From NCBI GenBank assembly GCA_022822785.1, contig JAJEAL010000018.1, positions 1 to 48,258 of the forward strand: a stretch of DNA of 48,258 nt, in the 5' to 3' direction. Made by a program: the position numbers and the translations under genes. Each line of letters begins with the position of its first letter. Position 1 is the first letter of the stretch. Origin of the DNA: Candidatus Poribacteria bacterium (GTDB lineage: Bacteria > Poribacteria > WGA-4E > PCPOR2b). A model generated the notes under the pieces. It made no database searches and had not been told where the DNA came from. It saw nothing but the letters and a program-made list of their open reading frames with translations. This document shows, one piece after another, positions 1-48,258 of the stretch.

Positions 1-1
1 T

Positions 2-181
2 TCATTGGGATTCAGCTTTCTGGCCCTCATGTCCTATGTCGTAGAAGGGAGGAGACACCGCCAAGCGACGGGGCGACATGCTCCCACGAAGACCACAACA
101 AGGATATCATCTTTAGCCTACAGTTTCACCCCTTTTGAGACGTTAACACAAGGAACCAATCTGTATCCCCACCATAAATGA
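2..181 (+). CDS. Possible 3' end of an upstream gene (partial)
   Basis: One frame stays open from the window edge to a TGA at 179-181. It begins with a hydrophobic stretch (SLGFSFLALMSYVVEG) followed by a basic, polar tail, which would suit the last membrane helix of an inner-membrane protein. Nothing else supports it, and about 60 open codons can arise by chance. The remainder of 182-453 holds only the promoter and the short repeats listed separately. Confidence 0.2.
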   Translation, partial: SLGFSFLALMSYVVEGRRHRQATGRHAPTKTTTRISSLAYSFTPFETLTQGTNLYPHHK

Positions 182-240
182 CGGGGATACAGATCGGAAG
201 ATTTTGGTAAACTTTCGTAACTCCAAAAACATTATAATCA

Positions 241-403
241 AACACAATTCGCTAAGTATAAGGAGATTGTGTACGAATGTCAACACTCTTTCAAGGTAGT
301 AAGAGTCCCGGAAATTGTGTTGACAGTAAATTGGGTCAATGCTATAATGTTCAAGCCAGGATCAGACGTTTACCCCAATTCAAATCTCACATCTAACACA
401 ATT
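241..403. repeat. Three copies of a 9-bp element flanking the FNR promoter
   Basis: AACACAATT occurs at 241-249 and 395-403, and its exact inverse AATTGTGTT at 313-321, where it overlaps the first two bases of the -35 hexamer at 320-325. The placement around a perfect promoter suggests operator half-sites for an unknown regulator. The element is only 9 bp and AT-rich, so chance cannot be excluded. Confidence 0.4.
320..348 (+). promoter_or_regulatory. Perfect-consensus sigma70 promoter for the FNR gene
   Basis: TTGACA at 320-325, a 17-bp spacer and TATAAT at 343-348, with an extended -10 TGC directly before it. Transcription should begin near 355, leaving a leader of about 100 nt before the GTG start at 454. 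Confidence 0.85.
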
Positions 404-453
404 TTACACTGATCCATGCTCAGAGTTTTCATCATATCGACCGGAGGCGGACC

Positions 454-1449
454 GTGATAACGTCTTTTTTAGAAAAACCTGCTGATTTACCGCTTATGCC
501 AATTCCAGAGACGGTGGTAAACATTTATACGCCAAGGAATCCCTTTCGAGCAGAGGTCGTGAGTAAGTATCGGATTACAGATCGTTCCAGTCCGAACTAC
601 GGTTGGCATGTTGTCCTCAACCTAAAGGGAAGTAAAATGGTGGGACAATATCGCATTGGTCAGAGTATCGGGGTAGTACCAGCTGGACGCTTCAATAACG
701 CGGATTTCAATTACGCACATGACGCCCTGAACAATAAAATCCGCCTATATTCAATCACTTCTGCCTGTTGGGGCGATGATTGGAAGGGAGAAACCGTATC
801 GCTGTGTGTAAAGCGGGAAATTACAGAGGATGAAGAGACCGGCGAACTCGTTCTTGGGGTAGATTCAAACTATATCTGCGATGCAAAGCCAGGCGATGAG
901 ATGCTCATCACAGGGCCCGTCGGCAAGAGTTTCTTACTGCCGGACAGCCCGCTCGATTACAATTATGTCTTCGCTGCAACAGGGACAGGAATCGCCCCGT
1001 TTGTCGGGATGCTTGTCGAGCTATTTAATCAAGGATTTGAGCGGGAGGTTTGGCTTGTCTTCGGCGTCCCTTACTCTACAGACATCATGTATAACGAGGA
1101 ATTTCTCTATTTCGCGGAACGCCATCCCAATTTTCATTACACCACCGCAGTCAGCCGAGAGCAGACCAACGCCCGCGGCGGCAAGATGTATGTCCAAGAC
1201 CGCCTCGAAGAACATCAGGATAAACTCGCACCCCTGCTAGAGCAGCCGGATACGCTACTTTATATGTGTGGCCTAAAGGGCATGGAGTACGGCATCTATC
1301 CGTGGCTCTATCAGATAGAATCAAACCTTGTCAGCCTACCGGACGGTCTAACCGTCGCAGACATTGAGGGTTTGTCTCGCGATGCCCCTGAATGGTCGAA
1401 GATTGAGAGGGCACGAGATAGAGGGCGCCTCTTCAAGGAAACATATTAG
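454..1449 (+). CDS. Ferredoxin-NADP(+) reductase, plant type
   Basis: A 331-aa soluble flavoprotein expected to pass electrons between reduced ferredoxin or flavodoxin and NADP(H). The FAD-binding beta-barrel carries RLYS (residues 97-100), the family's FAD-contact motif. The NADP domain begins with GTGIAPF (177-183), continues with a LYMCGLKGME segment near residue 270, and the protein ends in the terminal Tyr typical of plant-type reductases. The length suits a reductase without an N-terminal phycobilisome or targeting extension. The GTG start at 454 is chosen because GGAGG lies 6 nt upstream at 443-447. The gene stands alone behind a perfect sigma70 promoter and converges on the ABC operon with only 5 bp between stop codons. 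The physiological direction cannot be read from sequence. Confidence 0.9.
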   Translation: MITSFLEKPADLPLMPIPETVVNIYTPRNPFRAEVVSKYRITDRSSPNYGWHVVLNLKGSKMVGQYRIGQSIGVVPAGRFNNADFNYAHDALNNKIRLYSITSACWGDDWKGETVSLCVKREITEDEETGELVLGVDSNYICDAKPGDEMLITGPVGKSFLLPDSPLDYNYVFAATGTGIAPFVGMLVELFNQGFEREVWLVFGVPYSTDIMYNEEFLYFAERHPNFHYTTAVSREQTNARGGKMYVQDRLEEHQDKLAPLLEQPDTLLYMCGLKGMEYGIYPWLYQIESNLVSLPDGLTVADIEGLSRDAPEWSKIERARDRGRLFKETY

Positions 1450-1454
1450 AACGT

Positions 1455-2282
1455 CTATCCGACTTCCTCACCGTCAAGCCTACCAACCTGCAGATCGATC
1501 TCTTCGCGGGTCTCCATTTTCTCGATTTTGCCATCCGCCATGTAGAAGATACGATCTGACACATCGAGCATCTTCGTATCGTGAGTGGCTGTGATGATTG
1601 TAACGCCGTTGTCCTCGTTCAAGCTTTTCAAGAGGTCAATAATCTCAAGCCCCGTCCGTGTGTCTAGGTTTCCCGTCGGTTCATCTGCAAGCACAATCGC
1701 GGGATCGTTCGCTAGAGAACGCGCCACGGCGACACGTTGCTGCTGACCGCCAGAGAGCTCAAGTGGCTTATGCTGAATCCGTTCCCCCAGTCCCACAGTG
1801 GTTAGCAGCTCAATCGCCTTTGTACGGCTATCGTCAGCGGTCATCCCGGCGAAGATCATGGGGAGCGAAACATTTTCGAGCGCGGTCATCACGGGGATTA
1901 GGTTGAACGTCTGGAAAATGTATCCGATTTTGCGGCAGCGCAGCCATGCCAATTCGTAGGCATCCAATTGCGCGATATCTACCTCATCGATATAAACCCT
2001 GCCTTCTGTTGGCTTGTCCAAGCCGCCAATCATGTTGAAAAGCGTCGACTTGCCGGAACCTGAAGGGCCCATAATCGAGATGTATTCGCCGCGGCGGATT
2101 TCAAAGTTTGTGCCGCGCAACGCCTCAACAATGGTGGTGCCCATCTCGTACTTCTTAATCAGGTTTCTGACCCGCACCGTATTCTCCTTGGGAAGATCTC
2201 TTGCAAACCGGGCGGGCGTTTCTGTTGGAATTGCAGTATGCGCTGCTGTTTCCGGGGGGAGTCCTTCTGGAAATTCTGCCAT
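1455..2282 (-). CDS. ABC transporter ATP-binding protein, LolD/MacB type
   Basis: A 275-aa cytoplasmic ATPase. Walker A is GPSGSGKST (72-80), the signature is LSGGQQQRVA (176-185), Walker B runs through IVLADEPTGNLD (196-207), and the H-loop histidine is in ATHD (231-234). The EPTGNLD version is characteristic of the MacB/LolD/FtsE branch, whose partners are FtsX-type permeases. A polar N-terminal extension of about 35 residues precedes the fold. It is the last gene of the minus-strand operon, separated by 1 bp from the PqqD-like gene, with a GGAAA-type ribosome site about 9 nt before ATG. The obvious partner is the FtsX/MacB permease half of the giant protein at 8541-15956, the only FtsX-type permease in the window. 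The substrate is unknown; a mechanotransmission role as in MacB is an inference. Confidence 0.93.
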   Translation of the reverse strand: MAEFPEGLPPETAAHTAIPTETPARFARDLPKENTVRVRNLIKKYEMGTTIVEALRGTNFEIRRGEYISIMGPSGSGKSTLFNMIGGLDKPTEGRVYIDEVDIAQLDAYELAWLRCRKIGYIFQTFNLIPVMTALENVSLPMIFAGMTADDSRTKAIELLTTVGLGERIQHKPLELSGGQQQRVAVARSLANDPAIVLADEPTGNLDTRTGLEIIDLLKSLNEDNGVTIITATHDTKMLDVSDRIFYMADGKIEKMETREEIDLQVGRLDGEEVG

Positions 2283-2283
2283 T

Positions 2284-2703
2284 TTAGTTGTTTCCTTTCT
2301 TCGCTTTTTGGGGAACTGCGAATCCTACCATTCCCCGCTTACCTAACTGCTGCATGAACTGGAAAAGCGATGTCTCAGCCTCTTTTCTCGTCATGCGGTA
2401 TTTCCCACAAAGCTGATTGACAATCTGACTGATGGAGGTATGTCCATCGCACAGTTGCCACACAAAGGCGCCGACATCGTCTAAGACAACCACACGCTTG
2501 GGAGGTAACATAAACAGCTTTGCAACCAACCGTAGCCACAGCGTCTCTTTCTGGGGAATAACCAATGAAACTTCCCCTTTGTCATCGACCTCCCATTCGA
2601 TTAACTGGTTGCGGAGCGGCAATGATTTTAAAATGTCCCCTCGATTCAGCTGGGATTCTGGACGCTTTTTTAGCCTGAGTTTATAGAGGATTGAATTAAT
2701 CAT
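2284..2703 (-). CDS. PqqD-like (RRE-fold) protein
   Basis: A 139-aa protein. Residues about 55-125 carry the PqqD pattern: a conserved VVVLDDVGAFVWQLCDG segment (beta strands then helix), followed by helices with HTSISQIVNQLCGKY and a final MVGF strand. PqqD-like domains are winged-helix peptide-binding modules that recognise RiPP precursors, but many stand-alone copies have no known partner. The first ~50 residues are basic and unassigned. Its ATG overlaps the TGA of the lipoprotein gene upstream (ATGA), implying translational coupling, and it ends 1 bp before the ABC ATPase gene. No pqqA/B/C/E, radical SAM enzyme or precursor peptide is visible nearby, so PQQ synthesis is not supported. Binding a peptide segment of another operon protein is speculation. 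Confidence 0.75.
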   Translation of the reverse strand: MINSILYKLRLKKRPESQLNRGDILKSLPLRNQLIEWEVDDKGEVSLVIPQKETLWLRLVAKLFMLPPKRVVVLDDVGAFVWQLCDGHTSISQIVNQLCGKYRMTRKEAETSLFQFMQQLGKRGMVGFAVPQKAKKGNN

Positions 2704-3194
2704 CGTTTTTTTAGAAACTCAAAGGAATCTATACCCGAAGATTCCATGTCCAATACAAATACTCCCGGAGGGAGTACCCCATTCTCGACTTGATCAACAA
2801 TCACACTATAATCACCGCCCGGTCCTGCAAGCTTGGCAGCAAATTTAACGATGGTGCCATCTGGTCTTTCGTCCTCTTCCCATTGAACATAAACCACATT
2901 TGGATAGTGCAAATAGACTTTGCCATCTTGGTCTATGTCAGCCCCAACAAAATCACGATTCCCTTCACTCCATTTCTTAATCATAACTAGATTCAACAAT
3001 TCCAGTTGGTTCAAGGTATCAAGGGGTATCTGTGCGGTTTCTTCTTTCGGGTGCTTCCAAACCACTGAAAATGGGTAGTCTTCCGGAACTTCAGGATATT
3101 TGGTTTTTGCGGAACCCAACGTCGCACATCCACATATTATAGATACCCCGAATATCGCCAAAATAACCATTAGAAACATCTGACAGTATTTCAT
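2700..3194 (-). CDS. Predicted lipoprotein of unknown function
   Basis: A 164-aa exported protein. The N-terminus is a short basic start, a hydrophobic core (MFLMVILAIFGVSIICG) and a lipobox-like ICGC, with lipidation expected at the second Cys, followed by ATLGSAK. The mature part is polar and shows no family I recognise; it includes VKFAAKLAGPGGDYSVIVDQVENGV and a C-terminal GIDSFEFLKKR. The start is placed at the ATG ending at 3194 because AGGAG lies 7 nt upstream; an in-frame ATG 8 codons earlier would place basic residues ahead and has no such site. The gene overlaps the PqqD-like gene by 4 nt. It is probably an envelope accessory subunit of the operon's ABC-type system. Confidence 0.7.
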   Translation of the reverse strand: MKYCQMFLMVILAIFGVSIICGCATLGSAKTKYPEVPEDYPFSVVWKHPKEETAQIPLDTLNQLELLNLVMIKKWSEGNRDFVGADIDQDGKVYLHYPNVVYVQWEEDERPDGTIVKFAAKLAGPGGDYSVIVDQVENGVLPPGVFVLDMESSGIDSFEFLKKR

Positions 3195-3230
3195 CACTTT
3201 TCTCCTTTTAGGAATCATTGTGATTGGCTA

Positions 3231-4199
3231 TCAGTTATTAATAATTTCGTTTATTTTAGGCTTTACCTTTTGATGGCATTGGATACTTGCCGCAATCTCT
3301 GCTGCTGTCTTGGCTGCATCCTGCTTAGCAATCGCTTGAACGACGTAGATTCGGTTCGAGTGATGACAGTGCCAAAGGTGAACAGCGAAGGTCTTCCGAC
3401 GCATGATTTTGTCAATAACCAGAGCGGCTGCGAACGGAACACGGTCTATAATGCGGGTTTCTTCCCCGATTAGCGTCAGCTGCTCATCCGCATCACCGTT
3501 GCTATATTCAATTGAAAATCCATATCCGCGGATAGCTTTGGCATACCTTGCTCGAAACCACGACTCCAAATCCTGTTCTTTGAGCGCCACATCTGCGACA
3601 CCATACCGTTCGATGCTAACCTTTCGGCTCCCATCTACAAATGAAAAGAGTAGGTAGCCAGACAACAGCTTATGTTTATCAAGGCGATATCGCCGCGGGA
3701 CTTCCGCATTAAGCTGGTAGGCACTCCAAAGCGTTTCTTGTCCGACGGGGTGATCCTGCACAGACTTCAAAATCCGGTGGGTTGTCTCCCGAATATTCTC
3801 CTTCAGATGTCCCATCACCTGCACAATCGTGATTCGCTTGCAAGTGTGGCAGTGAAAAATAACGCCGCTTGCCCGAAATTCACCCTTCCAGTTGAAGAAA
3901 GCGACCTCTCTGCCGTCGAAGAATTCTGGATCTTTGATTAGGTTGACATTCCGTTGGATATGAAGATTTGTGTCTTTGCGTTTATAGTTTTTCCGAACGA
4001 GCTTGAAATAGTCATCAAGGACGCGCTGGAGGTCTGGCTTTTTCTGTTTTGATTCGGACCACTTTACCTCAAGGCGCGGCATATCCGCATCCTCTAGACG
4101 CAAATACCCACTCTTATCGTCGCCGGATAGTCCACTCAATTCCCAATCTTCAGGAAGTTCAAGGGTTATGCCACCCCATCCTAATGTTGTCCATTTCAT
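3231..4199 (-). CDS. Unknown two-repeat protein (tandem homologous halves)
   Basis: A 322-aa protein without signal peptide or clear membrane segment. I do not recognise the family. The N-terminal half starts with a WGGITLELPEDWELS segment resembling PsbP/DcrB-like openings, and contains FHCHTCKRITIVQVMG. The C-terminal half contains WHCHHSNRIYVVQAIA at the equivalent place, each followed by a helix ending in SVQ or SIQ, so the protein looks like an internal duplication of a ~150-aa domain. The HCHTCK/HCHH residues could bind metal, but this is a guess. ATG at 4199 is preferred over an in-frame GTG at 4211; neither has a clear ribosome site. It starts just after the stop of the upstream OPT-like gene, consistent with translational coupling. 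Confidence 0.65.
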   Translation of the reverse strand: MKWTTLGWGGITLELPEDWELSGLSGDDKSGYLRLEDADMPRLEVKWSESKQKKPDLQRVLDDYFKLVRKNYKRKDTNLHIQRNVNLIKDPEFFDGREVAFFNWKGEFRASGVIFHCHTCKRITIVQVMGHLKENIRETTHRILKSVQDHPVGQETLWSAYQLNAEVPRRYRLDKHKLLSGYLLFSFVDGSRKVSIERYGVADVALKEQDLESWFRARYAKAIRGYGFSIEYSNGDADEQLTLIGEETRIIDRVPFAAALVIDKIMRRKTFAVHLWHCHHSNRIYVVQAIAKQDAAKTAAEIAASIQCHQKVKPKINEIINN

Positions 4200-4214
4200 A
4201 ATGTGATACACGTA

Positions 4215-6209
4215 TTAAAACGGTTTGACAATCACCGCTTTGGAGACGAGTGCAACCGCAACTGTTCCCATGCCAACCAGTCCGACACCGCAGGTGAAGC
4301 CTGCCGCCAAAACAGGATTAAACATGAACCATCGTTTCAGACCAAATTTCTTAATCATGTAAAAACGACCGACAACTGCGCCGAACACTTTTGGCAGCAT
4401 CATTCCGGGGTCGGCACCGATACCGCCCACAATTCCGTAGAACCACATGCTGGGCATCTTCGCCGCCCAGAGCAGACCGTAGATTGCCATTGACGAGGTG
4501 AACCCTGCTGCCACGTAGTTGCCGCGAATAGCTTGCAACATCTGGCTATTGCCATCTCGGAGTGAGGTTTTCCACAGAGATTCGTTGGTCGCATAGAGGG
4601 GCCACCACGTCTGTGCGAAGGGATACTGTGCGGACGGAATCGGTGCAATTTTCCAAATAAAGTGCCAAACCACAATGCCAGAGACAATCAGAATCGGCAT
4701 AAGCAGCAGCCGTGCGGCGATATTACTGGTGAAAGTGGTGCCTGTCAATTCAAGGACACGCCAACTTTGGGTGCCACGTCCGTAGTCTTCATCGGGAAGG
4801 TGGACGAACCAGATGTCAATCTCCTCGTAGCGACTCAGGATAAATGTTGTTTCATGGAGGTACGGAATCTCGAAGAGGTCACGTCCAAGAATCCCGTAGG
4901 TCCGGGCAGTGATGTATGAATTGACCGGAGTATACAAAAAGGCGAAACCGAGTAGGAAAATTAACGGGAAATTCGGCACCATATAGGTATGGACGATATA
5001 GATAAACCCGCCCATCCCAAAAAGCCACAGGATAGCCATCAACCAGAGCGGGAAATCGCCGCGTCCGGGCGGCGGGTCTAACGTCCTGCGTAGTCCTGCG
5101 CCTTCCTGCCGGGTCTGTTTGAACTTCAGCACCATCGGAATGGAAGCTGCCATACCAACAAAAGCAAAACTGAACGATTTTCCCATCCCGAAGCTAATCC
5201 AGAAATCTAGACCGTTATATAAACCTACGCCGCGGACATCCAAGCCGGGCCGCCACTGATGTAGGATTTCCAGAGGATAGAGGATTCGTGGATTCAGAAT
5301 AAACTGGGTAAAGAATGCACCGGCTAACTCAGTCATGATGATGGGGAATGGCAGCACAAAACCGGTGAGTATCGCTCCAAAATCGGTCGATAGCGCGAGC
5401 ACGCCCGTTGGCGCAATCTCTTCGATTACGTTTGTGAAATCGATGAATGGAATCTTCAGCAGCTGAATCGGTGTTGACATCATCACGCCGGTGAGTGAGG
5501 GGACCCCGATATAGATAAAGCCCCAGATTAAGCCTGCCATAGAGCCGACTGAAAAGACACGCCACCGCCACGTTTCCGTGCGTCCGGTGGTCTCTGCTAA
5601 TGCCGTTGCGCCCTGCGCTTCGATGGGTGCCATCGGGTAAGGCAGCCGCTCCATGTCCGCGGTCAGGCGAAACAGGAAGTAGCCCGCACTGATATAGCGA
5701 ATCTCTCCCAACAGCTTGAATACCAGAAAGAATGCAATGGGCCAAAACCAGTCCATGTGCAGAAGCGATCGCTCGGCAAGTGCTATCGCATCCTTCGGTG
5801 GCACAATCCAGTAAGGGATCTTATCGGCAATTTCATAGGAGGCCGCTTGTGGCGTGTTGACAAAGTAGGCATACCAGATAAAACCGCGATACTGACCGCC
5901 GGAGCCGACCGCTGCACCGGTGAGTCCGAGCAGCATATAAAGTTCTTGTCGCCGAGCGGTTGTGAAGGATCGACGTGCTAATTCTGTGAACAAGATAACT
6001 GCGACCCACGGCGCTGCCCCTGCCCCTGACTGACCAGAGACTAAGGTCAGGTAGATTGACCCCGGCATCATAAGCAAGCCGACAAAAAGTGCGCCAAGAA
6101 AGACTTTCAGTGTTAAACCAGACTCAAAGGTTCGGATACCACCATCGATGTCGTATCGTTGAGCCCAGACCTGCCACTCTTCTGCTTGTGTAATTCGTTC
6201 TCTTGCCAT
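4215..6209 (-). CDS. OPT-like polytopic membrane protein, copy 1 (DUF6784/DUF6785-like)
   Basis: A 664-aa inner-membrane protein with about 12 hydrophobic segments. The first is near residues 30-57 (LTLKVFLGALFVGLLMMPG), followed by SGQSGAGAAPWVAVILFTEL, a pattern reminiscent of oligopeptide-transporter (OPT) family proteins. The family matches what I know as DUF6784/DUF6785 proteins of Poribacteria and Planctomycetes, with no assigned substrate. The C-terminal GGIGADPGMMLPKVFGAVVG and the final VSKAVIVKPF are almost identical in the neighbouring copy. The hydrophilic loop with SRYEEIDIWFVHLPDEDYG is also shared. The ATG has AGGA 6 nt upstream. It lies 50 bp after copy 2 in the same operon. 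The two may form a heterodimer, which is an inference. Confidence 0.85.
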   Translation of the reverse strand: MARERITQAEEWQVWAQRYDIDGGIRTFESGLTLKVFLGALFVGLLMMPGSIYLTLVSGQSGAGAAPWVAVILFTELARRSFTTARRQELYMLLGLTGAAVGSGGQYRGFIWYAYFVNTPQAASYEIADKIPYWIVPPKDAIALAERSLLHMDWFWPIAFFLVFKLLGEIRYISAGYFLFRLTADMERLPYPMAPIEAQGATALAETTGRTETWRWRVFSVGSMAGLIWGFIYIGVPSLTGVMMSTPIQLLKIPFIDFTNVIEEIAPTGVLALSTDFGAILTGFVLPFPIIMTELAGAFFTQFILNPRILYPLEILHQWRPGLDVRGVGLYNGLDFWISFGMGKSFSFAFVGMAASIPMVLKFKQTRQEGAGLRRTLDPPPGRGDFPLWLMAILWLFGMGGFIYIVHTYMVPNFPLIFLLGFAFLYTPVNSYITARTYGILGRDLFEIPYLHETTFILSRYEEIDIWFVHLPDEDYGRGTQSWRVLELTGTTFTSNIAARLLLMPILIVSGIVVWHFIWKIAPIPSAQYPFAQTWWPLYATNESLWKTSLRDGNSQMLQAIRGNYVAAGFTSSMAIYGLLWAAKMPSMWFYGIVGGIGADPGMMLPKVFGAVVGRFYMIKKFGLKRWFMFNPVLAAGFTCGVGLVGMGTVAVALVSKAVIVKPF

Positions 6210-6259
6210 AGAAATTCCTAGTTCATTGGTTCATCGCTGATAAATAATATACCAATGAG

Positions 6260-8257
6260 TTAAAACGGTTTGACAATTACAGCTTTAGAGACCAGTGCAA
6301 TCGCAACTGTTCCCATGCCAACCAGCCCGACCCCACAGGTAAAACCTGCTGCTAAAACAGGGTTATACATGAACCATCGTTTCAGACCGAACTGCTTAAT
6401 CATATAAAAACGACCGATGAGTGCGCCAATAACCCGCGGGATCATCATCCCTGGGTCTTGACCGATGCCCCCGACAATTCCGTAGAACCACATACTTGGT
6501 AATTTCGCTGCCCAGAGAATACCGTAAATTGCGAGGGAAGAGGTAAAGCCGGCTGAAACATAATCACCACGAATGGCTTGCAGCATCTGACTATTTCCAT
6601 CTCGAAGTGAGGTCTTCCAAAGAGCCTCATCAGTCGCGTAAAGGGGCCACCATGTTTGTGCAAACGGATACTGTGAGGAGGGGATAGGCGCGATTTTCCA
6701 GATAAAATGCCAGACCACAATGGTTGCAACAATCAAGAGTGGCACCATCAGGGCGCGTCCAAGGACATCGCTAGTGAAGGTTGTACCGGTCAATTCAAGC
6801 ACACGCCAATGTTGGGTGCCCGCGCCGTAATCTTCGTCCGGTAGATGGACAAACCAGATATCAATCTCCTCGTAACGACTCAAAATGAACGTTGCCTGAT
6901 GGATGTAAGGAAGCACAAAGAGCGGACGGCCCAACACCCCAAATGTTCGGGCGTTGATATAGGAATGTAACGGGGTGTATAAAAAAGCAAAGCCAAGCAG
7001 GAAAGAAACGGGAAAGTTTGGAACCATCCGATGCACAATCCATACATACACTATCATGCTGAGGACCCACAACCCCCCCATTAACCAGATTGGGAAATCG
7101 CCACGTCCCGGCGGCGTTTGCAGCGAGCCACGCGTTCCTGCCTGTTGCTGTTGCGATTGTTTCATGCTCAGCATAATTGGGATGGACGCTGCCAACCCAA
7201 CCGCAGCAAAACTAAAGGATTTACCCATATTGAAACTTAACCAAAAATCAAGGTCATTAAACAACTTGACGCCACGCATATCCAGTCCGGGACGCCACTG
7301 ATGCAGAATTTCTAACGGATACAGGATGCGCGGATTCAGGACAAACTGAGTGAACATCGCTGAAGCAAACTCACTCATAATGATTGGGAACGGCAGCACA
7401 AAGCCCTGTAATATCAGGCCGAAATCTGTCCACAGAGCAAACATTCCCGATGGCGCGAAACTTTCGATGCTTGGGGTGAAATCGATAAATGGAATTTTCA
7501 GAATCTCTATCGGTGTTGACATCATCACCCCTGTCAGCGAGGGGATACCGATATAGAAAAAGCCCCAGAACAGGCCCGCCATAGAGCCGATCGAAAAGAC
7601 ACGCCACCGCCATGTTTCGCCCTGCCCTGTAGTTTCTGCTAATGCGGTTGCACCTTGTGCTTGAATCGGTGCCAACGGATACGGAAGCCGCTCTAAATCC
7701 GCTGTCAGACGGAAAAGAAAATAGCTCGCACTGATATAGCGAACCTCGGCTAGCAACTTCATGACCAAAAAAATTGCAAGAGGCCAGAACCAATCCATGT
7801 GTAGGAGTGAACGTTCTGCAATCGCCACCGCGTCTTTTGCTGGCGCGACCCAATAGGGGATTTTGTCCGCGATTTCATACGACTCAGCTTGCGGCGTATT
7901 AATAAAATAGGCGTACCAGACAAAAGGATAAGCGCGATAATGGATTCCAGAGCCGACTGCGGCGCCGGTTAACCCGAGCAGAATGTAGAGCTCTTGTCTT
8001 CTTGCTGTCGTAAATGACCGGCGTGCCAATTCGGTAAATAGAATGACCGCCACCCACGGTGCTGCCCCTGCCCCCGACTGACCGGCGACTAAGGTCAGAT
8101 AGATTGAACCCGGCATCATCAACAGTCCGATAAAGACCGCACCAAGAAAGACTTTCAAGGTTAAACCGGATTCAAAGGTTCTTAAACCGCCTTCAACATC
8201 ATAGCGTTGTGCCCAAGCCTGCCACTCTTCAGCTTGCGACACGCGTTCTCTTGCCAA
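6260..8257 (-). CDS. OPT-like polytopic membrane protein, copy 2 (DUF6784/DUF6785-like)
   Basis: A 665-aa paralogue of the downstream gene, aligning end to end with similarity strongest in the first ~130 and last ~200 residues. Differences concentrate in the central part (residues ~370-450), where this copy has a QSQQQQAG loop. About 12 membrane segments are visible. The start is TTG ending at 8257, supported by AAAGGAG 7 nt upstream; no in-frame ATG is close by. The copy downstream uses ATG. It lies between a 55-aa membrane-protein gene and its paralogue, so the three are probably co-translated. Transport of peptides or metal chelates would fit the OPT superfamily, but no substrate residues are established for this subgroup. 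Confidence 0.85.
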   Translation of the reverse strand: MARERVSQAEEWQAWAQRYDVEGGLRTFESGLTLKVFLGAVFIGLLMMPGSIYLTLVAGQSGAGAAPWVAVILFTELARRSFTTARRQELYILLGLTGAAVGSGIHYRAYPFVWYAYFINTPQAESYEIADKIPYWVAPAKDAVAIAERSLLHMDWFWPLAIFLVMKLLAEVRYISASYFLFRLTADLERLPYPLAPIQAQGATALAETTGQGETWRWRVFSIGSMAGLFWGFFYIGIPSLTGVMMSTPIEILKIPFIDFTPSIESFAPSGMFALWTDFGLILQGFVLPFPIIMSEFASAMFTQFVLNPRILYPLEILHQWRPGLDMRGVKLFNDLDFWLSFNMGKSFSFAAVGLAASIPIMLSMKQSQQQQAGTRGSLQTPPGRGDFPIWLMGGLWVLSMIVYVWIVHRMVPNFPVSFLLGFAFLYTPLHSYINARTFGVLGRPLFVLPYIHQATFILSRYEEIDIWFVHLPDEDYGAGTQHWRVLELTGTTFTSDVLGRALMVPLLIVATIVVWHFIWKIAPIPSSQYPFAQTWWPLYATDEALWKTSLRDGNSQMLQAIRGDYVSAGFTSSLAIYGILWAAKLPSMWFYGIVGGIGQDPGMMIPRVIGALIGRFYMIKQFGLKRWFMYNPVLAAGFTCGVGLVGMGTVAIALVSKAVIVKPF

Positions 8258-8281
8258 ATGTATGCTCCTTTCACAAGCCGA

Positions 8282-8449
8282 TTATTTCTTTTCTCGGAAG
8301 AGCTCCTCCCAAACATGGGCGAGAATAATTCCAACAGTGAGAATTGCAGCAGCAAGCATCTGTGGCTGCCATCGGGCTCCCATAAAGATAATCGAAAATA
8401 CCCAAAGGATTGCACCGATAAAGATTAATGCATACGCTAATTTTTCCAT
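8282..8449 (-). CDS. Small membrane protein, 55 aa, unknown
   Basis: The ATG ending at 8449 opens a 55-codon frame ending at TAA 8282-8284. The product has two hydrophobic segments (LAYALIFIGAILWVFSIIFM and MLAAAILTVGIILAHVW) joined by GARWQPQ, and a charged tail EELFREKK, as expected for a two-helix inner-membrane protein with basic/acidic ends. A weak AGGGA lies ~12 nt upstream. It sits between the giant permease gene and the OPT-like pair, 24 bp from the latter, in the same direction. Overlapping frames are cysteine-rich or erratic and look like shadows. It may be a stabilising subunit for the OPT-like proteins; this is an inference from position. Confidence 0.65.
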   Translation of the reverse strand: MEKLAYALIFIGAILWVFSIIFMGARWQPQMLAAAILTVGIILAHVWEELFREKK

Positions 8450-8499
8450 TAATTTTGTTCGTCCCTTTGTGTGAAGTGTTGTAAGCGCAGGGTGATGTC

Positions 8500-8527
8500 G
8501 TAGGGAACAACAATCGTCGTTCCCTAC
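8500..8527. repeat. Hairpin GTAGGGAAC / GTTCCCTAC
   Basis: A perfect 9-bp inverted repeat (8500-8508 and 8519-8527) with a 10-nt loop lies just after the giant gene's stop codon. There is no T-run, so it is not a standard terminator. It could slow 3' decay or partially attenuate transcription between the giant gene and the small downstream genes, or be one of the hairpin repeats common in this type of genome. Confidence 0.6.
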
Positions 8528-8540
8528 CTCGCTTAGGTTT

Positions 8541-11500
8541 TTAATCCGCGGGTTGGGTAACTAGACCACCAACACCCGGAGCGGTCTCGGTATCGCGCTC
8601 CTGTCGTCCACGTTCGTGGAATTCGCCTCGGATATCCGCACTGAACGTCCGCCAGATTAACAACTGCTTTCGTACAAGGTTAAGGAAACGGCGATTGACA
8701 CGCTTCCATGAGGCGATTTCGCCGCTCTCGCGATGGACATCGAGCTGAATCTTATATAACTCTTCCTCTTCGCCGCCGACAGGTATGGTCACAAGCCGAA
8801 TGGATTGACTGACCCCGAGATCGTAGGGCGCTAGCCATACCATCATGCTAATATTGTAGGCTTCTTCTTCCTCGTCTTTCCCTTCGACTGCCACGACGGT
8901 CCGACCGAAAGCGACCTGATCTGTGTAGAAATCACTCGCAGACTCGTCGGCGTGTGCCTCGAAGTAATCGCGCATGAAGATATTCAAGCCGAGCGACTCT
9001 TCCGCCAATACGGTGAACGGGAGATCGAAGTGCCACTCATCGCCTTCCGGCTCCGGCAACTGCCATTTCCGTTCAATGTCAGGTACCGCCATACGACTCG
9101 CTTTAATCGCGGGATATAGGGTACTGCCAATCACGACAATCATTACGATGATAGTTGCCACGACCGTTGACATTGATGAGTAGTTGAGGGTCAATCCGGC
9201 GAGTAAGCCGAAATTCACAAGGAGGGTCGCGACAACCTGACCGAGCAGGTAACCGAGCACCGCACCAACAATTGCATACACACACGCCTCTGCAAGGAAC
9301 AGAAAGGCGATGTGGACGGGAGCAAGTCCGACTGAACTGTAGATGCCGATTTCACGGACCCGTTCGTAGACTGCACCAAGCATCGTGTTTAGCACAATCA
9401 GCGACGCAATCAGGATGGGTATGAACAGGTTACCCATTCCTGAGAAAGAGGTCATGCCGATTGAACTATAGAGATAGGTATCACGATCCTTTCCAACGAA
9501 GAAATCGAGCGCAATGCGGTTCATCAGGGGTGCCATAATCAGGTCCAGCTTATCCGCCGCACTTAAAATATTTGGGTCACCAGGCTGCGCCTCCATATTT
9601 ACAGCGACCGAGCGCAACGTTCCGCCCTGATTCATCACTACCTCATACGGGAGGATAGCTACAGAGTCGGGAGGCAGATGGATATATTTCTCTAACTCTC
9701 CTTCCATCGCTTGGTTCTGCCCTTGTGCGCCGCCGCCTCGTGCTTCTTGCTGCTGCATCAGTTGGTAGTCGACGGGGGTTAACTCCTCACCATCGTTATC
9801 CTGTAGGTCTTTGAAACCGATGCCGAGGACGCCAGTAACCGTGAAGTTCGCACCGTATACTGAAACTGTTGCTCTACCCATATCGGCTTCGGTAATACCG
9901 AGCAGATCCGCCATACCTTTGGGTAACACACAGGCGTAGGGCCACTGTGTGGGCCATTCTGCTTCGTCGTCAGGGTGATACCATCTGCCGTACTGAAGAT
10001 AACGATCAATCCCTGTGACACCGGGCTCGTTTTCGCTCATCCCGACTAACATAGTCGCGGAGTAGGTCTTAGGCTGACCGGTAGTGGTATTGACAGGGGG
10101 TACAGGATCCTGCGGATTGGGAGTGCGTTCCAGCTGCACAAACGATTGATCACCGGTTCCCGCGGATTGATACCAGGCGCGCGGAGCGACGATGTTGTGC
10201 ACTCGCAGTACCGATTCTTCGCCCAACTCAATTAGGGAGCCTTGCTGCCGTAACCGGGCTAAGGACGCTTCAATTTCGTCGTTAATCTGCTTGTCGGACT
10301 TGCCAGCCTGGCCTAACCGCTTTTTCAACAATAACCGTAAGTCGTTCTCAGCAATCTGCGTTTTCCGTAAATCATTGGTAATCGAATTGACAACGGGTTC
10401 CTCAAGAGGATTCCAATACTGATCGCGGATAAGCATCCCGGTGTATCGAGGCGTCACTGAGGGCAGGTTAGTGCTGTTGGGCTGCATAAACGTGCGCACT
10501 GACGTAAAGGAGATGACCGTAAAGGTGAGAATAACCAGTGTACTACAGGTGAGGATAGTCCGTCCCTTCCGCTTACGCATATTGGAAATACCCAAGCTGA
10601 AAGCGGCAGCGGAGGCGGACAGACGGCCTACATCTGCTTTGTACACCTTCGACCCTTCCTGCTTAATTTTTTCCACCTGTTCCTCAAATTTGCGGACAAT
10701 GATACTGATTACGATTGCTGTCAATGCAAGGACAACGAACGCAATCAGGATGATAACGGGTGTTGTCGTGATCTGGAAGGCGGGGTGCACCTGCGCCAAA
10801 AAGAAAAACACTACCAAGAATATCGCAGCTGTCCCGGCAATCTGTTTTTGGACGGTTGGGAAGGCGAATATCAACCGTTCCATAAAGTAAGCAAACGGGA
10901 TGAGGAGTGCCAGATAAAACATCACCCCATTGACTACATCGTTGCCCGTTTTCTTCACATCCGGATAGGCACGGGACTCATAGCCCCAAGCAGCGCGGGC
11001 GAGTTTGAGTGCCTGCTGATAGTCTTGTTGGACGAGGGCAGCCTCCGCCTGATCTAGATGTTCGGCGGCATATTGGTGAAGTTGATCGAGCCGATCGCTA
11101 CTGATACCGAACCGTTTATATAAACTTGACCGGTTCTCATCGAGCCACCACATATCGCGCACAACAACGTATGGGGTTACGCGAATACTTCCGTTCTCGC
11201 GAACGACAAACCCTTCTCCGGTGTAGAGCGTGGGGTTTTTCGTTCCACTTTTGTTAGCTTTAATCAGCAGTAACCGTTTGCCAATCTGCCCATACGCCAT
11301 ACCGACCTTAATCCGGCTGTTCGGTTCCGAATAAACAAGGGCGATCGGCTCAGTCGCTGAGACACCTTCCTGCTGCCACGGTTTTGACACACCATATTTT
11401 TCTGGCGGGCTATCGCTTGCAGCATCAAATACTTCCAGTTCGCGAAGCGTCCGTAGGTATCGCTGATCCACGAGATCGTAGATGGTGGTCGATACACAGG

Positions 11501-14500
11501 GGAAAACCACAATCCGGCACCCGCGACGGTGGGTGTTGATGGGTATCAAGTTCGGCAGAAGTTTCGCACCAAAGTTGCCGAGGTCCGGTGCATACACAAT
11601 ATCCCCTGAATCGGCGTGGAGGATATACGCTTCTATCTCTTGCGTCCCTTTCGGACGGATGGTAGCCCGTCCCTCCATCGCAAGACCCGCGACCTCAAAG
11701 TTTCCTTTATTATCTCCTATGGTTATGAGATCGCCACGAACCCCCATCATGGTTTTGTGCTTACTCCGCAAGGCAAGAACAGGATACGCTACCGGCTTAT
11801 TTGGTAGTGCACTCTCGCGAGCGTCGTATTCGACGACATCGCCAAATAGGTTACAATAGAAGTTGCCTACTCGCGCGGCGGTGGGCATCTGCGGATCGCG
11901 CATCGCTTGGATGAGGACGGACGCAAGGGTTTTCGCTTGTTTATGCAGTGCTCCATCTTCGCTTAAATCCATCCGATCAATTGTATCGAGTGGGGTATCG
12001 GTCAGCACACGCGCATCGTCAATGGTGGCGAAAGCGATGCCAGTGAAACCGGTAAGGGTCGCGACTTCGCTATCAAAGGCAATCTTGCCGGGGATATAGG
12101 TCTTCCAAATCTTACCGCCACTCGCCGAGATTGCGTTGACGAAGTTGGTCTCGCCTCCGAAACCGGCGATGTCAATCAGCGTCTTGATATCATCGACCTC
12201 TTCTTGCGTAAACTCGGACGGGTCCTCATTGCGTAAAGCGAGCATAGCATCTAAACGGTTGAGCAGACGAACTCTATTTTTCCGGTTCTTTCGCGCCTCC
12301 CGGATGTCGTTTCGAATGAAGCGTTCCACCTCTTTGCGGATATACTCCATATCCTTGAGCATATCCTCAGACGGTTCGCCCTGGTTTCGCATCTGCTCAA
12401 ACTGCATTTTCATCAACCGCGAGACCCCGGAAAGTCCAACCAATGTTCCGTAGTGTTCGGTAACTAAACTTTCGAGGCTCTTACCTTCAATAGCCCGTTT
12501 CGGATCGATGCCAGCTGCAACCGTCCATTGCGTGTTCATCACCGCTTGGCGAATTTGGTCATCGGTGAAGGTCCATAGCTTCTGGATACGTTCGCCAAAA
12601 TCGGCGTCCTGCGCGTATTCCGCCAGCTTATTCCCAATCGATGCGAACTCGCGACGGAGGACAAATTCAGGTTGCTGATCATAGAACCACCCTTTGTTGA
12701 ATACGCCGAACTGGTCATTCTGGCTGGAAAGGTCGATGGAGATAAAGAGAGAGGTATAGTAGCGGTTGAAAAGATCTTGCAACGCAATTGCTTGTTCGAT
12801 GGTCCGTATCTTCCGTGTGTATTCCGTTTCGCTGATACGTGCTATCTTCTCCACCCGCTTTTGTAAGTTACGGAACCGAGCATTCCGCATTGTGAGCAGG
12901 TTATCCCGTAGAAGAATTTTAGTTTCTTCATCGAGATCCCGGTCAAGTCGGTCTAGAACGTTCAGCAGGTTCTGGAGTTCGACAATATCATTCTTAGCAC
13001 GTTTCTTAACCGTGTCTATTAGCTGCTGCTCTTCAAGGTAGCCAAAAATCTGCTCCCGAACATCCATCGCACGGTCTGCTGCGTCTTCGGGAAGATAGTG
13101 ACGGAGAACAAGTGCTTCTTCGGCAAGATAGGGACGATTCAACGACGCATGGCGTTCCAGGAAGGATTCAATTCGATAGCGTTCAAGGCGGGCGTTACGC
13201 ATCGCTGTTTCGAGAATACTCTGTTTATCTCTAGTGAGGTCATCAACCAGAATCTGGTCTAGCTCCCGTGAGGTCGCTGTGCCCGTTGTTGGATCCATCA
13301 TCTCTAGCTTCTGATGGAGTTGGGCTTGGACAGTCTCAAACTGCTTGAGGGTCGCTGCGTTGAGGAATAGCCTTAGCTCATCAACAAAGCCGCGGGGAAG
13401 GTGATCTGGTCTAGTGCCTAACTGAGTAATGGCGTTTTTGATGCGATCTTCGGCATCGCTGCTGTCGGGAATGCTTGCGAGTGCCCGTTCAAGGAGTTGG
13501 CGCTCCTCCGCGATGTACGCTTCTGGAGATTTCTCAGCGCGATTCACAATCCTACGGGCGACCTTAATTCGTTCCAACCCCTTAAAGTCGAGATGACGGT
13601 CTAGCAACTTCTCTTGTGCATACTGGAGCGTAAATTTCCGCGGGTCTTCAAATTCCCAGTCCTGCAAGGCTTCGGACAGTCGCTGCAGGTCTGCTTCTAA
13701 ATGCAAAGGTATACCGCTTGGCACAGGCAAGTAATAGCTCCCGTCCTCCCTTTCCTTCGGGACGAGATAGCTGCTGTCCGGCGTTTGCACATATCTTCCC
13801 TCAATCTGTTTCGCTTCTAAATCCACTACCAGCTGTTCTATCGCCCAAGCATCCAACCGCGCCATCGGTAAAGCAATCTGTTCAATCAACTCACGCTGCG
13901 TTTCGCGGCATTCCTCCAATGCCTGTGAACGTAATCTCAGAGTGCGCTGAAGCGTCGAACGGAGGAATTGAGTGGTCTGCAGCGCATCTTTCTTGAACTT
14001 CGCAAGATTTACTTCCAGGCGCGCCTTCTCCTCTTCAGTAAATCCCTGTTTCTCTCGTTTTTTCGTTGTTTCAAGCTTTTTCTTCTCTTTCTCCTTTGCA
14101 TCACGTTGGGCGTTACGCAAGCTATTAACTTTGTTTTTCGTCGATGCGAGATCAGCGAGGGTCGTTGCTAGGGAATCGACATCCGCTTTGAGTTGATGAA
14201 CTTCATGGAAAAAACCGGGAGGTAGGTCTACTAATACATTTCGATCAATCGACAGCAGGAGTTTACGTCCCAATTCCTCAAACTCGAACAGGTCGGTACT
14301 TAAGCCGCGTCGCAACCCGCGCATCGTTGGGGTACCGGGCGAATCAGAGTCCCGTCCAACGGTATCTTGACCAATCCCCTCCATAAATGCTCGCATCCCT
14401 CCCAATCCTTGAAAATGGGCGTCGGTTGCGACAAAAAGAAGTGAACGTCCCGGACGGAATTCCTCTTCGCTAAAGATACGGGCAAGCTCCAACAATGTGG

Positions 14501-15956
14501 CTATACCGCCGGTTGGGTCAGCACCCGGCGCAATCGCGGGAACCACTGACATTGAGTCGTAATAGCCGGTGATGACGACCAGTTCATCTTTCAGTGCCGG
14601 ATCCCCACCTTCGAGGAAGCCGCGGATATTTTGGCCAATCCGCTGTTCCCAAGTAATGGTGCTTGTGAGGCGTGCATACAGTTTCTGAGGCGGTGATTCA
14701 GTACCCATTTCTCCTTCACCGAGCATCGTCAATAGCTCGTCGGCATCCTGCTTGGAAATCCAGAAGCGTGGGATGTTGGCAGGCACTGTCAGAAATTTGT
14801 TCTCAGCCTCGCCACGGATAGTCGTCTCCGGCTCGATGAAGATTACCGCTTTGGCTCCAAGCATTGCGGCATTAATCCATTGGGTACTCGAATTGAAGTC
14901 GATCAGAACCACGCTGCCCTGCGGGATAAAAATGCTAGATTCAGAGGCGGCGACAAATTCACCCTCTTCGTCAATTTGTCCATCGTTGTTGTTATCGATG
15001 CCATCGGTGGCGTCACCGGGACGTTCATCTACGAACCCATCGCCATCGTTGTCAATACCGTCGGTATCCCACTGCAAAATCTCAGTGAGTGGCGGAATTT
15101 CACCATACTCGTCAATCTGTCCATCTTCGTTGTTATCGATACCATCTTGTGTTTTTTGGAGGTGACCGTTAAGCACGTCGTCGGTGATGCTGCCAACACC
15201 GATGCGAAAACGGTTAGCAATACCTTTTAGCGTGTCACCGGATTGAACTTTATACCAGAAACCGCCAATTTCTTTGCCATTGAACGAGGAAAGGTCGCCA
15301 CTACCGCCATAAAAGAGAGGAGCGGTCAACCCACCTGTGGGAATAAAGAGCGAGTTGCCTTCGACGAGCACCAGTTCGCCCGGTTCGTCTACTTCACCAT
15401 CGTCATCGTTATCGCTGCCATCCGTTGCTTGGTCTCGGAGGTATTGGTTATGCGGGTCATCTAAAATAGCTTGCGGGTCAATTTGATAGGATTTGGCAAT
15501 CTCCTCAAAGATTTCGCCCTCAGCTACCAAATGAGACACACCGTTGGGAAGGAGCGAGGTACGAACTAGGTTGGGCCACAAAGGCAAAATTTTGTAGGTC
15601 TTCAGAGTTGTCTTATCTTCGGAGAGAATTTCTACCTTTCCATCATCGTGGTCTATCGGGACAGAAACAGGAAACTCACGACTCTCGACGTTCTGTAAGC
15701 CAATCTCAACGAATTGGTCGAAGATATATTTGCTGCCTGATGCCGCTTCATCGTAGCCAGTAACACGGGTGGAAAGGTTGGATAGCCGAGCGATATCTTT
15801 TCGCATTCGACCAATCTCGACTTTGTCATGGATTTTGACCGCAACCTCGGAAAGTCCGACTGACAGCTGTTCATCAACAGCAAAACTCACCTGCGGACAC
15901 ACTAGCGCAAGGATGCAAAGCCATAAACCGATGTAAGAATACCTCTTCATGCTCAT
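8541..15956 (-). CDS. Giant FtsX/MacB-type permease fused to LysM-like, Asp-repeat and degenerate M28 peptidase-like domains
   Basis: A 2471-aa envelope protein. Start: ATG ending at 15956, with GGAGG 7 nt upstream; a Sec signal (MKRYSYIGLWLCILAL...SFA) follows. Order: LysM-like segments around residues 140-165 and 235-260 (VQSGDTLKGIANRFRI); four acidic repeats of the type DGIDNNNDGQIDE (~180-332), resembling thrombospondin-3/EF-hand Ca-binding loops; a PA/M28-like region (~350-520) with GYYDS and GADPTGG; a long coiled coil (~580-1240); a mixed region; then, from ~1670, three membrane segments, FtsX helix 1 (~1800), a MacB-like periplasmic domain (~1825-2160), the FtsX C-terminal helices (EIGIYSSVGLAPVHIAFLF) and a ~180-aa tail. 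In M28 the zinc ligands should be H, D, E/D, H; here GHYDS has become GYYDS and the EE pair is missing, so peptidase activity is doubtful. It heads the operon that ends with the matching ATPase. Confidence 0.88.
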   Translation of the reverse strand: MSMKRYSYIGLWLCILALVCPQVSFAVDEQLSVGLSEVAVKIHDKVEIGRMRKDIARLSNLSTRVTGYDEAASGSKYIFDQFVEIGLQNVESREFPVSVPIDHDDGKVEILSEDKTTLKTYKILPLWPNLVRTSLLPNGVSHLVAEGEIFEEIAKSYQIDPQAILDDPHNQYLRDQATDGSDNDDDGEVDEPGELVLVEGNSLFIPTGGLTAPLFYGGSGDLSSFNGKEIGGFWYKVQSGDTLKGIANRFRIGVGSITDDVLNGHLQKTQDGIDNNEDGQIDEYGEIPPLTEILQWDTDGIDNDGDGFVDERPGDATDGIDNNNDGQIDEEGEFVAASESSIFIPQGSVVLIDFNSSTQWINAAMLGAKAVIFIEPETTIRGEAENKFLTVPANIPRFWISKQDADELLTMLGEGEMGTESPPQKLYARLTSTITWEQRIGQNIRGFLEGGDPALKDELVVITGYYDSMSVVPAIAPGADPTGGIATLLELARIFSEEEFRPGRSLLFVATDAHFQGLGGMRAFMEGIGQDTVGRDSDSPGTPTMRGLRRGLSTDLFEFEELGRKLLLSIDRNVLVDLPPGFFHEVHQLKADVDSLATTLADLASTKNKVNSLRNAQRDAKEKEKKKLETTKKREKQGFTEEEKARLEVNLAKFKKDALQTTQFLRSTLQRTLRLRSQALEECRETQRELIEQIALPMARLDAWAIEQLVVDLEAKQIEGRYVQTPDSSYLVPKEREDGSYYLPVPSGIPLHLEADLQRLSEALQDWEFEDPRKFTLQYAQEKLLDRHLDFKGLERIKVARRIVNRAEKSPEAYIAEERQLLERALASIPDSSDAEDRIKNAITQLGTRPDHLPRGFVDELRLFLNAATLKQFETVQAQLHQKLEMMDPTTGTATSRELDQILVDDLTRDKQSILETAMRNARLERYRIESFLERHASLNRPYLAEEALVLRHYLPEDAADRAMDVREQIFGYLEEQQLIDTVKKRAKNDIVELQNLLNVLDRLDRDLDEETKILLRDNLLTMRNARFRNLQKRVEKIARISETEYTRKIRTIEQAIALQDLFNRYYTSLFISIDLSSQNDQFGVFNKGWFYDQQPEFVLRREFASIGNKLAEYAQDADFGERIQKLWTFTDDQIRQAVMNTQWTVAAGIDPKRAIEGKSLESLVTEHYGTLVGLSGVSRLMKMQFEQMRNQGEPSEDMLKDMEYIRKEVERFIRNDIREARKNRKNRVRLLNRLDAMLALRNEDPSEFTQEEVDDIKTLIDIAGFGGETNFVNAISASGGKIWKTYIPGKIAFDSEVATLTGFTGIAFATIDDARVLTDTPLDTIDRMDLSEDGALHKQAKTLASVLIQAMRDPQMPTAARVGNFYCNLFGDVVEYDARESALPNKPVAYPVLALRSKHKTMMGVRGDLITIGDNKGNFEVAGLAMEGRATIRPKGTQEIEAYILHADSGDIVYAPDLGNFGAKLLPNLIPINTHRRGCRIVVFPCVSTTIYDLVDQRYLRTLRELEVFDAASDSPPEKYGVSKPWQQEGVSATEPIALVYSEPNSRIKVGMAYGQIGKRLLLIKANKSGTKNPTLYTGEGFVVRENGSIRVTPYVVVRDMWWLDENRSSLYKRFGISSDRLDQLHQYAAEHLDQAEAALVQQDYQQALKLARAAWGYESRAYPDVKKTGNDVVNGVMFYLALLIPFAYFMERLIFAFPTVQKQIAGTAAIFLVVFFFLAQVHPAFQITTTPVIILIAFVVLALTAIVISIIVRKFEEQVEKIKQEGSKVYKADVGRLSASAAAFSLGISNMRKRKGRTILTCSTLVILTFTVISFTSVRTFMQPNSTNLPSVTPRYTGMLIRDQYWNPLEEPVVNSITNDLRKTQIAENDLRLLLKKRLGQAGKSDKQINDEIEASLARLRQQGSLIELGEESVLRVHNIVAPRAWYQSAGTGDQSFVQLERTPNPQDPVPPVNTTTGQPKTYSATMLVGMSENEPGVTGIDRYLQYGRWYHPDDEAEWPTQWPYACVLPKGMADLLGITEADMGRATVSVYGANFTVTGVLGIGFKDLQDNDGEELTPVDYQLMQQQEARGGGAQGQNQAMEGELEKYIHLPPDSVAILPYEVVMNQGGTLRSVAVNMEAQPGDPNILSAADKLDLIMAPLMNRIALDFFVGKDRDTYLYSSIGMTSFSGMGNLFIPILIASLIVLNTMLGAVYERVREIGIYSSVGLAPVHIAFLFLAEACVYAIVGAVLGYLLGQVVATLLVNFGLLAGLTLNYSSMSTVVATIIVMIVVIGSTLYPAIKASRMAVPDIERKWQLPEPEGDEWHFDLPFTVLAEESLGLNIFMRDYFEAHADESASDFYTDQVAFGRTVVAVEGKDEEEEAYNISMMVWLAPYDLGVSQSIRLVTIPVGGEEEELYKIQLDVHRESGEIASWKRVNRRFLNLVRKQLLIWRTFSADIRGEFHERGRQERDTETAPGVGGLVTQPAD

Positions 15957-16024
15957 GGTAAAACCTCCGAATTTTTTGATAACATGACCAGCACATAGCA
16001 TACTATTTTGCCCATATTTGTCAG

Positions 16025-16053
16025 ATTCTATCATAGTCACAACATCTTGTCAA
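16025..16053 (-). promoter_or_regulatory. Strong sigma70 promoter of the minus-strand envelope operon
   Basis: On the minus strand: TTGACA (16053-16048), a 17-bp spacer, TAGAAT (16030-16025). Transcription would start near 16018, giving a leader of about 60 nt before the giant gene's ATG. It is the only strong promoter I noticed for the eight genes down to 1455. Confidence 0.75.
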
Positions 16054-16183
16054 GATACAAAAACGGATCTAATTCACAAAAGTGAGCATTATAGAGGGAT
16101 ACATTTTGAGATTTACACCCTCTATCTGTGAAACCGATATCATATAAATTTTCGTTAAATTCTATTGGATGGTATTTTATACC

Positions 16184-16212
16184 TTGCATTGGGCTGGTAT
16201 ATGTGTTAAAAT
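16184..16212 (+). promoter_or_regulatory. Sigma70 promoter of the XRE/ImmA genes
   Basis: TTGCAT at 16184-16189, a 17-bp spacer and TAAAAT at 16207-16212 with an extended -10 TGT. The predicted start near 16219 gives a leader of about 60 nt. It is divergent from the envelope operon promoter, with ~130 bp between the two -35 boxes, so the XRE protein could in principle control both. Confidence 0.65.
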
Positions 16213-16282
16213 GTAAATCACAATCGTTAGAAAGTGCAATAAACACCACTGTTCCGTTCCAAATCAAAGGAGGTATATGATT

Positions 16283-16621
16283 ATGTCGGTCTCAGCACGT
16301 ATTAAGGAACGACGGAATAGACTCGGAATTACGCAAACCCAACTTGCCAAAGCGGCACGATTGACCCCTGCGGCAATTTCACAGTTTGAGTCCGGTGCCC
16401 GTAAACCGGCTTTCGATACACTTTCCAGTCTCGCTGATGCGCTCAAAGTCACTACGGACTACCTACTCGGCAAGAAAGAGCAAGGTTACGACGACCTGTT
16501 AGCGGATCCGAAAGTCAGTATTATGTTTAGAGGCATCATGGAGCTTTCCGAGGAAGATAAGGAAACGATGCTCGAATTCTACCAGTTCCTCAAAGATAAA
16601 AACGACAAAAACCCAAAATAA
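16283..16621 (+). CDS. XRE-family (Cro/CI-type HTH) transcriptional regulator
   Basis: A 112-aa DNA-binding protein. Residues ~5-60 form the HTH_3 fold: RIKERRNRLGITQTQLAKAA, then LTPAAISQFESGARKP and TLSSLADALKVTTDYLLG. The C-terminal third (LLADPKVSIMFRGIMELSEEDKETMLEFYQFLK) resembles the tails of ImmR/SinR-like regulators. ATG at 16283 is preferred over ATG 16277, since AGGAGG (16268-16273) is 9 nt from the former and only 3 nt from the latter. The next gene, 21 bp on, encodes an ImmA/IrrE protease, the classical partner that cleaves or releases such repressors. Autoregulation is likely, but no clear operator palindrome was identified in the intergenic region. Confidence 0.9.
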   Translation: MSVSARIKERRNRLGITQTQLAKAARLTPAAISQFESGARKPAFDTLSSLADALKVTTDYLLGKKEQGYDDLLADPKVSIMFRGIMELSEEDKETMLEFYQFLKDKNDKNPK

Positions 16622-16642
16622 TGAAGGATCTGCTGCGTAAAC

Positions 16643-17530
16643 ATGAATCAGAGACCTTCCCGAAAGAATCAGATTGCAAAACCAGGCCCTGCTACACCCG
16701 TCCTAGAGCCTATTGAAGGGGCGCGTCAGCTGTTGCGTGAGTTAAATGTCCAGGGCATCCCGATCCAACCGCGAAAAATTGCGGCACAGCTGCAAATCGT
16801 CGTTTGGGAGCGCGAAATGGAAACCCCATACGACGGTTGCTTGATGCGGGTCGGTGACACATGGGGTATCCTGCTAAACAACCTGATTCAGTCACAGGCT
16901 CGAAAAAACTTTACAATCGCTCATGAACTAGGACACTACTACTTGGATGGGGGGCAAATTGAGGGGCAAGGCTCCGCTGCCGATAAAGAGGACGAAGCGG
17001 CAACATTTGCCACCCAGCACCGCTGCCAGCGCGAAGATCTGCGTGGATTCGATTCGCACCGATTGGAGGAGCAACGTGCCAATCAGTTCGCGGTCGAGCT
17101 GCTGATGCCCTCTCCCATTTTCCGAGCGGACGCTGCCGATCTGCCTAAAATCGGGTTGTCCGCAATCGGTGCGCTCGCTGCGAGGTACTCCACCTCTTTG
17201 ACCAGCACAGCCATTCGCTACACCCGCCTGAGCCCACATGTCTGCGCGATTGTATTGTCTGAGAGGAGGCAAATTAAATATTTAGCGTATTCAAATCGCT
17301 TTCGTCAAAATAGCGATTGCTATCTTGCTAGAAATAAACCGCTCCATCCCGACTCGGTCGCGGCCCAGCTTGAGAAAGACCGGTCAAAAGAGGTCAAAGA
17401 GGACCGACGCAAGGTCCCGTTGTCCTACTGGTGCTCGACGCCGTCAGATCAAGCCCTCATTGAGCAATCCCGCCGATTGCCTCGCATGAACCAAGTGCTC
17501 ACGTTTCTTTGGTTACCAGACACATCCTGA
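16643..17530 (+). CDS. ImmA/IrrE-family metallopeptidase
   Basis: A 295-aa cytoplasmic Zn-dependent protease-like protein. The active-site HELGH is at residues 94-98, within the typical FTIAHELGHYYL context, and the third-ligand region follows in EEQRANQFAVELLMP, which is characteristic of ImmA/IrrE. The N-terminal ~25 residues are polar. The C-terminal part (~180-295) extends beyond the minimal domain, as in IrrE, with no recognisable fold. Family members cleave XRE-type repressors in response to DNA damage, oxidative stress or mobile-element signals. The XRE gene immediately upstream in the same operon fits that scheme. No phage or ICE genes are visible, so this may be a chromosomal stress switch rather than a mobile-element immunity module. 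Confidence 0.9.
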   Translation: MNQRPSRKNQIAKPGPATPVLEPIEGARQLLRELNVQGIPIQPRKIAAQLQIVVWEREMETPYDGCLMRVGDTWGILLNNLIQSQARKNFTIAHELGHYYLDGGQIEGQGSAADKEDEAATFATQHRCQREDLRGFDSHRLEEQRANQFAVELLMPSPIFRADAADLPKIGLSAIGALAARYSTSLTSTAIRYTRLSPHVCAIVLSERRQIKYLAYSNRFRQNSDCYLARNKPLHPDSVAAQLEKDRSKEVKEDRRKVPLSYWCSTPSDQALIEQSRRLPRMNQVLTFLWLPDTS

Positions 17531-17572
17531 AACCGTGGAGGGTGATGCGCCGAGAGTTTGAGGAGATATCCG

Positions 17573-18832
17573 ATGGCAAATCCTTTTCGTGTTGCTGCTA
17601 TTGTAACCACCTTTTTTCCGAACAGTCATGCCGGCGTGATAGTGCCCAAATTCCTGCACGGCTTCTCTACCGACGATGGACTGATTGCACCGCGCACCCA
17701 GCTCGCCTCACTCTTCATTGACCAGATCCACCAGAATGATGTTGGTCGGCAGATTGCTCACGAATACGAGGTTCCCATCTACGAGAGCATTCGTGCCGCG
17801 CTCACGCTTGGCGGGGATCGCTTGGCTGTGGAGGCAGTGCTGCTCATCGGTGAGCACGGTGACTACCCGCGCTCTGTCCTTGGTCAAGAGATGCTGCCAC
17901 GGCGGTATTTCTTCGAGCAAATCTGCGGCGTTATCGCTGAGTCCGGTCGCCCTATCCCTATTTACAATGATAAGCATCTGTCCTATCGCTGGGACGATGC
18001 CCACTGGATGTACACAACTGCCCAACAATTCAACATACCGCTCTGGGCAGGATCAGCGCTGCCGGTGGCGTGGCGTCGTCCGAACTTTGAGCATCCGCTT
18101 GACGCACCAATCGATGACGCGTTGTCTATCGGGTTTCACATGCTGGAGCGGTACGGTTTCCATGCGTTGGAGAGCTTACAGTGTCAGGTGGAGCGACGGC
18201 AGGGCGGTGAAACAGGGGTCCGTGCTGTTCAGTGTCTGTCCGGTGACGCGGTCTGGCGTGCCGCGGATGAGGGACGGTGGTCATTTGAACTTGCGAATCG
18301 TGCTCTCAACGCGATTGACAATGGACCGGGGCACCTCGATCCCTCACAGGTCGAAGATCCACACATCTTTCTGATTGAGTATCGCGATGGACTGACAGCT
18401 GCTGCGTTAATGCTCGGTGATAACGGCTATGTCCGAAAGTTCGCCTACGCAGCCAAACGGAATGAGGTCGTTGATGCTGTAGAATACCACACCGATTCGG
18501 GAAGGACGCATACGGTTTTCAGCTATTTGGGGTTGAATATTGAGAACTTTTTCCTCACCGGTATCCCACCCAGTCCGGTCGAGCGAACATATCTGACCAC
18601 CGGCATCTTGGAAGCAGGGATGCGCTCCCACGGTAGCGGCGGGGCGCGGATTGAAACACCTCACCTTGCGATACGTTATACTTCCACAGAATCCCAGCCT
18701 CGACGACCCACCAACACTCGCCCAACCGGTGCCTCACTCTCTCCGTGGGAAATCCCGGAGCCGGGAGCTACTCCCGCTGCAGATTCGATTCCCATCGGGC
18801 GTGATGGCACGATTCGTGGACGCCGCCGATAA
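17573..18832 (+). CDS. Conserved protein of unknown function with Gfo/Idh-like opening
   Basis: A 419-aa soluble protein. It opens with a hydrophobic strand RVAAIVTTFFPNSHAGVIVPKFLHGF and continues with VPIYESIRAALTLGGDRLAVEAVLLIGEHGDYP and IPIYNDKHLSYRWDDAHWMYTTAQQFNIPLWAGSALPV in the manner of a Rossmann-like oxidoreductase. I recognise related unnamed proteins from Planctomycetes, Verrucomicrobia and Poribacteria, without an assigned reaction. No GxGxxG motif or catalytic Lys-His pair is obvious. The last ~55 residues are Pro/Thr/Arg-rich and probably disordered. ATG 17573 follows GAGGAGA by about 7 nt; an upstream in-frame TTG would overlap that site. It lies 42 bp after the ImmA/IrrE gene and may be co-transcribed. 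Confidence 0.8.
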   Translation: MANPFRVAAIVTTFFPNSHAGVIVPKFLHGFSTDDGLIAPRTQLASLFIDQIHQNDVGRQIAHEYEVPIYESIRAALTLGGDRLAVEAVLLIGEHGDYPRSVLGQEMLPRRYFFEQICGVIAESGRPIPIYNDKHLSYRWDDAHWMYTTAQQFNIPLWAGSALPVAWRRPNFEHPLDAPIDDALSIGFHMLERYGFHALESLQCQVERRQGGETGVRAVQCLSGDAVWRAADEGRWSFELANRALNAIDNGPGHLDPSQVEDPHIFLIEYRDGLTAAALMLGDNGYVRKFAYAAKRNEVVDAVEYHTDSGRTHTVFSYLGLNIENFFLTGIPPSPVERTYLTTGILEAGMRSHGSGGARIETPHLAIRYTSTESQPRRPTNTRPTGASLSPWEIPEPGATPAADSIPIGRDGTIRGRRR

Positions 18833-18971
18833 GGTCTCGGGGTACGCGTGTCGGAACTATGTCATCATCACACCAAACATCGCCTTCTTTTATCTCTCGC
18901 ACCCCGCAATCCGCTACAATGTGCCACCGATCCATTATTTTAGTAAGCCTAAGTTCCCCGAGTTTCAGTAG

Positions 18972-18990
18972 GCGGGGCATCTTGCCCCGC
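18972..18990. repeat. GC-rich hairpin between convergent genes
   Basis: GCGGGGCA (18972-18979), a 3-nt loop and TGCCCCGC (18983-18990) form a perfect 8-bp stem between two convergent genes. There is no U-tract on either side. It could act as a weak bidirectional terminator or transcript-end barrier. Related GGGGC/GCCCC hairpins occur near 23371-23390. Confidence 0.5.
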
Positions 18991-19009
18991 TCTGTGTCTG
19001 CAGCTTTTG

Positions 19010-19588
19010 TTAGGAATTCCCGGCAGCCATGCCAGCAAGCAGCTCCGGGAGCGAAGCCCACCACGCCTCTTCCCCACTCACACGCAACAGGTGGGTATTG
19101 CCCGGCACATCGTTCGCCCCTAAGCCACGCTCGATAATCTGCGTATGCACATCCTTCTCTAGTCTTTTGGCAAGTCGATCTTCCAATCGCCTGCGTGAAC
19201 GGATTGCAACGACCCCCACAAGCTCCGCCGATGGTAGGTCCAAAAGGAAATCAACGTTCCAGTGTAAAGTCTTGCCCCGGCGCGGCAGCAAATTCCCATC
19301 CCCCAAACCGCATTCCGCAAATCGGTGTATCAGCGCCTCTCGAATGCGATGCGGTTCCCGATCTCCGCTTCGCGTTGCGTGCCGAACGAGCCGCCGCGCC
19401 AGCGTGGTTGCCCCTTTCTCTGCGAGTGCGGAACCGACGTAGGCGTACTCACCAGCGGTCAGCCAAATCAACTTCCCTTTCTTAAACCGTCCGAAGCGTA
19501 ATGCAGCCCCCTTCTTGAGGCGAATCCGCAGGAGGTACGTGCCGGCCTGTGATTCATCACCGATTATAACGATATTTGGAGTTTTCAC
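19010..19588 (-). CDS. DUF123 (GIY-YIG-related) protein
   Basis: A 192-aa protein whose first ~140 residues match the DUF123 pattern: GTYLLRIRLKKG, then GEYAYVGSALAEKGATTLARRLVRHATR and LHWNVDFLL, corresponding to the GIY-YIG-like core (GxYxY...GSA...R..RH) of this group, often fused to or found with endonuclease III in archaea. A catalytic role is not proven for the family. The C-terminal segment with GLGANDVPGNTHLLRV also fits (family members often have a G-S-S-DC... ending; the Cys is absent here). The GTG start at 19588 has only a weak ribosome site. It converges with the gene ending at 18832. Confidence 0.75.
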   Translation of the reverse strand: MKTPNIVIIGDESQAGTYLLRIRLKKGAALRFGRFKKGKLIWLTAGEYAYVGSALAEKGATTLARRLVRHATRSGDREPHRIREALIHRFAECGLGDGNLLPRRGKTLHWNVDFLLDLPSAELVGVVAIRSRRRLEDRLAKRLEKDVHTQIIERGLGANDVPGNTHLLRVSGEEAWWASLPELLAGMAAGNS

Positions 19589-19638
19589 TAAACCACCGAA
19601 TGGGTTAGGTGTCCGGGCTCGGAGATCTTTCCTACACT

Positions 19639-20082
19639 TTAGTCGGGGGCTCTTTTCATCTGAAAATGCGTAGAATTTTCGCCGACGATTGTGAATCCCA
19701 GCCTTTGGTAGAAGGCGGTAGCGCGGGGGTTAATTTTTAGCACCTGAAGTGTCACAGGTTTCTGTTCACGGTCAGCATCGTCGATAATGCGTTTCATGCA
19801 CGCTGCCCCGATTCCCCTTCCTTGGTATTTAGGGAGGAGGTAGATCTGGTCGACGTTGAGCGTATCGGAGGTGTTAGACGTTGACAAGAAACCGACATCG
19901 GTTCCGCGAAACTGGATGATGCGAATGTCTTGTGAAGCGAACCGCCTATCGTGCAGATCTCTTTGATAGGTATCGTCCCAACCCCAAATCTGCTCCACAT
20001 ATTCTCGGAATGCTGCCTTCTTAACGGCGAAAACAAATTCGTTGTCGGTTGCCTGCGCTTTACGAAACTTTAATCCTTCCAC
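19639..20082 (-). CDS. GNAT-family N-acetyltransferase
   Basis: A 147-aa protein of standard GNAT length. Motif A reads DQIYLLPKYQGRGIGAACMKRIID, with Q-x-x-G-x-G/A for acetyl-CoA pyrophosphate binding. It is followed by motif B, VTLQVLKINPRATAFYQRLGFTIVGENSTHFQMKR, with the N-x-x-A-x-x-F-Y-x-x-x-G-F signature. The acceptor cannot be predicted. The start is a GTG ending at 20082. It lies just downstream of the GFA gene, with 9 bp between the coding regions. Confidence 0.9.
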   Translation of the reverse strand: MEGLKFRKAQATDNEFVFAVKKAAFREYVEQIWGWDDTYQRDLHDRRFASQDIRIIQFRGTDVGFLSTSNTSDTLNVDQIYLLPKYQGRGIGAACMKRIIDDADREQKPVTLQVLKINPRATAFYQRLGFTIVGENSTHFQMKRAPD

Positions 20083-20091
20083 TTAGAACCT

Positions 20092-20487
20092 CTATGTTCC
20101 CCCGCGGGAAAATTTATGCAGACCATCAGGGATCTTAGACCATGAGACTGCCATTTCAGTCCAGATTTCTCGTGTGGGTTGTAGATCTTCAGAATTGTCT
20201 AGGGTGCCCGCCTTAATAAACACCATATCGGGATAACGGGTAAACAATTGCGAGCCGCATTCTGGACAAAATTCACGATTCTTTGTGATGCCCTGGTCAT
20301 TCGTAGATTCGTATCCCTTGGTTTTACCGCTCAGTTGAAACGTGCTCGCTGGTACGCGAACTCCGACGTTGAAAGCGCTGCCCGTGACCCTACGGCAATC
20401 ATCACAGTGGCAATAAGTCACAGATAGAGGTTCCGAGTCACTTGTATAACTGACTGCCCCACAAAGACATCGACCTGTCAATGACAT
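20092..20487 (-). CDS. GFA-family zinc-binding protein
   Basis: A 131-aa protein of the GFA (glutathione-dependent formaldehyde-activating enzyme-like) fold. All seven characteristic cysteines are present: RCLCGAVSY (C7, C9), CHCDDCRR (C26, C28, C31) and CPECGSQ (C74, C77), forming the two Zn sites. Most family members are not true Gfa enzymes; the activity of S-hydroxymethylglutathione synthesis is disputed even for the founding member. ATG 20487 is preferred over an in-frame start 11 codons upstream because the conserved MSLTGRCLCGAV begins there. It precedes the GNAT gene by 9 bp, forming a small two-gene unit. Confidence 0.88.
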   Translation of the reverse strand: MSLTGRCLCGAVSYTSDSEPLSVTYCHCDDCRRVTGSAFNVGVRVPASTFQLSGKTKGYESTNDQGITKNREFCPECGSQLFTRYPDMVFIKAGTLDNSEDLQPTREIWTEMAVSWSKIPDGLHKFSRGGT

Positions 20488-20598
20488 TGGTAGCCTACCT
20501 TTCCAGATAATCGAATACACTAAACCATTTTAAGCACCGGATTCGCCCAAAATTTCTCACTCAAAGATGGATATGGATTGGAAATATCTAACAGGTTC

Positions 20599-21645
20599 TT
20601 AACCATCACGGTTTTGCCAATCAATTTCATCGATAGTCTGTGCGGTAAGCACTCTCTCAAAAAGCGAGTCCAAGCGGGAGAGACTCTGTATCAAGTTAAT
20701 CTGGTTGATAACAGATTCAGGAACGGAATCAAATTGGAACCGTACCAGCTTGAGGAGTGCCTCCTGCTTCGCTTGTGTTTCACCTCGTTCAATGAGATGT
20801 TCAGCCATTGTCTGCGCCATGACTTCTACCTCCTCTCTGTCTGATGGTTGTTCAATGTGTTGGTCAACAAGTGTTCTTAGTTCTTCGTGTTCCTCAACCG
20901 GACGACGATGCAAAATCAACAACAGCAGATAGACTATCGCTCGTCGCCGATGCTGCGATTGTGCGTCTCCAAGAGTGTTGATGTGCGACATCGCTTCGAT
21001 TAACGCAGTGCTTATCGCTTCCTTGGCCGCATGTTCCTTTTGCAAAACCGTTAGCAACCAGCCGAGGGGATGGTCAGATTTCGTTAAGTCCGCTTCATCG
21101 GTCTCCTTGACACTTAAAAGCAGTGTATCAAATTGTGGGACAAACCGAGAAAACACATCGGGGAGGTCCATTACTGCATTGAGGGGCAGCGGGGTGTTCC
21201 ATCGCTGTTCACCGGTGTAAAACAGAATCGGGAGAATCGGACGGAAACGCCACTGACTTTTGGGAACATTATTCGATTCCCACTCACGGCGTTGGAAATC
21301 CCAAATCTGAGTCATGTAGAACAACACACGAAATCCCATTGTTGAATCAACCGTAGATTGGTGTTCAATGAGGATATAGATTAGCAGCTCGTCTGTTTCC
21401 GATTCGCCATGCAATGGAACGCTAAATACGAGGTCAGACTCCTGTTCTCGAAGGTTGTCAGGAATAAAACTTCTGTTAATCTGTGCCAGTTGGCTAAAAT
21501 TGATCAACTCCACCAACTCGGTTGCGACGATTTCTACCAATCCTCGGACGTTTTCTTTATCTTGGAATAACCATCGGGCACTCCGGTCAGGAAAATGTTC
21601 AATTCGGATGTCAAAAAAATTGAGTATTTCTGCTTCTTCAGCCAT
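20599..21645 (-). CDS. Rpn/YhgA-like PD-(D/E)XK nuclease
   Basis: A 348-aa protein of the Rpn (recombination-promoting nuclease, putative transposase_31) family. The nuclease core is at residues ~15-150: ESDLVFSVPL holds Asp71, and ELLIYILIEHQS holds the E-x-Q/K catalytic triad members (Glu94, Gln96). FYMTQIWDFQRREWE follows as in family members. The C-terminal half is helical with an MAEHLIERGETQAKQEAL segment, typical of Rpn proteins in cyanobacteria and Poribacteria that end in a short repeated helix region. These genes are multi-copy and mobile-like, but no inverted repeats or target duplications were seen at its ends. It is 33 bp downstream of the Fur-family gene. Confidence 0.85.
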   Translation of the reverse strand: MAEEAEILNFFDIRIEHFPDRSARWLFQDKENVRGLVEIVATELVELINFSQLAQINRSFIPDNLREQESDLVFSVPLHGESETDELLIYILIEHQSTVDSTMGFRVLFYMTQIWDFQRREWESNNVPKSQWRFRPILPILFYTGEQRWNTPLPLNAVMDLPDVFSRFVPQFDTLLLSVKETDEADLTKSDHPLGWLLTVLQKEHAAKEAISTALIEAMSHINTLGDAQSQHRRRAIVYLLLLILHRRPVEEHEELRTLVDQHIEQPSDREEVEVMAQTMAEHLIERGETQAKQEALLKLVRFQFDSVPESVINQINLIQSLSRLDSLFERVLTAQTIDEIDWQNRDG

Positions 21646-21678
21646 AGCTCCTTAGATTTTCAAAATGCTGAATCTGGA

Positions 21679-22095
21679 TCAACTTCGTTCGGTCGCACAA
21701 GTCGGACACAAGCCGTACAACTCTATTTTGTACCTTTGTACTTCAAACCCCCTTGCTTTGAATTGCTGCGTGTTAAGCGGCTCGGAGAGCGGCGCGTCAA
21801 CATCGAGCAACTGATCGCAATCCGTACAGATCAGGTGGTGATGTTCTGCGAGATTCGCGTCAAAACGAGCGTATTCACCGTGCTCCACCTTCCGAATCAG
21901 ACCGAGTTCGGTCAACACGCCGAGACCCCGATAGACAGTACCTAAGCTGATGTTGGGTAGCCGAATCTTTACTGCATCATAAATCTCTTTCGCGCTTGGG
22001 TGGTATTGCTGCTTTCGCACTTCTTCGAGGATAATCCGGCGTTGACGGGTAAATCGATAGCCTTCTTGTCTGAGACCTTCACTTAACTCTTTCAC
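21679..22095 (-). CDS. Fur-family metalloregulator, PerR-like
   Basis: A 138-aa repressor: winged helix (FTRQRRIILEEV...HPSAKEIYDAVK, LGTVYRGLGVL) then the dimerisation/metal domain. Structural zinc cysteines are CTDC (C90, C93) and CPTC (C130, C133). Regulatory-site residues include His32, Asp79 in ARFDAN, and EHHHLIC (His85-87). The RFD-(5)-HxH spacing is closer to PerR than to Fur, so peroxide or manganese/iron sensing is the favoured reading. The start is GTG ending at 22095, with no strong ribosome site. A near-perfect palindrome 30-58 bp upstream suggests autoregulation. Zur or Fur specificity cannot be excluded from sequence. Confidence 0.9.
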   Translation of the reverse strand: MKELSEGLRQEGYRFTRQRRIILEEVRKQQYHPSAKEIYDAVKIRLPNISLGTVYRGLGVLTELGLIRKVEHGEYARFDANLAEHHHLICTDCDQLLDVDAPLSEPLNTQQFKARGFEVQRYKIELYGLCPTCATERS

Positions 22096-22124
22096 ATTTA
22101 CATCCCAAAAGTTGGTATAACGCC

Positions 22125-22153
22125 CTATTGGTAATAATTCCTATTACTGATAG
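22125..22153. promoter_or_regulatory. Palindromic operator upstream of the Fur-family gene
   Basis: CTATTGGTAATA (22125-22136), a 5-nt spacer and TATTACTGATAG (22142-22153): 10 of 12 positions are symmetric. The core GTAATA-N5-TATTAC is of Fur-superfamily box size. It is 30-58 bp upstream of the regulator's GTG, where autorepression would be expected. Confidence 0.65.
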
Positions 22154-22221
22154 GCAGAATTGTACCAAAAAGGAATTGGATAGGTCAAGTTAAAAATGAG
22201 ATTGTCCGCATGAAAAGCGCA

Positions 22222-23286
22222 TTAGGCGAGCGCGCTCAACACAGCCTCTCCGACCTGCGAGGTTGTAGCTTGACCCCCGAGATCCGGTGGGAGGGTCTCC
22301 CCCTTCTCGACTACCTTTAGCACAGCTGTGTCTATCCTGTCCGCTGCCGCTGTCTCGCCGACGAAGCGCAGCATCATTGCACCAGAGATAATTGCCGCCA
22401 ACGGATTAGCAATCTCCTGCCCCATAATGTCCGGTGCGCTGCCGTGAACCGGCTCGAACATCGACGGAAATCGACGTTGCGGATCGAGATTGCCGCTCGG
22501 TGCTAGTCCCATGCTTCCGGTGATAATCGCGCCGATATCGGTAAGGATATCGCCAAACAGGTTGCTAGCCACCACTACATCGAAGTCCTCCGGTCTCCGG
22601 ACGAAATCCATACACGCCGCGTCCACAAGCAACGATTCCGTCTCTATGTCAGGATATTTTTTCGCAACGCGTTCGAAGGCGGTGTCCCAAACGATCATGC
22701 CGTAACCTTGTGCGTTCGATTTGGTGACCGAAGTAACTTTGCGCTTCTTATTGCGTGCCCGTGCCTGCTCGAAGGCGTAAGTGATGACGCGCTCGCTGCC
22801 GTGGCGCGTAAATACGCCGACCTGCACGCCAATCTCTTCGGGGAAGCCTTGGTACTGAAACCCACCGACGTTAGCGTACTCGCCCTCCGTGTTCTCCCGT
22901 ATCACTACCAGATCGATGTCCCAGGCGTCTCTGCCCTTAAGCGGGCCGTTTATACCGGGGTAGAGAACACTAGGTCTCTCACAGACGTACTGATCGAATC
23001 TACGGCGGATAGGCAGCAAAAGTCCGTTGAGCGTTAGGTGATCTTGAATGTCGGGGTGCCCGACCGCGCCGAGATAGATCTGATCGAACTCCGCGAGTAT
23101 ATCGAGCGCATCAGGCGGCATCATGCGCCCGTGTTTGAAATAGTAGTCCGAACCCCAAGGGAACTCGACGAAGTCCCATGTGATAGCATATGTATCGGCG
23201 ACCGCGTTGAGCACCTTCAAACTCTCCTCCATCACCTCGATCCCAATCCCATCCCCTCGAATTACTGCAATTTTGTATTTAGCCAT
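22222..23286 (-). CDS. Tartrate / D-malate dehydrogenase-type beta-decarboxylating dehydrogenase
   Basis: A 354-aa enzyme of the isocitrate/isopropylmalate dehydrogenase family. Evidence: the IRGDGIGIEVMEES opening, LLPIRRRFDQYVCERP with the substrate-binding arginines, VVIRENTEGEYANVGG, the catalytic Lys in VTSVTKSNAQ, and the metal/NAD site NLFGDILTDIGAIITGSMGLAPSGN followed by EPVHGSAPDIMG. The LTLNGLLLPIRRRFDQYV and GGFQYQG features are those of tartrate dehydrogenase/decarboxylase (TtuC) and D-malate dehydrogenase (DmlA), rather than LeuB. It would oxidise a 2-hydroxy dicarboxylate with NAD and release CO2. The ATG has AAAGGA upstream. Its downstream neighbour on the same strand is unrelated to Leu biosynthesis, again favouring a catabolic role. 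Confidence 0.88.
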   Translation of the reverse strand: MAKYKIAVIRGDGIGIEVMEESLKVLNAVADTYAITWDFVEFPWGSDYYFKHGRMMPPDALDILAEFDQIYLGAVGHPDIQDHLTLNGLLLPIRRRFDQYVCERPSVLYPGINGPLKGRDAWDIDLVVIRENTEGEYANVGGFQYQGFPEEIGVQVGVFTRHGSERVITYAFEQARARNKKRKVTSVTKSNAQGYGMIVWDTAFERVAKKYPDIETESLLVDAACMDFVRRPEDFDVVVASNLFGDILTDIGAIITGSMGLAPSGNLDPQRRFPSMFEPVHGSAPDIMGQEIANPLAAIISGAMMLRFVGETAAADRIDTAVLKVVEKGETLPPDLGGQATTSQVGEAVLSALA

Positions 23287-23344
23287 ATTTTTCCTTTCTA
23301 ACGCTACCTGCCTAAGTTGGTGTCTGCTGCTCCCGTGCGGCTGA

Positions 23345-23395
23345 TGCTATCCGAACTCACAAGTTCGTTAGGGGCGGGGTTGCCCCACCCGGGCT
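23345..23395. repeat. Adjacent small hairpins in an intergenic stretch
   Basis: CGAACT (23352-23357) pairs with AGTTCG (23362-23367) over a 4-nt loop. Directly after it, GGGGC (23371-23375) can pair with GCCCC (23382-23386). These compact GC-rich hairpins resemble others in the window (18972-18990). They may terminate or stabilise transcripts between the ceramidase-like and dehydrogenase genes. Confidence 0.45.
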
Positions 23396-23404
23396 ATTTC
23401 TAGT

Positions 23405-24703
23405 TTATGAGCCAGCGAAACCGTTCAGTAATTGCAACGCTGCCTCGACCATCTGTCCACCCGCATCCGGTGCGAGATAGCTGCTCCGCGCTAACCACGT
23501 CTCATAGCCACCGTGCTCGTGCCCAATCTTGGTTGGGACATAACCGGTGTAATCGTTGGCAAGCTCGATGATAAAGGTCGGATCAAGCGGCGAGGCAGCC
23601 TTGAGGTCTATGCCGAACTGACAGAAGATCTCCCCCGTCAACGCAACCACCCCGCAATCGCCGATACGGAACGCTTGAATCGGTGTCGTGCGAGTATCGG
23701 GCCACCCGTTGACTATTATGCGTTCGTGGGCATAGAGTTCGTCGACGGTCGGGTCATCACTTGCGTTTGCCCATATCGCTTCATATTCAGCGAGTTCCGC
23801 ACTAGTCGGCTTCCGTATGCCGCACGTAATTTCTGTCTGTGCCGCTGAGACCCCCATATCGTCGAACATTGGTGTGGTTTGCCACGTGCGCCACACCTCC
23901 GCCGCGACCATCCGGGCGACCTTCCGCGTTCGCACAAAGGGAGCCCGATCCGGCGGTGGGTTATCGACATTGATGTTATTGATGTCGCCAGAGCAACCGT
24001 TAGAGAGCATCGCCACAAATTCCGTGCCCGCCATCTTCTGCAGCTCTTCGGCGAATAACCCAAAATAGTCTGCGGAGATCATATGTCCCGGTGCACCGAC
24101 GTAGTGCAACGCATAGTTGGCAAGGACGGCTATCGGTTCGCCCTCGAGCGTCTCGACGAAAAGCGTGGCGATGTCCGGATCGGTGGGACCAACGGTTTCA
24201 ACGATGTTCGGGTTGTTATACCCCGGATTCATCTTTACTGTACCGTCCTTCATGCGAAACCGCCGATTAAAAACGCAGCGCGGCTCTTTGCCGACGCCGT
24301 AACCGAGTCTCGCCGGTTGGGCGCGTCCGGCCGCTAACTGTACAGCGTCAGCAACGCGAGTCGAAAAGAAGTCGAGATAGCCCTGATCGGGAATCGTCTC
24401 AAATCCCAGCTTCATCGCGGGAGCGGTATGGGTATGAGTGCCTGCTATCAGCACTTGTTCACGTGGAATCCCGACACGTTCGGCGATCAAGGCTTTGGCG
24501 GCTTCGCACGGATCGTAGGGGACACAGATAACGTCGCAAATGACAAAGGCGATTTGCGTCGTTCCATCTTCAATTACCAACGCCTTTGCGTGGAGCTCGT
24601 CGTGGACTTCCGTCGCATGGCGTGCCTTGAGGGAACCTGCAAGGTATGCACCAAGTGGCGGCGTAATATTGGTCTGTGCAGCACCGGCTTTTAGTGTAGC
24701 CAT
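23405..24703 (-). CDS. Neutral/alkaline ceramidase-like hydrolase
   Basis: A 432-aa protein matching the N-terminal catalytic domain of neutral/alkaline non-lysosomal ceramidases. It opens with KAGAAQTNITPPLGAYLAGS, has the zinc-ligand HTHT at residues 90-93 (AGTHTHTAPA), then ANYALHYVGAPG with a further His, and SNGCSGDINNINV. Full ceramidases are ~650 aa with a C-terminal Ig-like domain, which is missing here. The short form without signal peptide is common in Poribacteria and Planctomycetes and is probably not a sphingolipid hydrolase. A strong GAGGAGG precedes the ATG. It lies 21 bp downstream of the bicupin gene on the same strand, so the two are likely co-expressed. Confidence 0.85.
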   Translation of the reverse strand: MATLKAGAAQTNITPPLGAYLAGSLKARHATEVHDELHAKALVIEDGTTQIAFVICDVICVPYDPCEAAKALIAERVGIPREQVLIAGTHTHTAPAMKLGFETIPDQGYLDFFSTRVADAVQLAAGRAQPARLGYGVGKEPRCVFNRRFRMKDGTVKMNPGYNNPNIVETVGPTDPDIATLFVETLEGEPIAVLANYALHYVGAPGHMISADYFGLFAEELQKMAGTEFVAMLSNGCSGDINNINVDNPPPDRAPFVRTRKVARMVAAEVWRTWQTTPMFDDMGVSAAQTEITCGIRKPTSAELAEYEAIWANASDDPTVDELYAHERIIVNGWPDTRTTPIQAFRIGDCGVVALTGEIFCQFGIDLKAASPLDPTFIIELANDYTGYVPTKIGHEHGGYETWLARSSYLAPDAGGQMVEAALQLLNGFAGS

Positions 24704-24724
24704 TTGCTTCCTCCTCGTATCAGA

Positions 24725-25453
24725 TTACCGCGTGTAACGGGCAAAATAGAACGTCTTGAGCGGCTGATCTGTATCATTGATGAGCGTATGCCCTGGATTT
24801 GACGGGGCGACAGAAGCCGCATCGCCCGGGCGCTGTCGGTACACATTTTGGCTCACCACATGGATACCGTTGCCCTCTAGCATATACCACACTTCGTCCA
24901 TATTGTCAGCGTGTCCGTGGGTATCAGGGGTCTGCATCGCATCAATTGTTACCATCAGGACGGAATGCAGCTTCACCAATCCGTCGTCCGATCCGAAAAT
25001 AGGGTGGACGAGATGGGTCCAATGTCCCTGACCGAGTGGACGTTCCCGATAGTTTCTGATGAGTACGTCGTCGCGGGGTGCTCCTTCAGCGTCAGCGAGG
25101 GTCTCTTCCAATATCAGAAACTCTAACGGCGTATCTGCCTCATTTGTCAATATATGCGTCGTCTCCGGCGGCACAATAATGCCGTCACCTTCGCGGACCG
25201 CCTGCTTCAGGTCGCCGCCCTCAAAGATACCGGCTCCATCAACGATATAAAAAATCAGTTGTCGATCGTCAAAGGACGTTGGTATTGATGCGATTCGCGA
25301 TTCAAGGTAACATCGGGAAAAGCTATCAATGTAGTTGAGAATTGCCCCCGGTTTGTGGGGATCGTCGGAATCTTTCTTGGAGAAGATTTCTCGCTTGATA
25401 ATATTGCCGTGCGTAAGACTTGAGGGGGATTGTAACCAACTTCTCATTTCCAT
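24725..25453 (-). CDS. Two-domain cupin protein
   Basis: A 242-aa bicupin. The first cupin (residues ~50-115) reads QLIFYIVDGAGIFEGGDLKQAVREGDGIIVPPETTHILTNEADTPLEFLIL, retaining one His (TTHIL). The second (~165-240) reads TPDTHGHADNMDEVWYMLEGNGIHVV...GDAASVAPSNPGHTLIND, with THGHxDNxDE giving the usual His/Glu metal ligands and GH as the last one. Only the second barrel seems able to bind metal. GGAGG lies 9 nt before the ATG at 25453; another ATG two codons later is less well spaced. The reaction is unknown. It precedes the ceramidase-like gene in a probable two-gene operon. Confidence 0.82.
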   Translation of the reverse strand: MEMRSWLQSPSSLTHGNIIKREIFSKKDSDDPHKPGAILNYIDSFSRCYLESRIASIPTSFDDRQLIFYIVDGAGIFEGGDLKQAVREGDGIIVPPETTHILTNEADTPLEFLILEETLADAEGAPRDDVLIRNYRERPLGQGHWTHLVHPIFGSDDGLVKLHSVLMVTIDAMQTPDTHGHADNMDEVWYMLEGNGIHVVSQNVYRQRPGDAASVAPSNPGHTLINDTDQPLKTFYFARYTR

Positions 25454-25574
25454 TTGTTGTTACCTCCAATTGATTGAAATCTGCGATAGGTTAAAGTCTA
25501 GGGATAGCCAACAAAATTATAGCACGATTCGCGAAAAAGTGAGATCCGAAAATGGGGTGACGCCTCACGAGGGG

Positions 25575-27140
25575 TTATGCAGGCATCACTACCACTTCTA
25601 CTTCATCAATGACAATCTCATTGTCTGTATCAGCGGTGCTGTGTGTGAGTTGTACTGTTAGATAATTGTCCCCGTTGTTAAGCCATTTGTGATTCAGGTT
25701 GAACCACACGCTCGAAAACGGCGGCAGCGGTCGTCCAAACGTCTTCAATCGACCGTCTGGATGAAAGACGCGCTGAATGTCTCGGATTGCAGTACCGTTG
25801 AGTGCCACGACGATTTCATCTGTGGAGAGCAATCCCTGTGCGCTGAAGTATAGGACAGCTTGTGTTCCCTGTACCAAGCGCTCGCAGAGGCGGAAACGGT
25901 ACTGTCCGCTAGTGCCAGACGCCCGGGCGAGGATCGTCTTGTCGTCCTTCACGGCGCCGATTGGTGATGTGCCGCCCCATAGGGGATGGAAGCGATAGTG
26001 ACGTGTTCCACCTGCGACAGGTTTCGGGTCACGCAGATCACGCAGATAGCTCAATGAGAGTGGATAGCCTTCGACCGGTCCGGGGTAGCGGGCGGTTCCG
26101 CCCTTTCGTGCCCAATGATACTGATAGTTGAAGACAGAAATGCCATCGGCACCCGCGCCGTAGAAATTTTGTGCGAGCGCACGATAGTTTTCAGGTGTGA
26201 GCAGCGTTGTATCATCTCCTCGACACAACATGGGACTTAGCGTCGGGTACAACAGACAGTCCGATCCGCGTGTCAACTGGCTGAACTCCTCGTAGGGCGC
26301 GTTGAAATCGGCAAAGTGGAAGTCGCAGGGGCAGATGTAGTCAATGAGACCTTCCCGAATCCAAGTAGGGATGTCGAACCCCAAGTTGTGGCACTCCTCC
26401 AACCTTTGCGGGATCATCACCCCCAGCGTCAGGGTGTTCCGCTGCTGTGTGCCGCGCCGGTCCAACATCTCACGTACCCGCCGCAGGAAGTCGGTCATAA
26501 CCGGTTGACGGTCACGTGCAACATCGGTCGGAAAACAGTGTCCATGCCGAATATAGTTGAACAGCAAACCGTCAACGTCGAACCGTTCTACCACCTCAGC
26601 CGCGACGGAGAAGACATAATCCCGTACCGGTTCAAAGCTAAAGTCCTGACCGCCGGGAAATTCCTCCAGATGCCACGCGGGATTATCCAGTATGAAACGT
26701 GCACCCTGACCCCCGTTGCCGTGGCGGTCATTCATACGAAACTTTGCCACGAACTCCATACCTCGCTTGTGTGTTTGTTCGATCAGTACTTCCAAGGGTG
26801 TGATGCCGGCGTCCATCATAGGGACGAAACGCTGATGTTGGGGTCTTGCGTCGAACTCAAATCGGTCTGAACGGAAAAAGACCGTCCACCCCTGAGCATA
26901 GATCGCTTGTGCGTAGGTATCTATGCCGTGATACGCGAGGTTATCTACCCACTCAACCAGATTCTCCCGCCGGGCGGGATCCCGCCGCGCTGTCGCTGCA
27001 TCCGGCGTGTGAGCAACCTGCTGTCCCACCTGATAGAATGCCAGGTTCGACGGATCGCTAGTGTAGATTAGTCTCCGCTCTCCACGGGGGTCAAAAGTAG
27101 GTAGTGCCTGAGGTTCGGATTTTGCTGTTTCTTTAGTCAT
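25575..27140 (-). CDS. GHL10-like glycoside hydrolase family protein
   Basis: A 521-aa protein. The TIM-barrel part (~45-360) has the features of the GHL10/DUF187-type group: a WVDNLAYHGIDTYAQAIY segment, DAGITPLEVLIEQTHKRGMEFVAKFRMNDRHG, and RFDVDGLLFNYIRHGHCFP, equivalent to the family's YDVDGIHLDYIR strand. LTLGVMIPQ and WIREGLIDYICPCDFHF follow. The C-terminal ~130 residues form a beta-rich domain (YRFRLCERLVQGTQAVLYFSAQG...EIVVALNGTAIRD), probably a carbohydrate-binding-like sandwich. No signal peptide is seen from the ATG at 27140; an upstream extension with Cys/Arg-rich content overlaps the next gene's end and is rejected. The substrate is unknown. Confidence 0.8.
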   Translation of the reverse strand: MTKETAKSEPQALPTFDPRGERRLIYTSDPSNLAFYQVGQQVAHTPDAATARRDPARRENLVEWVDNLAYHGIDTYAQAIYAQGWTVFFRSDRFEFDARPQHQRFVPMMDAGITPLEVLIEQTHKRGMEFVAKFRMNDRHGNGGQGARFILDNPAWHLEEFPGGQDFSFEPVRDYVFSVAAEVVERFDVDGLLFNYIRHGHCFPTDVARDRQPVMTDFLRRVREMLDRRGTQQRNTLTLGVMIPQRLEECHNLGFDIPTWIREGLIDYICPCDFHFADFNAPYEEFSQLTRGSDCLLYPTLSPMLCRGDDTTLLTPENYRALAQNFYGAGADGISVFNYQYHWARKGGTARYPGPVEGYPLSLSYLRDLRDPKPVAGGTRHYRFHPLWGGTSPIGAVKDDKTILARASGTSGQYRFRLCERLVQGTQAVLYFSAQGLLSTDEIVVALNGTAIRDIQRVFHPDGRLKTFGRPLPPFSSVWFNLNHKWLNNGDNYLTVQLTHSTADTDNEIVIDEVEVVVMPA

Positions 27141-27286
27141 AGTTTTGTTGGACCTTAGGTTGTGGCGGATCGATACCGCCATACACATCGCACTCCACTG
27201 AAGCGCAAGCGTTAGACGTCTTGCGGTTCTATATACATGCCGTTCCGGTGCGGATCTGCTGTCTCTATCAGCAGAGGATACGCCTC

Positions 27287-29926
27287 CTACTTGAGGATGA
27301 CCATCTTCCGGGTGGCAGAATAATCGCTTGCGGACAGACAATAGAAATACACGCCACTTGCCACCGGTTCTCCGAGCGCGTTTCTGCCATCCCAGTAGAT
27401 CGCCTTTGACCGATTCGCATAGATTCCCGCATGTTGATGTCCCACGTCCAACTTACGGATAACCTGACCGCTACCGTTATAGATGGTCAGTGCCACGGAA
27501 GTATCCACCGCCAACTGATACGGAATCCACGTTTCCGGGTTAAAAGGGTTCGGATAGTTCGGTAACAGCTCCGTCTCAGTTGGGATTACGGATATCAAAA
27601 GTTGTTCAAGCACCGCAAGCCCCCGTTTCACGATTGGATCGCTGTCCTCAAGGAGGCTTACGTCCGTCAGCCACCCCTGAATAGTTGCCGCTGTGAGTGT
27701 TACCTGTGGATGTACTGCAGGCGAGGCTGGTATATCACCAAACATGCCTGCAACCAAGAACAAGTCCACAACATCGACAACCCCATCTCCGCTCACATCC
27801 GTTGCCAAATTGATTCCCCTGTTCCCAAATGCCGATCCAACCAAGACCAAATCCAAAATATTCACGCTTCCGTCGTTGTTGACATCCGCTGCAAGCGATG
27901 GGGATTCCGCGTCGGAGATGGCGTGAAAAGTGACCGTCCCCTCAACGCCGGTGGCGGATACCTCGACGGTATTTGCTTCCAGATGGGGCCCTAGCGTGAG
28001 CGTACTCTGTGCGCTGCCGTTAGGATTGGTAGTTGTGCGTGTGAGGCTGAGCGTTCCACCCCCCGCGATGACAGCAAACGTTACCGGCACCCCCGCAACT
28101 ACTGAACCGTTTTCATCTTGTACTTCAACAACAAATGGGTGAGACAGCGGCGCAGAGAACATACCACCCTGGTTGTCGCCTGATATTTTCAAAAGAGCAG
28201 GATGGGCTTGATCATCAAAGTATACCCGTACCCCCTGGCTTTGGAGGGTTGGAATATGCGTGTGCACCGATAGATGGCTCAGGGGATTCCCTTGCACATA
28301 AACCGTATCCCCTCTTCCTAGTCCTGTGTTTGCCAACAGCGGCGAGATATCCGAGATATTGTTGCTAGACAGATCCACCCACCTTAGACCGGTCAATCCC
28401 GCCACCGGGGAGATGTCTGAGATATTGTTACTGAGCAGATCCACTCCTGTCAGGTTAGTTGCCCTCTCAAGTCCTGTCAAATCCCGAATACGTGCCCCCG
28501 GTGCTTCAAGACAGGTAAAGGTGAGCATCTCCGTCGGGGCGATTGGCTCTCCCGCTGCTTTTCCAAGACCGATTTCCACCGCATCCCGAAAATTGGGGTC
28601 AGGGATACTCACCGCAGCCCCCACCACAGCGGTAAAGGTGACCGTATCCTCAATTCCAGCGACAGATACCTCGACGCTGTTTGTTCCTCGGTTCGGTCCC
28701 AAGGTTAGTCGACTACCTGCCCTGCCGTTACGGTTGGTCTCCGCCTCCGTTACACTGAGCATTCCACCGCCAGCAGTGAGGGTAAATGTGACCGGAACCT
28801 TCCCGCGCGGGGAGCCGTCATTCACATCTCGCACTTGAACCACAAAGGAGAAGGGCAATGGCGTATTGGGTAAGCCGTGCTGGTTATCGCCTGAGCTTTT
28901 CGATAGCGGTTGAAGCGTTCTGGAGAAGAGGACAAAGTTTGTCCGCTCCACATCTCCATTCATATCAACGGCTGCAACAGCGATCGGCTGCACCGCGGGT
29001 TTAGACAGATTTGTAGCGCTATTGGACGGAATTATGCCATCATAGTCCAGTTTAACTGTGACATCTCTTTCACCTTCCAATCCCCAGCACGTTTTTACTT
29101 CGAGAGATCCGGCAGCGCCATGTGGTACTACCGTTGTGACAAATAGAAGCACTTGCCGAAGCCCCTCTGAATCGCTGATTTTGAGTTGAAGCGGGGTGAT
29201 TTTTGCGCTTATCGGATATTGAGGTGATGAAATAAGCTCGATTTGGGCCCCCTGTCCCGCTTCAGTGGGGATATCAGGGTTGAAATAGGGATGTGCGGAC
29301 AAATATTCGGCATGGCACGAGGATAACTGATTTCGCCCCGGACCATACGACATGATGTAAGCGCCATCGCTAAAATCGTGGAACAACCCGAAGGCGTGTC
29401 CCAGTTCATGTGTCGCCAATTGCCGACTAAAGCCGCTAAAAACCAACCCATATCCTCCATATTTCCCCCGTTTCCCCCCAAACCCGCGCCGACAACTATT
29501 GCCACGAATCCTGTTTATGCTATTGTCCACCACGATGAGGTAAATGTTCTCCCAACGATTAAATGCTAAGTCAATCTCTGTGAGCACAGTGCCTAACGTA
29601 TCGGCGAGATAGTAACGATCGGGGTGTTGCCCATCTAGGTGATGCACCATCGGTTCACCTTGCGCGTCGGTTTCAATGCGGAAGGTCGTCTCTCCGTAGC
29701 CGTGCACCTCCATCTGCTCCGCATAGAATGTTTGAATCTTGCGAATCTCGTCTTTTGTCCGTTCAACCACGTTAGCGCGATACGGTCGGTCGTTGGGGGT
29801 AAAGTAGATTAGTCGTACCGTGCGCGGTTCGCCAATGTTTATATCAGCGTCTACCATTTTGAAGACGCTGCCGGTTAGATAGATTACTATCGCATACAAA
29901 GGGAAACGAAAAATATATTTTATCAT
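27287..29926 (-). CDS. Secreted metzincin-like metalloprotease with Big_1, LRR and dockerin-like domains and a C-terminal sorting-type tail
   Basis: An 879-aa modular exported protein. After a hydrophobic N-terminus comes a zinc-protease domain: HELGHAFGLFH (173-183) supplies three zinc ligands and IMSYG (191-195) the Met-turn, as in metzincins. Next are an invasin-like Big_1 domain (VPVTFTLTAGGGMLSV...), short leucine-rich repeats (two NNISDISP units), a second Big_1 domain, and two Asp-rich dockerin-type loops (DVNNDGSVNILDLVLVGSAF, DVSGDGVVDVVDLFLVAGMF). The C-terminal ~90 residues contain LPNYPNPFNPETWIPYQL and end in a FlgD/T9SS-like beta-sandwich (SGVYFYCLSAS..RKMVILK), the Poribacteria-type tail. 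ATG 29926 is chosen; a TTG at 29962 with GAGGTGG upstream is an alternative adding 12 residues. Confidence 0.85.
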   Translation of the reverse strand: MIKYIFRFPLYAIVIYLTGSVFKMVDADINIGEPRTVRLIYFTPNDRPYRANVVERTKDEIRKIQTFYAEQMEVHGYGETTFRIETDAQGEPMVHHLDGQHPDRYYLADTLGTVLTEIDLAFNRWENIYLIVVDNSINRIRGNSCRRGFGGKRGKYGGYGLVFSGFSRQLATHELGHAFGLFHDFSDGAYIMSYGPGRNQLSSCHAEYLSAHPYFNPDIPTEAGQGAQIELISSPQYPISAKITPLQLKISDSEGLRQVLLFVTTVVPHGAAGSLEVKTCWGLEGERDVTVKLDYDGIIPSNSATNLSKPAVQPIAVAAVDMNGDVERTNFVLFSRTLQPLSKSSGDNQHGLPNTPLPFSFVVQVRDVNDGSPRGKVPVTFTLTAGGGMLSVTEAETNRNGRAGSRLTLGPNRGTNSVEVSVAGIEDTVTFTAVVGAAVSIPDPNFRDAVEIGLGKAAGEPIAPTEMLTFTCLEAPGARIRDLTGLERATNLTGVDLLSNNISDISPVAGLTGLRWVDLSSNNISDISPLLANTGLGRGDTVYVQGNPLSHLSVHTHIPTLQSQGVRVYFDDQAHPALLKISGDNQGGMFSAPLSHPFVVEVQDENGSVVAGVPVTFAVIAGGGTLSLTRTTTNPNGSAQSTLTLGPHLEANTVEVSATGVEGTVTFHAISDAESPSLAADVNNDGSVNILDLVLVGSAFGNRGINLATDVSGDGVVDVVDLFLVAGMFGDIPASPAVHPQVTLTAATIQGWLTDVSLLEDSDPIVKRGLAVLEQLLISVIPTETELLPNYPNPFNPETWIPYQLAVDTSVALTIYNGSGQVIRKLDVGHQHAGIYANRSKAIYWDGRNALGEPVASGVYFYCLSASDYSATRKMVILK

Positions 29927-29991
29927 AAATTGCTCGGGCGTGTTCAGATAAAAGTAAACCAAGGTGCCACCTCGATTAGGAGGGCGATTCG

Positions 29992-30010
29992 CGTTTCACG
30001 CCTCACGTTT
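29992..30010. repeat. Dispersed repeat CGTTTCACGCCTCACGTTT, copy 1
   Basis: A 19-bp sequence identical to 33467-33485. It lies in the gap between the metalloprotease gene and the CoA-transferase gene. Shorter relatives occur at 31299-31314 (TTTCACGTTTTACACG) and 31969-31994. The function is unknown. Confidence 0.7.
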
Positions 30011-30020
30011 TGTCGTGTAT

Positions 30021-31238
30021 TTAGAGGACCCCCTTCTGACGGAGGGCCGCTATCTCTTGGGGCGACATGTTGAGGTAATCTCTGAGGGTTTCCTCCGTAT
30101 GTTCGCTCAGCTTTGGGCCGCGATGATGGTCAATCTCGGAATCGCTGATTTTAATCGGGCTTGCCACCTGACGCGCAACGCCAAACTCCGGATGCGGGAT
30201 CTCAAGCACCATCTCGTCTTCAGCTACCTGTGGGTCACGGAATGCCTCCTCAACCGTGTTAACAGGGGCGCACGGCACTTCACCTTTGAGCAGTTCTAAC
30301 CACTCGATGGTTGTCCGTTGGCGAAACAGATTTTTCAGGATCGGCACTAAGGTTTCACGATTCTCCAACCTGTCTGCGAACCCCCTAAAACGTGGGTCTG
30401 CCGCCAGTTCCGGTGCCCCCAGAATCCGCACCAGACTTTGATAGAAACTCTGCTTGGCGCACGCCACAACAATCCAGCTATCCTTTGTAGGCATCACCTG
30501 AAACGGTATTTGAGATGGATGCGAGGAATCCGCCATCCGCTGCGGCTGATACCCCTTTGTCAGATGCCAAGCCCCGACGTATCCTAACTGTGACAGGGCG
30601 GTATCGAATAGATTCACATCGACATCGCAGCCGAGACCGGTGTCCCGTGCCCGCAGGAGGGCACTGACCAAGCCGAGGACTGCCATGACCCCCGCGCTTA
30701 GATCGACCAGCGATAGGCCTGTCTTCTGCGGTGGAGAATCCGGTTCGCCGGTGATACTCATCCAGCCGGCGTATCCTTGCATCAAATAATCGTAGCCCGG
30801 TTCTGCAGCACGGGAACCGCTGCGTCCGAAGGCGGAGAGGGAGCAGCACACAATTGACGGCTTCACCTTTCCGAGAGCTGCATAGTCCAAGCCGAGTTTA
30901 GCCGGCAGATCGCCGCGCAGGTTATTGAAAACGCTGTCCGAGATGGATACCAGTCGGTGGAAAATCTCAATTGTGTCGGGGTGCTGCAGATTCAGGGTGA
31001 CACTCTTTTTATTTCGGTTGAAGCTCTGAAAATAAACGCTGTCTTGCTCAACCGTGTAGGGAGGCACATAACGCGCTACATCTCCACCTGTGTCAGGATT
31101 TTCGATTTTGATAATCTCTGCCCCCAAATCTGCGAGCATCATGGTGCCCCAGGGACCTGCGCCAAACTGCTCGACCGAAAGGATCCGTACCCCCTCCAAC
31201 GGTGGGCGAGCCCCGGTATTATTTTTAACTGCTGTCAT
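30021..31238 (-). CDS. CaiB/BaiF family III CoA-transferase
   Basis: A 405-aa cytoplasmic enzyme that moves CoA between carboxylic acids. Features: LEGVRILSVEQFGAGPWGTMMLADLGAEIIKIENPDTGGD, then NRNKKSVTLNLQ, SAFGRSG, GYDYLMQGYAGWMSITGE and GLSLVDLSAG, where Asp179 is the catalytic aspartate of the family. The length is normal. ATG 31238 is preferred over ATG 31271 because AAGGA stands 7 nt before the former and nothing useful before the latter. It lies 117 bp downstream of a MaoC-type hydratase gene, suggesting a joint role in activating and hydrating an organic acid (for example a mesaconate- or crotonate-like acid). The substrates cannot be inferred. Confidence 0.92.
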   Translation of the reverse strand: MTAVKNNTGARPPLEGVRILSVEQFGAGPWGTMMLADLGAEIIKIENPDTGGDVARYVPPYTVEQDSVYFQSFNRNKKSVTLNLQHPDTIEIFHRLVSISDSVFNNLRGDLPAKLGLDYAALGKVKPSIVCCSLSAFGRSGSRAAEPGYDYLMQGYAGWMSITGEPDSPPQKTGLSLVDLSAGVMAVLGLVSALLRARDTGLGCDVDVNLFDTALSQLGYVGAWHLTKGYQPQRMADSSHPSQIPFQVMPTKDSWIVVACAKQSFYQSLVRILGAPELAADPRFRGFADRLENRETLVPILKNLFRQRTTIEWLELLKGEVPCAPVNTVEEAFRDPQVAEDEMVLEIPHPEFGVARQVASPIKISDSEIDHHRGPKLSEHTEETLRDYLNMSPQEIAALRQKGVL

Positions 31239-31298
31239 GTATCGTTCCTTCATTTCAGTTTGTCGTGCCATAATTTATAGGAGGTGATTTAGGGTTCA

Positions 31299-31357
31299 TT
31301 TCACGTTTTACACGCTACGAGTAGAAGAGCTGAGCTCTTGTCAAAAACTCGGTTTCT
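31299..31357. repeat. Intergenic repeat cluster: TTTCACG element, palindrome and AAAACTCGGTTTCT element
   Basis: TTTCACGTTTTACACG (31299-31314) resembles the 19-bp dispersed repeat. AAGAGCT-G-AGCTCTT (31325-31339) is a perfect palindrome. AAAACTCGGTTTCT (31344-31357) is the exact inverse of AGAAACCGAGTTTT at 44942-44955. The last one runs into the stop codon of the MaoC gene. Confidence 0.55.
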
Positions 31358-31871
31358 AAGCGATTTCAGGGAACAGATTCCTTTTCGGGGCACTGTCCCG
31401 TTTATAGACCATGATAGCTCGCACAAGGTCAATGACCACCGCTCCGTCCTGATTAATCCCCCGCGAGCGGACTCGCACGATACCCGCTTCGGGATAGGAG
31501 TTTGACTCGCGCTTCGATAGCACCTCCGTTTCGGAGTAGAGCGTATTCCCTATAAAAACGGGGTGCGGCAGCTTAATCTCCTCCCACCCCAGATTTGCCA
31601 GCGCGTTCTCACTGACATCGGGTACACTCATGCCGGTAATCAGTGCTAGTGTGAAGGTGCTATTGACCAGAATCTCCCCCCACTTTGTCTGCTCGGCGTA
31701 GTGTCGGTCAAAATGTAGCGGGTTGGTATTGTGGGTGAGTTGAGTAAACAACGCGTTATCCGCTTCCGTGACCGTATGTCCAAATCGGCTTCGATAAACG
31801 GCTCCGACTTCAAAATCTTCGTAAAAGCGCCCCTGCCATCCCGTTTGAATTTTGTCTTTGGATTTTGGCAT
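31356..31871 (-). CDS. MaoC-family (hot-dog) dehydratase
   Basis: A 171-aa enoyl-CoA hydratase-like protein. The hydratase-2 motif appears as FTQLTHNTNPLHFDRHYAEQTKWGEILV (residues ~42-70), with Asn50 and His53 at the active-site place; the usual leading Asp of TGDxNPLH is replaced (THNTNPLH). Then FTLALITGMS and LPHPVFIGNTLYSETEVL follow, as in mesaconyl-CoA hydratase-type MaoC proteins. It would add or remove water on a 2-enoyl-CoA. The gene precedes the family III CoA-transferase on the same strand, supporting a CoA-ester pathway. Confidence 0.88.
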   Translation of the reverse strand: MPKSKDKIQTGWQGRFYEDFEVGAVYRSRFGHTVTEADNALFTQLTHNTNPLHFDRHYAEQTKWGEILVNSTFTLALITGMSVPDVSENALANLGWEEIKLPHPVFIGNTLYSETEVLSKRESNSYPEAGIVRVRSRGINQDGAVVIDLVRAIMVYKRDSAPKRNLFPEIA

Positions 31872-31887
31872 CTGTCTCTCCGGTTGT

Positions 31888-31994
31888 TAGTTCATTGGTT
31901 TATTGGTTCATTGGTAGGGTCGTGGTTACGGCACACGACGTGTGCCTACTACTTTGGTTCATTCTGTTTTTACGTTTCATGTATCACGTTTCGC
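31888..31994. repeat. Repeat-rich intergenic stretch (TTCATTGGTT units and CACGTTTC units)
   Basis: Two TTCATTGG units lie at 31891-31914 around a TTTATTGG variant, followed by a short palindrome CACACGACGTGTG (31932-31944), and by TACGTTTCATGTATCACGTTTC near 31971-31992. Similar TTCATTGGTTCAT units are found at 6222-6234, 41136-41160 (inverse) and 43289-43301. This ~220-bp space between divergent genes holds the smpB promoter at its right end. Confidence 0.5.
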
Positions 31995-32051
31995 GTCCCT
32001 TTTACCTATAACTCTACAACGGATACGAGGAATAATCAACCTTTTTTGCCC

Positions 32052-32080
32052 TTGCACCGCTTTCGTGCATGTGCTATAAT
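32052..32080 (+). promoter_or_regulatory. smpB promoter, giving a near-leaderless transcript
   Basis: TTGCAC (32052-32057), a 17-bp spacer and TATAAT (32075-32080), with extended -10 TGC. The start point would fall at about 32086-32088, 2-4 nt before the smpB ATG at 32090. Confidence 0.75.
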
Positions 32081-32089
32081 TCACACATT

Positions 32090-32554
32090 ATGAAAGCTGC
32101 GAAGCCTACTAAGACCACGGGGCCAGTTGCCCAAAATAAGAAAGCGCGGTACGATTATCACCTGATGGACCGTTTCGAGGCGGGGATAGTGCTTCAGGGA
32201 ACGGAGGTCAAGGCGATACGTGCCGGTAGAATGAATTTGACCGATAGCTACGCTCGCGTTGACGAAGGCGAGGTCTTTCTAATGGATGCCCATATCGGCC
32301 CCTATGAGCAGGGCAATCGTGAAAATCATGAACCCAAGCGCAAACGGAAGCTCCTGCTGAACCGGAGGGAGATTAAACGGATCGACGGAAGGACCCGACC
32401 CACGGGCATGACAATTGTACCGACGAAAGCCTATTTCAGTAACGGTAGGGTAAAGGTCGAAATTGCGGTGGCGCGTGGCAAGCACGATTACGATAAACGC
32501 GAAGATATACAGCGGGAAGTCGATCAACGGGCAATTCAGTCATATATGAGGTAG
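32090..32554 (+). CDS. smpB: SsrA-binding protein SmpB
   Basis: A 154-aa tmRNA-binding protein that delivers alanyl-tmRNA to stalled ribosomes. Features: NKKARYDYHLMDRFEAGIVLQGTEVKAIRAGRMNLTDSYARV (OB-fold tmRNA binding), NHEPKRKRKLLLNRREIKRI, PTKAYFSNGRVKVEIAVARGKHDYDKRE, and a basic C-terminal tail that enters the mRNA path. The length is standard. ATG 32090 is chosen over ATG 32069, which would lie upstream of the expected transcription start and inside the -10 region. There is no Shine-Dalgarno site, in line with a leaderless mRNA. Its RNA partner ssrA is 0.5 kb downstream. Confidence 0.97.
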   Translation: MKAAKPTKTTGPVAQNKKARYDYHLMDRFEAGIVLQGTEVKAIRAGRMNLTDSYARVDEGEVFLMDAHIGPYEQGNRENHEPKRKRKLLLNRREIKRIDGRTRPTGMTIVPTKAYFSNGRVKVEIAVARGKHDYDKREDIQREVDQRAIQSYMR

Positions 32555-32597
32555 CACTTGTAGAGACCAATCATAGGTTAGGAGCACAAGAACAGTT

Positions 32598-33047
32598 ATG
32601 GCTCTGAAATTTCAGTGTAAAAGCTGCGGGAAAGACATTGCTGTTAGGTTCTTGGAAGCCGGTGCGACTGCCGAATGCAAAAGCTGTGGGGCAAATAATC
32701 CTGTTCCCGAATCCGCAGAAAAGATTAGTGACCAAGCCGCGAAGAGTATAAGCGAGGCTTCTGTTGCTGAAGCCGCGGAAAGTGCTAATGGCGGCCCCAC
32801 ACAAAGTCAAGGTGGGCCTACAATAGCTAAGGCATTACGCATAGTCGGTACACTATCAATAGGCTTCGGGGTTATCGCAGGAATAGCTGCAGCTGTAGGA
32901 GTGATAAACCAGCATCCCACACCCGATCAAACTATGGCATTGGCTATTAGCCTAGGTGTAACAGGATTTGGTCTAACGTTTTATTTCGGTACTCTTGGTG
33001 TGCTTTGCTTAGGCATTGCCAAAATTATTGAATTGCTGAGCAAATAG
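32598..33047 (+). CDS. Zinc-ribbon membrane protein, unknown
   Basis: A 149-aa protein. The N-terminal ~35 residues form a zinc ribbon with two CxxC knuckles (FQCKSCGKDI and AECKSCGANNP). An Ala/Ser/Glu-rich linker (~40-75) follows, then two hydrophobic helices (ALRIVGTLSIGFGVIAGIAAAVGV and ALAISLGVTGFGLTFYFGTLGVLCLG). The order suggests a cytoplasmic ribbon tethered to the membrane. The family is not recognised. It sits between smpB and ssrA and may be co-transcribed with smpB; a GGAG lies 13 nt upstream of ATG. A link with trans-translation is suggested only by position. Confidence 0.7.
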   Translation: MALKFQCKSCGKDIAVRFLEAGATAECKSCGANNPVPESAEKISDQAAKSISEASVAEAAESANGGPTQSQGGPTIAKALRIVGTLSIGFGVIAGIAAAVGVINQHPTPDQTMALAISLGVTGFGLTFYFGTLGVLCLGIAKIIELLSK

Positions 33048-33078
33048 ATAAAGTAGGGATAATTACCTGCTTGCATAC

Positions 33079-33433
33079 GGGGGTGAAAAGGTTTCGACGG
33101 GAGTAGATGATATAAAGGTTGCATGTCGAGGTCTCCGCAGGCCTCGTTAAACAGGCGGAAACAATTTAATTGCCGATGAAGAATTGGCTCTAGCTGCTTA
33201 ATAAAGCGGCTCGTCCGGCTAATTTGCGGTCCCGTCGAGTTAGCCCGACGTCAACAAACGGGCTTTGCACCTTGCTTTCGCTCAAGGGGCAAGCTGCGAG
33301 ACTGAACTTGAGATAGTCCGCGGCGAATCCGGCATAAGGGAGTCCTGTGGACGAAACACCAAAACTTATGCTAAACATGTAGTAGCCTTTATTGAAGTGC
33401 TCTCGGACGCGGGTTCGATTCCCGCCACCTCCA
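33079..33433 (+). ncRNA. ssrA: Transfer-messenger RNA (tmRNA), one-piece
   Basis: The 5' end GGGGGTGAAAAGGTTTCG is the standard tmRNA opening. The acceptor stem GGGGGTG (33079-33085) pairs with CACCTCC (33426-33432), followed by the discriminator A at 33433. The T-arm GCGGGTTCGATTCCCGC lies just before the acceptor's 3' strand. The 3' CCA is not encoded (TCT follows), so it must be added by CCA-transferase. The internal reading frame is at 33154-33204 and ends with TAA TAA. At ~355 nt it has the usual size of a one-piece tmRNA with four pseudoknots, whose individual stems I did not trace. Together with smpB it forms the ribosome-rescue system. Confidence 0.95.
33154..33201 (+). other. tmRNA tag-peptide reading frame
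   Basis: Starting from the GGC at 33154 as the probable resume codon, the frame encodes GGNNLIADEELALAA and stops at TAA (33199-33201), followed by a second TAA. The LALAA ending is the ClpXP/Tsp degron. If the resume codon is GGA at 33157 the tag is one residue shorter. Confidence 0.8.
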
Positions 33434-33466
33434 TCTTTTTTAGTACATTCGTTCATTTTGTTTTCA

Positions 33467-33485
33467 CGTTTCACGCCTCACGTTT
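33467..33485. repeat. Dispersed repeat CGTTTCACGCCTCACGTTT, copy 2
   Basis: 19 of 19 bases are identical to 29992-30010. This copy lies between ssrA and the promoter region of the membrane-stress cluster. Confidence 0.7.
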
Positions 33486-33494
33486 CATCTCCCA

Positions 33495-33535
33495 TAAATG
33501 GCAATATCCTTGTAGCCTCTGTTTGTCACAATTGA
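33495..33535 (+). promoter_or_regulatory. Sigma54-like promoter block A (upstream of pspA-like 1)
   Basis: TGGCAATATCCTTGTA at 33499-33514 fits the -24/-12 layout (TGGC-N7-TTG with the correct spacing); the -12 GC is GT here. The 20-nt core TAAATGGCAAyATyCTTGTA and parts of the following ~20 nt recur upstream of the DUF151 gene (37277-37315). The motif ends 68 nt before the GTG start. Confidence 0.5.
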
Positions 33536-33581
33536 GTTAATCATTTTGACCGTCAACAATGTTACAAGGAGGAACTGAACC

Positions 33582-34280
33582 GTGCAAACCTTAAACCGCG
33601 CCAAACTTATCGTGAGATCACATGTGAACGATCTCCTAGAAAAAGTGGAAGACACGCATAAAACACGAGGGCTTATGTTGGAGGAGATGCGCGAGAATGT
33701 GCGCCATGTCAAGGCGTTAATCGCCGGTGCGATTGCCGATCTCAAGCTGATTGAACGCGAAATTGACGCGCATGGAACTGAAGCCAGCAGATGGGAGGAG
33801 AGAGCGGTCTTTGCCTTAAAAAAAGGGGAGGAAGACCTCGCACGCCGCGCACTCGCTCGGAAAGGCGAGCATATAAAGAAGGCGAACCTATATCATGAGC
33901 AGATCGGTGCACAGCAGGAGATAATCGACTCCCTTAAGTCCAGTTTGAAAACGCTGGAAACCAAGCTAGACACGATGCGCTTTCAAACTGCGAAATTGGC
34001 TGTTGCCGAAGATTTAGGGGCGTTTCAACCCGCTACTGGTTCACCATCACCGACTGACACCCTCATTGACACAACCGCATTCGATGCCTATGATCGACTC
34101 GTTGACCGTGTCCGCGATTTTGAAGCACATGCCGAAGCGTTAGCGGAGTTGACACAGGGCGATGACCTTGAGCGGCAATTTCACGAACTTGAGAACAGCG
34201 AAAAGGTGGAAGCAGACCTTGCGACGTTGAGAGCCAAAATCCAACTTGAGAAACAAGGAGGCTCACCCCCAACGGAGTGA
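33582..34280 (+). CDS. PspA/IM30-family membrane-stress protein, copy 1
   Basis: A 232-aa, largely coiled-coil protein of the PspA/IM30/Vipp1 family. It begins RAKLIVRSHVNDLLEKVEDTHKTRGLMLEEMRENVRHVKALIAGAIAD, corresponding to the family's helix 1-2 region (usual: NINDLLDKAEDPEKMLNQ...), then the long hairpin helices with EERAVFALKKGEEDLARRALARK. The N-terminal amphipathic helix is less typical than in copy 2 (37922), and a ~20-residue low-complexity linker (QPATGSPSPTD) is inserted near residue 150. Family members assemble on damaged inner membranes. GTG start, with AAGGAGG 9 nt upstream. It is the first of four genes and is followed within 5 bp by the PH-like gene. Confidence 0.85.
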   Translation: MQTLNRAKLIVRSHVNDLLEKVEDTHKTRGLMLEEMRENVRHVKALIAGAIADLKLIEREIDAHGTEASRWEERAVFALKKGEEDLARRALARKGEHIKKANLYHEQIGAQQEIIDSLKSSLKTLETKLDTMRFQTAKLAVAEDLGAFQPATGSPSPTDTLIDTTAFDAYDRLVDRVRDFEAHAEALAELTQGDDLERQFHELENSEKVEADLATLRAKIQLEKQGGSPPTE

Positions 34281-34285
34281 TGTGG

Positions 34286-34657
34286 ATGGCTGATTTTCAT
34301 CGGTTACCCTCTCGCATTCAGGAAGCAGCGCAAGCTGAGCTGAGTGTGGATGAGCAGATTCGGTTGTGTACCCTTGGAAGGTCTAGCCTGCTGGCCCCCG
34401 ATTTTGTGGTTATTACGTCAAGGCGAGTGTTGGTGTTGGAAGAACGTCAGATGGGAAGTCTAAACGCGTCCTACATCAACATTCGGTGTAATCTCTTGTT
34501 TTCTCAGATTACAGGTGTAAAACTTGACCAAAGTCTCAAACATCGCATCTTTGGTCAAGCCGCACTTGAAATTGAAGTGAATGGGGATAAATATTTGATT
34601 AACAACATCAGCTACCGCGATGCCAAACACGCAATGACGTTGATGGCCTCTTGCTAG
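34286..34657 (+). CDS. PH-like domain protein
   Basis: A 123-aa protein with the pattern of bacterial PH (bPH_2/YokE-like) domains: helix RIQEAAQAELSVDEQIRLCTLG, strands LLAPDFVVITSRRVLVLEERQ, then the FSQITGVKLDQSLKHRIFGQAALEIEVNGDKYLINNISYRDAKHAMTLM segment with ITGV and a final helix. Bacterial PH domains often bind membranes or partner proteins in stress systems. ATG 34286 is chosen as ACGGAG is 8 nt upstream; GTG/ATG at 34277/34280 would overlap that site. It lies between a PspA-like gene and a YqiJ-like gene. Confidence 0.72.
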   Translation: MADFHRLPSRIQEAAQAELSVDEQIRLCTLGRSSLLAPDFVVITSRRVLVLEERQMGSLNASYINIRCNLLFSQITGVKLDQSLKHRIFGQAALEIEVNGDKYLINNISYRDAKHAMTLMASC

Positions 34658-34682
34658 GAATGACTTGTAGGAGGAGGTAGAT

Positions 34683-35363
34683 ATGGGTGACTTCCTTAAT
34701 TACATTTTTGTCTGGTATAATGTTTGGTTTACGGCGCCCATTGCGTTCATGTTTCTCTTTGCCATCTTCCAGCTTGTTATGGGGGGTCTGGATTTTGGAG
34801 GTGGAGACACCGATGCGGAGGTAGATGTCGATACCGAGGTCGATGCAGACCTTAATGTCGACAGCAGCTCGGACGGTAGCAGCTTTACTGCTGGCGTGTT
34901 AGGAATTTTGAACATTGGCAAAGTACCTTTTACCATTATTTTAATGGCGCTTTTTGCGACGTGGGGAATTTCGGGCTTGATTGTTAATGAGTTTTTGAAT
35001 ATCAACGTTGACTCCCCACGCTACACACTCTGGATTTCTGTCGGGGCTGCGCTGCTCTGTAGTATATTCGGCACCCGTTATCTTGCACTGGGGCTTGCAA
35101 AGCTATTTCCTGAAAGTGACCGGGCCACTAACGACTCTCACTTAATCGGTTTAAGAGGTCGAGTAATTAGCGGTCGAGTCACAACTACCTTTGGGACAGC
35201 GCGCGTACCGGTGCCACAGGGGCCCGAATTGACCGTCAGTTGTCGCGTCCGTGAGGGCGAGGATATTCCCTTAAAGGGAGACACGGTGGTTCTCATTGAT
35301 TACGATTTAAAAGGACGGATTTTTGAGGTGACGAAAGCGGATAGTTCCCTTATTTCATTATAA
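34683..35363 (+). CDS. YqiJ/NfeD-related membrane protein with OB-fold
   Basis: A 226-aa inner-membrane protein. Three hydrophobic helices are seen: WFTAPIAFMFLFAIFQLVMGGL (~15-37), VPFTIILMALFATWGISGLIV (~80-101) and YTLWISVGAALLCSIFGTRYLAL (~112-135). An acidic loop DTDAEVDVDTEVDADLNVDSSSD follows the first. The C-terminal ~75 residues (LIGLRGRVISGRVTTTFGTARVPVPQG..GDTVVLIDYDLKGRIFEV) form an NfeD-like OB-fold. YqiJ/NfeD proteins are genetic partners of flotillins. Here the flotillin gene follows 36 bp later. AGGAGGAGG precedes ATG. Confidence 0.85.
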   Translation: MGDFLNYIFVWYNVWFTAPIAFMFLFAIFQLVMGGLDFGGGDTDAEVDVDTEVDADLNVDSSSDGSSFTAGVLGILNIGKVPFTIILMALFATWGISGLIVNEFLNINVDSPRYTLWISVGAALLCSIFGTRYLALGLAKLFPESDRATNDSHLIGLRGRVISGRVTTTFGTARVPVPQGPELTVSCRVREGEDIPLKGDTVVLIDYDLKGRIFEVTKADSSLISL

Positions 35364-35399
35364 TGATTTGGCGTGTATCTTTACGCGGGGAGGTTGAAA

Positions 35400-37208
35400 A
35401 TGGAAGGCATGAGTTTGACACCTTTTTTCGGTATTATCGCTGTAATTGCAGTATTTTTCCTGATAATGTTTTTTACCTACAAAGCGTTATATAAAAAGGC
35501 ACCTGCCGATGCCGCATTGGTCATTTCAGGCGGTAAAAGCAAGAGTGTCGTCTTCGGCGGTAAAATCGTTAATCCACTGACAAAAGCAACACAACTAGTC
35601 TCGTTGAATACCATGCAGCTTTTAGTTCAACGGACTGGACCGGATGCCTTAATCACAAAGGACAGCTTGCGCGTTGACATTGAAGCCCAATTCTATGTGA
35701 AGATTGAACCCAATGAACAAGATGTTCTCAATGCTGTTGCGAGCCTTGGGGACAAAACCTTGGAGCCGAACAATGTAAAGGCGCTGCTCGAAGGAAAACT
35801 GGTCGGGATATTACGGAGTGTGGCAGCAACGATGGACCTTCAAGAACTTCATGAGAAACGTCAAGATTTTTCGGATCAGGTTCGGGAAAGCTGCAAGGAT
35901 GACCTTGAACAGAACGGTTTTCAACTCGAAAGTGTTGCGGTGACGAACCTTGATCAGACTCCGCTTGACCAGCTAGATGAGAACAACCGTTTTGATGTGG
36001 TTGCCATTCAGACTATCAATCAAGAGGTCCAAGAGCGGCAAACGCGGACTGAACGAATTAAGCATGAAAACAGGGTGAAACAAGAGGAAGATAAACTGAG
36101 AGCAGACCTAGCGATCAAGCAGCAGGAGGAAGCGACGCAGACAGAGAGTCTAGAGGTCGAGAAGCGGCTGGCATTTGCTCAAGAGATGCAGCGTAAAGAG
36201 GTTGCGACGAATAAAGTTGAACAAGAGCGTGTCGTCAAAGAAGCGGAACTTCAGCAACAACAAGCCCTTGAGGAAGCGCGGATCCGACAGGAAGAAGCGG
36301 TGCAATCTTCGCAGATCCAGCAGAAACAGAGGATTGAAACCGCGCGAATTGATCAGGAACGGCAGGTCCAAGAAGCGGAGATTGAGCAGGGACGCACCGT
36401 TGAAGAAGCGCGCGTCCGTCAACAACAGGCAATAGAAGAAGCCAATATAGCCAGACGAATCGTGCTTGTTGAGAGGAATCGTGAAGAAAAAGAGGCCCAA
36501 GCCACAAGCGAAATTCAGGTTGCGGTCAAGGAGAAGGAACGCGAAATTGCCTCTACAGATCGGTTGGCTGCTACTGCTGAGAGAACCAAATCTGAAGCTC
36601 AAGTCTTGACGGTGGAAGCGATTGAGGAGGCTGAACGTAATAGCCGAATCGCGTTAATCAAAGCCGAACAGGAGGCGGATGAAGAGCGCATTTCAAAGGA
36701 ACGACTGGCAAATGCTGAAGCCTATGCTGTTATCGAAGCCGCTAAAGCGGAGCGAGAAGCTGCCACTCTCAGAGCAGAAGCGCAGAAGATGCTTGCTGAG
36801 GCACTCTTGGTTGAAGCAAAAGCGAAGGCAGAAGGGGAAGAGGCGCTTATTGAAGCGAAGAACAATGCAGATCAGCGGATTCTGAATAACGAGGCGCTAC
36901 TGAAACTGATTCAATCTCTGCCCGAAGTCACAGGTGAATTGATGAAACCTGCGGAACAAATTGAGAGCATCCGCATCCTTGACCTTGGTGGCAACGGAGC
37001 CGGGAATGGTGCACCGGGTGGGAACATGGGTAAGATTTTCGGATCCATTTTGCAGGCTGGGGCAGCATTGCCAATGCTGAAAGAGGTGCTGAATTTTGGA
37101 GGAGTTGACGCCCAAGATCTCGCCAAGACCGTGAGTCAATATGTTCCGGGCTTGGATCTTAATACTAAAGCCGACGCGCCGGAATCAACGGACCAAGATT
37201 CAACATAA
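35400..37208 (+). CDS. Flotillin-family SPFH protein (YqiK-like)
   Basis: A 602-aa membrane-anchored scaffold. The N-terminal helix (PFFGIIAVIAVFFLIMFFTYKAL) is followed by the SPFH domain (~30-200; LITKDSLRVDIEAQFYVKI, LEGKLVGILRSVAATMDLQELHEKRQDFSDQV), then a long charged coiled coil (~220-480) dominated by EARIRQEEA/EQERQVQEA-type heptads, an Ala-Glu-rich flotillin stalk and a Gly-rich tail with GNGAGNGAPGGNMG. Flotillins organise membrane microdomains and are linked to membrane stress. ATG 35400 is supported by GGGAGG 6 nt upstream; the in-frame GTG at 35373 is rejected. The neighbouring yqiJ-like gene is the usual partner. Confidence 0.92.
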   Translation: MEGMSLTPFFGIIAVIAVFFLIMFFTYKALYKKAPADAALVISGGKSKSVVFGGKIVNPLTKATQLVSLNTMQLLVQRTGPDALITKDSLRVDIEAQFYVKIEPNEQDVLNAVASLGDKTLEPNNVKALLEGKLVGILRSVAATMDLQELHEKRQDFSDQVRESCKDDLEQNGFQLESVAVTNLDQTPLDQLDENNRFDVVAIQTINQEVQERQTRTERIKHENRVKQEEDKLRADLAIKQQEEATQTESLEVEKRLAFAQEMQRKEVATNKVEQERVVKEAELQQQQALEEARIRQEEAVQSSQIQQKQRIETARIDQERQVQEAEIEQGRTVEEARVRQQQAIEEANIARRIVLVERNREEKEAQATSEIQVAVKEKEREIASTDRLAATAERTKSEAQVLTVEAIEEAERNSRIALIKAEQEADEERISKERLANAEAYAVIEAAKAEREAATLRAEAQKMLAEALLVEAKAKAEGEEALIEAKNNADQRILNNEALLKLIQSLPEVTGELMKPAEQIESIRILDLGGNGAGNGAPGGNMGKIFGSILQAGAALPMLKEVLNFGGVDAQDLAKTVSQYVPGLDLNTKADAPESTDQDST

Positions 37209-37276
37209 TGTAGTAGAGGTGGAGACGACAAACCTGAGTCGATATAGCAGGCGATCTGGAATTGTCGATGACAGGG

Positions 37277-37315
37277 TAAATGGCAACATTCTTGTAACAT
37301 CCCTTGTCCCATTGA
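37277..37315 (+). promoter_or_regulatory. Sigma54-like promoter block B (upstream of the DUF151 gene)
   Basis: TGGCAACATTCTTGTA at 37281-37296 has the same -24/-12 layout as block A and differs from it at two of 16 positions. The downstream parts also match (TTGTCmCA then TTGA). The motif ends 62 nt before the ATG at 37358, near-equal to the 68 nt of block A. Confidence 0.5.
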
Positions 37316-37357
37316 CGACTCCGATTGAAATTTCAAATTAGCAAGAAGGAGTCTAAG

Positions 37358-37891
37358 ATGAAAGAAACAGCCGATGAACAGTTCCAAATGAACGGAAAGA
37401 ACATGATCGCTGTTGAAGTCGCGTTCATTTCTATCGATGCTAGCAGTGGGGCACCAATCCTCTTTTTGAGGGAGACAGAAGGCGATCCGAAATTGGTGTT
37501 ACCTATATGGATTGGACAGGGCGAGGCACTTTCAATCCAGTTCCAGCTCAAAGGTGAACAGCCGCTGCGTCCAATGACGCATGATCTAATGAAAAACATC
37601 ATCGAAACCCTTGATGCACGGGTTGAAGCGGTCTATGTGCACACGATGAAAGACTCAACCTACTTCGGCCAGATTAATATGGTCGCCAACGGCGAAACGC
37701 TGGAGATTGATGCACGTCCGAGTGATTCGATTGCGCTTGCCTTGAGGCTGGAGGTGCCTATCTATGTGGCGGAATCCATTGTTCAAGAGATTGGTTTCCC
37801 GGAAACAGAGCTGAGAGAGGCGGAACAGCAACAATCTAGAGACGAGTTAGCCGATTTGGATGACGAAACACTGGGTAGATATACGGTATAA
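37358..37891 (+). CDS. Bifunctional nuclease domain protein (DUF151/BFN)
   Basis: A 177-aa protein whose ~130-residue core is a clear BFN domain: VEVAFISIDASSGAPILFLRETEGDPKLVLPIWIGQGEALSIQFQL, then RPMTHDLMKNIIETLDARVEAVYVHTMKDSTYFGQI, IDARPSDSIALALRLEVPIYVAESI. Family members are small DNases/RNases of poorly known role. The C-terminal ~25 residues are acidic. ATG 37358 has AAGGAG 6 nt upstream. It is followed 30 bp later by the second PspA-like gene, placing a nuclease-family protein in a membrane-stress cluster. Confidence 0.93.
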   Translation: MKETADEQFQMNGKNMIAVEVAFISIDASSGAPILFLRETEGDPKLVLPIWIGQGEALSIQFQLKGEQPLRPMTHDLMKNIIETLDARVEAVYVHTMKDSTYFGQINMVANGETLEIDARPSDSIALALRLEVPIYVAESIVQEIGFPETELREAEQQQSRDELADLDDETLGRYTV

Positions 37892-37921
37892 TCGCTGAGA
37901 TGGGTAAGGGAGTGACCACCA

Positions 37922-38581
37922 ATGCCGGTCTTTGAGAAAATCAGACGGATTTTCAATTCGAATATCAATGACCTCCTCGATCGGGTTGAGGATCCAGAAA
38001 AGATCTTGAATCAACTCTTGGAGGATATGCAGCGGGAACTCAAAGAGGTCAAGATTCAGGTTGCTGCCGCGATTCGGGATAGCAACAGATTGGAAGCCCA
38101 ATACAAGGAGAACGTGGAGAGCGCCGAAAAATGGGAGCAGCGCGCCATCCTGTTTATCCAGAACGGTGACGATGCCCGTGCCAAAGAGGCCTTACGCCGG
38201 AAGCGGTCATGCGACGACCTCGCGGAGGGTTTTCGTGAGCAAGTTGAGGCGCAGCGAGAGAGTGTGTCTGTACTTAAAGATGGGTTGGGAACCTTAGAGC
38301 AGAAAATTGAAGAGGCAAAGAACAAACGGGCGCTGCTAATTGCACGCCAGAGACGGGCAGAGGCGGAACGGGCAATCCATCAAACCGTGTCCGGCATTTC
38401 CGACTCTAGCGCGATTGACGCTTTTGATCGGATTCAGAACCGAGTCCTTGATGCGGAAGCGGAGGCAGATGCGCTTAGTGAGATGCGTGAACTTAGTTTG
38501 GACGAGGAACTAAACAAACTTAATCAAAATGATGAGATTGATGATGAACTTGCCAAACTCAAAGCACGCTTGAAAAAGTAA
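37922..38581 (+). CDS. PspA/IM30-family membrane-stress protein, copy 2
   Basis: A 219-aa protein close to canonical PspA. The N-terminal amphipathic helix MPVFEKIRRIFNSNINDLLDRVEDPEKILNQLLEDMQRELKEVK matches the family signature (NINDLLDxxEDPEKxLxQ), and the hairpin helices with EKWEQRAILFIQNGDDARAKEALRRK follow, then a C-terminal acidic segment. It would bind and oligomerise at stressed inner membrane. Unlike copy 1 it keeps the full DPEK motif, so it may be the principal functional copy. It lies between the BFN gene and a 57-aa membrane-protein gene. Confidence 0.92.
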   Translation: MPVFEKIRRIFNSNINDLLDRVEDPEKILNQLLEDMQRELKEVKIQVAAAIRDSNRLEAQYKENVESAEKWEQRAILFIQNGDDARAKEALRRKRSCDDLAEGFREQVEAQRESVSVLKDGLGTLEQKIEEAKNKRALLIARQRRAEAERAIHQTVSGISDSSAIDAFDRIQNRVLDAEAEADALSEMRELSLDEELNKLNQNDEIDDELAKLKARLKK

Positions 38582-38601
38582 AAGCGGAGGAACTGTATCC
38601 G

Positions 38602-38775
38602 ATGGGATTACTGAGAAACTTTTTTATCTTGGGACTGATATTCATCCTGATTCTGATTGGGTTAAAGCTGGTTTTGCCTGTTATTGCGTGGGTGTTTGAG
38701 CTCGCTTTCACCCTAATCTTGCTCGGCGTGATCGGTTGTGCAATTGTGTATCTCTACCGAAAACTTCGCACATAA
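38602..38775 (+). CDS. Small membrane protein, 57 aa (Psp-type accessory?)
   Basis: ATG 38602 opens a 57-codon frame ending at TAA 38773-38775. The product has two hydrophobic helices (FFILGLIFILILIGLKLVLPVIAWVF and LAFTLILLGVIGCAIVYL) and a basic end YRKLRT. GGAGG (38586-38590) lies 11 nt upstream. It is the last gene before a strong terminator and directly follows the PspA copy 2 gene. Small membrane proteins such as PspB/PspC recruit PspA, so an equivalent role is plausible. No sequence similarity to PspB or PspC is evident. Confidence 0.72.
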   Translation: MGLLRNFFILGLIFILILIGLKLVLPVIAWVFELAFTLILLGVIGCAIVYLYRKLRT

Positions 38776-38810
38776 CCCTTGCTATATTCACACTGATTAG
38801 ACGCCCTCAG

Positions 38811-38850
38811 AAAGCCGGGAGAGAGTATATTTTCTCGCCCGGCTTTTTGC
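38811..38850 (+). terminator. Rho-independent terminator of the membrane-stress cluster
   Basis: AAAGCCGGG (38811-38819) pairs perfectly with CCCGGCTTT (38838-38846). The stem continues inward with GAGA/TCTC after one mismatch, and TTTTT (38844-38848) follows. It is the clearest terminator in the window and closes the pspA copy 2 / 57-aa gene unit. Confidence 0.9.
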
Positions 38851-39030
38851 ATTTTTAAGCAAAAAAAATAACGTTCATACCCCGTCCCAATTAATCGGGA
38901 AATTCAGATCGATATGCTGTAATCCCCCACCTACCCGTAGGCCGACCGTCTTACCCGCCCCTTCCCCAGTCCGATACCACGCTATCGGTCATGATTCATA
39001 TCTAGCCAAAATGGTAAACAATAATTACGC

Positions 39031-39060
39031 TTGACATCGTTGAAAATAAACTGTTATTAT
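39031..39060 (+). promoter_or_regulatory. Sigma70 promoter for the S55 protease-like gene
   Basis: TTGACA at 39031-39036, an 18-bp spacer and TATTAT at 39055-39060. The start near 39067 gives a ~80-nt leader. The remainder of the 370-bp gap 38776-39145 holds only the terminator and no frame I would call a gene. Confidence 0.65.
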
Positions 39061-39145
39061 AAGCCGCTAGAGACGAGAGATCGGATTTCTGTTATATACC
39101 AAGCGAGTTAAAATTCCGCGATTACAAAATTATATGAGGTGAGTT

Positions 39146-40999
39146 TTGAAGAAAAACTGTTGTGTATTGATAATCAGTCTTCTGTACCTGATTGCGTTTC
39201 AGACGGACGCACAAATTAAATGGGATTCATCAAAATTTATGCGGTTATCGGAGGTCGCGTCCGGCATGAAAGGAGAGGGATATACCGTTTTTTCCGGGAC
39301 AACCGTTGAGAAGTTCAATTTTGAGGTGGTCAGTATTGAATACAATCTTTCTCCCAACTGGCACGTGATATGGGTCAAAGGCAGCGGCCCGAACTTTGAA
39401 AAAACAGGGGTCGCCGGTGGTATGAGTGGCAGCCCCATGTATATCAACGGCCGGCTCGTTGGCGCGATTTCTCTCGGTTACTATAATCAGCGTGAACATG
39501 CGAATCTCATGGGGGTAACGCCAATTGAGCTGATGGTTGAGGTAACACAGCGAGGGATGCAGCCCAATTTAAGCTATCGCGGCGGGGCACGCCTTAACTT
39601 CGGGACAGACACGGTTTCCAACGGTATTGAGATGCTGCCCTTGGGACCGGACAAAAAATATGTCCCTGAAGCACGGATGGAGCTGTCACCACTGCCCGAT
39701 CGGTTAGAGAAGTCGCCCCGTCTACATATCCCTGTTGCATTCTCAGGATTGCCAACCGGGGCGATCGGATATTTCAAGCAGTTTTTTGACGGATATCATC
39801 TCAGTCCGATACAAGGCGCGAGTGGTGGGGCGCCTGTTGAAAGTGCGCCGATTGAACCCGGCCAGATTGTCGGGTTGGAGTTTGTCCGTGGCGATTTCAC
39901 CGCCTTCGGGTTCGGGACTTTGACCTATGTAGAAGGCAACCAGCTCATCGGCTTCGGTCATTCGATGTTCGGTGAGGGAAACGTCAACCTACCCATTTCC
40001 GGCGGACATGTCCACTTCATTTTGCCAAGCACGTTCAGATCTTCCAAAGTTGCCTCTCCCACACAGCCAATCGGGACACTCGTGCAGGACCGTCAGGCAG
40101 GGATTGCCGGTTTAATTGGTGACCATCCCAGCTTTATTCCCGTTCATGCCAACATCCAGACGATGGATGGGAAGGCACACCCGACCCACTACGAAGTACT
40201 CCGTCATCGGGATTTTTCGACGCTATATACCCTCATCGGTCTGTGGAATATCATTGATGGTATCGAAATCGTCAGCGGCGATCACTCCGTCAACGTTGAC
40301 GCAAAAATCGTGCTGAAGAATCAGCCAAATCTAGCGTCACGTGAGATTCGACGGAGTAATGTCTACTCCTCCAGCGGCTCACCCGGCTTTGCGGCGACCC
40401 GCGCCCTCACGCCACTGTTTAGCCTGATTGGTAACCAATACACGAAGATTGATGTGGAGCGTATAGATCTCGATGTCAAGATGGAGGATAAACGGAAAAC
40501 TGCGATCATTGAAGCAGTGCGGATTGATAAAGATCGCTATCGACCCGGTGAGGAAATTAAAGTGACCATCCGCCTGCGTCCATACCTCGAGACACCGGTT
40601 ATTCAGACCTATTCTATTACTGTTCCAGCGGATGCCCCTGAAGGACCAACCACCCTGCTTGCTATTAGTCCAACCCTCTATGAAAGTTGGCAGCGGACGC
40701 GGGCACCGTTAAATTACCAGCCAACTAACATCAACCAATTGATTAAACTGTTGCAGCGTGAAGAAAACAACAACGACATTATCTTCGAGCTTTTCCTGCC
40801 CCAAGTTGGCATGACCGTTCAGGGAGAAGAATTTCCAGAGCTGCCAGTGTCGATGCTTTCGGTAATGAATACTTCGACGCAGTCTGGAGAAGGTGGACTT
40901 ACCCGTGGCACGACGCTGCATTCTGAGAGGGTTACGACGCCCTATGTGGTCTCCGGCAGTCAATTTTTACGCTTTACGGTTGACCGCAATGCGCCGTAG
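39146..40999 (+). CDS. Exported SpoIVB-type (S55) serine protease-like protein
   Basis: A 617-aa exported protein. A Sec signal (MKKNCCVLIISLLYLIAFQTDA) is followed by an S55-like domain (~25-230) with FSGTTVEKFNFEVVSIEYN and the catalytic-serine motif GGMSGSP at 91-97 (GVAGGMSGSPMYINGRLVGAISLG). A second related motif, IQGASGGAPVE, is near residue 225, then FGFGTLTYVEGNQLIGFGHSMFGEGNVNLP, also typical of this family. The C-terminal part (~420-617) is beta-rich and of unknown role. SpoIVB cleaves a regulator in Bacillus sporulation; the family is also found in non-sporulating bacteria such as this one appears to be, where the target is unknown. The start is TTG 39146 with GAGG 6 nt upstream. 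Confidence 0.83.
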   Translation: MKKNCCVLIISLLYLIAFQTDAQIKWDSSKFMRLSEVASGMKGEGYTVFSGTTVEKFNFEVVSIEYNLSPNWHVIWVKGSGPNFEKTGVAGGMSGSPMYINGRLVGAISLGYYNQREHANLMGVTPIELMVEVTQRGMQPNLSYRGGARLNFGTDTVSNGIEMLPLGPDKKYVPEARMELSPLPDRLEKSPRLHIPVAFSGLPTGAIGYFKQFFDGYHLSPIQGASGGAPVESAPIEPGQIVGLEFVRGDFTAFGFGTLTYVEGNQLIGFGHSMFGEGNVNLPISGGHVHFILPSTFRSSKVASPTQPIGTLVQDRQAGIAGLIGDHPSFIPVHANIQTMDGKAHPTHYEVLRHRDFSTLYTLIGLWNIIDGIEIVSGDHSVNVDAKIVLKNQPNLASREIRRSNVYSSSGSPGFAATRALTPLFSLIGNQYTKIDVERIDLDVKMEDKRKTAIIEAVRIDKDRYRPGEEIKVTIRLRPYLETPVIQTYSITVPADAPEGPTTLLAISPTLYESWQRTRAPLNYQPTNINQLIKLLQREENNNDIIFELFLPQVGMTVQGEEFPELPVSMLSVMNTSTQSGEGGLTRGTTLHSERVTTPYVVSGSQFLRFTVDRNAP

Positions 41000-41135
41000 T
41001 TTTTCAAGGAGCAGGTCCTGCCGATAGGTAGTATGTGAAAAGTGAGACATGAACTGTAATGCGTAAGGAGAAATCGTCTATACCCCTCATGTATGAACGT
41101 GATTCGCTAAATGTTCTGAAGCTCCTTCTACAGGC

Positions 41136-41160
41136 TGATGAACCAATGAACTGATAAACC
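41136..41160. repeat. TTCATTGGTTCAT-type dispersed repeat (inverse copy)
   Basis: Read on the minus strand this segment contains GTTCATTGGTTCATC, as at 6221-6235 (GTTCATTGGTTCATC, forward); a shorter relative (CATTGGTTCATTG) is at 43290-43302. It lies in the 185-bp gap between the S55-like and propeller genes. Confidence 0.55.
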
Positions 41161-41184
41161 AACTTAACGGAGGATCTCTTTTTC

Positions 41185-43287
41185 ATGACGTTTTACCGTA
41201 CTTTTTATATTTTTAGTGTTGTTGTCATTCTCTTTTCGGTCGCTCCTTTACCAGCGTTCGGGGTGACCACTCAGATTTGGGAACAACAAACCCAAAAGGA
41301 TTTTGAGTCTGGAACCCCAAAAAATGTGTCAATCTCAAGTAAGGGCGAGCTCATGTTGGCTCCTCAACTGGATACCTTCTTTGAGGATACCGAAGAGATA
41401 TATCTCTGGTGCCTCGCCGAGGACTCCAAAGGGAACATCTACGCCGGCACAGGAAATAGCGGCAAGGTTTATCGAATCACTCCCGAAGGTGAATCCTCAC
41501 TCTTTTACGATTCGCCGGAGGTCTCTATCTTGGCATTGGCTATTGATGCCAGTGATAACATCTATGCTGGCACAGCACCGGACGGGTTAATCTACAAGCT
41601 CACAGACAGTAGTACCCCGCCAACAACGATACTCAGTTCAGAGGAGAGGTACGTTTGGGCGATGGTCTTTGATGACGCGGGAAATCTATACGCAGCGACC
41701 GGGACCGGTGGAAAAATTTACAAGGTTACGCCCGAAGGGGAGCCCAGCGTTCTCTTTGATTCCGATGAACGTAACATTTCATGCCTGCTTTATCATCAAG
41801 GGATGTTGTATGCCGGCAGCGACGGCAAAGGGACTATCTATAGCGTCAAAACAGAGGACGGTACGGCTTCTGTGATTTATCAAACGGGTCAGAAAGAGGT
41901 GCACAGGCTTGTTGCCGGTGCACAGGGGTTAATCTATGCTGGAACCATCACGACAGCGGCACCGCAGCCCGGTAGATCTCAACCGCCACCTCCTGGGCCC
42001 CCGTCGCCCGCAAGGCGTGACGGTGAAGAAAAGAAGTCACAGGTCTATAAGATTCAACCCGATGGCATTGTGGCTGTTATGTGGGAAGTGCCCGAACCCT
42101 TGGCGCTATCGATGATATTTGATGCCGAGGGCGGACTTTATATCGGGACAGGGGATAGTGGTAAGTTGTACTGGGTCAATACAGCGGGCGATTCGGTCTT
42201 GAAGGGCAAATGCAGCGCGAGCCAGATTCTGGCAATGCACCGCATCGCGAATTCAGATCGACTCCTACTTGCGACGGGCAATGCCGGGAAAATCTTTGAG
42301 CTAAAATCGGATTATCTCGCTGAAGGTACGCTTGAATCCGATACCCACGATACCAAGGTCGTTTCGCGGTGGGGTAAATTATCGTGGGAAGGCGTTACGC
42401 CGGAGGGCACCGTTATCTCTGTTGCCACCCGGACCGGTAATACAGAAAAACCGAACGGTACATGGAGTGATTGGTCGGAAGAATTGACAACATCCGAAGG
42501 ATCCCAAATTAGCAGCCCCTCCGCTCGCTACATTCAGTGGCGTGCCAAACTCACCACAAGTGTGACTGCCGCGACACCTGTTCTCAAAAAGGTAACTGTC
42601 GCTTCCGTTCAATCCAATACGGAACCGCGATTCACCTCGGTTGAAGTTCGCCGAGGCGATGCTCCGGAAAGTTCTGGCCCGCCTGAAGGGGTTCGTAGAC
42701 CGCGGGAAGGTCGGAACACCCCCAATTCCAATTCGGCAGGAGACAGTACAAAATATACCGCTTCGTGGAAGGTTATGGACGACAATAATGATACCTTGCA
42801 GTTTAACGTCTATTACAAGGGGGTGGACGAGACAAATTGGAAGCTCCTGAAAAAAGAGTTGAAGCAGAACAACTATGCTTGGGATGCCACCTCCATGTCC
42901 GATGGGCGTTACGTTATCAAAGTCAGTGCGACGGACAAACTCAGCAATCCCCCCAACTTCGCAAAATCTGCGGAGAAAATGAGCGACCCGTTTGACATCG
43001 ATAACAGCCAGCCGATGGTCAGGGATATCACCGTGACTGCGAATGATGACCAAACCTATCAAATCTCGTGTGCGGTGGAGGACGCGTCCAGTTACATCCA
43101 GAAAGCGGTTTACAAGATCGACAGCGACGAAGAGTGGCAGGTCATCTTCCCAGACGATGGTATCTTCGACTCCAAGCGCGAAACCTTACTACTTCATACT
43201 AACTCTCTTCCCGCCGGCGAACACACCATCACCATCCGTGCCACCGATGCGGCGGGAAACACAGCCGTTGGACGTGCGACGTTTTAG
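41185..43287 (+). CDS. Exported beta-propeller protein
   Basis: A 700-aa exported protein. A signal peptide (FYIFSVVVILFSVAPLPAFG) is followed by about seven propeller-like repeats (~60-380), recurrent in the form AEDSKGNIYAGTGNSGKVYRI, DASDNIYAGTAPDGLIYKL, DDAGNLYAATGTGGKIYKV and DAEGGLYIGTGDSGKLYWV. A Pro-rich loop (RSQPPPPGPPSPARR) interrupts blade 5/6. The C-terminal ~300 residues have Ig/Fn-like features (WSDWSEELTTSEGSQI..RYIQWRAKLTT, and DAAGNTAVG at the end). The repeats look like a Kelch/NHL/SMP-30-type propeller for binding. A long GGAGG-to-ATG spacing (~11 nt) is seen. It lies downstream of the S55-like gene in the same direction. Confidence 0.82.
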   Translation: MTFYRTFYIFSVVVILFSVAPLPAFGVTTQIWEQQTQKDFESGTPKNVSISSKGELMLAPQLDTFFEDTEEIYLWCLAEDSKGNIYAGTGNSGKVYRITPEGESSLFYDSPEVSILALAIDASDNIYAGTAPDGLIYKLTDSSTPPTTILSSEERYVWAMVFDDAGNLYAATGTGGKIYKVTPEGEPSVLFDSDERNISCLLYHQGMLYAGSDGKGTIYSVKTEDGTASVIYQTGQKEVHRLVAGAQGLIYAGTITTAAPQPGRSQPPPPGPPSPARRDGEEKKSQVYKIQPDGIVAVMWEVPEPLALSMIFDAEGGLYIGTGDSGKLYWVNTAGDSVLKGKCSASQILAMHRIANSDRLLLATGNAGKIFELKSDYLAEGTLESDTHDTKVVSRWGKLSWEGVTPEGTVISVATRTGNTEKPNGTWSDWSEELTTSEGSQISSPSARYIQWRAKLTTSVTAATPVLKKVTVASVQSNTEPRFTSVEVRRGDAPESSGPPEGVRRPREGRNTPNSNSAGDSTKYTASWKVMDDNNDTLQFNVYYKGVDETNWKLLKKELKQNNYAWDATSMSDGRYVIKVSATDKLSNPPNFAKSAEKMSDPFDIDNSQPMVRDITVTANDDQTYQISCAVEDASSYIQKAVYKIDSDEEWQVIFPDDGIFDSKRETLLLHTNSLPAGEHTITIRATDAAGNTAVGRATF

Positions 43288-43288
43288 C

Positions 43289-43302
43289 TCATTGGTTCAT
43301 TG
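43289..43302. repeat. TTCATTGGTT-family repeat copy
   Basis: TCATTGGTTCATTG directly follows the stop codon of the propeller gene. It belongs to the same short repeat family as 6221-6235, 31891-31914 and 41136-41160. Confidence 0.5.
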
Positions 43303-43376
43303 AACCTTATGTATATCACCCAGTTCGGTTTTAGGTTACAAGTCGGATTCTACTACTATCAGTCGAGGAAAGTTCT

Positions 43377-44228
43377 ATGATTATTGATTCACACAGTCAC
43401 GCCTGGCCACGCTGGCCCTACCAGCCCCCCGTCCCTGACGGCGACAGCCGCGGCAGGATTGAACAACTGCTCCACGAAATGGACCGTCACGGCGTAGACC
43501 GAGCTGTTCTGGTTTGTGCTCGAATCGATCACAACCCGGATAACAATGACTACATCTTCGAGTGTTCCAAACGGTATCCCGACCGTATCATCCAATTCGC
43601 TGATGTCGATTGTTCGTGGACGGATACCTATCACACCCCCGGCGCAGCAGACCGACTCACAGCAGCAGCGGATAAGTACGCGCTGAAAGGGTATACCCAC
43701 TATTTTCGTGGGGACGACGATGGCAGCTGGTTCTTCACAGATGAGGGGCAGCGCTTCTTTCAAACCACCGCGGACCGAGGATTGATCGCCAGCCTCGCCA
43801 TGGGACCCCAACTACAGGCGCCGTTACGCAAATTGGCGGCACAATTCCCGTCCAGCACCTTTCTCTGTCACCACATGGCTGGAGCGAGAGCCGGGGAGGA
43901 GCCACCCTATCCCAATCTGAAGGAGATTCTGGCGTCAGCGAGTACGCCGAATATCAACATCAAGATGTCTGGATTCGGGTATGTCTCCCAATCTCCATGC
44001 GAATATCCGTATTCCGATACCGGCTGGATCGTGCGTGCGCTCTACGAACATTTCGGACCTGATCGCCTCTGCTGGGGGTCGGACTACCCCGTAGTTCGTT
44101 CCTACATGACCTATCAACACTCCCTTGAGGCGTTCCGCTCACACTGCACCTTCATCCCGGACGCGGATAAAGCAAAGATTCTCGGTGATTCGCTCGACCG
44201 GCTGCTGACCGTGGGACAGGGGACTTAG
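43377..44228 (+). CDS. Amidohydrolase (amidohydro-rel family, COG2159 type)
   Basis: A 283-aa TIM-barrel metal-dependent hydrolase/decarboxylase-like enzyme. The N-terminal MIIDSHSHAWPRWPYQPP supplies the HxH metal ligands (His6, His8). MDRHGVDRAVLVC, DVDCSWTDTYH, FLCHHMAGARAGE (His in the barrel), INIKMSGFGYVS and LCWGSDYPVV, with the conserved active-site Asp in GSDYP, complete the pattern of the ACMSD/COG2159 group. The substrate is unknown; relatives act on lactones or aromatic acids. The ATG has GAGG about 8 nt upstream. It is a single gene in the same direction as the propeller gene. Confidence 0.9.
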   Translation: MIIDSHSHAWPRWPYQPPVPDGDSRGRIEQLLHEMDRHGVDRAVLVCARIDHNPDNNDYIFECSKRYPDRIIQFADVDCSWTDTYHTPGAADRLTAAADKYALKGYTHYFRGDDDGSWFFTDEGQRFFQTTADRGLIASLAMGPQLQAPLRKLAAQFPSSTFLCHHMAGARAGEEPPYPNLKEILASASTPNINIKMSGFGYVSQSPCEYPYSDTGWIVRALYEHFGPDRLCWGSDYPVVRSYMTYQHSLEAFRSHCTFIPDADKAKILGDSLDRLLTVGQGT

Positions 44229-44241
44229 TCCGACATCTTAG

Positions 44242-44655
44242 TTGATTTCTGTTAAGCTAGAAACGTATAATAACGTAAGTTGCCACCTAGCTTGGAGAAA
44301 CCGATTTTTTCTTTCTGATTGGAAGGTAGAAGGGATACACTTGTCAAAAGCCGGATATACAGTTGCAAGCATCTTTCTTTTTCTTAAATCCCCTGAGGTG
44401 TGTATCGCTCGGGTGCGAAATCGAGTGATGGCGGGGGGACACCATGTCCCAACGGAAGACATCGTGCGCCGATTCTATCGGAGTAAACGTAATTTTTGGT
44501 ACATCTACAAAGATCAGGTAGATCAGCGGTATCTACACTACAGTTCTGGGGAACATCTTCAGGAAGTCGCTGTTGGTGAAGGGGACCGGTTTACAGTGAA
44601 AAATGAAGATTGCTTTGAGCTGTTTATGCAAGACATTAACAATGGAGACACATAA
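44242..44655 (+). pseudogene. 5'-truncated zeta-toxin-like kinase remnant
   Basis: The open frame gives 137 aa, but only the C-terminal half resembles a zeta-toxin/UDP-N-acetylglucosamine-kinase-like protein: GYTVASIFLFLKSPEVCIARVRNRVMAGGHHVPTEDIVRRFYRSKRNFWYIYKDQVDQRYLHYSSG. The full family needs an N-terminal P-loop (GPNGAGKST) and a catalytic Asp/ETTLS segment, ~100 residues, which are absent here and in the other forward frames just upstream. Residues before SKAGYTV look unrelated and start at an unsupported TTG; TTG 44341 with AGAAGGG upstream could make a 104-aa fragment. It is probably inactive. A short repeat-like segment (GAGAAACCGA near 44296) stands at the homology break. The stop codon overlaps the start of the next small gene by 1 nt. 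Confidence 0.7.
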
Positions 44656-44897
44656 TGAGTCAGCACGAACTATGCCTTGAAACCCATAGACAGGTGCTTG
44701 AGTTTCTACGGATTGCCAATCGTGCCGCCAAAAGAGCACAGGAAGAAAATCGAAAAAAAGGGATCCCCAATGTCTACTCTTTTAATGGGTACATCTACTA
44801 CGAACTGCCAAATGGGGAACTGACAAAAAATAAAAAAATAATAGACGAACTGATCTCAGCCAATAACCCTCCAAAATGCCGTAAGGTAGTTTCGTAG
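44655..44897 (+). CDS. Small companion protein of the zeta-like remnant
   Basis: An 80-aa protein with a helical first half (HRQVLEFLRIANRAAKRAQEENRKKG) and a beta-like ending NVYSFNGYIYYELPNGELT, a pattern of small proteins found beside zeta-like kinases (an antitoxin-type role is likely but not proven). GGAG is 8 nt upstream and the ATG overlaps the preceding TAA (TAATG), implying translational coupling to the truncated kinase. If the kinase is dead, this gene is an orphan antitoxin candidate. Confidence 0.65.
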   Translation: MSQHELCLETHRQVLEFLRIANRAAKRAQEENRKKGIPNVYSFNGYIYYELPNGELTKNKKIIDELISANNPPKCRKVVS

Positions 44898-44925
44898 GAT
44901 AATCTAAGGGTTCACATTAAAAGAA

Positions 44926-44998
44926 AGTGCAAAATACGAAGAGAAACCGAGTTTTTTTTGGCCTCGGAACGGACAGCAAAACTCGATTTCTTTGCACT
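44926..44998. repeat. Imperfect ~73-bp hairpin repeat (MITE-like)
   Basis: AGTGCAAA (44926-44933) pairs with TTTGCACT (44991-44998), and AGAAACCGAGTTTT (44942-44955) pairs with AAAACTCGATTTCT (44978-44991; one mismatch). The loop is ~20 nt. The inner arm recurs inverted at 31344-31357. It looks like a non-autonomous hairpin element between the small antitoxin-like gene and the substrate-binding protein gene. Confidence 0.6.
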
Positions 44999-45044
44999 AT
45001 TTCTTAACATGAGCGTTTTCTCTAAACAATCACAGGAGGTTAAA

Positions 45045-46202
45045 ATGAACATCAGACAATTCACCAAATTCGCGTCGGCCTTGATGGTTGCCATACTCAT
45101 TGTGGGGGTTTCTGCCTATAACCCGATGGGGCAACTTGTCGTTGCCGCTGAGATGGGAGATGTAGAGAGAGAGGTTCCCATTGGCGTTGTTTTAGCTCAG
45201 ACAGGGCAATTCGCTTCCCCCTACGGTCTGTCGATGCTAAATGGCTTTGAGCTAGCCCGCAAACAGATGAACGAGTCGGGAATTCTTGGCAATACCAAAA
45301 TTACCTTCATCGTTGAAGATGATCAGAGCGTCAGCGCCGTTGAAGCAGTCAACAAATTGATTCATCAAGATGGGGTGCCTGCTATCGTTGGTTTTGCTAT
45401 TTCAACTCAGCTTGAAGAGGTAATTCCAATTGCCCAAGAAAATAGTGTTATCATTGTTAGCTCGGTCTCGTCTGCTCCAGGACTGAGTGCGCGTGGCGAT
45501 TTTATCTTCCGCTCAGGGCTTAACTCAGGTGTGCTTAATCCCGCTGCTGTCAAGGTGACTCAGAAGAAATACGGTTATAAGAGGGCAGCTACAATATATC
45601 ACCACCGCGATACCTACTCTACCCGTAGTGATGAAGCGTTCAGGGCTGCACTTGTCGAGAGCGGCGTCGAGATTGTCGCCACAGAGATCTACGCAGGTGA
45701 CGAGACCGACTTTTCGGCGCAATTAACGCGGATAATGAAGTCAAATCCGGATGCCCTGTTTATCTCCGCGCTGGGATCCCACATACCTCCGATTCTGATT
45801 CAGGCGCGTGCTCTCATGCCTGATATACACGTTATTGTTCCCGAACTGACCAGTATTGAGGTGGAAGCTGCCGGAGCTGCTGCCGAGGGAGCAGTTACTT
45901 CCATAGGTTGGCTCAGTACGGCTGCCACCCCATTGAGTCAAGCGTTCGTCGAGAGTTACATCAGGACATATGCGGAAGAACCGTCTGCTTGGGCGGCGCA
46001 GTCACATGCCGCGTTCCATATTCTCGCCATGGCAATTGCAAATGCACAATCTGTCAATGCAAATGCGATTCGGGACGCGCTAGCCAAGACTACGGATTTG
46101 GACACCGTTGTGGGTAAATTCTCGTTTGACCCCAACGGAGAGGCAGTTTATGACCCAATCGTCCTTACCGTCAAAGATGGCGTATTTGAGATTTTTGAGT
46201 AA
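45045..46202 (+). CDS. ABC transporter substrate-binding protein, branched-chain amino-acid (Leu/Ile/Val-binding) type
   Basis: A 385-aa exported binding protein. After a signal peptide (KFASALMVAILIVGVSA...VVAAE) comes the periplasmic-binding type I fold: VPIGVVLAQTGQFASPYGLSMLNGFELARKQMNESGILG, FIVEDDQSVSAVEAVNKLIHQDGVPAIVGFAIS, and DALFISALGSHIPPILIQARAL, as in LivJ-like proteins. GGAGG lies 5 nt before ATG 45045. No permease or ATPase gene of the Liv type is near, so it is an orphan that may serve a distant transporter or a sensor. An upstream in-frame start near 44958 lies in the hairpin repeat and is rejected. Confidence 0.93.
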   Translation: MNIRQFTKFASALMVAILIVGVSAYNPMGQLVVAAEMGDVEREVPIGVVLAQTGQFASPYGLSMLNGFELARKQMNESGILGNTKITFIVEDDQSVSAVEAVNKLIHQDGVPAIVGFAISTQLEEVIPIAQENSVIIVSSVSSAPGLSARGDFIFRSGLNSGVLNPAAVKVTQKKYGYKRAATIYHHRDTYSTRSDEAFRAALVESGVEIVATEIYAGDETDFSAQLTRIMKSNPDALFISALGSHIPPILIQARALMPDIHVIVPELTSIEVEAAGAAAEGAVTSIGWLSTAATPLSQAFVESYIRTYAEEPSAWAAQSHAAFHILAMAIANAQSVNANAIRDALAKTTDLDTVVGKFSFDPNGEAVYDPIVLTVKDGVFEIFE

Positions 46203-46399
46203 TCCTCAACGACATACGCACATTAATGAATGCTGCCTTCAGCCGCTATATGGTTGTTACCTTGATCTGTAGGTACTGACAATCTGTTGTTACTCTCGGT
46301 GACTATCTCAACCGGCTACTAACTGGGGAACGAGGTGCCTTAGGCCCCAGCCACCACCCCCTGTTGAGGAATCGCGGCGGCTTTGCGGAAATCCCAATC

Positions 46400-46876
46400 A
46401 TGTCAGATGCTCCAGATCCGAAATTTCTCGCCGATGAAAACGTAGGGAAACTTGGTAGGCGGCTGCGAATTTTAGGATACGATGTCGCCTACCAATCCCC
46501 CGCGCGCGATGCACAGCTGGCGCTCAAGGCATTGCGTGAGAACCGAATAATCCTGACGCGGGATCGGGAGTTTGTAGAACGCCGCATGGTCGAGCAATAC
46601 CTGCTACTCACCAGCCAAGATCCGATTGAGCAACTCAAGCAGGTCATCCATGCATTTCATTTAAAACTCGATCGCAATTCCTTTTTTACCCGCTGCCTCG
46701 ACTGCAACACTCCTATCGAGTCCGTTCCCAAGGCGGAGGTGCAATCGGTTGTGCCAGATTATGTGTATCGCACTCAGGATCAGTTTCAGAGATGTCCAAC
46801 CTGTAACAAGCTCTTTTGGGCAGGCAGCCATACGACCAATTTTCAGGACTGGCTAAAGCGGGTGGGCGAAGCGTAA
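46400..46876 (+). CDS. Mut7-C RNAse domain protein
   Basis: A 158-aa protein of the Mut7-C family: a PIN-like nuclease half (FLADENVGKLGRRLRILGYDV with Asp12, and ILTRDREF with Asp55) and a zinc ribbon with CLDC (C99, C102) and CPTC (C132, C135) ending in KLFWAGSHTTNFQDWL. The length is standard. The start is set at ATG 46400 (MSDAPDPKFLADENV), where the family begins; an earlier in-frame ATG adds 12 unrelated residues. Activity on RNA is expected but untested for most members. Confidence 0.9.
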   Translation: MSDAPDPKFLADENVGKLGRRLRILGYDVAYQSPARDAQLALKALRENRIILTRDREFVERRMVEQYLLLTSQDPIEQLKQVIHAFHLKLDRNSFFTRCLDCNTPIESVPKAEVQSVVPDYVYRTQDQFQRCPTCNKLFWAGSHTTNFQDWLKRVGEA

Positions 46877-46933
46877 AATTTCACAGCGCCATAGGTTGGG
46901 TTGAGCGACAGTAAAACCCAACACTAACGAACC

Positions 46934-48055
46934 TCACACTTCGATAATCTCCACATTTGCGCGGGGTAGGACAACCTTGTTCCCATCCTCTAACTTCACC
47001 TCTAACACACGTACCTTTGCCTCTGTTTCAAGTTCCTGTAGCTCGATTGGCAGGTCGGACACGCGTCCCAACTCGCCGAAATACGGTTCACGGATGATCC
47101 GGATGGGGGTGCCTATATCGAGTGCGTCGCCTGTGGCTTCTGCCCCAACCGTCTCCTCCTGCGCGTCGACAGGGATGATAATTTCTGGTCTCACAACGCC
47201 AGCGCGGATCTGTGTGGCACCATTAATCGAAGCCGTCATGCCCTCCTGTGCTTTGAGTAGATCGAAGGTACGCGCCGCCATACTTATCTTCCCAAACCCT
47301 TCCGTGATGACCAGCGTCAGACCGAGTGCCTCTGAACCCGTTATTGCGACCCCAAGCTCGTATCCCAACAGGTCCCGGAGATCGCCGTCATGGATGCCGC
47401 CCACAATTATCCCTTTTACCCCCTGCCGAATTGCCTCTTGAATGGCATCGTTCCCAACAACAGCACCGCCACACAGAATCTTGTCTCGATGCGTCGCTTG
47501 GATGAGATCGGTGGTCAATGGGGCGTTCGGAGAATCTACGACAACTTCAAGTATTCCAACCGTTTCTCCACCGACACCAAAGATTCCTTGGATATAAGTC
47601 CCATACGCTTCCACGACCGCCCCTTCGTTGGGGATAATCTCGACAATTGAACCAGCGATATGGCCCCTGACATCCACAGGGATTGGCGCTTCGCGAATGA
47701 TTACCTGCCCCGTTACATCGGAGATGGTTTCGATGGTTCCATCAATCGGTGCCCGTGCTTGCGACTTAAACAGCCCAAACAGCCCTTTTGTTTCGGCGAT
47801 AATCTCGTCTTTTGCGACGGGGGCCCCCTCTTTTTTCACTGTGTAGTCCCTTATATCTTCGGTAGGGATACTGAGTAGGTTTGCGATATTCACAAGTTGA
47901 ACGTTCCCCGGCAGAGATGCTGTCGCGACCACATCTTCCGCCTCGATTCTATCTCCCACGTGGACAATCACCTCTCCTTCGATGGGGAGACGGCGTTCAT
48001 TGCGTATGGTCGTGCCCGCCGCAACTTTGAGGCCGGGGGTGTATGCGTGTGCCAT
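46934..48055 (-). CDS. Conserved 373-aa protein with two lipoyl-like segments, unknown function
   Basis: A 373-aa protein without signal peptide. The N-terminal ~150 residues carry two barrel-sandwich-hybrid-like segments: LPIEGEVIVHVGDRIEAEDVVATASLPGN and GAPVAKDEIIAETKGLFGLFKSQARAPIDGTIETISDVTGQVIIRE, resembling biotinyl/lipoyl domains (DGTIE..SDVTGQV) but lacking the modified Lys. The C-terminal half has GGAVVGNDAIQEAIRQGVKGIIVGGIHDGDLRDLLG (a Rossmann-like strand-helix pattern), with a final KOW/beta-strand-like section (GRVSDLPIELQELETEAKVRVLEVKLEDG). I recall similar unnamed proteins from Chloroflexi and Poribacteria. The function is unknown; a carrier or enzyme-assembly role is speculation. 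Confidence 0.75.
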   Translation of the reverse strand: MAHAYTPGLKVAAGTTIRNERRLPIEGEVIVHVGDRIEAEDVVATASLPGNVQLVNIANLLSIPTEDIRDYTVKKEGAPVAKDEIIAETKGLFGLFKSQARAPIDGTIETISDVTGQVIIREAPIPVDVRGHIAGSIVEIIPNEGAVVEAYGTYIQGIFGVGGETVGILEVVVDSPNAPLTTDLIQATHRDKILCGGAVVGNDAIQEAIRQGVKGIIVGGIHDGDLRDLLGYELGVAITGSEALGLTLVITEGFGKISMAARTFDLLKAQEGMTASINGATQIRAGVVRPEIIIPVDAQEETVGAEATGDALDIGTPIRIIREPYFGELGRVSDLPIELQELETEAKVRVLEVKLEDGNKVVLPRANVEIIEV

Positions 48056-48118
48056 AAATTCGCCCTTTTGCGTAAGATCTAATCCATTCCAAGAATCACG
48101 GTCCAGTTTGTTATTTCA

Positions 48119-48258
48119 CATACTCCCCGCCCTGAAGGACGGCGATTCTTTTGTCTTTCAGGTACGCGAATTGTGCTATCAACAAAGTTAGCCCGACGAA
48201 TCGGGACTTACAACTTCTCCTTCAAGGGTTGATGCCCCAACCCTGTAGATATTAACGG
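48119..48258 (-). mobile_element. Right end of an IS200/IS605-type (tnpB) element, partial
   Basis: The minus strand reads in from the window edge as coding, then shows a GC hairpin at its end: CGCCGTCC-TTCA-GGGCGGGG (48144-48125), followed by AGTATGTGAAAT. A GGGCGGGGAGTATGT-like end after tnpB is typical of IS605/IS1341-type elements. The hairpin is imperfect. The rest of the element lies beyond the window. Confidence 0.6.
48188..48258 (-). CDS. C-terminus of a TnpB-like protein (partial)
   Basis: On the minus strand one frame is open from the window edge to TAA at 48190-48188 (22 codons), starting VNIYRVGASTLEGEVVSP. TnpB proteins of this family often end with a NIxR/LG-type segment followed by charged residues. 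The RuvC and zinc-finger parts would be outside the window. Too short for certainty. Confidence 0.45.
   Translation of the reverse strand, partial: VNIYRVGASTLEGEVVSPDSSG

Follow-up and report, generated by a model that had tools for sequence, protein, structure and literature searches.

Type VII ABC systems use ATP to drive motion of FtsX-type transmembrane (TM) helices, and this motion is passed to periplasmic parts where the work is done (PMC5985334, PMC12646458). In MacB, the permease has four TM helices with a core domain after the first (PMC5985334). MacB, LolCDE, FtsEX, and YbbAP-TesA all combine an FtsX permease carrying a core domain between TM1 and TM2 with a separate LolD/MacB-type ATPase, and they act at the outer face of the membrane, which for YbbAP involves coupling to a periplasmic hydrolase (PMC12646458).

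A second point of comparison is the group of M28 aminopeptidases that carry a PA domain, represented by 2ek8, Pseudomonas aeruginosa PaAP, and GCPII. In the Vibrio aminopeptidase of this family, the zinc ligands are His97, Asp117, Glu152, Asp179, and His256, and the catalytic residue is Glu151. The best-known inactive relatives of M28 enzymes are eukaryotic proteins, among them nicastrin, nicalin, and the transferrin receptor. Our search of the open-access literature on M28, FtsX, and Poribacteria returned no description of a protein that fuses an M28 domain to an FtsX permease.

Such a fusion is encoded in the 48,258-nucleotide stretch of poribacterial DNA analyzed here (the window). Its gene, delimited by an ORF check and Pfam matches, occupies positions 8541..15956 of the minus strand, as do all window features below unless stated otherwise, and it remains open for 2,471 amino acids from an ATG at 15956 to a stop codon at 8541. 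A GTG start would lengthen the frame to 16040. Hydropathy analysis indicates a signal peptide-like segment at residues 1-28 (15873..15956, hydrophobic at 9-27) and then TM helices from residue ~1673, and therefore residues 28-1673 are predicted to lie outside the cytoplasm. A first-pass annotation of the window had proposed an M28-like pseudo-peptidase ahead of an FtsX permease, citing the motifs GYYDS, GADPTGG, and TDAHFQGLGG. All three are found in the translation (residues 464-468, 478-484, and 511-520, respectively), and the proposal is upheld by our data because the canonical catalytic and zinc-binding set is lost and this loss is conserved both within and across phyla. The further suggestions in that annotation, namely peptide binding, a substrate-receptor role, and contact with calcium, stay hypothetical.

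The window derives from a draft genome of 147 contigs, which could suggest a misassembly or a decayed gene in a single metagenome-assembled genome. However, full-length open frames occur in about 80 other genomes, single-contig assemblies among them, and the gene is under strong purifying selection. These observations refute an artefact, which we consider vanishingly improbable.

The C-terminal part of the protein has the layout expected of a type VII permease, with four TM helices and a core domain between the first two, as judged from hydropathy and the MacB_PCD model. This topology fits that of MacB. TM1 lies at residues 1799-1820 (10497..10562, hydropathy peak 1800-1818) and is followed by a MacB-like periplasmic core of ~350 residues in the TM1-TM2 loop (1821-2169, 9450..10496). 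This core matches MacB_PCD (PF12704) at 20.8 bits, which is below the cut-off, whereas the homologues L168 and L173 from other phyla score above it. TM2 to TM4 (2170-2289, 9090..9449) include the FtsX match (PF02687, residues 2178-2289), which scores 47.7 bits against a cut-off of 25.5, and hydropathy shows hydrophobic segments at 2178-2280. Further matches are to MacB, LolC, and YtrF. The fusion belongs to none of the named subfamilies (MacB, LolC/LolCE, cell division FtsX, and ADOP), since the scores of 28.5, 27.1, 24.8, 13.3, and 11.6 bits compare with NCBIfam cut-offs of 255-966. Three further elements surround this permease. A conserved beta-rich and helical domain precedes the membrane (1367-1672, 10941..11858), three extra TM helices stand before TM1 (1673-1756, 10689..10940, hydropathy peaks 1674-1753), and a C-terminal domain predicted to be cytoplasmic (2300-2471, 8544..9059) retains 0.60-0.89 identity over most of its length in distant orthologues. 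The extra helices and the C-terminal domain have no counterpart in MacB, LolCDE, FtsEX, or YbbAP-TesA, and these systems also differ from the fusion in lacking a peptidase-fold ectodomain with a lost active site within the permease chain.

The assignment of the ectodomain to the M28 family draws on several methods. Peptidase_M28 (PF04389) matches residues 443-526 at 33.2 bits against a cut-off of 21.3, a match that spans only the first 78 of 193 model positions, whereas the same genome also codes for several ordinary M28 matches that cover nearly the whole model. Aligning residues 440-600 to canonical poribacterial M28 enzymes with hhalign gave a probability of 98% (E 2e-13), and sequence profiles of the fusion match the Vibrio aminopeptidase and nicalin (nicalin E 3.9e-6). 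A weak Nicastrin Pfam match appears in the orthologue L071, and PA (PF02225) matches the fusion weakly, under the Pfam cut-off. Structure prediction and comparison with M28 enzymes, as the first-pass annotation had recommended, recovered the M28 plus PA fold. Foldseek searches of the PDB with an AF2 model of residues 24-620, itself of moderate-to-low confidence (mean pLDDT 59), placed M28 enzymes with PA domains and the transferrin receptor at the top with probability 1.00 (2ek8, E 2.3e-8; PaAP; TfR1; GCPII). The same approach did not reveal the geometry of the pocket, because the ectodomain models are of low confidence (mean pLDDT 59-61) and their AF2 alignment consisted of poribacterial sequences only, so the modelled pocket is not reliable. 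A model of residues 318-1510, with confident helices and poor M28 halves, gave no significant Foldseek match.

The first-pass annotation had ended the M28 domain near residue 580 (range ~350-580). This boundary does not hold, because the domain continues at ~1069-1116 and ~1264-1366, past two large insertions. Evidence for this layout comes from five full-length homologues in other phyla (L168, L170, L171, L172, and L173; 1460-1634 aa) that are free of the insertions. In proteins of the L168 type the M28 domain runs without a break, and the poribacterial domain is therefore split but complete. Alignment with these homologues, supported by Foldseek, places the N-terminal part of the scaffold at residues 44-136 (15549..15827), and the PA domain follows in two pieces at 206-230 (15267..15341, from the alignment) and 346-440 (14637..14921, from the weak PF02225 match and Foldseek). 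The M28 core comprises piece a (441-526, 14379..14636, supported by Pfam, hhalign, profiles, and alignment), which holds Y465, D480, H514, and F515; piece b (1069-1116, 12609..12752, from homologue alignment), which holds D1075; and piece c (1264-1366, 11859..12167, from profile and homologue alignment), which holds D1320. A profile of the C-terminal half of M28 matched the expected place modestly, with a score of 25.6 compared to 22.4 or less in 200 of 200 column shuffles. A Pfam scan of the spliced M28 pieces produced a match no longer than before. Two earlier assignments were dropped on the evidence of the insert-free homologues: D571 as the equivalent of Asp179, for which they point to D1075, and a single helical insertion block from ~590 to ~1330, for which they show two inserts.

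With the domain delimited, the zinc-ligand columns could be compared among homologues, a check that the first-pass annotation had also proposed. Among poribacterial sequences that cover each site, the His97 position is Tyr465 in 78 of 78, the Glu151 position is His514 in 78 of 78, the Glu152 position is Phe515 in 78 of 78, and the His256 position is Asp1320 in 79 of 79. The position near Asp117 (D480) is less uniform (D in 72, E in 3, and Q in 3), its loop lacks one residue compared to active enzymes, and the column alignment there is ambiguous by one residue. The equivalent of Asp179 is D1075, as established from homologues in other phyla. A second alignment of 63 mostly non-poribacterial sequences, with 61 counted per column, gave these residues: Y 31, F 26, and H 4 at the His97 position; E 31, D 10, N 7, S 6, T 6, and G 1 near Asp117; H in all 61 at the Glu151 position; F 51, Y 7, G 2, and H 1, with Glu in none, at the Glu152 position; D 59 and E 2 at the Asp179 position; and D in all 61 at the His256 position.

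The five zinc ligands of M28 enzymes are thus represented by Y465, the variable D480, F515, D1075, and D1320, and the catalytic Glu151 by His514. The first-pass annotation was correct that the first zinc His and the catalytic Glu are missing and that the EE pair is gone, and the change of His256 to Asp1320 is a fourth altered site that it did not list. The Y465, H514, and F515 substitutions are not due to chance or sequencing error, and the replacement of Glu151, Glu152, and His256 in all phyla examined makes canonical di-zinc chemistry very unlikely. The His at the Glu151 position is not in itself proof of inactivity, because the title of a 2005 paper by Bzymek et al., listed in PMC4320195, calls an E151H aminopeptidase “functional.” A stronger argument for inactivity than His514 is that at least three zinc ligands are gone. 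The di-zinc site has been lost but is not in decay, and few parts of the protein are under tighter constraint than the pocket. Mean entropy of the pocket columns is 0.06 compared to 0.58 and 0.45 in the surrounding M28 pieces, a comparison that is descriptive because the columns were picked from motifs. The M28 pieces have dN/dS ratios of 0.014-0.024 within the genus, as low as those of the FtsX helices, although these ratios are approximate because synonymous sites are near saturation.

A pocket that is rewired rather than dead, with one metal bound at H514, D1075, and D1320 and another hydrolytic or metal-dependent binding role, must be weighed against this background. Each of the three residues is almost universal across several phyla, and their high conservation makes a one-metal site possible. 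The E151H enzyme described as functional points the same way, as do four paralogues from the G195 phylum group (L209, L210, L212, and L216) that keep a His at the His97 position and may retain a different metal site; L209 also has HH at the Glu-Glu pair. However, the position of the bridging ligand varies among D, E, N, S, T, G, and Q in its shortened loop, the Glu152 position is never Glu, and the His97 position is Tyr or Phe in 57 of 61 sequences, and we therefore judge a single-metal pocket unlikely.

Compared to M28 aminopeptidases with PA domains, with which it shares the scaffold, the PA domain, and sequence similarity to the Vibrio enzyme, the fusion has His97, Glu152, and His256 replaced, the Asp117 loop altered, and the catalytic Glu changed to His. 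Furthermore, the poribacterial domain is split by ~690 aa of helices. Nicalin, nicastrin, and the transferrin receptor are likewise membrane proteins with an M28 fold that lacks the canonical site, but they are eukaryotic, are not ABC permeases, and have other residues replaced, and we do not claim a common descent of the loss.

The poribacterial insertions number four. Two lie in the PA domain: residues 137-205 (15342..15548), with a first LysM module and an Asp-rich repeat, and residues 231-345 (14922..15266), with a second LysM module and Asp-rich repeats. LysM-like segments had been noted in the first pass and are real, because the second module (235-258) matches PF01476 at 30.6 bits against a cut-off of 20.9 and the orthologues L071 and L078 have two LysM stretches. 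The Asp-rich repeats are also present, more precisely as short DGIDNDGDGxxDE-type repeats within the LysM insertions. The other two insertions are helical: insertion A at residues 527-1068 (~540 aa, 12753..14378), which AF2 predicts to be helical with pLDDT mostly 75-93, and insertion B at 1117-1263 (~147 aa, 12168..12608), placed by AF2 and homologue alignment. In alignments to the window protein, the five homologues from other phyla lack 137-205, 231-345, ~527-1068, and 1117-1263. The poribacterial members L098 and L073 also lack the first LysM module, which is therefore modular. At the position of insertion A, L173 (5845-10749) carries an F5/8 type C domain of carbohydrate-binding type (70.1 bits), so this loop takes inserts repeatedly. 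In the family tree, the tested poribacterial sequences group in a single clade (support 1.0), and the LysM and helical insertions are thus most simply lineage-specific.

These modules raise the question of whether the M28 domain is a mere scaffold or docking platform, similar to the transferrin receptor, with a ligand-free pocket and a separate wall hydrolase or other partner that does the work in the manner of FtsEX-EnvC. The LysM insertions suggest contact with the cell wall, the fold matches include the transferrin receptor, and both YbbAP (PMC12646458) and FtsEX (PMC7668044) work via periplasmic partners. However, the low entropy of the pocket, even though its columns were chosen from motifs, is hard to explain for a scaffold, and the absence of LysM outside Poribacteria means that wall docking cannot have been the ancestral role. 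We regard a purely passive platform as quite unlikely.

The gene neighborhood provides additional evidence on function. Across Poribacteria, the gene order is fusion, OPT-related, p326, PqqD-like, and ATPase, and in the window genus this cluster contains a second OPT copy and an additional lipoprotein-like gene. The OPT-related polytopic membrane proteins are encoded at 6260..8257 (copy a) and 4215..6209 (copy b, 81% identical to copy a). PF03169 (OPT) does not match the window proteins, and their assignment as OPT-related comes from 38% identity to the L172 and L168 homologues that match this model, L172 with 25.9 bits against a cut-off of 25.8. This tandem duplication (4215-8257) is seen in the window genus and L041, and most other Poribacteria have a single copy. 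The conserved p326 (3231..4211) has no assigned function. The lipoprotein-like protein (172 aa, 2700..3218) was not found beside p326 and PqqD in the inspected loci elsewhere. The PqqD-like protein, of the RiPP-recognition type (2284..2703), matches PF05402 at 56.4 bits. Finally, the LolD/MacB-type ATPase (1455..2282) best matches LolD, YbbA, MacB, and MJ0796, and Walker A, signature, and Walker B motifs are intact in 57 of 57 cluster ATPases. It is linked to the fusion across Poribacteria and is the putative partner of the permease. The OPT-related and PqqD-like neighbors further set the locus apart from MacB, LolCDE, FtsEX, and YbbAP-TesA.

The cluster extends beyond Poribacteria. L168 has the same order with two additions (fusion-OPT-p326-PqqD-miniFtsX-ATPase-GGDEF), L169, L247, and L248 have most of this cluster, and L173 has a rearranged version. 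Outside Poribacteria, fusion-OPT adjacency is retained in several phylum groups, the G208 group among them, and some also have PqqD, mini-FtsX, and ATPase genes there; in the stretch examined of some non-poribacterial genomes, a linked ATPase was not found. A search for a mini-FtsX beside the poribacterial fusion gave no hit. The window genome does encode an unlinked pair on another contig (L184, 8535-9955; G000 contig C53), consisting of a 226-aa mini-FtsX, 50% identical to that of L169, and a second LolD-type ATPase of 242 aa, and this pair is a possible second permease of the fusion system. In L168 (9412-10626), L169 (7022-8236), L247, and L248, the gene after the ATPase encodes a GAF-GGDEF protein resembling diguanylate cyclases.

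The fusion is near-universal in Poribacteria and likewise in four further phylum groups that were sampled. It is present in 82 of 85 poribacterial genomes, and the three that lack it (G023, G033, and G034) are all draft assemblies. Outside the phylum, a sparse sample of ~204 genomes contained five with the fusion, and in the phylum groups to which these belong it occurs in 16 of 16 (several paralogues each), 2 of 2, 31 of 35, and 5 of 5 genomes. Scans of viral contigs found no M28 or fusion relatives, and plasmid searches returned generic FtsX or M28 proteins and no fusion. With nearly every genome of these five phylum groups carrying the fusion, a core envelope function is likely there.

We favor, with a probability of roughly 0.6, the reading that the fusion provides the permease of a so far undescribed type VII ABC system, related to MacB, FtsX, and LolCDE, and that its ectodomain binds rather than cleaves its ligand. 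The ectodomain is an M28 plus PA scaffold in which the di-zinc site has been exchanged for a strictly conserved pocket ([Y/F]YD, HF, D, DTP). Binding and hydrolysis of ATP by the cluster ATPase would shift the FtsX helices and thereby reposition the ectodomain, with the pseudo-peptidase head as the moved part that holds a ligand in the rewired pocket without cutting it. This ligand is probably a peptide or peptide-like, because the M28 fold and the OPT-related and PqqD-like partners belong to peptide-handling families. The cluster proteins would assemble into one complex, which may serve export, import, sensing, or wall remodeling. In Poribacteria, the LysM and Asp-rich modules and the long helical inserts would have been added later, probably tethering or extending the ectodomain toward the cell wall, with the LysM modules as possible anchors of the head on peptidoglycan. 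A broader model, in which one multi-phylum ABC machine uses an anciently inactivated or rewired M28 domain as a peptide-recognizing head, handles an envelope peptide together with OPT-type and PqqD-type partners, and was later tethered to the wall via LysM in Poribacteria, is offered tentatively.

The single parts are of known kinds, and it is the combination of an inactive M28 domain, a type VII permease, and a conserved multi-phylum cluster that appears to be undescribed. Most phylum groups with the fusion have no cultured model organisms. The conserved neighbors define a system that can be tested directly, and at ~1460 aa the insert-free homologues are of a size suited to cryo-EM.

Two observations concern the surroundings of the gene. 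The second fusion copies of G013 and G014, which have two each, lie away from the cluster (L066 and L071) with a DUF6785/DUF6784 gene a few kilobases downstream on the same strand. Upstream of the fusion in the window, a divergent pair of HTH and M78 (IrrE/ImmA-like) genes occupies 16277-17530, and the HTH gene is kept in this upstream place in most poribacterial loci.
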